From positions 1-37,938 of the forward strand of contig JARYLI010000016.1 in the NCBI GenBank assembly GCA_029907715.1: DNA of 37,938 nucleotides, written 5' to 3'. The translations under genes were made by a program, and so were the position numbers. The notes beneath the pieces were generated by a model. The model made no database searches, was not told where the DNA came from, and saw only the letters and a list, made by a program, of their open reading frames with translations. Of this stretch, positions 1 to 37,938 are shown in pieces (the first letter of the stretch is position 1; each line of letters begins with the position of its first letter). Source of the DNA: Methanothrix sp. Lineage in GTDB: Archaea > Halobacteriota > Methanosarcinia > Methanotrichales > Methanotrichaceae.

Positions 1-44
1 TTCTGAGAGTACTGGCTTATGCATTGAGAATTCTATCAAGATTT

Positions 45-56
45 AGTATAAAATAA
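45..56 (+). promoter_or_regulatory. Possible TATA box
   Basis: An A/T-rich AGTATAAAATAAA stretch lies about 75 bases before the first gene. It resembles an archaeal TATA box, but the spacing would leave a leader of roughly 40-50 bases. Assignment is tentative. Confidence 0.3.
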
Positions 57-123
57 ATTTGAATGATAGACACACCCCATAAGAGCGACACATTTTAATA
101 CGATCCTTCATATGCACTGATTG

Positions 124-417
124 ATGAGCGCGCTGGTGAGAATCAACAGGATATGCGCGTGGATCCTTCTGGCACTGATGGTGATATTCATAGTAACCGG
201 CTACTCCTGGCATAATCACATAATCATGAATCCCCGCCAGGCGGCGCAGATTCATACAACCCTGGACCCCGTCCTTGTGCTCTTCTTTCTCATGCATACC
301 ATGATAAGCGCTCGCTTTACGCTCATGAGGCATGGGCTGCGGGGCAGGTCGGTTGATCTTCTGCTTCTCTCCATCGGTCTCCTGTCATATCTTGCAGTGC
401 TCAGGGTGGCGCTGTAG
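124..417 (+). CDS. Small three-helix membrane protein
   Basis: About 97 residues with three hydrophobic segments (near residues 11-29, 46-66 and 77-96), so an integral membrane protein. Histidines sit at the end of helix 1 (GYSWHNH) and at both ends of helix 2, 15 residues apart (IH...MH). Membrane-facing histidines like these are typical of small b-type haem proteins, which is the only functional hint and is an inference. I chose the ATG at 124 rather than the TTG just before it. There is no clear ribosome binding site. No co-transcribed neighbour follows, since the next genes run leftward. I do not recognise a named family with certainty. Confidence 0.6.
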   Translation: MSALVRINRICAWILLALMVIFIVTGYSWHNHIIMNPRQAAQIHTTLDPVLVLFFLMHTMISARFTLMRHGLRGRSVDLLLLSIGLLSYLAVLRVAL

Positions 418-428
418 ATTCGCTGTAA

Positions 429-571
429 CGCTCTCATCCATCGAAGAGGCACCACTCCTGCCATGCGCTCCTGGCGGTCCCCTCATTTATTTGATCTGCC
501 AACATTGCCGATCGAAGGGGCACTTCTCCTGGCGGCGAATGAGTGCACAAGCAGCCACATCGCATGCCAAT
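429..571 (+). repeat. Decayed remnant of the 8-bp-TSD element family (element A)
   Basis: The stretch starts with CGCTCTCATCCAT, one mismatch from the element A terminus CGCTCTTATCCAT. It then has blocks CGAAGAGGCACCA, CATGCG and GCGAATGAGTGCA in the same order as the well-preserved copies at 17705 and 26372. The right terminus is not recognisable, so this is an old, rearranged copy. Confidence 0.35.
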
Positions 572-576
572 CAAAA

Positions 577-858
577 TCAGGTGCAGGCAGCGTTCAGCTG
601 CTCGAGATGTTCGGATAAACGCTTGGCCCTTGTGAGGTGCACCTCCATGCGCCTTAGGAGCACATGTGGCGCCTCAGATGCTGTGGTGCACAGCGCGGTC
701 CAGTACGATAACTCGCTCATGATGCTGCGAACGTACTCCTCGAGATGCGGTGAGAGGCGCTCTTTTTCACGGAGCCTTTCTATGCAGTCCCATATCCTCT
801 CCTCCAGGCTAGCGATCTCGAGGAGGATCAGATTGAGCTGCTTTTCCACCTCCTCCAT
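577..858 (-). CDS. Small helical/coiled-coil hypothetical protein
   Basis: 93 residues, rich in Glu, Leu and Arg, predicted almost wholly helical. The first 40 residues have heptad-like leucine spacing and there is no membrane segment. The ATG at 858 follows a GGTGAG-type ribosome binding site. It lies downstream of rad50 on the same strand, about 210 bases after the rad50 stop, so it could be the last gene of the repair operon. I do not recognise a family. The position is where NurA might be hoped for, but this protein is far too short and shows no NurA motifs. Composition looks coding, but confidence is moderate. Confidence 0.5.
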   Translation of the reverse strand: MEEVEKQLNLILLEIASLEERIWDCIERLREKERLSPHLEEYVRSIMSELSYWTALCTTASEAPHVLLRRMEVHLTRAKRLSEHLEQLNAACT

Positions 859-1069
859 CTTCTCACCTTGGTTTGCGTGAGGTAATTGTCCACAGGTCGT
901 GGAATGATCCGTTCTCCCTCAGGAATCGGTGCCTTACACCGAAAAGGATCACGAATCCCGTGAGGTCCAGATGCTGTTGATCTCAATGACACGTCAGCAA
1001 ACCTGGCCTGAAACAGGAGTTTCCGCTGCTTATGCACTTCAGGAAGTTCTGTGATCCGTTCGGGGGGAC

Positions 1070-4000
1070 TCACTGATAGGCAACGCTGTTACCCATATCG
1101 TCCTCGCTCACCACTATGGTGTTGTCGAACTGCCCCTGGACATCGCTGATGTGGCTTATTGCAAACAGCTGGGGGAACCTCACACCGAGGCTTCTGAGCA
1201 TGTTGATCATCCTCTCCCTGTGCTCGATGTCCTGGGATCCGAAGACCTCATCAAGTATCATGAAGGAGTAGCCGCTCTCCTCTCCAGAAGACCTCATGAG
1301 ATGCTCACTTATCGCAATTCTCACAGAAAGGGCTATCATATCTATTTCTCCGCCGGAGAACCTCCATATCGGATAATCCGTGCCCCTGTCATCGATGAGT
1401 ATGTTGAAATTCTCATCTATCTTGAGGATGCTGTACTTGCCTGTGACCTCCTCCATTATCCTGGCTGCATTCTGGGCGATCTCGCCTCTCACCCTCACCA
1501 GTAGCGCATCCATGAACCTGACCAGCATGTCCCTGACCGTGGTTATCACCTGAGCTCTCCTGTTGAGCGCATCGATCTCTTCCTCCAGCGCTCTCTTTCT
1601 CTTCAGATCCCCATTCAGCTCTGAGAGGGTCCACTCCAGCCTCCTGAGCTCATCGCGCATCCTCGCATGCTCCTCACTTGTCCGTCTAAGCCTGTCCTCT
1701 GCATAGGAGAACCTGCTCTTCGCGTTCTCATAGGCTGCGTCGCTGTAACCCAGATCCTCAAGGCGCTCCCTTAGATCCGCTGCCTGGGCGTGCAAACCCC
1801 TCAGATCCGCCTCCGCCTCGAGCATCCTCGACCTCGATAGCTCCTCACCTGCGATCCTGACCCTGAGCTCGTTCGCGATCGATTCGATCTCAGCAAGCTT
1901 CGCCGACTCAGCTCTGAGCCTCTCATATTCATCGCGATCGAATCCGATCTCTGACATCTCTTTTTCAACCTTGAGTATATCTCCATCCACCCTCTGGACT
2001 CTCGCCCTCACAGCCTCCAGCCGCTTCTCGAGGCCCTCAATCTCGCCTGTTCGCTGGAGCAGAACCCTGTACCTTTCGTGGGAGCTCTGAAGATCTGAGA
2101 GAATCGATTTTGCCCGCAGGTATGCACGCTCGTCATAATCTAAAATGGCAATGCTCCTCGAGAGTTCGAGGATCCTCTCATCCAGCACAGATGCTTCCTC
2201 TCTGGTTTTCCTGAGATCGCTCTCCAGTCCTGGCAGTTTCTCGAGGCGTGCGAGCAGCTTCGCCCTCTCATCGATGAGCTCATCATAACCCGAAAGCGAG
2301 CACTTGACCTCTTCGTATCTCTCTGGATCGTACTCGACCTGGCCCATGGCACCGATCTCGCCATCCAGCATCGAGATCCTCTCCTCGATCTCTGATAGCT
2401 GGAGCCCGACCTCCCTCTGCTCGGCCTCAAGCGATGCGAGAGCATTTCTTCTCCTGCCCAGCGATTCCGCAGATGACCTCAGACCATCCTTGAGGTGCTG
2501 TGCGCGTTTGATGCGCTCGTTCAGATCGCGGAGCTCATCCGCAGCCCTCTCACACTCCCTTCTGTACCTGATGATCTCCTCTCTGTACTTTTCCGTGAGT
2601 CGGGCGTACTGATCGCCCAGTGGGCGCTCGCATGTCGGGCATGGGCTCTCCGCCCTGAGGCTCTCGATCCTCCTGAGGCTGTTCTTTGACTCCAGCATCC
2701 TGGATCTTGCGAGATTGCGGCTGCTCTCGATCTCTGCCCTTCTTTGATTCAGGGAGTCCATCATCTCTTCCAGCTGGATCTCCTTCTTCCTGAGCTCCCT
2801 CTCCTCCTGGGCGAGATCACCGATCTCGGAGATCTTCTTGCGGACCAGATCAATCCGCTTCAGGAGCTGGGCACGTCTTTCGATTTGCGCGTTCCTCTCG
2901 GAGAGCAGCTCATCAAGCATTCGACGTCTCTCTTTCGCATCTTCAAGATCCTCGAGCTCTTTCTTCAGCGATTCCAGGGCGGACAGCCTGCGCTCGAGAT
3001 CCGGGAGCGATCTTCTGGCCTCGCGCAGCTCTTTCACATGGCCAGCTTTCATTTGGTAATCGCTCAGAAGCGTGGCTCTCCTCGCATCCAGCCCTGCAAT
3101 GGAGGAGACCTGCGACATGAACCTCTCTTTCTTCCTCTCGAGCTCCTCCAGCACTCTGCCTGTTCTGACGTAGAGGTCAGCTTGCCCCCTGAGACCCTCC
3201 ATCTCGGTGCGGCATCTGTACAGCTCATCGAGCCTGGTCTTCATCTCCTCCAGTGTACTCAACGCCTCTCTTCTCTCAACTTGAAGTCCCTTCAGGCTCG
3301 AGATCAGCCGCTCGTAGTCTCCCCGAGCTTCCTCCAGCTCGTGGAGTCTCTCTCTTATCTCATTCAGGCGCCTCAGATCAGGGGTGAGCTCCTCAAGCTT
3401 TTTCTTCTTTCTCTCAATCTCCTCGAGCCTCGCGCGCTCCTCTCTGAGCGTTCTCTCTTTATCTGCGATGTAGCCCTGAACGTGCTCGATCTCTCTCTTC
3501 AGCTGATCATGCTCCCGCCTCTTCTCCTCAAGCAGCTCCAGCGCCTTTCTGGCGCTCTCCATCTCTCTCTCGGCATCTCTGAGGGCGCTCTCCCTTCTGC
3601 TCAGCTCTGCCCTGGCTGATGCCTCCTGTGCTCTTATCTCCTCGATTCTCCTTTCCACATCGCCCAGCTCCGAGAGCGCTCCTTCAGCCATATTGATTCT
3701 CTGCTCGATCTCTCTCAGATCCTCCTTTGTGATCTCAAGCCCGATCTCGCGCAAATCCGCGAGGCCGAGGAGTTCCAGCAGGTACTCCCGCTTTCCGGCT
3801 CCGCCATCTCTTATGAGATTGTCAAGATCCTTCTGTCTTGCGTAGAAAGTTCTCATGAAATCCTGGAAGCTTATCCTTATCAGCCTGGAGAGGTGAGCAT
3901 CGACCTCGCGCACACCCCTGGCGACCTGCTGGCCATTTATGCACAGAGATGCATCAGGCAGCATGCGCTTTCCCTTCATGATCCTTGATATGACAAGCTC

Positions 4001-4246
4001 CTTTTTTCCGATTGACAGGGTCAGATGGACCTCCACCGGTTCCTCCGGCCTGGCGTTCACGTTCTTTATGAACATCTTTTCCACAGTGGATGCCCTGTTT
4101 CCATAGAGCGCCCAGGCTATCGCCTCGACGATCGTGCTCTTGCCCGCTCCGTTCCCGCCGATTATGCCTGTGAGTCCGTCCTGGAACGTTATGTCCGCAT
4201 GTCTGTACTTCTTGAAGTTGCGCAGCACCAGCCTATTGAGATGCAT
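1070..4246 (-). CDS. rad50: DNA double-strand break repair ATPase Rad50
   Basis: SMC-like ATPase of the Mre11-Rad50 complex, which tethers and processes DNA double-strand ends. The 1058-residue length is usual for the family. Visible elements are the Walker A loop GGNGAGKST at residues 30-38, two long Glu/Arg/Leu-rich coiled-coil arms, the zinc hook C536-P-T-C539 almost exactly mid-protein, the ABC signature FSGGE near residue 964, and Walker B ending in D999-E1000 (ILDE). The ATG at 4246 gives the canonical opening MHLNRLVLRNF and overlaps the end of mre11 by 14 bases, so the two are translationally coupled. All key residues are present and the gene appears functional. Confidence 0.97.
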   Translation of the reverse strand: MHLNRLVLRNFKKYRHADITFQDGLTGIIGGNGAGKSTIVEAIAWALYGNRASTVEKMFIKNVNARPEEPVEVHLTLSIGKKELVISRIMKGKRMLPDASLCINGQQVARGVREVDAHLSRLIRISFQDFMRTFYARQKDLDNLIRDGGAGKREYLLELLGLADLREIGLEITKEDLREIEQRINMAEGALSELGDVERRIEEIRAQEASARAELSRRESALRDAEREMESARKALELLEEKRREHDQLKREIEHVQGYIADKERTLREERARLEEIERKKKKLEELTPDLRRLNEIRERLHELEEARGDYERLISSLKGLQVERREALSTLEEMKTRLDELYRCRTEMEGLRGQADLYVRTGRVLEELERKKERFMSQVSSIAGLDARRATLLSDYQMKAGHVKELREARRSLPDLERRLSALESLKKELEDLEDAKERRRMLDELLSERNAQIERRAQLLKRIDLVRKKISEIGDLAQEERELRKKEIQLEEMMDSLNQRRAEIESSRNLARSRMLESKNSLRRIESLRAESPCPTCERPLGDQYARLTEKYREEIIRYRRECERAADELRDLNERIKRAQHLKDGLRSSAESLGRRRNALASLEAEQREVGLQLSEIEERISMLDGEIGAMGQVEYDPERYEEVKCSLSGYDELIDERAKLLARLEKLPGLESDLRKTREEASVLDERILELSRSIAILDYDERAYLRAKSILSDLQSSHERYRVLLQRTGEIEGLEKRLEAVRARVQRVDGDILKVEKEMSEIGFDRDEYERLRAESAKLAEIESIANELRVRIAGEELSRSRMLEAEADLRGLHAQAADLRERLEDLGYSDAAYENAKSRFSYAEDRLRRTSEEHARMRDELRRLEWTLSELNGDLKRKRALEEEIDALNRRAQVITTVRDMLVRFMDALLVRVRGEIAQNAARIMEEVTGKYSILKIDENFNILIDDRGTDYPIWRFSGGEIDMIALSVRIAISEHLMRSSGEESGYSFMILDEVFGSQDIEHRERMINMLRSLGVRFPQLFAISHISDVQGQFDNTIVVSEDDMGNSVAYQ

Positions 4247-5360
4247 CCATACCCTCTGTGCCTCTCCTCTCGATCACCTTTCTGATCAGCTCGGTCCCGT
4301 AGCTCATGACATCCTGCCGGATCGCATTCGGTATCTTGTCCATCTCACCCTCCATAAACCGCACGAACTCAAGATCGAGGCGCTCCGGCGGTTTGATCTC
4401 CTCAGCCATTGCAGTCTCATCGTATTCCGGTTTTATCTTGAGGCAGAACATCGAGGACGCGAGCTTGCTCAGCCTTCTCTGATCCATTCTTCTGTAAGCT
4501 GCCCTGTTGACCCTCCTGAGGTCGATGCGGACGATCTTGTCTTTATCTCTGCCACACTCCTCCTCGATGAGATCCAGTATCTCCTCAGCCGTTCTTCCAT
4601 AGCAGTCCAGCTCTACAATCCTCATCCCGATGTTCGGCACGGCGATGCTCTCCACACCACCAGTGCTCAGATCCACCATCAGCGCCCCCTTTGTCTGCGG
4701 AGCCTCGTTGAAGTTGAAGTACTCGATCGAGCCGCTGTACCAGGTGTTTTGAGCTATTCTCCTCTGATCATGGTAATGCCCGAGCGCGATATAGCTGAAA
4801 TCGCTCTTCAGGAAGCTGTCGCTGACGATGTGCTCACCCACGGGTTTCATGCTCTGATCGCGCAGCGCCTCCACAAGCCCGTGCATCACAAGCACATCTG
4901 AACCGCCCCTCTCTATCTTTCTGAACTCCTCAACGTAATCCTCCTGGGTGAAGCAGAATGGTATGCAGTGGAAGACATGATCCCCGACCTCGAACCGCTC
5001 GTATCTGTATCTGTGGGCGATATACACATCCTCCATTCCATCGTAGAGGTAGAACGGGCTCAGAGCTGAGTAGCTCTTGGGAGCATCATGATTTCCGCTT
5101 ATTATTATCACAGGAATGCCAGCACTGCTGAGGCGTTCCAGAGACTGCTTGAATATGCAGAGCGGTCTTATTCTGGGGCGGACATGATGGAAGACGTCGC
5201 CAGCATGCACCACAGCATCTGGCTTGAGCTCTAGGATCCTGTCGATGGCTCGCCTGAAGTCCCTGTATATGCACTCCTCCATGAGGTTCCTGCCCTTCTC
5301 ATCCATCCTGCTGAAGCTCTGGAACCCCAGATGGGTGTCTGCGATGTGGACTATTCTCAA
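4233..5360 (-). CDS. mre11: DNA repair nuclease Mre11
   Basis: Calcineurin-like metallophosphoesterase nuclease and partner of Rad50 in DNA end resection. Two-metal motifs are all in place: D8-T-H10, G54-D55, G89-N90-H91-D92, H160-G161 and G194-H195-Y-H197. Length is 375 residues, normal for archaeal Mre11. The start is a TTG at 5360: the frame opens MRIVHIADTHLG, and a GAGGGGATG ribosome binding site lies just upstream, overlapping the herA stop. The herA stop is only 9 bases away and rad50 overlaps its 3' end, so herA-mre11-rad50 form one leftward operon. Confidence 0.96.
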   Translation of the reverse strand: MRIVHIADTHLGFQSFSRMDEKGRNLMEECIYRDFRRAIDRILELKPDAVVHAGDVFHHVRPRIRPLCIFKQSLERLSSAGIPVIIISGNHDAPKSYSALSPFYLYDGMEDVYIAHRYRYERFEVGDHVFHCIPFCFTQEDYVEEFRKIERGGSDVLVMHGLVEALRDQSMKPVGEHIVSDSFLKSDFSYIALGHYHDQRRIAQNTWYSGSIEYFNFNEAPQTKGALMVDLSTGGVESIAVPNIGMRIVELDCYGRTAEEILDLIEEECGRDKDKIVRIDLRRVNRAAYRRMDQRRLSKLASSMFCLKIKPEYDETAMAEEIKPPERLDLEFVRFMEGEMDKIPNAIRQDVMSYGTELIRKVIERRGTEGMDASQ

Positions 5361-5369
5361 GGCATCCCC

Positions 5370-6935
5370 TCAGTCCGGTGTCGGCCTGAATGATCTTCTT
5401 GCGGGAGCACTCGCGCGGAGCCGCTCTATGTAATCCTCATACCTGTGTATCCTGGCAGGTATCGGGAAGGGCACGTTCAGCGTGCTTATGATCGCCTCCC
5501 CCTTCTCCAGGGTCTGGATCTCAACATCCAGCGATGACAGGTCCTGCTTTGCAGACTCCTCCACGCGCACCCTGTCATTCCTGTCCGCAAGCCCCATCAC
5601 GACCATCGTGTTGAACTGCGAGAGAAGCTCCCTGTCTATCAGCTTCGGCTGCTGGGTTATCGCGCAAAGTCCAACCCCAAACTTTCTGCCTTCCCTGGCG
5701 ATCTCCTCAAAGCGCGCAATCCTGCTCTCGCTCCCGAGAACCCTCTGCGCCTCCTCGATGACTATCATGCACTTCTTCCTCCCCTCCTCCTCGTTTCTGT
5801 AATCCTCCATTATACGTCTGGATATCAGAGAGAGGAGGAAGAGCTCGCTGCTCTCGCTCAGGTTGGGGATATCGATCAGCACGACCTTTCCGCTCTTTAT
5901 GCCCTCGATTATCCCGGGGATGCTGGAGGGTTTCTCAGAGGATTTTATATATTTATTTCTTGAAAGTATATTCTCCAGCTTCCTGATCAGAACATCGACC
6001 GTCTTTTCTGATACCTTCGCCTTTTCTGTCAGCATATCTCTGCCCTTCTCATCGAGGATCTCATCTATCCACGACTCCCCCTCGAAGATCCGCTCGATGC
6101 TCTCCAGGGCGTCCATCTGCGCACCCGTCCACTCATGCAGCACCTTGATGTCATCTGGCAGTATATCCTTTCTGGAGATCGTGAGCTCACTGACCTCCGA
6201 CAGAGTGTAATTCCTGGGTTCTGTGGAGTAACATTTAAGGCTTGATGCATATGGGGTGAGGTGAAGAAGCCCCTTGCCGGCCTTTCCGCCTCTCAGGTAC
6301 TCCCCATGGGGATCTACTATGAGCAGCCCGAACTCGGATCTGTTCTCTGAAGCAAGCTTCATGCATGAGGCTGCGAAGACCTTCATGAAGTTGGACTTGC
6401 CCATCCCAGTGGTTGCGAATATGCCCATATGATGATCCATCGCGCTGCTGTGGAGCGCCACGGCGACATCAGTGTCCATGCTGCCGTTTCTCAGGACGCC
6501 GACCTCGATATCGCCCATGGTATCTTTCAAAAAATCGAACTCTTCCGCCTCGGTCCTCTTCACCCTGGAGAATTTTGTGGGTATGGTCTTCGCCTTTCTG
6601 AATGCGCCTTTTCTTCTGGCGCGATCTCGGGGTATGCACCCGAGCGGCTCTGCGATGACCCTGTTGAAGATCTGCTCCTCATCATAGAGCTCCGTGCCCC
6701 TGATGCTCGTGTCCCATCTCCCATCGTAGTTCGAGTCGTGCTGCACATTGACAACACGGGCGAGAAAGAGCATATCCCTGTCCTCCACAGTGAATATCTC
6801 CCCCACATCTGCCTTTTCATCATAGGGTATTACAAACTCGTATGATCGCACGTCCTTTGCAAGTATTCTGTATGCATTTCCTGGCATGCTCTTCAGCACC
6901 ATCCTATCCACGGAACTCAAGGCGATCCCCTTCAT
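5370..6935 (-). CDS. herA: DNA double-strand break resection helicase HerA
   Basis: Hexameric FtsK/HerA-type translocase that works with a nuclease and Mre11-Rad50 to open DNA ends. The N-terminal ~130 residues match the HAS-barrel region. Walker A is ATTGMGKSN (residues ~174-182), and Walker B is MIVIEEAQ with E394-E395. The following GLCAITQQP segment is typical of sensor motifs in this family. 521 residues is a normal length. It is the first gene of the herA-mre11-rad50 operon. The usual fourth partner gene, nurA, is not next to it or anywhere in this window. Confidence 0.95.
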   Translation of the reverse strand: MKGIALSSVDRMVLKSMPGNAYRILAKDVRSYEFVIPYDEKADVGEIFTVEDRDMLFLARVVNVQHDSNYDGRWDTSIRGTELYDEEQIFNRVIAEPLGCIPRDRARRKGAFRKAKTIPTKFSRVKRTEAEEFDFLKDTMGDIEVGVLRNGSMDTDVAVALHSSAMDHHMGIFATTGMGKSNFMKVFAASCMKLASENRSEFGLLIVDPHGEYLRGGKAGKGLLHLTPYASSLKCYSTEPRNYTLSEVSELTISRKDILPDDIKVLHEWTGAQMDALESIERIFEGESWIDEILDEKGRDMLTEKAKVSEKTVDVLIRKLENILSRNKYIKSSEKPSSIPGIIEGIKSGKVVLIDIPNLSESSELFLLSLISRRIMEDYRNEEEGRKKCMIVIEEAQRVLGSESRIARFEEIAREGRKFGVGLCAITQQPKLIDRELLSQFNTMVVMGLADRNDRVRVEESAKQDLSSLDVEIQTLEKGEAIISTLNVPFPIPARIHRYEDYIERLRASAPARRSFRPTPD

Positions 6936-7028
6936 CTCTGAGCGTCATTTATCTTTGAACTTTTTGATGTCTTTAACGGAAACAGGTCTTCTGGGTCGCG
7001 GTCCTGAATCTGGAAAGACAGCTGGCGG

Positions 7029-7622
7029 TCACAGCGCATCCGGAGAGACCACAAGGCCTACAATTATTATGGTCAGAACGCCGACAAGCAGCATCTTCAG
7101 CCCGCTTATCAGCGCCACCTCCTCGCTTATCCTGGCCAGGAAGAGCCCGAGGAGGAAGAGCACGACCAGTCCCAGAGCAAGCGAGAGCATTGCTGCGGTG
7201 CTCATGCTTATCATCGGGACCATTAAGAACGGAGATATCAGTAGGAGGGCAGCAATCGTCGGGCTGAGGCCATCGACGAGCGCGACCGCGATGCTCGCAG
7301 TTCTGAATGCCCTTACAACGTGCGTCCCGTCGAGATCTCTGAGCATTGCAGATTCCAGCTTCCTGATGTCCCTCATTCTTTCAGCTCTCTCCGCCATGTA
7401 AGCGCCGCTCATTCCCGATATGCCCATCGCTATGCTTCCTCCCACTCCGGCAGTTATCACAAATCCAGAATCCTGGACACCTGAGAGATATGCCCCAAGA
7501 ACCACACCCATGATCGTCAGAACGCCATCAAATGCGTTCATAACGAAGAGACGCCTGGCTATCTCCAGCGCTCCGCTGGCTTTGAGGTACCTTCTGTAAA
7601 GCTCTATGCGCGAGGTCACCAC
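7029..7622 (-). CDS. CCC1/VIT1-family membrane protein (predicted metal transporter)
   Basis: 197 residues with about five hydrophobic segments and the VIT1/CCC1 hallmark around residues 30-45 (FDGVLTIMGVVLGAY). A charged cytosolic stretch (AERAERMRDIRKLE) follows, as in members that carry iron or manganese. Metal transport is known for characterised relatives; the substrate here is not known. The start is one of two consecutive GTG codons (7622 or 7619). The gene precedes herA in the same direction with 93 bases between, so it may be co-transcribed. A perfect inverted repeat just upstream of the start could be an operator. Confidence 0.8.
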   Translation of the reverse strand: MVTSRIELYRRYLKASGALEIARRLFVMNAFDGVLTIMGVVLGAYLSGVQDSGFVITAGVGGSIAMGISGMSGAYMAERAERMRDIRKLESAMLRDLDGTHVVRAFRTASIAVALVDGLSPTIAALLLISPFLMVPMISMSTAAMLSLALGLVVLFLLGLFLARISEEVALISGLKMLLVGVLTIIIVGLVVSPDAL

Positions 7623-7630
7623 AATCTACC

Positions 7631-7645
7631 ACACATGGTATGTGT
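7631..7645 (-). promoter_or_regulatory. Inverted repeat upstream of the CCC1-like gene, possible operator
   Basis: ACACAT-GGT-ATGTGT is a perfect 6-bp inverted repeat, with a second half-like ACATGGT immediately beyond it. On the minus strand it lies between a TATA-like TTAAAAAC (around 7652-7660) and the GTG start at 7622, where a repressor would cover the transcription start. No regulator is identified. Confidence 0.4.
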
Positions 7646-7779
7646 CACATGGTTTTTAACATTTTGAACCCGAAATACGAGCGCCCTCCGGATGAGCATG
7701 CAGGTGAAAACAGAACCCAGACCATTTTGCCATCAAAGAGCTCGATTGGCATCATGTTTTTATTACCACTCATCACCTC

Positions 7780-8109
7780 ATAAATTGTTCGATCATCGAT
7801 CATTCGACTTCGTCGAAACTCTTCGACGCAGTCGAAGATAAGTCGAAACGAACGCATAGCGTGACTTGTGCCTCTTCGGGCAAGTTATCAAATGGATAAG
7901 AGCGATCGACTTTACCAAGCCGCATGTCCCAACCCAGAAAATATTGTTATACTTCATACAAATCTTTTTCAATATAGTTATAAATACAAAAAGATCCTGC
8001 CCCTCAAATCAAACCTCAATTACCGTCTACCCCCTTTCTAAAGTAGGATGTAATATAAATTGAATTATTTTAACGTTACCAGGAGATAGTAGTAGAGAAC
8101 AATGTCAAG
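7780..8109 (-). mobile_element. IS701-type insertion sequence relic, copy 1
   Basis: Read leftward from 8109, the relic starts with CTTGACATTG and matches the left ~210 bases of the relic at 17493 closely. It continues into a truncated element A copy and then a scrap of transposase C-terminus (MIDDRTI, around 7803-7780). The middle of the transposase is gone. An open frame across 7645-7857 is a chimera of this scrap with flanking DNA. The relic is in inverted orientation to copy 2. Confidence 0.75.
7802..7904 (-). repeat. Truncated element A copy inside IS relic 1
   Basis: On the minus strand it begins CGCTCTTATCCATTTGATAACTTG at 7904 and runs through the GTTCGTTTCGACTTA block seen in the 24120 copy. 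The right terminus is missing, replaced by a repetitive TTCGAC stretch joined to transposase sequence. The flank AAGTCGAT is the same as at the 17705 copy, so both derive from one insertion event in an ancestral IS. Confidence 0.65.
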
Positions 8110-8221
8110 ATAATTTAGGCTTATAATCTCGAACGCCACCGATTTTTACTATAATTCCAATTTGTATGAATTGGCCCTATGCTATCGGATTCTTATTCAA
8201 CACAGCACTCAAAAGAGATAA

Positions 8222-8229
8222 TTTAAATA
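8222..8229 (+). promoter_or_regulatory. TATA box of trpS
   Basis: TTTAAATA, preceded by a purine-rich AAAAGAGATA segment resembling a BRE. It is about 29 bases before the ATG at 8255, the distance expected for a leaderless transcript, and it almost touches the more upstream in-frame ATG at 8231, which argues against that start. Confidence 0.6.
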
Positions 8230-8254
8230 TATGTCCGAATCATTGCCCCCAGCC

Positions 8255-9553
8255 ATGGAAATGAAGCTGGATCCCTGGGGCACATCTCAGATCGAAGATT
8301 ACTCAAAGCTTTTCGAGGAGTTTGGAATCTCGCGATTCGAGGAGATTCTGCCGGAGATCGACGATCCACATCCCTACATGAGGAGGCGCATCATATTCGG
8401 GCACAGAGATTACGATGTCGTTCTCAGGGCGATGAAGGAGCGCAGGCCCTTTGCGGTCATGAGCGGCTTCATGCCCAGCGGCAGAGCGCACTTCGGACAC
8501 ATGATGGTGATGAACGAGATCATATGGCATCAGAGGCATGGCGCGGATGCATTCGTCGCCATCGCAAACATGGAGGCGCATGCCGTGCGCGGGATCAGCT
8601 GGCAGAGGTGCAGGGAGCTCGGGATCAACGATTACATCGTGAGCCTCATAGCGCTCGGCTTCGAGCCCACAGGCCACATATACTTCCAGTCAGAGAACTA
8701 CAGGATGAGAGATCTCGCATTCGAATTGGCTGCAGAGACGAACTTCTCAGAGGTGAGTGCAATCTATGGTTTCTCCGGAGAGACCTCCATCGGCCACATG
8801 GAGAGCGTGATGGCTCAGGGCGCGGATATACTCCATCCGCAGCTTCCAGACTACGGGGGTCCTAAGCCTGTTGTTGTTCCGGTGGGATCTGACCAGGACG
8901 CGCATATGAGGCTGACCAGGGATCTCGCATACAGGATGCGAAAATTTCTGGTCGAGCAGAGGGAGGGATACATAAGCATCCGGGGGAAGGCTGCAGGCAC
9001 GGATCTCATCACAGCGGCTGCAAATGCTCTGATCGATGCCGGATACAGGATCAGGCAGTACTCAGAGCACATAGATCTCTTCGATGGTGACAGCGCTGAG
9101 AGGATCGATGAACTCATAAGAGAGGTCGAGGTGAAGAACGGCGAGTTCGGCTTCATCCCCCCAGCATCGATATACCACAGGTTCATGACCGGGCTGACAG
9201 GCGGAAAGATGTCGTCCAGCCGGCCTGAGAGCCACATAGCGCTGACGGAAGATCCTGAGGAGGCCGCGAACAAGATAATGAAGGCGATAACCGGAGGGAG
9301 GCAATCCTTGGCTGAGCAGCGGCGCTATGGCGGAGAGCCTGAGAGGTGTGCCGTCTACGAGTTCCTGCTCTTCCACCTCGCTGAGGATGACAGGGAGCTG
9401 GAGGAGCTGTACAGGGAATGCAGAAGCGGCAGGCAGATGTGTGGCTCGTGCAAGAAGAATGCCGCAGCCAGAATCAGGGAGTTCCTCAGAGAGCATCAGA
9501 GCGCCCGCAGGGATGCCATTCACAGGTTAAAGGAGTTCGGGCTGAAGCCTTGA
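8255..9553 (+). CDS. trpS: Tryptophanyl-tRNA synthetase
   Basis: Class I aminoacyl-tRNA synthetase that attaches tryptophan to tRNA(Trp). Class I signatures are present as H79-F-G-H82 within PSGRAHFGHMM and the KMSKS-type loop K318-M-S-S-S322. 432 residues from this start is a normal archaeal length. A further in-frame ATG lies at 8231, but it sits against the TATA box. The opening MEMKLDPWG resembles archaeal TrpRS N-termini. The C-terminal domain contains CGSCKKNAAARIREFL, a small Cys pair often seen in archaeal members. The gene appears monocistronic. Confidence 0.93.
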   Translation: MEMKLDPWGTSQIEDYSKLFEEFGISRFEEILPEIDDPHPYMRRRIIFGHRDYDVVLRAMKERRPFAVMSGFMPSGRAHFGHMMVMNEIIWHQRHGADAFVAIANMEAHAVRGISWQRCRELGINDYIVSLIALGFEPTGHIYFQSENYRMRDLAFELAAETNFSEVSAIYGFSGETSIGHMESVMAQGADILHPQLPDYGGPKPVVVPVGSDQDAHMRLTRDLAYRMRKFLVEQREGYISIRGKAAGTDLITAAANALIDAGYRIRQYSEHIDLFDGDSAERIDELIREVEVKNGEFGFIPPASIYHRFMTGLTGGKMSSSRPESHIALTEDPEEAANKIMKAITGGRQSLAEQRRYGGEPERCAVYEFLLFHLAEDDRELEELYRECRSGRQMCGSCKKNAAARIREFLREHQSARRDAIHRLKEFGLKP

Positions 9554-9969
9554 TCTGAGCTCTTCTGCTCCGGCTTACCCTCCACGAAACCCGAGTTTGT
9601 GCCCCTCATCATGTTGGCGGATCAGCGGGATGCGGCTCGAGTGAATCTGCATCGATGTTGCCCCCTCGATGGTATCTGGACCATTGAGATCCTGATCTCT
9701 CAGAACTGCTCATGGATCATCCCGCAGGAGATCACCAATTTCCCGGTGTCTCCATCAGATGATCCATACAGCCTCCTTCAGGTCATCGACATTGAATCAT
9801 GGATGTACTTTTTGCACCATATTTGACGCCTACCGGTCTTCCCGGATCTCCTGCAGGATCTCTTCACGGACAAAAGAGAAATAATAAAAGATGGTAATTG
9901 ATCAGTTAGGATTCAGGCTTTCATGCTCCGCCACAGAATGGAGGCGGTCGGACGGGACAGATAGAGAAG
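9554..9969 (+). other. 416-base gap with no supported gene
   Basis: No convincing gene, RNA or repeat was found. The minus strand has short peptide-like stretches broken by stops (around 9780-9600), which could be a decayed gene that I cannot identify. The right end holds an A/T-rich segment near 9871-9890 (ATAATAAAAG) that might be the promoter of the downstream KaiC-like operon, with an estimated leader of about 60 bases. Confidence 0.4.
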
Positions 9970-10626
9970 ATGCCCACGGGGATTCCTGGGCTGGATGAGA
10001 TGCTGGAGGGCGGGATACCGGTACCTTCCAGTGTTTTGATCGCTGGGGAGACCGGCAGCGGAAAGACGACCCTGTGCATGCAGTACCTCTTCAAGGGAGC
10101 GGAGCTTGGTGAGCGCGGGATATACTTCATGGCCCTCAGCGAGCCTGCCGATCTGATGCTCAGGTTCATCTCCACCTACGAGTTTGTGGATCACAGACAC
10201 TTCGGCACCCTGATAAGATACGTTGATCTCGGGGAGGTGATCGAGAGGGGTGATGAGGACGAGATCCTGGAGCTGATGGATCGTGAGGTCAGGAGCTTTC
10301 ATCCCAGAAGAATAGTCATAGACTCCCTGCCCTTCCTCAGAACGGTGCTGAGGGATGGTTACAGCAGATTTCTCTTCAGGCTGGGCGCCATGATGAAGAG
10401 CTGGAACAGTGTGGTCCTGATAACAGCCGAGTCCAGATCGAGCACCCCGTATCCGCAGGATATCGCCTGCATAACGGATGGGGTGATAATACTGTATAAC
10501 ATGGAGATAGGCAGGACCAGAAGGCGATCCCTGGAGATACTCAAGATGATGGGAACATCCCACCGCGCTGGGAAGCATGCTCTCGATATAACTTCGAAGG
10601 GCATCACGGTTTACCCGGGACTGTAG
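9970..10626 (+). CDS. Single-domain KaiC/RadA-like ATPase
   Basis: 218-residue RecA-superfamily ATPase of the KaiC/GvpD type. It opens with TGIPGLDEMLEGGIP, typical of these proteins, then Walker A GETGSGKTT (residues 26-34) and Walker B RIVIDS with D118. There is only one ATPase domain and no added sensor domain. Many archaeal KaiC-like proteins are thought to act in signal transduction. Its stop is 3 bases before the next gene, and that gene overlaps the membrane receptor gene, so the three form one operon. I therefore infer a role downstream of that receptor. The ATG at 9970 follows GAGAAG, and no better start is visible. Confidence 0.8.
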   Translation: MPTGIPGLDEMLEGGIPVPSSVLIAGETGSGKTTLCMQYLFKGAELGERGIYFMALSEPADLMLRFISTYEFVDHRHFGTLIRYVDLGEVIERGDEDEILELMDREVRSFHPRRIVIDSLPFLRTVLRDGYSRFLFRLGAMMKSWNSVVLITAESRSSTPYPQDIACITDGVIILYNMEIGRTRRRSLEILKMMGTSHRAGKHALDITSKGITVYPGL

Positions 10627-10629
10627 GCC

Positions 10630-10842
10630 ATGACCATATCAACAAAAGGATTATTTGAGCAGGTCGAACTGTGGGTGCTGGCCTTCATAATAGCCGTGGC
10701 TCTGTTCAACTGGCCGCTCCTCTCGATACCCAGCCCCGATGAGAGGATACTGGGATTCCCCGAGCGACTGGTTTACATCCTGCTGGTGTGGCTGCTTGTG
10801 ATCCTCTGGGCATACATCTTCGACAGGAGGGGTTCCAGGTGA
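10630..10842 (+). CDS. Two-helix membrane peptide preceding the SLC5 receptor
   Basis: 70 residues with two hydrophobic segments (about 12-28 and 46-63) and a basic C-terminus (FDRRGSR), predicted as a small inner-membrane protein. It starts 4 bases after the KaiC-like gene, and its TGA stop overlaps the GTG start of the next gene, so the two are translationally coupled. Small peptides in front of SLC5-type transporters or sensors are known in bacteria (for example upstream of CbrA). By analogy this may be an accessory subunit. No family is assigned with certainty. Confidence 0.75.
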   Translation: MTISTKGLFEQVELWVLAFIIAVALFNWPLLSIPSPDERILGFPERLVYILLVWLLVILWAYIFDRRGSR

Positions 10843-13800
10843 GCGCGCCGCTGTTCGCATTCGCTCTCATGGTCTCCTACCTCCTGCTGCTGAGCTTAAT
10901 AGCATACTACGCGGACAGACAGAGGCAGGCCGGCAGGAGTATAGTCTCAAATCCATATGTCTATGCGTTATCCCTGGCGGTGTACTGCACAGCATGGACA
11001 TTCTATGGAAGCATCGGTAGAGCTGCGACAAGCGGCCTGGAGTTTCTCACGATATACATCGGCCCTACACTTGCGATGCTCCTTGGATGGGTGATGATAC
11101 GCAAGATAGTCCGGATATCAAAGGAGTACCGTCTCACATCTGTCAGCGATTTCATAAGCTTCAGGTACGGCAGAAGCTACGCCATAGGCGCAATAGTGAC
11201 CGTTGTGAGCCTGATGGTCGTCATACCGTATGTCGCACTCCAGCTCATCGCCATATCCAGCTCAATACAGATAATAAGCGGCGGAGAGACGTTCTGGGGT
11301 ACAAAGCTTGTCGTGGCAGTCCTGCTCGGCATATTCGCGATAATCTTTGGAGCGCGCCATCTCGATCCGATGGAGCGGCACGAGGGTCTTGTCGCAGCGG
11401 TCGCATTCGAGTCCATAGTCAAGCTGACTGCGTTCGTTATCGCTGGCGCCTACATCACATGGGGTATATTCAACGGATACTCTGAGATAATAGACCGTGT
11501 CCTGTCAACAGAGGAGTTCTCGCATCTCATCAACATAGATTACACATCCTGGTTCTCGCTCACGCTGATATCCTTCTTCGCCGCATTTCTCCTCCCCAGA
11601 CAGTTTCACGTCATGGTTGTTGAGAACGCTGATGAATCGCATATACGAAAGGCGATGTGGCTCTTCCCGCTTTACCTCCTTCTGATAAACCTCTTCGTTC
11701 CAGCGATAGCCGGCGCCGGTATGATTCTGGGCGTTCCCGGCGTGGAGGATATGTTTGTCATAGAGATCCCCTACTTGATGGGCAACATACCTCTCGCTGC
11801 GCTAGTGTTCATAGGGGGCGCTTCTGCAGCCACTGCGATGGTGCTGGTGGACAGCGTTGCAGTCGGTCACATGATGCTGAACGAGCTCGAGCTGCCATAC
11901 CTCATGAGGTATATAGGGAGGGGCAGGGGTCTCCCGGGTCTTCTGCTCAACGCCAAGCGCATCAACATCCTTCTGGTGGTGGCGCTTGGATACCTTTACT
12001 CCAGAGCCGTCGAGTACCAGAGCCTTGTTGATATCGGTCTGGTATCATTCGTGGCCGCAAGCCAGATGGCGCCGGCTGTGATTGGAGGTCTCTACTGGAG
12101 AAGAGGCAGCAGGGAGGGGGCGATCGCAGGCATGAGCGCAGGGTTTGTGCTCTGGATATACACCGCGCTTGTTCCCACAGTTGCCAAGGCCGGCTGGCTC
12201 TCACAGTCGATCTTGGAATCAGGCCCGTTCGGGATATCTGCGCTCATCCCGACAAACCTTTTTGGCGTGGATCTGGACCCCTGGTCGAACTCGGTGTTCT
12301 GGAGCCTCTTCGCGAACGCAGTACTGTATGTGCTTCTCTCACTGATGAGCACCCCGACGCCTGAGGAGAGGGTCGAGGCAGAGGGGTTTGTTGAGATATT
12401 CAGCGAGAGGAGGGGCGCGATCCCGATCGAGCGGCCGGCCATAAGATTGGGAACAGTTGATGAGGTCGAGTCGATGCTGGCCAGATACATCGGGGCAGAG
12501 AAGGCCAGGATGCTGATAGACGCGGATCTTGCAAGGCTTGGCGTCTCAAGGGAGAAGGTCGATGCCAGGCACCTCCTGGACCTCTGGGATCACGTGGAGA
12601 GGGTTCTCACAGGATCGCTTGGCACATCAACAACTAGGATCATAGTGGAGGAGCAGATCACGCCCAGGCCGGTTGCTGAGAGAATTGGAGCTGCTCCGCT
12701 GAAATTCAGGCTCGAGCCTGGGAAGATATACTTCTCAGCTGAGAAAGCATACGAGATCTTCACGGATCAGGTGACGCACGGGTTTGAGGGGCTGTGTGTC
12801 ACACGGAGACCGCCGGAGGATGTGAGGAGCAGGTGTGGTCTAAGGGAGACACCGATCATATGGCTGAACCCCAGGAGAGAGGGCAGGGAGAAGCAGATAT
12901 CCCCCACGAACCTTCCGCTTCTCTTCCTCACTATAAAGACATTCGTCGAGAGCAGCAGGAAGGGCGTGATACTTCTGGACAATCTTGAGCATCTCGTGCT
13001 TGCCAATGAAAATGTGATACCTGAGGAGGACGTGCTGGATTTTGTAAATCAGCTTGAGAATCTCGTTCGCAGAACAAACGCCAGGCTCATCCTGGCGGAT
13101 TCGCCCGACTACATCGGCTTCTGTGGTGTATCCGAGGTGGAGCCTGTGGAAGTAAAAGGGCTGATATTCACTGCAGGCCCGCTGCCATCGTATCTCCTCA
13201 GGGCGTTCATACTTGCCATAATCGCGGGGACGAGATCTCCTGAGGCTGCAATGGATATCGCCAATTCTGTTCTCAGCGAGCAGTCAGGGATCGCAGAGGG
13301 TGCATCTTGCGATCCCGACATGCGTGGCAGGGGCCTGATCGAGATCGATACGCATTGCAAGATCACGAGAAGGCATTTCTTCACGATACTAAGGCGCATC
13401 TGCGCCTCTGTGAGCAGAACAGATCCCGGCTTCGATTCTGTAAAGGTACTGAGGCCGCTCATCGACAAGTACGGATTCAGCATCTACGAGCTGATACTGA
13501 ATCCAGGAACGACATATGCGATCGAGGAGGACAAGCCGGTTCGGTGCTTCGAGATTTTCAGCGAGCTGATCCACGCAGGGCTCGATGGGCTGTGCATATC
13601 AAGGTACAACCCGGAGAGCCTCCGTGAGAAGTACGGGATCTCGCCCGAGAGGGTCATATGGCTCACGCAGAAGACGGAGGAGGGAAAGTTCAGATCCGTG
13701 GATCCCACGAACTTCCCGAGGCTCAGCTCGATGATATCAGATTTCCTGAGGAGAGCTGAGTACCCTGTGATACTCATGGAGGGTATCGGCTACCTTATAA

Positions 13801-13958
13801 CACAGAGCAACTACGAGACCGTGCTGAGGTTCATTCAGTCGCAGAGGGATGAGGTCTCACTTAGGGGGGCTGTGATGCTCGTGCATATCGATCCGCTCTC
13901 TCTCGACACAAAGGAGCTCCACAGGCTTGAGGGCGAGATGGAACAGCTGAAGCTCTGA
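10839..13958 (+). CDS. SLC5-type transporter/receptor fused to STAC and two DUF835 domains
   Basis: 1039-residue fusion. Residues ~1-500 form a sodium:solute symporter (SLC5) fold with about 13 membrane helices, with typical blocks such as YCTAWTFYGSIGRA and VSDFISFRYGRSYA. Residues ~537-600 (VDEVESMLARYIG ... GSLGTSTTRIIVE) match the STAC linker that joins SLC5 to histidine kinases in bacterial CbrA-like proteins. No kinase follows. Instead there are two DUF835-like domains (~622-790 and ~883-1039), each with GL.(T/S)R..PE...R..G and IIWL/VIWL cores. The start is GTG 10839, chosen from the 4-base overlap with the preceding stop and an AGGAGGGG ribosome site. I infer a transport-coupled sensor; the ligand is unknown. 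Confidence 0.85.
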   Translation: MSAPLFAFALMVSYLLLLSLIAYYADRQRQAGRSIVSNPYVYALSLAVYCTAWTFYGSIGRAATSGLEFLTIYIGPTLAMLLGWVMIRKIVRISKEYRLTSVSDFISFRYGRSYAIGAIVTVVSLMVVIPYVALQLIAISSSIQIISGGETFWGTKLVVAVLLGIFAIIFGARHLDPMERHEGLVAAVAFESIVKLTAFVIAGAYITWGIFNGYSEIIDRVLSTEEFSHLINIDYTSWFSLTLISFFAAFLLPRQFHVMVVENADESHIRKAMWLFPLYLLLINLFVPAIAGAGMILGVPGVEDMFVIEIPYLMGNIPLAALVFIGGASAATAMVLVDSVAVGHMMLNELELPYLMRYIGRGRGLPGLLLNAKRINILLVVALGYLYSRAVEYQSLVDIGLVSFVAASQMAPAVIGGLYWRRGSREGAIAGMSAGFVLWIYTALVPTVAKAGWLSQSILESGPFGISALIPTNLFGVDLDPWSNSVFWSLFANAVLYVLLSLMSTPTPEERVEAEGFVEIFSERRGAIPIERPAIRLGTVDEVESMLARYIGAEKARMLIDADLARLGVSREKVDARHLLDLWDHVERVLTGSLGTSTTRIIVEEQITPRPVAERIGAAPLKFRLEPGKIYFSAEKAYEIFTDQVTHGFEGLCVTRRPPEDVRSRCGLRETPIIWLNPRREGREKQISPTNLPLLFLTIKTFVESSRKGVILLDNLEHLVLANENVIPEEDVLDFVNQLENLVRRTNARLILADSPDYIGFCGVSEVEPVEVKGLIFTAGPLPSYLLRAFILAIIAGTRSPEAAMDIANSVLSEQSGIAEGASCDPDMRGRGLIEIDTHCKITRRHFFTILRRICASVSRTDPGFDSVKVLRPLIDKYGFSIYELILNPGTTYAIEEDKPVRCFEIFSELIHAGLDGLCISRYNPESLREKYGISPERVIWLTQKTEEGKFRSVDPTNFPRLSSMISDFLRRAEYPVILMEGIGYLITQSNYETVLRFIQSQRDEVSLRGAVMLVHIDPLSLDTKELHRLEGEMEQLKL

Positions 13959-14177
13959 GGTTCTCGCTGAGGCCGGATTCGCTTGTCGAACTGCATAGGC
14001 AATCCGTGGACATGTGTGATCCTCCAGCGCCTCCAGCTCTGTGAAGAATTCAGAATATCAGGGGCCTCTTCAGGAGGTCTCTGGCTGTTTCTAGACGGAT
14101 TCATATAACCACCTGGGGTGCGAGGGTGGCGGAAAATCCGGTCTTCAAGCTGGAGATGAGGCGTACCCAGCCTGGAG

Positions 14178-15344
14178 TTATTTATCGAACATGGCCCTGA
14201 GGATCGTTCCGATAAAAGAGAGATCCGGCGCCAGCATCATCAGAATCCGGAGCAGCACGCGGCTCGGCCTGTCGATATCGCCATGGCTCTCTATCGCTCT
14301 TACGACCTCCGGCCTGGAGGCGATCTTTCTTATCATCATATCGATATCCTCATCGCTCATGCGTCTCAGGATATCGTTGACCTTCATGCCCAGAGAGATC
14401 TCTCTGCCGATAGCGGATCTCCATTCGCGCTCGTATCTCTCAAGCTGCCCTCCATTTAAAACATGCTCAGCTGCAACCCTTCCGGCGATGCGGCCGCAGA
14501 TTAGACCGGGGTACACGCCGCCGCCGGATGTGGGCTTCACCTGAGCTGCGGCATCCCCGACAACGAGCATGCCATCTGCAACTGTTCTATCGGGCGGGCC
14601 GAGCGGCAGTCCTCCAACAACAACTGAAACCGGAGAGCCGCGGATTCTATCTTTTATCCTCTCAGAGCTCAGGAACCTCCTGAGGTGGAAGCATGCGCTC
14701 TCTGTGGCGCAGAGGCCCACTCTCGCTGAGCTTCTGGATATCGGGATCACCCATGCGAAGAGGCCCGGCGCGATATCCCTCCCCAGGTGCACCTCCACAG
14801 ACTCGATCTCATCCACATCAAAAGGCACCTCAACCTGTGCGCCGGAGAGAATGCGTTTTGGAGGGGGGATGCCCGAGCGTCTGGCTATCGATGCCCTCAC
14901 CCCCTCAGCAGAGATAACAGCGCGTGCTGCGATCTCTTTATCGCCCATCTCCAGAACCGTCAGATCTCCAGATCTTCTCAGGGACTTCACATGCGCGCCA
15001 AACGTTATCTCAACCCCATGACGCGCAGCCGCCACCGCCATACTCCTGTCGAAGAGCCTTCTATCGACAGCCCACGCCCTGATATCCGGCGACCTGAAAG
15101 AAAGCCTGGAGCCGTCCGGGGAGATGAATACAGCGCCTCTGAAGGGATTCAGGAGGAAGCCCTCCGCCCGTATCTCCGATGCCTCAAGCGCTCTGATTCC
15201 GAGGAGGCCGGCGCACTGAACAGGATATCCTATGGCCCGGTGCTCCTCCAGGAGGATGGTGGTGGCCCCACAGATGGCCGCATGCTTCGCTGCCATCAGC
15301 CCTGCAGGACCTCCACCTATCACAGCGACATCAAAGCGATCCAT
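14178..15344 (-). CDS. Geranylgeranyl reductase-family FAD protein
   Basis: 388-residue flavoprotein of the geranylgeranyl/digeranylgeranyl-glycerophospholipid reductase family, which saturates isoprenoid chains of archaeal lipids. Seen: the N-terminal dinucleotide fold IGGGPAGLMAA (residues 9-19), the YPVQCAGL block near residue 40 typical of the family, and the second FAD motif VVGDAAAQVKPTSGGG. The ATG at 15344 gives the standard start. It is divergent from the alanine dehydrogenase gene, 48 bases away. A second member of the same family lies at 20689-21795, so substrate (lipid or quinone side chain) cannot be told apart from sequence alone. Confidence 0.88.
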   Translation of the reverse strand: MDRFDVAVIGGGPAGLMAAKHAAICGATTILLEEHRAIGYPVQCAGLLGIRALEASEIRAEGFLLNPFRGAVFISPDGSRLSFRSPDIRAWAVDRRLFDRSMAVAAARHGVEITFGAHVKSLRRSGDLTVLEMGDKEIAARAVISAEGVRASIARRSGIPPPKRILSGAQVEVPFDVDEIESVEVHLGRDIAPGLFAWVIPISRSSARVGLCATESACFHLRRFLSSERIKDRIRGSPVSVVVGGLPLGPPDRTVADGMLVVGDAAAQVKPTSGGGVYPGLICGRIAGRVAAEHVLNGGQLERYEREWRSAIGREISLGMKVNDILRRMSDEDIDMMIRKIASRPEVVRAIESHGDIDRPSRVLLRILMMLAPDLSFIGTILRAMFDK

Positions 15345-15392
15345 CTCACACAGCTAAGATTATCTTCCATAACATCTTTTTGTGTGCTGGTG

Positions 15393-16373
15393 TTGAGCTT
15401 GGAGATACTCTGGCTTTCAGAAGATAACGTGAGATCTGTTCTGACCATGGAGGAGGCCATCCCGGCTGTGGAAGCTGCATTCGCAGAGCATGGCCTGGGG
15501 AACGTTCAGATGCCACCGAAGTCGTATCTCTACTATGAGCATGGAGATCTCAGAACGATGCCTGCATACATAAAAAAGCTAGAAGCGACAGGTGTCAAGA
15601 TTGTCAACTCTCACCCAGGGAACCCGGAAAGGGGGATGCCCTCGGTGATGGCCGTGGTCGTACTGAACTCTGTCGAGACCGGAGCACCGCTGGCACTGAT
15701 GGGCGGCACATACCTCACAGCGGTGCGCACTGGAGCTGCAGGCGGGATCGCGGCGAAGCACCTTGCGCGCAGAGAGTCGAGCGCCGTGGGCATCATCGGC
15801 GCTGGAGCGCAGGCGAGGACCCAGATCATGGCCCTCTCAAGGCTCTTCGATCTTGAGGTTGTGAGGGTCATGGATAAGAGCCATGAGCGCGCGAGGGCGT
15901 TCGTCTCAGATGTGAAGGGTTTTCTGGGATGCGATTGTGTTCCCGTGAGCGATGGAAGGGACGCATGTGAGTGCGATATACTCGTCACAGCCACCCCCTC
16001 GAGGGCGCCTGTTGTTCTATCAGACTGGGTGAGGGACGGGACGCACATCAACGCGATCGGTGCTGATGCTCCTGGAAAGCAGGAACTTGATCCCAATTTG
16101 CTGAAACGCGCCAAGGTGGTCGTCGATGATCTCTCTCAGGCGATCCACTCCGGCGAGGTGAATGTCCCTATATCCAGGGGAGAGTACAGCGGCGATGAGA
16201 TACACGCCCAGCTCGGGGAGATTGTTGCCGGGAAGATGCCAGGGAGGGAGAACGAAAGGGAGATAACGATCTTCGACTCCACAGGCCTGGCCATCCAGGA
16301 TATTGCCGTGGCCAGCTTGGTTTACAGAAAGGCGAGAGAGCTCAATATCGGTACCGTGCTGGATTTCATATGA
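15393..16373 (+). CDS. ala: Alanine dehydrogenase / ornithine cyclodeaminase family
   Basis: About 326 residues of the mu-crystallin fold. The best match by eye is archaeal NAD-dependent alanine dehydrogenase (pyruvate + ammonia to alanine). Indicators are MPPKSYL near residue 40, conserved K69 (GVKIVN), the Rossmann loop GIIGAGAQARTQ near residue 134, GADAPGKQELDP, and DSTGLAIQD towards the end. No ATG is available. GTG 15384/15390 and TTG 15393/15399 are all in frame, and I took TTG 15393, which yields MSLEILWLSED. Ornithine cyclodeaminase is the alternative, but the GADAPGKQEL segment favours alanine dehydrogenase. DUF1638 and thioredoxin genes follow in the same direction. Confidence 0.85.
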   Translation: MSLEILWLSEDNVRSVLTMEEAIPAVEAAFAEHGLGNVQMPPKSYLYYEHGDLRTMPAYIKKLEATGVKIVNSHPGNPERGMPSVMAVVVLNSVETGAPLALMGGTYLTAVRTGAAGGIAAKHLARRESSAVGIIGAGAQARTQIMALSRLFDLEVVRVMDKSHERARAFVSDVKGFLGCDCVPVSDGRDACECDILVTATPSRAPVVLSDWVRDGTHINAIGADAPGKQELDPNLLKRAKVVVDDLSQAIHSGEVNVPISRGEYSGDEIHAQLGEIVAGKMPGRENEREITIFDSTGLAIQDIAVASLVYRKARELNIGTVLDFI

Positions 16374-16422
16374 GCTGAGGAAGCATTTTCATGAAGAAGT
16401 TTCCGCCAACCCAGGAGGTTCT

Positions 16423-17013
16423 ATGAGCAGAGCGGAGTACTCCATGGTCGCATGCGGCGTCTTCAGAAAAGAGATCGAGAGGATCTCGGAAGATCTGGAT
16501 TTCTCATTTGATCCCCTTTATTTGGATCCAGGTCTGCATGTGGATTTCGATGAGCTGGCGCTTAGGCTGAGAGAGGCGCTGGAGTCATGTAGAGATGAGA
16601 GGACCATCGTGGTCTACGGCGCCTGCCATCCCAGGATGGACGACCTTTTGAGAGGATTCAGAGCCGAGCTTATAGACTGCCAGAACTGCATAGACGCTTT
16701 CATAACAAGGCGCGAGGTTGAGAGGATAGCATCAGAGGGGCTCTACTTCTACCTGACCCCGGGATGGGTCGATTGCTGGCGCGAGATATTCCGGCGACTC
16801 GGCTGGGGCATGGAGGAGGCCCGCCTGGAGATGGGATCATTCAAAGGAGTGATATTCATCGACACGCTCGGAAATGCAGACGCCTACGAGAAAGATCTCC
16901 TGGAGTTCATGGACTTCACGCTCCTTCAGTACAGCATAATCCCCGGAAAGCTTGATCACTTCAGATCGCTCATATCTGATGCGGCGAAGAGGCTGGAGGT
17001 TCGTTATGGATGA
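16423..17013 (+). CDS. DUF1638 protein
   Basis: 196 residues of the DUF1638 family, common in methanogens and some anaerobic bacteria but without established function. Seen: an N-terminal ACGVFRKEIE, a DPGLHVDFDEL block, YGACHPRMDDLL, a CQNC pair and TPGWVDCW. The conserved His/Cys residues suggest metal or cofactor binding (inference). ATG 16423 follows a good GGAGGT ribosome site. It starts 49 bases after alanine dehydrogenase and overlaps the thioredoxin gene by 8 bases, so the thioredoxin may be its redox partner. Confidence 0.85.
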   Translation: MSRAEYSMVACGVFRKEIERISEDLDFSFDPLYLDPGLHVDFDELALRLREALESCRDERTIVVYGACHPRMDDLLRGFRAELIDCQNCIDAFITRREVERIASEGLYFYLTPGWVDCWREIFRRLGWGMEEARLEMGSFKGVIFIDTLGNADAYEKDLLEFMDFTLLQYSIIPGKLDHFRSLISDAAKRLEVRYG

Positions 17014-17422
17014 GCTGGATGAGATAAGGAGAAAGAAGCTCGAGGAGCTGAAGCGTGAGCTGGCCGCGAGGTCGCAGGGGATGCCCACGATAGAATACCC
17101 GGACAGGCCGGTTCTGGTGACCGACAGCAGCATCGATGCTGGGATAAAGCAGTATCCTGTATTCGTGGTCGACTGCTGGGCGGAGTGGTGCGGGCCGTGC
17201 AGGGCCATCGCGCCTGTGATAGATGAGATGGCGCGCGAGCTTAAGGGGCACGTCGTCTTTGGAAAGCTGAATGTGGATCAGAATCCGCTCACATCAAGAA
17301 AATACGGCATCACCGCAATACCCACGCTCCTGGTCTTCAGGAACGGCAGGCTCGTCGACAGGCTTGTGGGAGCATATCCTAAGCAGATCCTGATGAGCAG
17401 GATCAAGAAGCATCTGGATTAG
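17006..17422 (+). CDS. Thioredoxin with N-terminal extension
   Basis: 138 residues, with a thioredoxin fold from about residue 48 and the active site W61-C-G-P-C65. VDQNP follows, and the cis-proline segment AIPTLLVF lies further on. The first ~45 residues are a charged helical extension (MDELDEIRRKKLEELKREL) not found in minimal thioredoxins. The ATG at 17006 has GGAGGT upstream and overlaps the DUF1638 stop by 8 bases, showing coupling. It is a general dithiol reductant; the target is unknown, though the overlap hints at DUF1638. Confidence 0.92.
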   Translation: MDELDEIRRKKLEELKRELAARSQGMPTIEYPDRPVLVTDSSIDAGIKQYPVFVVDCWAEWCGPCRAIAPVIDEMARELKGHVVFGKLNVDQNPLTSRKYGITAIPTLLVFRNGRLVDRLVGAYPKQILMSRIKKHLD

Positions 17423-17704
17423 ATCGCATCGAGCGCTCCAGAGAAGATTCCTGGAAAGAACACATCGAAGTGACATCAACGCATCAATTAAACTTGACAT
17501 TGTTCTCTACTACTATCTCCCGGTAACGTTAAAATAAAATATTTTTAATTTATATTGCCTTCTACTTTAGAAAGGGGGTAGACGGTAATTGAGGTTTGAT
17601 TTGAGGAGGCGAGATCTTTTTGTGTTTATAACTATATTGAAATAGATTTGTATGAAGTATAACAATATTTTCTGGGTTGGGGCATGCGGCTTGGTAAAGT
17701 CGAT

Positions 17705-17829
17705 CGCTCTTATCCATCCGATAACTTGGCCCGAAGAGGCACCAGTCACACTATGCGTTCGTGGTGAGCGAATGAGTGCATTCAGCGACCAGCCCGCATC
17801 TCCTTCAAGTTGCTGAATACATAAGAGCG
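17705..17829 (+). mobile_element. Element A copy with mismatched flanks
   Basis: 125 bases from CGCTCTTATCCAT to the complementary CATAAGAGCG. The two ends match each other as imperfect inverted repeats over about 24 bases (CGCTCTTAT ... AACTTG). The flanking octamers AAGTCGAT and AACGGAGT differ, unlike at the other copies. The transposase coding sequence is missing here, so this copy probably marks a deletion. Confidence 0.8.
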
Positions 17830-18733
17830 AACGGAGTTCCCTTCGGCTGGGTCGGAATGGACTGTTTCTACGGCGAACAGTCACATCTCCGGAAGAAGCT
17901 CGATGAGGAAGGGCTGGTCTATATCGCAGACATAGCCAGGGACACTCGAGTCTGGATCAAAATGCCTGAGATCGGCATACCAGAACGAAATGGAGATCGA
18001 ATTCCATCGCGCAAACGGGTTCTCGACGGCGAACCTGAGCCGATATAGGTACAAAACTCAAAGGCCAGATTCAGGATTGGTCTATTGTAACAGGGATACG
18101 GAGATAAAGGTGCTCCAGATCGAGATCGCAGCCATACGAGTCCATCCGGTCGAGGAGAGACTGCCAGGCAAGGAACAATGGCTCATACGCTCTTATATGA
18201 TTGGCAACTTGTGGGTCATACAATGTGGTTGCTGAACGCACTTATTCATTCACCAGAAATGCATAACAGAACCAGTACTTCTATGTTTAAGTCATCATAT
18301 GGATAAGAGCGGGCTCATAATCAGAAAAGATTCTGGAAGCTCATCATTCAAGTACCAGCTATCGAACGCACCATCTGATACTGAAATCGAACGACTCGCC
18401 AAAATGTCATGCAGCCGCTACTGGATCGAACGCGCGTTCGAAGATGCTATATGTATCGCATCACTCGCAGATTATGAGACCCGATCGTGGAGAAGCTGGC
18501 ATCACCACGTCAGGTCTTCCTCGCAATGCTCGCTGTACTGATGATGCAGATAGAGCTCAGCTCAAAGGCAGATCTGCTGACAGTCCAGGACGTCAGGGGA
18601 TACTCGAGGTCATAATCCCGAGAAGAATGATCGATGATCGCACAATCCTGGAAATCATAAAGGACAGGCATAAAGCCAGAATCTCTGCCAGAGTATCGTA
18701 TCATAGAAGATCTGCAGCATCGTCCTCTAAATA
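17830..18733 (+). pseudogene. IS701-family transposase, decayed C-terminal part
   Basis: Reading through frameshifts and stops, the protein resembles IS701-type DDE transposases. It has GVPFGWVGMDCFYG (second catalytic Asp region), YIADIARDTRVW, RVLDGEPEPI, then FKYQLSNAPSDT, the MSCSRYWIERAFEDA block with the catalytic Glu, and a C-terminal ILEIIKDRHKARISAR. A TAG stop follows EPEPI near 18046, and the frame shifts more than once. It is interrupted at 18188 by an element A. The N-terminal half is absent, lost at the 17705-17829 junction. Confidence 0.82.
18188..18311 (+). mobile_element. Element A copy inserted in the transposase, with 8-bp duplication
   Basis: 124 bases from CGCTCTTATATG to CATATGGATAAGAGCG. 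Flanking octamers are identical: GGCTCATA at 18180-18187 and again at 18312-18319. Removing the element and one octamer joins the host reading frame as EQWLI-IRKDSGS, exactly as in intact IS701 transposases. This fixes both the element ends and the duplication length. The orientation is opposite to the 17705 and 26372 copies. Confidence 0.92.
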
Positions 18734-18881
18734 GTAGTGGGAGATGGCAATGTCAAGCTACACATGTCGATCTTAACCGATGACGCATGGATGCCTATCA
18801 GGCTTCGCTCAATTTCGGGGGTTAAACCTGGAATGGTAGTACAGTTTTAGACGTTTCAGTGCCCAAATGATGGGGGATAAG

Positions 18882-18889
18882 GTTTTATA
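18882..18889 (+). promoter_or_regulatory. TATA box of the aminomutase gene
   Basis: GTTTTATA lies about 25 bases before a predicted transcription start near 18910, inside the GTAC array. It is the strongest A/T box in the gap. Confidence 0.5.
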
Positions 18890-18902
18890 ACATTTACACT
18901 TA

Positions 18903-18939
18903 GTACTTTCTGTACAAATGTACTTTTGTACGAAAGTAC
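18903..18939 (+). promoter_or_regulatory. Regular GTAC array, candidate operator
   Basis: GTAC occurs five times, at 18903, 18912, 18920, 18928 and 18936, a spacing of 9, 8, 8 and 8 bases. The outer arms GTACTTTC and GAAAGTAC form an inverted repeat. It includes one TGTACA, the sequence of the TRP box bound by TrpY in Methanothermobacter. It lies between the TATA box and the ribosome site, covering the likely transcription start. Confidence 0.6.
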
Positions 18940-18953
18940 AGGAGGTGAAGGAT

Positions 18954-20132
18954 GTGAGGTATGTGACAGATATAATGGATGTCGCGCAGCTGCATGAGGA
19001 TGAGAGAAGAGCCCTGTCTGGTGTGACGGAGAATTTCGCATTTAAGGCCAGCAGCTACTACCTGTCGCTGATAAACTGGGACGATCCATGCGACCCTCTC
19101 AGAAAAATTGTTATTCCAGACTCAAATGAGATGTACAGCTGGGGCATGAAGGATCCATCCAGCGAGAGATCCTACACGGTTCTGCCCGGACTTCAGCATA
19201 AGTACAAACAGACAGCACTCATGCTCGTCAGCAATGCATGTGGATCCCTCTGCAGGTTTTGCTTCCGGAAAAGAATATTCATAGACAGCCATCATGAAAC
19301 CGCCATAGATCTTCCCAGAGCAGTGGATTACATAAGAGAGCATGCAGAGATAACAAACGTCCTTCTCAGTGGTGGAGATCCCCTCATGCTTCCCACAGAA
19401 AGGCTTGAGGAGATTGTGAGGAGGCTGCGGGAAATAGACCATCTTCATATCATACGCATTGGCACAAAGCTTCCGGTCTACGATCCATTCAGGATTACAG
19501 AGGATCCGTCGCTTCTCGAGATGGTGAAGCGCCACAGCCATGAAAACCGGAGGATATATTTCGTGATTCACTTCAACCACCCTAAGGAGATCTCGAGTGA
19601 GACCCTGAAAGCTGTCAGCCAGCTACAGGAGGCAGGCGCAATAACCGTGAGCCAGACACCGCTTCTGAGAGGTGTGAATGACAATCCAGAAACGCTGGCA
19701 CAGCTCTTCAAGAAGCTCTCGTTCATCGGTGTATCTCCTTATTACGTATTCCAGTGCAGGCCTTCTATCGGAAACTACCATTTCCAGGTTCCCGTTGAGA
19801 CGAGCTATGCGATCGTTGAAAAGGCCAAGTCAATGTGTTCAGGTCTGGCCAAGCGAGCCAAGTTCGTAATGTCACATGCTACAGGGAAGATCGAGGTCGT
19901 CGGGCTCACAGACAGGTATGTTTACATGAAGTACGCTCAGGCTGCAGATCCGGAGAATATTGGTATGTTCATGGTCTTCGAAAGGAATCCCGCAGCTTTC
20001 TGGTTCGATGACTATTCAGATCCCGTAGATCACCATCGTCTGGATGTGCAGGAGACTGGAGCCTCCGGAGATGTGTACGCATCACAAGCAGAAGAGAGCG
20101 GTGAGCTCCACGCAGCAACCACGATGGATTAG
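18954..20132 (+). CDS. Lysine 2,3-aminomutase-family radical SAM enzyme
   Basis: About 392 residues. The radical-SAM cluster motif is C96-X3-C100-X2-C103 (ACGSLCRFCF), followed by LLSGGDPLML, IRIGTKLPV and HFNHP, all typical of KamA. A GKIEVVG segment near the C-terminus fits the PLP lysine. Such enzymes move an amino group from C2 to C3 of lysine (beta-lysine, an osmolyte precursor in methanogens) or glutamate. The acetyltransferase partner ablB is not adjacent. The GTG at 18954 sits 5 bases after AGGAGGTGA, so I prefer it to the ATG at 18918, which lies inside the operator array. Substrate is uncertain. Confidence 0.85.
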   Translation: MRYVTDIMDVAQLHEDERRALSGVTENFAFKASSYYLSLINWDDPCDPLRKIVIPDSNEMYSWGMKDPSSERSYTVLPGLQHKYKQTALMLVSNACGSLCRFCFRKRIFIDSHHETAIDLPRAVDYIREHAEITNVLLSGGDPLMLPTERLEEIVRRLREIDHLHIIRIGTKLPVYDPFRITEDPSLLEMVKRHSHENRRIYFVIHFNHPKEISSETLKAVSQLQEAGAITVSQTPLLRGVNDNPETLAQLFKKLSFIGVSPYYVFQCRPSIGNYHFQVPVETSYAIVEKAKSMCSGLAKRAKFVMSHATGKIEVVGLTDRYVYMKYAQAADPENIGMFMVFERNPAAFWFDDYSDPVDHHRLDVQETGASGDVYASQAEESGELHAATTMD

Positions 20133-20264
20133 AGTGTCCCTACAGGAGCGAGGACTGAGGGAACGGCAGCTTCCAACGCTTTTGGTGTTGACCTGTCGAC
20201 TGTGTGGATCCACGGGTCCATCGATGAAACGAGACCGCTGGATACCGGGAATTGGGCTGCACGC

Positions 20265-20567
20265 TCAATTCTCATCCTCACTCAGGCGCATACATCTGAA
20301 ATACGCGTTCAGCACGCACACATCATCCTGAGGACCCAACTGCTCGAAGAGCTCGCACGGAGATCCTCTGTAGCATTCCATCTCGTGTATCCTGCATACG
20401 GCAATTCCATCTGCAAATGTGAGATGCGGGCATGGCTCTCCAGCTCTCTTAAATATTACAGGCATCCTGTGAGCTTTATCGAGAGTGCCATCAGGCCTTA
20501 TCGCATCCGGGTTCGGAATGGCGACGTCAAGGTGGATGCAGCAGCATCCGCATCGCAGGCATATCAT
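20265..20567 (-). CDS. YkgJ-type cysteine-cluster protein
   Basis: 100 residues with the N-terminal Cys cluster CLRCGCCC (C3, C6, C8-C10) and further cysteines near PCPHL, VCRIHEMECYRGSPCELF and CVLNAYFRC. This matches the YkgJ-like zinc/iron-chelating domain family, whose exact role is unknown. It is the last gene of a leftward set that starts with the DUF2240 gene. The ATG overlaps the stop of the small frame upstream (ATGA), arguing for coupling. It may handle metal or an iron-sulfur cluster for the neighbouring reductase (inference). Confidence 0.8.
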   Translation of the reverse strand: MICLRCGCCCIHLDVAIPNPDAIRPDGTLDKAHRMPVIFKRAGEPCPHLTFADGIAVCRIHEMECYRGSPCELFEQLGPQDDVCVLNAYFRCMRLSEDEN

Positions 20568-20749
20568 AGAATCTCCTGGGGTTCAGGGGCAGCAAAAACT
20601 CCGATCTTTATGCCGGAGTAGCTGACGCCTGTCTCCGCACATCTCATGGGAACGTTCAGGTTTTCGGGGCTGTTCAGGAGCTGTTTGCTCAAACCATCCG
20701 CGAGATCATCGATGCTATGAGCTTTGCCGGAGCTCTCGGCGCGAGCCAC
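20564..20749 (-). CDS. Possible small coupled ORF
   Basis: 61 residues from ATG 20749, overlapping the end of the reductase gene by about 60 bases. A TTG at 20688 would give a shorter product without that overlap. Its stop overlaps the ATG of the Cys-cluster gene as ATGA. The C-terminal part (RCAETGVSYSGIKIGVF) looks protein-like, but I recognise no family and there is no strong ribosome site. It may be real or just an open frame bridging two genes. Confidence 0.35.
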   Translation of the reverse strand: MARAESSGKAHSIDDLADGLSKQLLNSPENLNVPMRCAETGVSYSGIKIGVFAAPEPQEIL

Positions 20750-21795
20750 CTTAAAAAGCTCCTGTAGCTGAGGCCGTGCGCGTGTATGTCTATGTACCTC
20801 TCCAGGAGCGACCTGTCGTCCATGAACATGTTGAAGAGCTGATCTGGAAATCGGTGCATGATCCGGGCCAGAAGAAATGACGCTCTGAGATCGTCTCCGA
20901 ACTCGTTTTTACACCTGCGCTGGTACTCCACGAGATCGCATCCATCGCTGAGATGCTCTGCGGCGACCTCTGCTGCGATCTGCCCAGACCTCACAGCGTA
21001 GGCGATCCCCTCCCCTGTGAAGGGGTCCACCATGCCAGCCGAGTCGCCGCAGAGCATTGTTCTCTCACCTGCAAGATATCTGGATGGCCCTGAGAGCGGG
21101 ATCGTGTGGCCATGGATCTTGCCGTGGAACCCCCTCGAGCTCATGAGTCTTTCCATGAGTCCTCTTATCTTCGAGGGTCTAAGACCGCCAGCGCCGACTG
21201 AGAGGTAGCTTCCGTGAGGGAACACCCACGCGTAGCCCATATCCGCCTCCCCAAAGTGAATCTCCATGGAGTCGCTGATCTTTTCGGCAGCCACCTCTGA
21301 GACCAGGCACATACCCGTCATTTCATTTCTTGGACGCATCTTCCTGCTCAGCATGCCTGTGTGACCATCAGCCAGCACCAGGGTCCTCCCTTCATAGGTA
21401 TCACCTGCTCTGATCCGGACGCCCTCCCCCATCTCCGATACCTCTGTGGCCTTCCTGCCGAACAGGACCTCTGCTCCGGCCTCCTCTGCCCTTCTCACCA
21501 GCATCTCATCGAATGCGCTTCTGGTGACGAGCGTTGAGAGCCTTTCGGACCGTGAGATCTCAGCGCATCTCCCTCTGAAGAATATCCGTATTCGGGATGT
21601 CTCTGCATCAATGACCCCCTCTGGGATCCTGAATCCCAGATATGACCTCGCTCTCTCTGACAGAGCGCCGCCGCATGGCTTGTACCGAGGGAATCTCTCC
21701 TTCTCTATGAGAAGAACCCGCAGGCCGCGCCTGACGCCCTCAAGAGCTGCAGATGCGCCTGCAGGGCCCCCACCTATCACTATCAGGTCGTACAT
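20689..21795 (-). CDS. Geranylgeranyl reductase-family FAD protein (second copy)
   Basis: 368 residues from the ATG at 21795, opening MYDLIVIGGGPAGASAA (FAD-binding fold). It has FPRYKPCGGALS, the cysteine-containing substrate block of this family, near residue 42 and the second FAD motif MLCGDSAGMVDPFTGEGI. It belongs with geranylgeranyl reductases that hydrogenate isoprenoid double bonds. It differs clearly from the 14178-15344 paralogue (PCGG versus QCAGL block), so the two probably act on different substrates. An upstream ATG at 21813 overlaps the DUF2240 stop and is less likely. It is in an operon with DUF2240 and the Cys-cluster gene. Confidence 0.87.
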   Translation of the reverse strand: MYDLIVIGGGPAGASAALEGVRRGLRVLLIEKERFPRYKPCGGALSERARSYLGFRIPEGVIDAETSRIRIFFRGRCAEISRSERLSTLVTRSAFDEMLVRRAEEAGAEVLFGRKATEVSEMGEGVRIRAGDTYEGRTLVLADGHTGMLSRKMRPRNEMTGMCLVSEVAAEKISDSMEIHFGEADMGYAWVFPHGSYLSVGAGGLRPSKIRGLMERLMSSRGFHGKIHGHTIPLSGPSRYLAGERTMLCGDSAGMVDPFTGEGIAYAVRSGQIAAEVAAEHLSDGCDLVEYQRRCKNEFGDDLRASFLLARIMHRFPDQLFNMFMDDRSLLERYIDIHAHGLSYRSFLRWLAPRAPAKLIASMISRMV

Positions 21796-21802
21796 AGAGG
21801 AG

Positions 21803-22267
21803 CTAGGCCGCATCCCTGGAGGAGATCAGGCTCTGGTATGCCTCCCGGGCCATATCAGCTACATCGATCTCGAGCTCTCTCGCCACCAGAAGTGCAACAG
21901 CATCCAGCTCAACCAGCCTCTGGAGCGAGTCCTGCCGCTCGTTTATCATCGCTATGATCTCTTTTCTACTCATGCCGGTCTTCGAGGATATCATTCTTAC
22001 CGCCCTCTCGAATATGCTCTCGACCGGGGTGGGTTTGAACCCAACAGGTATCTCGATATCCTCTCTGGAATGCACCACATCTCCATCGATGCGAACCAGG
22101 CCCTCCTTTTCCGCTTCCATGAGAAGCGCCCTCACCTTTTCTGGAGGTCCCCACTTCATGTCCAGCGAGAGTGCAAATATGAAGTCGCTTATCTTCAGGC
22201 TGCTCTTCCCACGCTTCTTGAACGGCAGGGCCACAAGGTACCTCTTCTCCTGATCCAAATGTAACAC
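21803..22267 (-). CDS. DUF2240 protein
   Basis: 154 residues matching the archaeal DUF2240 family: an N-terminal LPFKKRGK, the FIFALSLDMKWGPPEKV block, a winged-helix-like EGLVRIDGD stretch, and IPVGFKPT at the end of the conserved part. Function is unknown; a nucleic-acid-binding role is only suggested by the helix-turn pattern. It starts with GTG 22267 or TTG 22258. It is first in the leftward operon, and its stop is 8 bases before the reductase start. Two hairpins in the upstream leader may regulate it. Confidence 0.78.
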   Translation of the reverse strand: MLHLDQEKRYLVALPFKKRGKSSLKISDFIFALSLDMKWGPPEKVRALLMEAEKEGLVRIDGDVVHSREDIEIPVGFKPTPVESIFERAVRMISSKTGMSRKEIIAMINERQDSLQRLVELDAVALLVARELEIDVADMAREAYQSLISSRDAA

Positions 22268-22283
22268 CCTCTCTTCGGTGACG

Positions 22284-22351
22284 CCCCGGGTTAGCCGGGG
22301 TATGGGGACAATAATGGCGATCTGTCACAGCACTGAATTTCTCTGATCGCC
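22284..22351 (-). promoter_or_regulatory. Two hairpins in the leader of the DUF2240 operon
   Basis: Perfect stems: CCCCGG/CCGGGG with a 5-base loop (22284-22300) and GGCGATC/GATCGCC with a 22-base loop (22316-22351). On the minus strand they lie between a TATA-like ATTATATA (22383-22390) and the DUF2240 start, which would give a leader of about 95 bases. No known riboswitch class was recognised. Confidence 0.4.
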
Positions 22352-22382
22352 AGCAGCTCCCTGAGTCTCCATTATGTGTGCC

Positions 22383-22390
22383 TATATAAT
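22383..22390 (-). promoter_or_regulatory. TATA box of the DUF2240 operon
   Basis: Minus-strand ATTATATA, the best box upstream of the leftward operon. It predicts transcription from near 22360. Confidence 0.45.
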
Positions 22391-22538
22391 GCTCTCGCAA
22401 CGTTCACACATGTGGGGACATGTGATCGGGGATGCTCACATCATCTCGCCGGTGTTTATCAGAATCCCTTCTGTGCTTCCGGTGCTCCTGGCAGTACTGC
22501 CAGGCATGAGAGGACCGGTGCATATCCGGCTCGGAAGG

Positions 22539-22546
22539 CATTTATT
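22539..22546 (+). promoter_or_regulatory. TATA-like box of the secreted protein gene
   Basis: CATTTATT is centred about 25 bases before the ATG at 22568, consistent with a leaderless mRNA. This supports the ATG over the upstream GTG at 22559. Confidence 0.4.
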
Positions 22547-22567
22547 CCAGCAGTCTGAGTGGGTCTC

Positions 22568-23026
22568 ATGCGATATGTTCTTTGTCTCCTGGCATGCCTG
22601 CTGTTGCTGTGCACAGCAGATGCGCTCTTCGAGAATACCTCACCACAGATGTATATTGACAGGTACAACAGCAATATAGATCAGGCGCCCCAGATGCTGG
22701 GGGAGCTGCTCGGAAGCGAGAGGGTCGAGATCAACATACTCCTCAATAACGGCACGCTGTACATGTTCGGCCTGGAGACGTTCAAGGGGCGCATAGTGGC
22801 CTCATACCCTGGTGGGATTGAGGATCCGACTATAACCATAGAGACATCTGAGAGCACGATCCAGAGGGTGGCATCATCCAGCGATCCTGTGGCGGCATTC
22901 AAGGATGCCAGAGACAGGGGAGAGGTGAAGATAGAGGCCACCAGGCTCACAACACGGCTCAAGCTCGCGCTCGTGCTGGCGAGTGCGGATGTCTTTAAGT
23001 ACTTTTTAGGTGTATTCTTTGCATAG
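22568..23026 (+). CDS. Secreted or membrane-anchored hypothetical protein
   Basis: About 152 residues with a clear signal peptide (MRYVLCLLACLLLLCTADA). The mature part has alternating beta-like stretches and ends in a helical, hydrophobic tail (LVLASADVFKYFLGVFF). The segment TITIETSESTIQRVASSSDPVAAFKDA looks like an SCP2-type lipid-binding pattern, but this is only a visual impression. The flavoprotein gene starts 10 bases later, so the two are probably co-transcribed. No firm family is assigned. Confidence 0.7.
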   Translation: MRYVLCLLACLLLLCTADALFENTSPQMYIDRYNSNIDQAPQMLGELLGSERVEINILLNNGTLYMFGLETFKGRIVASYPGGIEDPTITIETSESTIQRVASSSDPVAAFKDARDRGEVKIEATRLTTRLKLALVLASADVFKYFLGVFFA

Positions 23027-23036
23027 AGGAAAAATT

Positions 23037-23714
23037 ATGAAAGTGCTCGCCATAAACGGAAGCCCCAAGATGGATGCGGGGAACACAGCTCGCATACTGA
23101 ATCCGTTCCTGGATGGCATGCGGGAGGAAGGAGCCGATGTGGAGCTGTTCCACACCAGGAAGCTCAAGATCGGACCATGCAACGGCGATATGAGCTGCTG
23201 GTTCCGGAACCCTGGAAGGTGCGGCCAGAACGACGACATGCAGATGTTATATCCGAAGTTCGAGGATGCCGATGTTATAGTATGGGCCACGCCTGTGTAC
23301 TTCTCGGGAGTCACCGGCCCGCTCAAGAACCTGATGGACAGGCAGCTCCCGCTTCACGTTCCAGGCACGACGCCAAAGAAGAGGCAGAAGGTTGTGCTGG
23401 TCTCATCCTGCGGCGCGTGGGAGATCGGGGCGTTCGATCCCATCATCGCACAGATGAGGGCGATATACTCAATGCCTGATGCGGCCGAGTTTGTCGCCGC
23501 GCTCCTCCGCCCTGGCGCAGAGGCGATGAGGTTCCTGCCTGAAGGTGCAATGGACGACGTGATCCAGGCCGCAAGGGACGCTGGCAGAGAGCTCGTGAGG
23601 ACGGGGCGAATCTCAGAGAGCCTGCTCCAAACTGTTAGCAGACCGCTTATGAGCGAGGAGGAGTACATGAAGGCAGCGGAGAAGGCCATGGAGGAGGTCA
23701 GAAAGGGTGCATGA
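23037..23714 (+). CDS. NADPH-dependent FMN reductase / Isf-like flavoprotein
   Basis: 225 residues with a flavodoxin-like fold. It opens MKVLAINGSPKMDAGNT (the FMN phosphate loop), followed by WATPVYFSGVTGPLKNLMDR, the second flavin contact. The usual Isf four-cysteine region reads C48-N-G-D51-M-S-C54 ... C62, so the second expected cysteine is an aspartate. Whether a [4Fe-4S] cluster still forms is open. The ATG at 23037 follows GAGGA and replaces an upstream ATG at 23010 that lies inside the previous gene. A second, four-Cys homologue is at 36978-37589. Confidence 0.85.
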   Translation: MKVLAINGSPKMDAGNTARILNPFLDGMREEGADVELFHTRKLKIGPCNGDMSCWFRNPGRCGQNDDMQMLYPKFEDADVIVWATPVYFSGVTGPLKNLMDRQLPLHVPGTTPKKRQKVVLVSSCGAWEIGAFDPIIAQMRAIYSMPDAAEFVAALLRPGAEAMRFLPEGAMDDVIQAARDAGRELVRTGRISESLLQTVSRPLMSEEEYMKAAEKAMEEVRKGA

Positions 23715-23967
23715 GCCGCGAGGCTCTGGCATCCTCCCTGTACAACCGGACTCTGTACATACAACCGGAGATTGATGGGCGATTTCAGGAAGAGCTCAGG
23801 ACTGATCAGCCTCTGACATCCGGGCAGCCCTGGAGCTTCCAGAGGCCTCTTGCAGTTGTTGAGTTTGATTGCAGACCCTGGCTTCTTGAGCCACACAGGA
23901 TGGGGCACTCTCTTCGATCTTTTTTGTTGCCGGCTGCTGATCAGTGCCACACCGCTGGGCGTTCAGA

Positions 23968-24084
23968 GTATTTGCTCAATATCGTGAGCGTACTTGAGTT
24001 ACTGATCAAGTGAAGCCGCTATCATCGGGCATAGTCGTTCATACAGAAATCGTCAGGAGGGCAATTTAGCTCAACAGCATGTTC
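23968..24084 (+). repeat. Repeat C, copy 1
   Basis: 117 bases from GTATTTGCTCAATATCGTGAG to CAGCATGTTC. It matches repeat C at 26360 and 30556 along its length, but the right terminus has lost a few bases (GTATTGA missing). Confidence 0.75.
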
Positions 24085-24119
24085 CGTTCAGATACCCAAT
24101 CCGAAGTGCTAAATAGCTT

Positions 24120-24267
24120 CGCTCTTATCCATTTGATGACTTGTCTGAAGGAGCAGAGGCCATGCTATGCGTTCGTTTCGACTTACCTTCGACTGCATCA
24201 AAGGCTGGCAATGAATGCTTTCATCGACCACATTGCAGCTCTGCAAGTTGCTACGCACGTAAGAGCG
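24120..24267 (+). mobile_element. Element A, long form, with 8-bp duplication
   Basis: 148 bases from CGCTCTTATCCATTTG to GCACGTAAGAGCG. Flanks are identical octamers AATAGCTT (24112-24119 and 24268-24275). It is about 24 bases longer than the 124-base form through a CTTCGACTGCATCAAAGG segment. The right octamer overlaps a TATA-like sequence of the transglycosylase gene. Confidence 0.9.
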
Positions 24268-24271
24268 AATA

Positions 24272-24280
24272 GCTTATAAT
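24272..24280 (+). promoter_or_regulatory. TATA-like box upstream of tgt
   Basis: GCTTATAAT begins in the duplicated octamer made by the element A insertion. It is about 50 bases before the ATG at 24326, implying a short leader. Confidence 0.4.
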
Positions 24281-24325
24281 CAACTTCATGTGATTCAGCA
24301 ACATCTGTCCTGGGAAGAGCTGCAG

Positions 24326-25531
24326 ATGGCAGAGCATTTCTCCTTTGATGTCCTGAAGCGATCGAGGGTGACGCGCGCGAGGCTTGGGGTGATCAGGACG
24401 CGCCGGGGATACATAGAGACGCCCCAGTTCGTCCCTGTCGCCACAGTGGCTTCTGTCAGGGCGCTCGGTTCAGATGACCTGAGAGCCCTGGGTGTGCAGG
24501 CGATATTCGCAAACACGTATCATTTGCATCTGCGAACAGGAGAGGATCTCATAAGGAGGATGGGCGGGCTCCACAGGTTCATGTCATTTGATGGCCCCAT
24601 CTTCACGGACTCAGGCGGGTTTCAGGCATTCTCCCTTGGGCTGGGGCGGGAGCACAACATAAGCAAGATAGGAAGCATCTTCCCGCAGGGAAGACGGTCT
24701 CCAGAGCGCAGAGAGAACCTGACGAGGATCACAGATGAGGGCGTCGCCTTCAAATCCTTAATCGATGGTGGATGGCATTTTCTCGACCCCAGGAGCGCCA
24801 TGCGGATCCAGAGCAGGCTTGGATCTGACATCATCATGGCATTCGATGAATGCACATCTCCGCTCTCTGATTATGACTACACCAGAGAGGCTATGGAGAG
24901 GACCCACCGCTGGGCTGTCCAGTCTTTGAGGTACCACGACAGGAGACAGGCAATATACGGCATCATACAGGGAGGATGGTTCGAGGACCTCCGCAGGGAG
25001 AGTGCGGATTTCATAAGATCGTTGCCTTTCGACGGCATCGCGATCGGAGGCTCTCTCGGAAACTGCAAGGAGGACATGCACCAGGTTCTTGATTGGGTCA
25101 TCCCAAGGCTGGATGACCGACCCAGGCACCTGCTTGGAATCGGGGAGATCCCGGACATCTTCGAGTGCGTCGAGAGGGGAATCGATACATTCGACTGCGT
25201 CCATCCAACAAGAATCGCACGCAGAGGCAACCTGTACATATCCCCGGCATCAGGAGGATGCATTGAAAACAAGTTCAGGATAAGCATAAAATCCTCGATC
25301 TTCAGGGACGACAAGAGGCCCGTGGACCCGAGATGCGGGTGTCCAACATGCAGGATGTACAGCAGGGCGTATCTCAGACACCTCTACATCTCGAAGGAGC
25401 TCTCATACTTCAGAGCTGCCACCGTCCACAACGTCTACTTCATGCTCAGGCTGATGGAGTCGATAAGGAGATCTATAAGAGAGGGAAGGTTCAGCGCGCT
25501 CAAGAGAAGGTGGATGAAGAGTGAGCCATGA
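24326..25531 (+). CDS. tgt: Bacterial-type tRNA-guanine transglycosylase
   Basis: 401 residues that exchange guanine for a 7-deazaguanine base in tRNA. Catalytic residues are present: D95 in FTDSGGFQ, D287 in GIDTFDCVHPTR, and zinc ligands C337-X-C339-X2-C342 with H368. The length, lack of a C-terminal PUA domain and the RAYLRHLY...TVHN ending are those of bacterial queuosine-type enzymes acting at position 34. Archaeal archaeosine enzymes are longer. The substrate loop reads GGSLGN instead of GGLAVGE, a variant I associate with Tgt from uncultured bacterial groups. It overlaps the YhhQ-type transporter gene. It was probably acquired from bacteria. Confidence 0.88.
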   Translation: MAEHFSFDVLKRSRVTRARLGVIRTRRGYIETPQFVPVATVASVRALGSDDLRALGVQAIFANTYHLHLRTGEDLIRRMGGLHRFMSFDGPIFTDSGGFQAFSLGLGREHNISKIGSIFPQGRRSPERRENLTRITDEGVAFKSLIDGGWHFLDPRSAMRIQSRLGSDIIMAFDECTSPLSDYDYTREAMERTHRWAVQSLRYHDRRQAIYGIIQGGWFEDLRRESADFIRSLPFDGIAIGGSLGNCKEDMHQVLDWVIPRLDDRPRHLLGIGEIPDIFECVERGIDTFDCVHPTRIARRGNLYISPASGGCIENKFRISIKSSIFRDDKRPVDPRCGCPTCRMYSRAYLRHLYISKELSYFRAATVHNVYFMLRLMESIRRSIREGRFSALKRRWMKSEP

Positions 25532-26327
25532 TGGAGGGTCTGGCAACAATCCAGTCCATTATTATTCTGGTGGCGGGGAACGCCGTTTATCGCATGATCC
25601 AGCATCCGGATCCTCCAGCTTCAGGATCCGCATCGATAAAACACAGGCGACGATAATCCTCTGCGGGCTTTACATATTTTTCTCACTGGCAGGCAACATA
25701 GCCGCGACAAAGGTCACCTATTTCGGAAGACTTGTCATGGATGCTGGCTTCATATACTCCATCACGTTCACATGGAGGGACCTGATACACAAGCAGCTTG
25801 GAAAGAGGGCTGCCATCACCACGATCTGGCTGAGCGCGTTTGTAAACCTCCTGGCAGCCCTCTACTTCCAGATCGTGGTTCTGATGCCGGCGGAGCCTGA
25901 GTGGGCCGCAAACGGCGGGCAGGCTGCATGGCAGTTCCTTTTCGGGATATTCGAGACTTCTGGTGGCCCATGGTGGCAGTCGATCTTCTCCCTCCAGCTC
26001 AGGATCGTTCTCGGCTCGGTGATAACCATGGTCATAGCAGAGCTCATCGACACCCAGATCTATCACCTCTGGGTCACTGGCTGGGGCAGGAACAGACCTC
26101 AATGGGCCAGGGTTGCGGTGTCCAACGCGATATCGATACCTGTAGACAGCACATTGTTCCCGCTTATAGCATTCACCGGAATAATCGGATTCGATGCGAT
26201 GATCCAGATGTTCCAGACGAATATCGTTGTGAAGGTGATTGTCACGCTTCTCACATTCTGGACGATATACCTGGTGCCAGAGAGGCCGATATTCGAGCAG
26301 CATGGAGATGACGCAAAGCACAATTGA
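25521..26327 (+). CDS. yhhQ: YhhQ-family queuosine precursor transporter
   Basis: 268 residues with about six membrane helices after a ~40-residue polar N-terminus. It matches the VUT/YhhQ family: GNIAATKVTYFGRLVMDAGFIY, FTWRDLIHKQLGKRAA, LIDTQIYHLW and NAISIPVDSTLF. Characterised members import 7-deazapurine precursors of queuosine (preQ0, preQ1 or queuine). The only available start is GTG 25521, which overlaps the tgt stop by 11 bases. Overlap with tgt makes a salvage pathway the natural reading. Confidence 0.88.
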   Translation: MSHDGGSGNNPVHYYSGGGERRLSHDPASGSSSFRIRIDKTQATIILCGLYIFFSLAGNIAATKVTYFGRLVMDAGFIYSITFTWRDLIHKQLGKRAAITTIWLSAFVNLLAALYFQIVVLMPAEPEWAANGGQAAWQFLFGIFETSGGPWWQSIFSLQLRIVLGSVITMVIAELIDTQIYHLWVTGWGRNRPQWARVAVSNAISIPVDSTLFPLIAFTGIIGFDAMIQMFQTNIVVKVIVTLLTFWTIYLVPERPIFEQHGDDAKHN

Positions 26328-26359
26328 TCCCGGGGAGCGAAGATCTGCTGAATGTGATG

Positions 26360-26609
26360 GTATTTGCTCAACGCTCTTATCCATCTGATAACTTGCTCGA
26401 AGAGACACCAGTCACGCTATGCGTTCGTGTTGAGCGAATGGGTGCATTCAGCGACCGGCCTGCATATCCTTCAAGTTGCTGAATACATAAGAGCATTGCT
26501 CAATATCGTGAGAGTGCTCGAGTTACTGATCAAGTGAAGCCGCCATGGCACAGTTGTTCATCCAGAAATCGTCAGGAGGGCAATTTAGCTCAACGTATTG
26601 AGCATGTTC
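26360..26609 (+). repeat. Repeat C, copy 2, split by element A
   Basis: Left part GTATTTGCTCAA (26360-26371), then element A, then TTGCTCAATATCGTGAG through to ATTGAGCATGTTC. Its ends are inverted: TGCTCAATATCG on the left versus TGCTCAATACGT read from the right. The right end shows the full terminus that copy 1 lacks. Confidence 0.8.
26372..26495 (+). mobile_element. Element A inserted in repeat C, with 8-bp duplication
   Basis: 124 bases flanked by identical TTGCTCAA octamers (26364-26371 and 26496-26503). The intact repeat C copies at 23968 and 30556 show the empty site. The last base is A instead of G. Confidence 0.92.
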
Positions 26610-26643
26610 TCTGATGCTGCAGCGCGCGCCCAGAACATAGAAT

Positions 26644-26651
26644 AATTTAAG
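26644..26651 (+). promoter_or_regulatory. TATA box of the DUF373 gene
   Basis: AATTTAAG is centred about 28 bases before the ATG at 26676, consistent with a leaderless transcript. Confidence 0.5.
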
Positions 26652-26675
26652 TAGATTTCTACCCAACGTGGAATC

Positions 26676-27800
26676 ATGGACGTACTGGTGCTCTGCATCG
26701 ACCGCGATGACGATCTGGGTCGGAAGGCCGGCATCAAGAGCCCCGTGGTGGGAAGGGAGGAGAACCTGCACGCGGCTCTTGCTCTCGGGCTTGCTGATCC
26801 GGAGGAGTCCGACACCAACACGATCTTCGGCGGGCTGAAGATTTACGACGAGATCTCCGCAGAAAGATCTGTTGAGATAGCGACTATCACCGGCGACGAA
26901 AAGGTCGGGCTCAGCGCGGACAGAAAGCTTGCAGAGCAGCTCGAGCAGCTCATAGAGCGCCTGGACCCGAAGTCTGTCATTGTTGTATCGGACGGCGCTG
27001 AGGATGAGGCGATCCTCCCGATAATACAGTCCAGGATAAAGGTCGACGGCGTAAGGCGTATACTGGTGAAGCAGAATCCGAGCATCGAGAGCACATACTA
27101 CCTGCTGAAGCAGGTATTCACAGACCCGAAGATAAGCCACACGATATTCATCCCACCCGGCCTGGCGCTGCTGATGTTCTCCATATTCTACCTGCTGAAC
27201 TATCCGAACGGAGCGATCATAGCCATAACAGGCTCTGTCGGGCTCTATCTTCTCTTCAGAGGTCTCGGACTGGACGACTTCCTGGACGAGACTAAGAAGA
27301 CGCTGAGAGGATCGCTGTATGCCGGAAAGATATCCTTCGTCACATACATACTTGCCGGGATGCTGATAATAATAGCCACAATCCAGGGCATAGCGAACGT
27401 GTGGTATTCATACAAAGGTCCGATATGGTATGGCTACCTCACGCTGCTGATGCTCTTCATAAACGCCAGCGTCTGGTGGTACGTTGCAGCAGGCATCTGC
27501 GCCAACGTGGGGAAGCTCATAGACATGCACCTGGAGGGCGTGAAGGATCCGAGAACATACTCGTATCCCTTCTTCCTCTTCGCAACAGGTCTCATATTCT
27601 GGGGCGCGAGCATAGTGATACTCGCGAACTTCACGCAGGACTTCAGCATGTCCCCCCTCGGTTCGATCCAGTACTTTGCGGTCTGCGCAATGGGGGCCAT
27701 GGCCACAGCCCTCCTCGGTATAAAGCTCAAGAGCTACATAGCCAGGAGAAATGGGGCTGGCAGAGAGATCATAAAGGAGGGCGTGCAGACGAAGTGCTGA
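26676..27800 (+). CDS. DUF373 membrane protein
   Basis: 374 residues. The soluble N-terminal ~150 residues (VLCIDRDDDLGRKAG, PVVGREEN, VSDGAEDEAI) and the following six or so membrane helices are characteristic of the archaeal DUF373 family, which has no established function. The DRDDD and DGAEDE acidic motifs suggest metal or nucleotide binding (inference). The gene is alone on its strand; its stop is 13 bases before an element A copy. The ATG at 26676 fits the TATA box distance. Confidence 0.88.
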   Translation: MDVLVLCIDRDDDLGRKAGIKSPVVGREENLHAALALGLADPEESDTNTIFGGLKIYDEISAERSVEIATITGDEKVGLSADRKLAEQLEQLIERLDPKSVIVVSDGAEDEAILPIIQSRIKVDGVRRILVKQNPSIESTYYLLKQVFTDPKISHTIFIPPGLALLMFSIFYLLNYPNGAIIAITGSVGLYLLFRGLGLDDFLDETKKTLRGSLYAGKISFVTYILAGMLIIIATIQGIANVWYSYKGPIWYGYLTLLMLFINASVWWYVAAGICANVGKLIDMHLEGVKDPRTYSYPFFLFATGLIFWGASIVILANFTQDFSMSPLGSIQYFAVCAMGAMATALLGIKLKSYIARRNGAGREIIKEGVQTKC

Positions 27801-27813
27801 CGCAAAAGCAGTT

Positions 27814-28062
27814 CGCTCTTATGTGGTTGGCAACTTGCAGAGCTGCAATGTGGTCGCTGAAAGCATTCGAGAATTCCTAAGAACCAGTTTTTGATATAAA
27901 ACAGCATCTATACAATTACTTAGCGGCATGGAAAATCGTGAAAAGGGGGTTAATAGGAATACTCATTCATTGCCACGCCTTCGATGCAGTCGAAGGTAAG
28001 TCGAAACGGACGCATAGCATGGCCTCTGCTCCTTCAGACAAGTCATCAAATGGATAAGAGCG
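27814..28062 (-). mobile_element. Element A, long form, split by a 96-base element
   Basis: Reverse-oriented long-form copy (about 149 bases after removing the insert), close to the 24120 copy. The flanking octamers AAGCAGTT and AAGGCATT agree at only five of eight positions, so the duplication is decayed or the flanks have recombined. Confidence 0.82.
27869..27964 (-). mobile_element. 96-base MITE-like element with ATTC duplication
   Basis: Ends are inverted over 17 bases with three mismatches: GAGAATTCCTAAGAACC on one side and GAGTATTCCTATTAACC from the other. The flanking ATTC occurs on both sides (27865-27868 and 27965-27968), while the empty site in the 24120 copy has it once. It has no coding capacity. 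Confidence 0.85.
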
Positions 28063-28180
28063 AAGGCATTTTCACTCCCATCCAGCTGTGATTTGCCCCT
28101 CCATATCGGGTTCATGTGATCTGGCGATGAATGCGTTCAGCAGCATGCCTGCTGCAAGCAGACTACTGGCAGATCATGCC

Positions 28181-28849
28181 TTAATGTCTATCAGGCTCCC
28201 TGCTGGATCTCTGGAGGAGCACATCGTACAGCCTCTCCCAGTCGAGAGTTGTAGAGACACAGCCTGCTGTGGTGAGAGGGACACCTATGGCCGGTATTCC
28301 GTGGCTGTGGCAGAGTATGAGCCCTTCTTTTATCTCCATCTCGCACCCTACGCCGACTATGCCCTTCGGATGGTACCTCTGAATGATGCGCTTTATGAAA
28401 CTCGATCCCGGAACAACAAAGAACCTGTAGCCTCTTGATTCGGCGAGCCTCTTCGCTTCTCCTATTCCACACCTGCCGCATCCCACGCATGTTATCCCCT
28501 CTGGCGTGAGCTTCGCGGGACACTCAACGGATCGCAGGCACTGGGGCATGAACACGAACCTCTCCTCCACGGGTGTGGCATAGAATTTGCCCCTGTTGAT
28601 GTAGTTCATCAGAGATATCCCGACATCATCCACGATCTTGTCGTCCGCACGGGCCATCCAGAATATCGCCTTGACGAAGCTCTCCAGCAGGCTTATGCCT
28701 ATGAGCATCGGCCTGGCCAGGAAATATCGCCCGGTCTTGAAGGATATACCGACGAGCAGCGCGATGATAAGCGAGAGGAGAAGTGAGATTATAAGAGCGA
28801 GCACCACAGCTTTTCCAACAAACAGGTAAACCTGATCGAAGTAGTTCAT
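28181..28849 (-). CDS. DUF116 protein
   Basis: 222 residues with two N-terminal membrane helices (about 11-50), then a soluble part with MPQCLRSVECPAK, CVGCGRCGIGEAKRLAE and GVGCEMEIKEGL. The cysteine pattern is that of DUF116, widespread in methanogens and suspected to bind metal or an iron-sulfur cluster, with function unknown. The ATG at 28849 sits about 27 bases after a minus-strand TATA box, which rules out the longer frame from 28918. It converges on the DUF373 gene. Confidence 0.88.
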   Translation of the reverse strand: MNYFDQVYLFVGKAVVLALIISLLLSLIIALLVGISFKTGRYFLARPMLIGISLLESFVKAIFWMARADDKIVDDVGISLMNYINRGKFYATPVEERFVFMPQCLRSVECPAKLTPEGITCVGCGRCGIGEAKRLAESRGYRFFVVPGSSFIKRIIQRYHPKGIVGVGCEMEIKEGLILCHSHGIPAIGVPLTTAGCVSTTLDWERLYDVLLQRSSREPDRH

Positions 28850-28872
28850 CGGGCGAGTCTTGGATATCGATG

Positions 28873-28880
28873 ATATTAAT
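28873..28880 (-). promoter_or_regulatory. TATA box of the DUF116 gene
   Basis: Minus-strand ATTAATAT, centred about 27 bases before the ATG at 28849. It fits a leaderless start. Confidence 0.5.
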
Positions 28881-29111
28881 CTTACTTCGACGAATTCGAA
28901 AGACAGCCCTCGAGGCATCCATCATCCCAAACGTTCCATACATGCATGTGGTTGCTGAACTTCATGCATCCTCCTTTGCGGGATTCGCCTCGTCCTTTTC
29001 TCTATGAGCCCGTCTCAAATCTGGATCGGCAGTGCAACAGGCTATCCTCCAGCGACTATGAGGTTCTGGGATTCCCCGGATATCTGTGAAGCGGCTGTTC
29101 TGAGAGGGGTT

Positions 29112-29876
29112 CTACGATATCGGGACCCTCCTGGATCTGCAGCTTCCGCCTCCCAGGAGGCATACGACCAGAGATGCGAGGAGTACTGCCATCACTCCCG
29201 TCAGGAATATGCCGTCGAATATGCCGGCGCCGCCTATCGAGAGTGCCAGAGGTCGGGGGTATGCAGATGGAGGGGCGAGCGCGGGCAGGACCCCTGGCGT
29301 GAGCAGGTTCATAACATCCGCGCCGAGAAGGGTGCCGATCGAGCCGCTGATGTAAGCGATCGCTGGCGCGGTTCTGTATCCTCTGCAGAGGGTGACCGCC
29401 ACGAGTGCAGCAGATACCGGAGGGACGTACACGGGAAGGGTTATCCCCACATTCGGGACCGGCTCTGCCATCATGTACGTGATTAATGCCACGACCACCG
29501 ATCCGAAGAGAGCTGTGGAGACCGGCGCTCTCCGCCGCCTGAGGAGATCAATGCTAACGAGAACCGGAACAATGCATCCGCCGACGTTGACCAGGAGACG
29601 CACCGGATGGAAGCTCACAGGGATGTCAGAAGGAATCGCGCTCATCATATCGATCATGAACGCCGGATAGGTTGTTATAACACCGCTGTGCAGCGGTATA
29701 TCTATCATGCTTCCAATTACCGAGCCGAATACCATCAGGCTAGCATGCCAGTGGCCGAATCCGATCTGCTCGAATGCCTCCTCCGTGATGCGTATGAAGA
29801 GATATATGAATATCAGCGGGAGGGCCAGGAGCAGAATTACAAGTAGGAGGAAGAAGGGGATCATCAGCTCCAGCAT
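29112..29876 (-). CDS. DUF1614 membrane protein, copy 1
   Basis: 254 residues and about seven hydrophobic segments. It has DUF1614 landmarks: GSVIGSMIDIPL, LLVNVGGCIVPVLVS, GSIGTLLGADVMNL and the C-terminal GGAGIFDGIFLTG. Function is unknown; glycine-rich, intramembrane Asp residues suggest a transporter or intramembrane enzyme (inference). It begins 14 bases after the AMMECR1 stop and is probably co-transcribed with it. A second copy is at 36293-37000. Confidence 0.87.
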   Translation of the reverse strand: MLELMIPFFLLLVILLLALPLIFIYLFIRITEEAFEQIGFGHWHASLMVFGSVIGSMIDIPLHSGVITTYPAFMIDMMSAIPSDIPVSFHPVRLLVNVGGCIVPVLVSIDLLRRRRAPVSTALFGSVVVALITYMMAEPVPNVGITLPVYVPPVSAALVAVTLCRGYRTAPAIAYISGSIGTLLGADVMNLLTPGVLPALAPPSAYPRPLALSIGGAGIFDGIFLTGVMAVLLASLVVCLLGGGSCRSRRVPIS

Positions 29877-29890
29877 CTCTCATCCACCAC

Positions 29891-30499
29891 TCATTGCGTA
29901 TCGCATGCGGGCAGCCTCTTCTCGATCACATCGCCATTCGGGCTGGTCTCAGAGAAGATCTGTGCCTCGAAGCACTCTATAACAGTGTCATCATCGAGCC
30001 ATGCATCAACAGGAAGCCCTGCCTTGAGGCACGTCTGACAGAGGAAGTCCACCGAATCGAAGCCGTACTCCGTCGCGACCTGGGGCAGGAGCAGGCCGGA
30101 ATACATGCCCCTGGTGACGATCAGGCCGTGCCTCCCTATCTGGACCCGCTCAGGCAGCGTTTTTTTATCGCCATCGATCACCTGGGGCTCGGTGAGAACC
30201 GTCACCTCTATGGTTATATCATCAAGCTCCTCCGGACGAACCCTCGGAAACCTGGGGTCTCTCGTGCCAGCATTTATCGCGGAATCCACAATTGCCCTTC
30301 CAAGCGGAAGGACTGCTCTGGGATAGCCTATGCACCCACGGAGCTCTCCGTCCTTCTCCAGGGTCACGAAAACGCCACGCCGCTCAGCGAAGACCCCGGG
30401 AAGATCGTGCGGATTTATGATCTCTTTCCTGTTGACGTAAGCTGTCAGCGCCTCTCTGGCCAGCCTGACCGCCCTCCTTCCTTCCTCCAGTGTGAGCAT
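29891..30499 (-). CDS. AMMECR1-domain protein
   Basis: 202 residues of the AMMECR1 family, conserved from archaea to humans. The family core LRGCIGY is present (in GELRGCIGYPRA), together with DPRFPRVRPEELDDITIEV and GLLLPQVATEYG. Biochemical function is not established; a substrate cleft around the RGCIGY motif is known from structures. I chose the ATG at 30499 over 30505 because a minus-strand ATTTTAAT box lies about 27 bases upstream. Confidence 0.92.
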   Translation of the reverse strand: MLTLEEGRRAVRLAREALTAYVNRKEIINPHDLPGVFAERRGVFVTLEKDGELRGCIGYPRAVLPLGRAIVDSAINAGTRDPRFPRVRPEELDDITIEVTVLTEPQVIDGDKKTLPERVQIGRHGLIVTRGMYSGLLLPQVATEYGFDSVDFLCQTCLKAGLPVDAWLDDDTVIECFEAQIFSETSPNGDVIEKRLPACDTQ

Positions 30500-30522
30500 A
30501 AACATAAATTGACCCGTATCAG

Positions 30523-30530
30523 ATTAAAAT
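30523..30530 (-). promoter_or_regulatory. TATA box of the AMMECR1-DUF1614 operon
   Basis: Minus-strand ATTTTAAT, about 27 bases from the ATG at 30499. Confidence 0.45.
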
Positions 30531-30555
30531 CTTGTGAGCTGGCGGACGGGAATAT

Positions 30556-30800
30556 GAACATGCTCAATACGTTGAGCTATAGTATTCCGCATAAGTTGCT
30601 ATAATATAGGAATATCACATAAAATCGTCTATGAAGTATGAGATATCCAGTAGCTTTTAAATGGGTTTACATGGAGTGACGCAAAGGACTATAAATTGCC
30701 CTCCTGACGATTTCTGGATGAACAACTTTGTCATAGCGGATGGACGAGCGTGCTTCACTTGATCAGTAACTCAAGCACTCTCACGATATTGAGCAAATAC
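30556..30800 (-). repeat. Repeat C, copy 3, split by a TA-flanked element
   Basis: Read leftward it matches copies 1 and 2 (GTATTTGCTCAATATCG ... CGTTGAGCATGTTC on the complement), about 14 bases longer in the middle. It is interrupted by the 112-base element at 30580. Confidence 0.8.
30580..30691 (+). mobile_element. 112-base MITE-like element with TA duplication, copy 1
   Basis: From TAGTATTCCGC to AAAGGACTA, so the ends form a short inverted repeat TAGT...ACTA. TA flanks it on both sides (30578-30579 and 30692-30693). The empty site in repeat C at 26587 reads AGCTAAATTG. It is noncoding. TA duplication is typical of IS630/Tc1-mariner transposition. Confidence 0.9.
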
Positions 30801-30867
30801 GGGAATAGCATGCATTCTGGCACGCACAATTGCATTGGAGAACGGGCAGATAAAATAATGGCAGAGG

Positions 30868-32370
30868 TCAGAGGAACCTGAAGCCCTTTGGCATCTCCCC
30901 AAACCTCTTCCGGAACTCTTCGGGCCAGTTCTCCGGGTCCAGGCCTTTCTGTCCGAGAAATACGCTCGTCCATCTCTCCAGGCCCACTCCACTGCAGCCG
31001 CTCCAGAGGCTCTCGCCGCTCTGTGCCTTTACAGAGAACCCCTTCGGATACTTCTCCCCGTTAACAGAGAGGTTCTGGAACTCGATCCAGTTGCCGCTGT
31101 AGGGGAGCAGCGCCTCGTAGTCTATTGTGCCGGCACCCTCCATCTCAGCAAGGCCTGTCCTGCCCTCCTGCGCCATGAACCAGGGAGTGACCCAGGCCAT
31201 GCGCCAGCGCAGCTCCAGTATCTCCTCGAAGATCCGCCTGTACCTCTCCTTGAGCCGCTCCGCCTCCTCCATGACCTGCTGCTTTGTGCCGAGCCACACG
31301 ATCTCGATCCTGTGGAACTCGTCTACGCGCTCTATGCCATGAATGCCTCCGGACTCGTATCTGTGACTTGTTCCAGACCTGTCGAACACCTTTATGGGGA
31401 GCTCATCGTTCGGAAGCGTGGCGCCCTGGAGGAAGACCCAGAATGTGGGGCACTGAGCATAGCACATCCCGCCGATCGGGTAGTCGATCTTCTCCTTTAT
31501 CAGATCAAGCGGAACCTCATGGGTCACCTTGTAGTAATCCATGACCTCCTCCCAGAACGCTGGGTCCCTGCTCTTCGGCGGGCACACGTAGTAGATCTCA
31601 GGGTAAACTCCCTGGGCATGACCGCTCCTCTTCCACACATCCCATGTGTCGAGCTTGGGAAAGATCATCTCCCTGTATCCAAGCGGCTCAAGGATCTCCT
31701 CGAGCACGATCTTCTCGAACGTCCTGAAGAGATGTGTCGACTGCGGGCCGTGTATCCACTGGCCTCTCGCGGATCCGTGCTTTATCCATCCCCTCTTCAG
31801 CATCTCCTGCGTGGGGTCGCCATCGAATTTAATCTCCCTCAGCGGGCTCTCCCAGAGCAGCTCCCAGTGCTCGGCCTTTCCGCCGTAGCTCTGGAGCTTC
31901 TCCTCGAGCAGACTGACAATCCTGTCAGGGATGCGGTTCTCGAGCATCCATGTCCATCCGCGCTTCGGATCCTCGACGCCCAGGAGGAGCGTGAGGCGTC
32001 CGTCCTCGTATCTCGACTCCCTGACATAGGGAATCCTGTGGGTTATCGGGCGATCGGACTCGATCTGTATCTCAAACCTGCTGACATCTATGCCCCGTAT
32101 CCCCAGCCTGTGTTTTCTGCCGAGGAGATCCGCGAGCGGTTTTCTGAGCCTCAGAAGGGCATCATGAGCCCTCACGTACCTGTCACTCTCTATCGTTATC
32201 TCCAGCCGGTCATCTGCGACCCTCCAGCCATCAACCCTCGCGCCCATGCCCTCAGGCGCGCCCTTCTTCAGGAGGTCCGCAGCCTGCTTTTCGAAGAACT
32301 CGGCGAGATCGCCCTCAGCCTTTGCGGCATCGCCGCTGAGCTTCAGGCTCGCCTCCAGGTGAAATCTCAT
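30868..32370 (-). CDS. serS: Type-2 (methanogen) seryl-tRNA synthetase
   Basis: About 500 residues of the rare, zinc-dependent class II SerRS restricted to methanogenic archaea. The three zinc ligands fall at C307 (YAQCPTFW), E356 (HRIEIVW) and C459 (SGCSGVG), within two residues of the C306/E355/C461 set known from Methanosarcina barkeri. The ending GLERW is the motif 3 arginine region. The ATG at 32370 is 1 base after the pcc1 stop and has GGAGGT upstream, so serS is the last gene of the rps15-recJ-like-pcc1-serS operon. No bacterial-type SerRS is seen here. Confidence 0.95.
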
Positions 32371-32371
32371 C

Positions 32372-32590
32372 TCAAACCTCCGAGGAGCCAATGGCCTCCT
32401 CAGCCACCTTGATGTTCATCAGAAGATCATCGACCGTGGACAGCACTGTTCCGATCCTCTCAGCAGAGAGCTCCACGATCAGCTCATCCTTCTGCACAGA
32501 GACCTTCATGCTTGGAAGGTTGTCCGGCTCCAGCGCCTTTGATATCTCCTGCACATCACTGCCCCAGAAGATGAGCTTTACATATATCAT
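32372..32590 (-). CDS. pcc1: KEOPS subunit Pcc1
   Basis: 72 residues of the Pcc1 family, the dimerising subunit of KEOPS, which makes the t6A modification in ANN-decoding tRNAs. The core [13 protein letters not shown] and the C-terminal [16 protein letters not shown] are diagnostic. The ATG overlaps the stop of the recJ-like gene (ATGA), and serS begins 1 base after its stop. Confidence 0.9.
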
Positions 32591-33870
32591 CGCTTCAGCT
32601 GACCACCGATGATCTCATTCAGCTTAAAGAGGAACTGCTCCTCAGTGCCAGGCGGTATCGAGGCGCCGCTTGCTATGCTGTGCCCGCCGCCCTTTCCGCC
32701 AACGCTCTCCGCAGCCTGTCTCAACGCTACTGACAGGTCCAGACCTCTCCTTATGAGCGGCCTGTTACCCCTCGCAGAGACCCTGACGGTGCCGTCTTTG
32801 TTATTCAGAACTATGAGAGGTTTATCAGTGTAAAGATACCTTATGCCGAGACCTGCTATGACCCCACCGCCGTGGAGGTTCTCTGCTATCAGGTACCTTA
32901 TGTTCTCCATCTCTTTATTGTTCCTGCGGAGCAGATCGATGCCTTCAAGAATCTCCTTTCTGTAATCATCTGCGATCCTTCTCGCTTCAGGGAGCGCAGA
33001 CCGGTCCCGCAGACACAGTGTCAGGCCGACTCCAGGTCTCTCAAGACGGCCGCACGCGTTCAGGAGTAGAACGAGCTCGAAGGCGTTCTCGACCACCTCT
33101 CTCTTCAGCCGTATCATCTCTCCTATCACCGAATCCGCAGCGAAGCTTCCCTGCATGAGAAGCTTGAGAACCAGCGCTGTTGAGAGCCTCGTAAGCGGCT
33201 CTCCTCTGAGATCCTCCACCTTCCCATCAACGCCGACCTCTCTCAGGAACGCCCTCACCCTCTCCGGATCTCCGGTGAAGTCGAGCAGCGGCTCGATTGA
33301 GCGCTCGAAGACCTTCGAGACATCGCCGTCCTCTGCCATCTTGAGCCCGGGGCGCACCTCCACAGCACCCGCGGCCAGCCCCTCCTCGAGTATAAGCCTG
33401 TTTGCGCCGATCATAGCCTGCCTGTCGCCTATCGCGCCCACAAGCGCAAGCCCTGCGAGGTCCCTGTTATCACCCATCTTTCTCACGACAGAGTAAACGA
33501 CCCCTGACGCGCTCATCTCAAAGGCCCCATCGATGCCGAAGCTATGAGGGTTAAGCGACATGCAGTCCAGAGAGTCGACAGGCCTGTGATGGTCGAGCAC
33601 AAAGACGTCGCCCTTTACTCCGGATACCACCTCAGGCTGACCGCTGCCCATGTCGCAGAAGACGATCGGCGGCTCCAGGCCCTCAATGGCATCCGCACTC
33701 AGACGCGGCGTCAGCCTGGCCTGGAACGGAATCCCGGCGCGAGCGAGAGCGTTGCAGAGCAGACCTGCCGATGATATACCATCAGCGTCGTCATGTGAGA
33801 CCACGACAACCCTATCGCACTGGAGAACGGCCCTGGCTACGGACTCCGCGGCTTTCTCGAATGCCTTCAT
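32587..33870 (-). CDS. RecJ-like DHH-family nuclease (GAN/RecJ type)
   Basis: 427-residue DHH-superfamily phosphoesterase. Motif I SHDDADG (25-31), motif II FCDMGSG with D73, motif III LDHHRP (D93-H94-H95), and the DHHA1 motif GGKGGGHSIASGA near the C-terminus are all present. Archaeal members are single-strand exonucleases associated with GINS/Cdc45-like replication complexes. A GTG at 33876 overlapping the rps15 stop is an alternative start; I chose the ATG two codons later. It sits between rps15 and pcc1, a placement seen in many euryarchaea. Confidence 0.9.
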   Translation of the reverse strand: MKAFEKAAESVARAVLQCDRVVVVSHDDADGISSAGLLCNALARAGIPFQARLTPRLSADAIEGLEPPIVFCDMGSGQPEVVSGVKGDVFVLDHHRPVDSLDCMSLNPHSFGIDGAFEMSASGVVYSVVRKMGDNRDLAGLALVGAIGDRQAMIGANRLILEEGLAAGAVEVRPGLKMAEDGDVSKVFERSIEPLLDFTGDPERVRAFLREVGVDGKVEDLRGEPLTRLSTALVLKLLMQGSFAADSVIGEMIRLKREVVENAFELVLLLNACGRLERPGVGLTLCLRDRSALPEARRIADDYRKEILEGIDLLRRNNKEMENIRYLIAENLHGGGVIAGLGIRYLYTDKPLIVLNNKDGTVRVSARGNRPLIRRGLDLSVALRQAAESVGGKGGGHSIASGASIPPGTEEQFLFKLNEIIGGQLKR

Positions 33871-33872
33871 GA

Positions 33873-34385
33873 TCACTGCTTTGATGATATCTGAATCTCG
33901 GCGGCCTCAGGCCTGTAATCCCATGTGGCAGGCAGCCTGCCAACCCGCTTGTAGTACTTCACCAGCCTGCGGATCTTGCTCTCAACAAGCTGGAGGGCCC
34001 TCTTGTTGTGTATGTCCTTTGTCCTTGGAAGCCTGCCCCCGCTTGTATCGCTCACAGCACCCTTCGGGAGGGCTCTGAGGAGGTGTCGCCTCAGTCCAAG
34101 CGCCTTTCTCATCAGGTTGCTCAGATCCTCAGGTATCTCCGGGAGCGCGTTCCTCTCTCTGAGGAAGCTGCTCAGGCCCTTTCCGAGGACCATCTTGACG
34201 TTCGGCACACCATACTGATCCCTGAGCGTGAGTCCGATCATCGCAGTCGACATCCCCCTCTCATGGAGGGTCATTATGGTCTTCTCGAGCTCCTCCTTGC
34301 TCACATCACACCACTCAGGCAGCTTGTCCACCAGCGGTGGTCTCGATCTCGATGAACCCTTCTTACGACTATGCATTCTGGCCAT
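33873..34385 (-). CDS. rps15: Ribosomal protein S15
   Basis: 170 residues, archaeal S15 with opening MARMHSRKKGSS and the conserved PPLVDKLPEWC, GVPNVKMVLGKGL, LVESKIRRLVKYYKRVGRLP and WDYRPE blocks. It has the extended archaeal N-terminal region absent in bacterial S15. First gene of its operon; a minus-strand CTTTTTAT box (34441-34448) gives a leader of about 30 bases and GAGG lies before the start. Confidence 0.96.
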   Translation of the reverse strand: MARMHSRKKGSSRSRPPLVDKLPEWCDVSKEELEKTIMTLHERGMSTAMIGLTLRDQYGVPNVKMVLGKGLSSFLRERNALPEIPEDLSNLMRKALGLRRHLLRALPKGAVSDTSGGRLPRTKDIHNKRALQLVESKIRRLVKYYKRVGRLPATWDYRPEAAEIQISSKQ

Positions 34386-34440
34386 TTCAAATCCTCATCA
34401 TACAATAAGTGCGAAGGCAGAATGATCATCGTAACTCAGG

Positions 34441-34448
34441 ATAAAAAG
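34441..34448 (-). promoter_or_regulatory. TATA box of the rps15 operon
   Basis: Minus-strand CTTTTTAT, about 60 bases before the rps15 start. Unlike most promoters here it implies a leadered transcript. Confidence 0.4.
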
Positions 34449-34504
34449 CTTGCGCCGTTCGCAGGCGCCGGCCGGGAGGAATGAATGCGAGATCGCTCTC
34501 ATCC

Positions 34505-34825
34505 CGCTCTCATCCGTTTGATGACTTGTCTGAAGACCAGGGGTCATGCTATGCGTTCGTTTCGAGTTAGTTGAAGGCACGGGATCGGTGATCGCACAAT
34601 CCTCGAAATCATAAAGGCCAGGCATAAAGCCAGAATCTCTGCCAGAGAATCGCACCATCGAAGATCTGCAGCATCGTTATCTATAGTATTCCGCATAAGT
34701 TGCTATAATATGGAATATCACATAAAATTGTCTATGAAGTATGACATATCCAGTAGCTTTTAAATGGATTTACATGGAGTGACGCAAAGGACTATAAATA
34801 GTAGTGGGAGATGGCCAATGTCAAG
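34505..34825 (+). mobile_element. IS701-type relic, copy 3, right end
   Basis: Begins with a truncated element A (CGCTCTCATCCGTTTGATGACTTG; an 11-base CGCTCTCATCC duplicate sits just upstream), joins to transposase C-terminus sequence matching 18637-18733, and ends CAATGTCAAG at 34825. The right flank TTAG fits an IS701 YTAR target. It contains the TA-flanked element at 34684. The left end is missing. Confidence 0.78.
34684..34794 (+). mobile_element. 111-base MITE-like element with TA duplication, copy 2
   Basis: Nearly identical to the 30580 copy (a one-base deletion and a few substitutions). It is flanked by TA at 34682-34683 and 34795-34796. The empty site is visible in the IS relic at 18727 (CCTCTAAATAGTAG). 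Confidence 0.9.
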
Positions 34826-34903
34826 TTAGATCTGCTGAGGGAGTTCATTGTGTTATTTGTGGTGCCTTGACAGCTGTTTAGCGCCGGTCTCTCCGCAGGG
34901 TGC

Positions 34904-35392
34904 TCAGTAGTTAAGTTTTGACATATTACTGGGCATCCCGGGACCGGGCTCCGCAGGTGACTGATCCTCAGGCAAGCCGGGTGGCGCAGCTGGTGGTGAC
35001 TCCGGGCTCTGGCTTATGACAACCAGTTGCGATACCATCTGTAGCTCACGCGTGAATCCATATTCTGCGTATGATATAGAGGAAATCACATCATAATATC
35101 CAGGCTGCTGTGCGATTATCGGATACGAGACCGTCTCCGGCCGGCCCGGATAGAGCGTGACCATGTACATCGCCGGGCCAGAAGTCATCAGGCCATACGG
35201 AATCAGGGGCACCACGCTTGCCTGTGTCGCATTATCCCCAGCGTAGATCAGGTTGAGCGTGACCACTGCTGTATCGCCCACACTGATGCTACCCCTGTCA
35301 AGCAACTGGCTCGCAGTGAGCTCTGCCACTGCGAACCCTGTGCACAAACCCACTCCCAGCAGAAGCAGGAGCGCAAATCCTACTCGCATCAT
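34904..35392 (-). CDS. Secreted beta-sandwich-like hypothetical protein
   Basis: 162 residues: signal peptide (MMRVGFALLLLLGVGLCTGF), then a domain whose alternation of V/T/Y residues suggests a beta-sandwich (SVGDTAVVTLNLIYAGDNA, TLYPGRPETVSYPI, QQPGYYDVISSISYAEYGF). It ends in a proline-rich tail (PAAPPGLPEDQSPAEPGPG). This pattern resembles extracellular NEW3/CARDB-type domains of archaeal surface proteins, but no family is firmly recognised. TATA box at 35416-35424, about 27 bases away. Confidence 0.7.
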   Translation of the reverse strand: MMRVGFALLLLLGVGLCTGFAVAELTASQLLDRGSISVGDTAVVTLNLIYAGDNATQASVVPLIPYGLMTSGPAMYMVTLYPGRPETVSYPIIAQQPGYYDVISSISYAEYGFTRELQMVSQLVVISQSPESPPAAPPGLPEDQSPAEPGPGMPSNMSKLNY

Positions 35393-35415
35393 CGCCCTGA
35401 TCTTGTACGATGCTT

Positions 35416-35424
35416 AATTTAAAA
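35416..35424 (-). promoter_or_regulatory. TATA box of the secreted protein gene
   Basis: Minus-strand TTTAAATTA, about 27 bases before the ATG at 35392. Confidence 0.5.
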
Positions 35425-35584
35425 GTACCTCTTATACGAGGGTAATATGAGGTCTACAACAGCGCATTGAGTGGTGAAAGCGCACCGCATGTGCCTCGTG
35501 TTCTTCATTCTGGATATCTGCAGCGTCCATACCTGGTGCTCCATGATCCAGGGCTGGAGTCGGGCGCAGCCTCTGACCTGCTCA

Positions 35585-36241
35585 CTACAGCCAGTACCTC
35601 CTGATGGGCTCGAGCCGGTCACCGAGCTCGTAGACTATTGGCCTTCCCGTTGGAACCACCAGACCCTCTGTTGGAACTCCCTCCATATGGTTCATGAAGG
35701 CACGAATGACATTCGCGTGTGTCGTCACTATGACCCTTCTCCCTGAGAGGATCTCCGGAGCTATCTCGTACGTCCAGAGGATCAGAAGACGCTCCTGCAC
35801 ATCTCTTATTGATTCCCCCGCAGGTGGTCTATCCAGATCCCTGTACCTTCTGTCAAAACGCGGATGCCTTGGATCATCGTATGGCATAGCAGGTGGCCGG
35901 ATATCAAACCTGTGCCTGTATTTCTTCAACTCGTTGGGAACATCATCTATGACCTGGCCCTCCAGCTCTCCGTAGTGCCGCTCGTTCAGCATCCAGGATT
36001 TCCTGACGGGTATCCAGAGCAGGTCCATCTCATCCAGGACTGCGCAGAGTGTCTTTATGGCACGCCTGAGCATCGAGACGAAGGCGACGTCGAACGTGTA
36101 TCCCTCTCTTCGCAGGATCCTGCCCGCCTCTCTCGCCTCCATCATGCCCTCTGGTGTGAGATCGGGATCCGACCATCCGGTGAACCTCCTCTCAGCATTG
36201 TAGCTGCTCTGGCCGTGTCTGAGCATGACCAGTCTGTACAT
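35585..36241 (-). CDS. gpmA: 2,3-bisphosphoglycerate-dependent phosphoglycerate mutase-type enzyme
   Basis: 218 residues of the histidine phosphatase superfamily. The phosphohistidine motif is R8-H9-G10 (MLRHGQSSYN), then FTGWSDPDLTPEG, LNERHYGELEG (second His pocket Glu) and TTHANVIRAFM with the second catalytic His. The order and spacing are those of GpmA, which interconverts 3- and 2-phosphoglycerate. The usual GLNK loop after HYG is GQVI here. The ATG at 36241 is about 28 bases from the palindromic TATA box shared with the divergent DUF1614 gene. Confidence 0.85.
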   Translation of the reverse strand: MYRLVMLRHGQSSYNAERRFTGWSDPDLTPEGMMEAREAGRILRREGYTFDVAFVSMLRRAIKTLCAVLDEMDLLWIPVRKSWMLNERHYGELEGQVIDDVPNELKKYRHRFDIRPPAMPYDDPRHPRFDRRYRDLDRPPAGESIRDVQERLLILWTYEIAPEILSGRRVIVTTHANVIRAFMNHMEGVPTEGLVVPTGRPIVYELGDRLEPIRRYWL

Positions 36242-36265
36242 GCAGTCAACCACAGGCAAAGATTG

Positions 36266-36273
36266 TTATATAA
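36266..36273. promoter_or_regulatory. Palindromic TATA box shared by two divergent genes
   Basis: TTATATAA reads the same on both strands. It is centred about 28 bases from the gpmA ATG (36241) and about 24 from the DUF1614 ATG (36293). The start codons are only 51 bases apart and no other A/T box is present. Confidence 0.6.
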
Positions 36274-36292
36274 AGATGTCAGAGATGAATGC

Positions 36293-37000
36293 ATGAATGG
36301 CCGGCTGTTCTACGCACCGCTAACATTTCTCTTCATGGCTGTTCTGGCGCTGCTGGTATTCCTGGTCGTCTCCCTGCTCTTCGTTGGTGCGCTGCAGACT
36401 GCCTTCCTCCGGCTCGGGTTTGCGTGGCATGATGCGCTTCTTCTGCTCCTCGCCTCCCTGATCGGAAGCAGCATCAACATTCCTTTCAAGGAGATACGAT
36501 CGGAGATACCGGTGACCAGGACGGCGTATGTCAGGGTTTTCGGAGTGAACTACAGGATCCCCGTCTACGAGACCGTTTACAACAGCACCACAGTGGCCCT
36601 GAATGTGGGTGGCGCAATGATCCCGATCCTGGTATCTGTGTATCTGCTTCTGGCGTTTTCGCACGCCCTGGCATATGCAGCAGCAGCCACTGTTATTGTG
36701 ACGCTTGCTGTGCACAGGATCGCCAGACCTGTCCCGGGCCTGGGCATAGTGACGCCTGCCCTTCTTCCACCGCTCATAGCAGCACTGTCATCACTGGCTG
36801 TGATCATGATTGCTGGAGGTCCTCGAGAGCTTGAGTTCGTCACAGCATACGTCAGCGGCACGCTGGGAACGCTCATCGGCGCTGATATTCTCAACCTCAA
36901 CAGAATTCAGCGCCTCGGCGCTCCTGTGGTCTCGATCGGTGGCGCAGGGACCTTTGATGGCGTTTTCCTCACAGGCATCATCGCTGTGCTGCTCGTCTAG
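36293..37000 (+). CDS. DUF1614 membrane protein, copy 2
   Basis: 235 residues, about seven hydrophobic segments, DUF1614 family: SLIGSSINIPFKEI, ALNVGGAMIPILVS, GTLGTLIGADILNL and GGAGTFDGVFLTGI. Compared with copy 1 it has an extra loop (TRTAYVRVFGVNYRIPVYETVY). The ATG at 36293 fits the shared TATA box. Its 3' end overlaps the tail of the iron-sulfur flavoprotein gene by 23 bases (convergent). Confidence 0.87.
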   Translation: MNGRLFYAPLTFLFMAVLALLVFLVVSLLFVGALQTAFLRLGFAWHDALLLLLASLIGSSINIPFKEIRSEIPVTRTAYVRVFGVNYRIPVYETVYNSTTVALNVGGAMIPILVSVYLLLAFSHALAYAAAATVIVTLAVHRIARPVPGLGIVTPALLPPLIAALSSLAVIMIAGGPRELEFVTAYVSGTLGTLIGADILNLNRIQRLGAPVVSIGGAGTFDGVFLTGIIAVLLV

Positions 37001-37589
37001 CCGAGACCTCCTCAAAATCCCTCAGGAGGGACGCGAACCGGCGCACGGTCTTTCGGAGGGACCTGAAACCCTCCTCGTCCTTCTGCACATCCTCCAGAGT
37101 ATCCCTTGACCAGAATGTGGCGCCGAGGTTCGCCCCGAATGATCCCCCACCCACTGGGACAATCCCGTTCAGGATATAGAATGTGATGATCTGGTATATC
37201 GCCGCCTCCTGGCCGCCTATTCTGTCACCGCCCACTGCTATCGCCATGCCAACCTTTCCCCTGAAGAAGTCGAAGTCCGCTGCAACCAGCGCTCTGCATC
37301 TGTCCATGACCGCCTTGGTCTGGGCGCTCACACCGCCGTTGTATACGGGGGTTGCGAATATCAATCCCCTTGCATTTTTGAGAAGGGGATACAGCTCGTA
37401 CATGTCGTCCTTTATCGCGCAGGTCTTGTTTTTGAGACAGTAGTCGCAGTGTCTGCAGAACCCGATGTTCTTCCCCCTGACGGTGAAGAGCTCGGTCTCG
37501 AATCCACTCTCTCTGAGCATCTCCAGCGCCCTGGTGAGGACATGCTCCGTGGCCCTGTTGCGCGGGCTGCCTGATATGCCGAGAATCAT
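36978..37589 (-). CDS. Iron-sulfur flavoprotein (Isf)-like NADPH/FMN reductase
   Basis: 203 residues, flavodoxin-like: MILGISGSPRNRATEH (FMN loop) and FATPVYNGGVSAQTKAVMDR. The compact cluster motif C45-X2-C48-X2-C51-X5-C57 is that of Isf, known to bind [4Fe-4S] and FMN and to take electrons from ferredoxin in methanogens. The ATG at 37589 gives the family start; an upstream ATG at 37610 adds a weak MQCHVKS leader. Contrast with the homologue at 23037, which has lost one of these cysteines. Confidence 0.9.
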   Translation of the reverse strand: MILGISGSPRNRATEHVLTRALEMLRESGFETELFTVRGKNIGFCRHCDYCLKNKTCAIKDDMYELYPLLKNARGLIFATPVYNGGVSAQTKAVMDRCRALVAADFDFFRGKVGMAIAVGGDRIGGQEAAIYQIITFYILNGIVPVGGGSFGANLGATFWSRDTLEDVQKDEEGFRSLRKTVRRFASLLRDFEEVSARRAAQR

Positions 37590-37719
37590 GGATTTTACAT
37601 GGCACTGCATTGTACTTCAAACTGTGGTCGCTGGAGGGGGACCTGTCCGAATAACATTATTACCTTCTCGCGAGGTCGTAGTAGAACATAAACATTTTAC
37701 ATAAGTTGTTTCAGCATTC

Positions 37720-37938
37720 TATAGCTCTTGTCCATCGCAGGCTTCCAGGTTCTTATCCTTGCGTTTGAAGTTCACAGTTATAGAGCAGAAGAATATTTTT
37801 GCTCTTTGCTTGAAGGAGGAGAATACAGACTCCACAAGGCTTCGATAGCTCTCGACTGTCATCGAGAGGCTTCAACAAAGTTGAAGCCCCAAAAGATTCG
37901 TATCTGACTTTTACGCCAGGCCGGCAGAGTGCGTCTCT
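37720..37938 (-). pseudogene. Transposase C-terminal fragment (IS5-like), truncated by window edge
   Basis: The minus strand reads VESYRSLVESVFSSFKQRAK in one frame before a stop at 37720. This resembles the YHRRSLVESVFSxxKRR block near the C-terminus of IS5-related DDE transposases. The frame further upstream is poor and the fragment runs off the window, so both family and integrity are uncertain. Confidence 0.45.

Follow-up and report, generated by a model that had tools for sequence, protein, structure and literature searches.

Queuosine (Q) is assigned to bacteria and eukaryotes, and archaeosine to archaea. Direct salvage of the finished base queuine is a route also taken by eukaryotes, whose queuine users have a valine in place of Cys158 in the tRNA-guanine transglycosylase (TGT). 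The closest described gene set is that of Chlamydia trachomatis, where tgt and a queuosine precursor transporter (QPTR), without queA, salvage queuine (PMC11570991). The enzymes of queuine salvagers typically carry the motif GG[LS][AS]G (PMC11570991). Val233 blocks the productive binding of queuine, and loss of its side chain makes room for it (PMC3660597, PMC6165067), while the peptide flip that accompanies preQ1 binding is supported by Glu235 (PMC3660597). In 34 archaeal genomes, Methanosarcinales among them, Castelle et al. 2021 described bacterial Q pathways, some complete and others partial, with queA-queH-tgt clusters in DPANN (PMC8204110), and Zallot et al. 2017 noted QPTR homologues in archaea and proposed that they salvage preQ0 (PMC5372724). 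The papers that we searched, few of them subscription papers, contained no report of tgt and QPTR joined in archaea, or of queuosine in archaeal tRNA. Hence, the preliminary description of the locus presented here, which says that queuosine is not known from archaea, is right about the chemistry as far as we found, and not about the genes, since archaea with bacterial Q genes were described in 2021 (PMC8204110). As far as our literature search reached, the new part is the putative archaeal salvage pair.

This pair, found in Methanothrix, has the same two protein families as C. trachomatis and lacks the same finishing enzymes, a likeness seen at the level of the gene set. It differs from that system in standing beside an archaeal TGT (ArcTGT), in having an enzyme from a separate clade, whose loop reads GGSLG and which contains about 26 extra residues, and in its overlapping or adjacent genes. 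The preQ1-inserting Tgt of Z. mobilis and E. coli share all catalytic and zinc residues with the archaeal enzyme, at about 40% identity and a TM-score (by target length) of about 0.9, but they have the loop GGLAVGE instead of GGSLGN and lack the insert, and the archaeal gene has no queA partner. The DPANN clusters (PMC8204110) and an archaeal queA-tgt pair described below also contain a bacterial-type Tgt, the latter with the loop GGLSIGE and on its own tree branch. ArcTGT belongs to the same superfamily and is encoded elsewhere in the host genome, but it is longer, acts on preQ0 at position 15 and lies far away on the tree. Finally, the transporter exceeds the cut-offs of the QPTR/YhhQ family (COG1738, PMC5372724), of which it represents a divergent subfamily, 23-26% identical to the canonical QPTRs of related archaea.

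The tgt-QPTR pair in Methanothrix

The window, i.e., the whole stretch of 37,938 nucleotides that we analysed, comes from a genome of 2.0 Mb that is 99.9% complete. The features of interest are all on the forward strand:

24326..25531, +, tgt, bacterial-type tRNA-guanine(34) transglycosylase of the SLG-loop clade; ATG start, 401 aa (TIGR00430 profile, tree, AlphaFold model)
24608..24610, +, codon of Asp95, which corresponds to the catalytic Asp102 in Z. mobilis TGT; conserved without exception in 33 members of the clade (alignment)
24641..24718, +, insert of about 26 residues (~106-131) that ordinary bacterial Tgt do not have (gap in the PDB alignment, low pLDDT)
25046..25063, +, substrate loop GGSLGN, residues 241-246, in place of GGLAVGE (alignments)
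25193..25195, +, codon of Asp290, which corresponds to the nucleophile Asp280 in Z. mobilis TGT; conserved without exception in 33 members of the clade (alignment)
25521..26327, +, QPTR/YhhQ-family queuosine precursor transporter, divergent subfamily; GTG start, 268 aa (PF02592, TIGR00697)

The identification of the first gene as a bacterial-type tgt was correct: its product matches the Pfam TGT profile with 415 bits and the NCBIfam bacterial TGT (bTGT) profile TIGR00430 with 464.5 bits (cut-off 306.75). It remains under the cut-offs of ArcTGT (TIGR00432, 114 bits for a cut-off of 350) and of DpdA (NF041059, 22.5 bits for a cut-off of 200), which rules out membership in either family; for ArcTGT the tree does so as well. 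A profile search of the 401 residues gave no PUA match, in agreement with the reported lack of the archaeal PUA region. The catalytic aspartates and the zinc pattern CxCxxC...H are complete in the alignment with Z. mobilis, and D95, D174, Cys176, D290 and the zinc ligands C337, C339, C342 and H368 are invariant in the 33 members of the clade. The AlphaFold model (pLDDT 88.8) has the bacterial TGTs of Z. mobilis and T. maritima as top PDB matches and is confident outside the extra stretch, a low-confidence region located after TDSGGFQAFSLG. Owing to these additional residues, the protein is not quite of the bacterial length that had been stated. The length of the stretch varies widely among species of Methanothrix (compared with the counterparts in L047, L048 and L050), with a maximum of about 100 residues.

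The second protein matches Pfam Vut_1 (PF02592) with 110.6 bits (cut-off 27.2) and the queuosine precursor transporter profile TIGR00697 with 62.6 bits (cut-off 50.95). Its gene overlaps tgt by 11 bases (25521-25531), exactly as described from the sequence. Overlaps of 11 or 19 bases are common to many relatives and the gene order likewise recurs across the family, hence the pairing is not due to chance. The model of the transporter, examined for a membrane fold like that of ECF S-components, is helical (pLDDT 65.5) and too weak for a cargo site to be read from it; its matches to RibU and ThiT are weak, none of them below an E-value of 0.001, and the QPTR profile found no relative in the PDB.

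The nearest named match of the window enzyme is in Methanothrix sp. LCB019-064 (98% identity), among the best 80 of 447 relatives in a scan of genome contigs. Further genes of the window are archaeal, for instance those encoding a DUF2240 protein, an S15 protein with the S13/S15 N-terminal domain, and a seryl-tRNA synthetase (SerRS) with a tRNA_bind_4 domain. We could rule out a one-off contamination or misassembly given these genes, the 22 family members with the same gene order, and the other arrangements found elsewhere.

Distribution and phylogeny

We searched 61 genomes and found a bTGT over the cut-off in 24, all of them Methanotrichaceae (24 of the 37 in this family). The divergent QPTR occurs in 22 of these 24 genomes, always adjoining tgt and downstream of it, and in none of the 13 Methanotrichaceae lacking bTGT (Fisher test, p about 3e-8, uncorrected for shared ancestry). 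Among the Methanotrichaceae searched, it is thus found only together with an SLG-loop tgt. The proposed coupling to a queuosine precursor transporter is therefore supported at the level of the family, and close relatives of the window locus do have the transporter neighbour. The two exceptions have a canonical QPTR, which is 334 bases downstream of tgt in one genome (G008) and elsewhere in the genome in the other (G025). In one relative (G012, positions 2410-3129 of L043), the QPTR adjoining tgt is broken into two reading frames, with an in-frame TAG, and is either a pseudogene or an assembly error.

A phylum-wide search revealed the same enzyme in two further families (54-60% identity) and in a third (71-74%). 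The scan of genome contigs added Archaeoglobi, including Mnemosynella, an ANME-1 MAG (ANME-1-THS) and, on the DPANN side, Woese-, Pace-, Nano- and Aenigmatarchaeota. It also gave a few bacterial MAGs, of Patescibacteria, Chloroflexi, Armatimonadetes and Planctomycetota. The bacteria of the clade are under-sampled, as the scan retained no more than the best 80 of 447 relatives, and some MAG labels may be wrong, above all those of isolated bacterial members. A scan of viral contigs gave no relative, and the plasmid and phage records listed contain only bTGT at 38-43% identity.

In the IQ-TREE phylogeny, the SLG-loop enzymes form a single clade (97/90) that falls with the bTGTs, and ArcTGT is far off behind a split supported at 100/100. 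The window protein, whose placement the preliminary description had proposed to check, lies outside ArcTGT, among Methanothrix and ANME-1 sequences (94/83); the next branch holds four sequences of Patescibacteria type (99/88). The arrangement of the neighbouring transporter differs across the clade. The pair of tgt and divergent QPTR is co-directional and often overlapping in Methanothrix and ANME-1-THS, and convergent in one Woesearchaeota. A canonical QPTR is convergent with tgt, often a few bases away, in many DPANN and some Archaeoglobi, and in tandem with it in Mnemosynella biddleae and one Methanothrix. Because two QPTR subfamilies occur beside the same enzyme in differing orientations, the association must have arisen more than once. 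The state of the neighbour changes at least 10 times on the tree (9 when coded as present or absent), counts that cannot separate gain from loss. Outside Methanothrix, QPTR is found in 39 of 50 clade genomes, several of the 11 others being small or incomplete MAGs, and QueA in only one of the 50.

Three other families of the same class have a classical bTGT, with a GGLSIGE loop, 35-39% identity to the window enzyme and a separate branch in the tree. All eight genomes of this type that were searched encode QueA. In the five loci that we inspected (L077-L081, of genomes G380, G401, G424, G404 and G231), a homologue of 340-370 aa in the QueA position is directly upstream of tgt. This classical enzyme is likely a separate acquisition, associated with Q synthesis from preQ1. 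Given these differences in partner, archaea possess bTGT of two separate kinds, accompanied by a synthesis gene in the one and by a transporter in the other.

Substrate loop and other 7-deazaguanine genes

In line with the preliminary description, the substrate loop of the window enzyme differs from that of the preQ1-type pocket: in the alignment, GGSLGN is one residue shorter than the GGLAVGE of Z. mobilis and E. coli-like enzymes. The form GGSLG[K/N] is almost invariant among clade members. Glu235 is lost, being replaced by Asn or Lys, and the region of Val233 is shortened. HMMER sets the gap in two different registers, in one of which a Leu stands where Val233 would be. GGSLG agrees with the motif of queuine salvagers at 4 of 5 places, with the same ambiguity of register. 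Judging from the sequence, the loop would favour an enzyme that is not of the preQ1 type more firmly than one of the queuine type, as a consequence of this ambiguity. Cys158 is retained in the window enzyme, which would count mildly against a solution of the eukaryotic type.

The genome search proposed in the preliminary description showed that the host has a true ArcTGT (615 bits, cut-off 350), as well as QueC (165 bits, cut-off 150) adjoined by a QueE-like sequence recognized by eye. The bTGT does stand beside an archaeosine enzyme, and with ArcTGT and QueC in the genome, both archaeosine and preQ0 are already supplied and no preQ0 needs to be imported for archaeosine. QueA is absent from the host genome and from the 60 relatives searched, and QueH from 50 genomes of the family. 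Only two of these 50 have QueF, and the host genome is not one of them. One of the two QueF matches (G033:C187:20304-21169, L031) is just upstream of a canonical QPTR and on the same strand. A search for Qng1 gave no match, and its controls were equally silent.

Away from tgt, the host genome encodes a second, canonical QPTR paralogue (G000:C18:12851-13318; L033:7624-8376). Such canonical QPTRs are present also in relatives without bTGT, where they perhaps serve preQ0 salvage.

Proposed base salvage at the wobble position and its alternatives

We propose that the two genes form a base-salvage module. The QPTR would import a 7-deazaguanine base shed by neighbouring Q-making bacteria, and the bTGT would put it in the place of the guanine found at position 34, the wobble position, in the GUN tRNAs (Asp, Asn, His, Tyr), a target suggested by the family to which the enzyme belongs. 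As the genome lacks QueA and QueH, which lead from preQ1 to Q, the base is most likely imported in its finished form, queuine being the best candidate, as in the direct salvage route. The ArcTGT of the same genome would still make archaeosine at position 15. We assign to this reading, insertion of a finished base at G34 with queuine as the likely one, a probability of roughly 0.6. The preliminary description had left open whether the cargo was queuine, preQ0 or another deazapurine; with no QueA or QueH, nearly no QueF, and a QueC for endogenous preQ0, we favour queuine, or else preQ1, over preQ0. It had also named tRNA position 15 or another target besides position 34; we consider position 15, and likewise DNA, unlikely in view of the separate ArcTGT and of a DpdA score well short of the cut-off.

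In favour of queuine, the alignment shows the loop shortened at the place where loss of the Val233 side chain would admit this base. Some points would weigh on the other side, i.e., the place at which GGSLG departs from the published motif, the Leu at Val233 in one register and the kept Cys158; the papers searched also held no report of queuosine from archaea with the SLG loop. Moreover, Bartonella has the same gene set, tgt and QPTR without QueA, and uses preQ1 better than queuine: its enzyme and transporter prefer preQ1, and traces of preQ1 were found in the tRNA of Bartonella henselae (PMC11570991). The main rival to queuine salvage is thus the import of preQ1, left as end product at position 34, for which the retention of Cys158, a residue of preQ1 affinity (PMC3660597), also speaks. 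We nevertheless regard it as rather unlikely, given that the Bartonella loop is GGLAVG whereas the archaeal one is shorter with Glu235 changed to Asn or Lys, and that a conserved pathway stopping at preQ1 across so many lineages would be odd.

It is less probable still that preQ0, endogenous or imported, is placed at position 34 or at a new site, possibly as precursor of an archaeosine-like base. With QueC in the genome preQ0 should be at hand, and members of the QPTR family in E. coli carry it (PMC5372724). However, it is difficult to see why home-made preQ0 would call for a dedicated importer, and a second QPTR paralogue already exists. The family members without bTGT retain QueC and in many cases a canonical QPTR, but the divergent one is always missing from them. 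We give a similarly low chance to a different, perhaps undescribed, 7-deazaguanine derivative matched to the SLG loop. The loop GGSLG[K/N], which hardly varies in the clade, and the additional residues fit no preQ1, queuine or preQ0 enzyme exactly, yet queuine accounts for the gene set without a new compound, and no base of this other kind is known to be shed by bacteria of these habitats. Finally, the enzyme shares its superfamily with ArcTGT and DpdA, and might be a backup enzyme for the archaeosine of position 15, or act on DNA as DpdA does; the ArcTGT already present, the low scores for both families, the missing PUA match and the fully supported split from ArcTGT make this very improbable.

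More broadly, a cross-domain TGT clade with its own loop probably performs wobble-position base salvage in archaea (Methanothrix, an ANME-1 member, Archaeoglobi, DPANN). Position 34 of their tRNA would then hold queuosine, or else a new 7-deazaguanine nucleoside, derived from bacterial neighbours, beside archaeosine at position 15. A tRNA modification thought to be missing in archaea may thus be present in many of them. If the module works as proposed, many archaeal lineages, some with cultured members, would acquire a wobble base from bacteria and have both modifications in use, and Q would be a traded micronutrient of anaerobic communities, including those of acetate-using methanogens. The SLG loop would then be another natural solution to substrate choice in TGT.

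Two other elements of the window deserve mention. Direct repeats occur on both sides of the pair (23972-24075, 24120-24181 and 26372-26594). These sequences represent an interspersed repeat whose units measure roughly 120 bases and which has at least 58 matches in the host genome and many in the same genus, with no match in the other genera searched; this rules out a mobile island bounded by them. On the reverse strand, the SerRS-like reading frame at 30868-32391 bears the tRNA_bind_4 domain, which we take to be a feature of methanogen-type SerRS.
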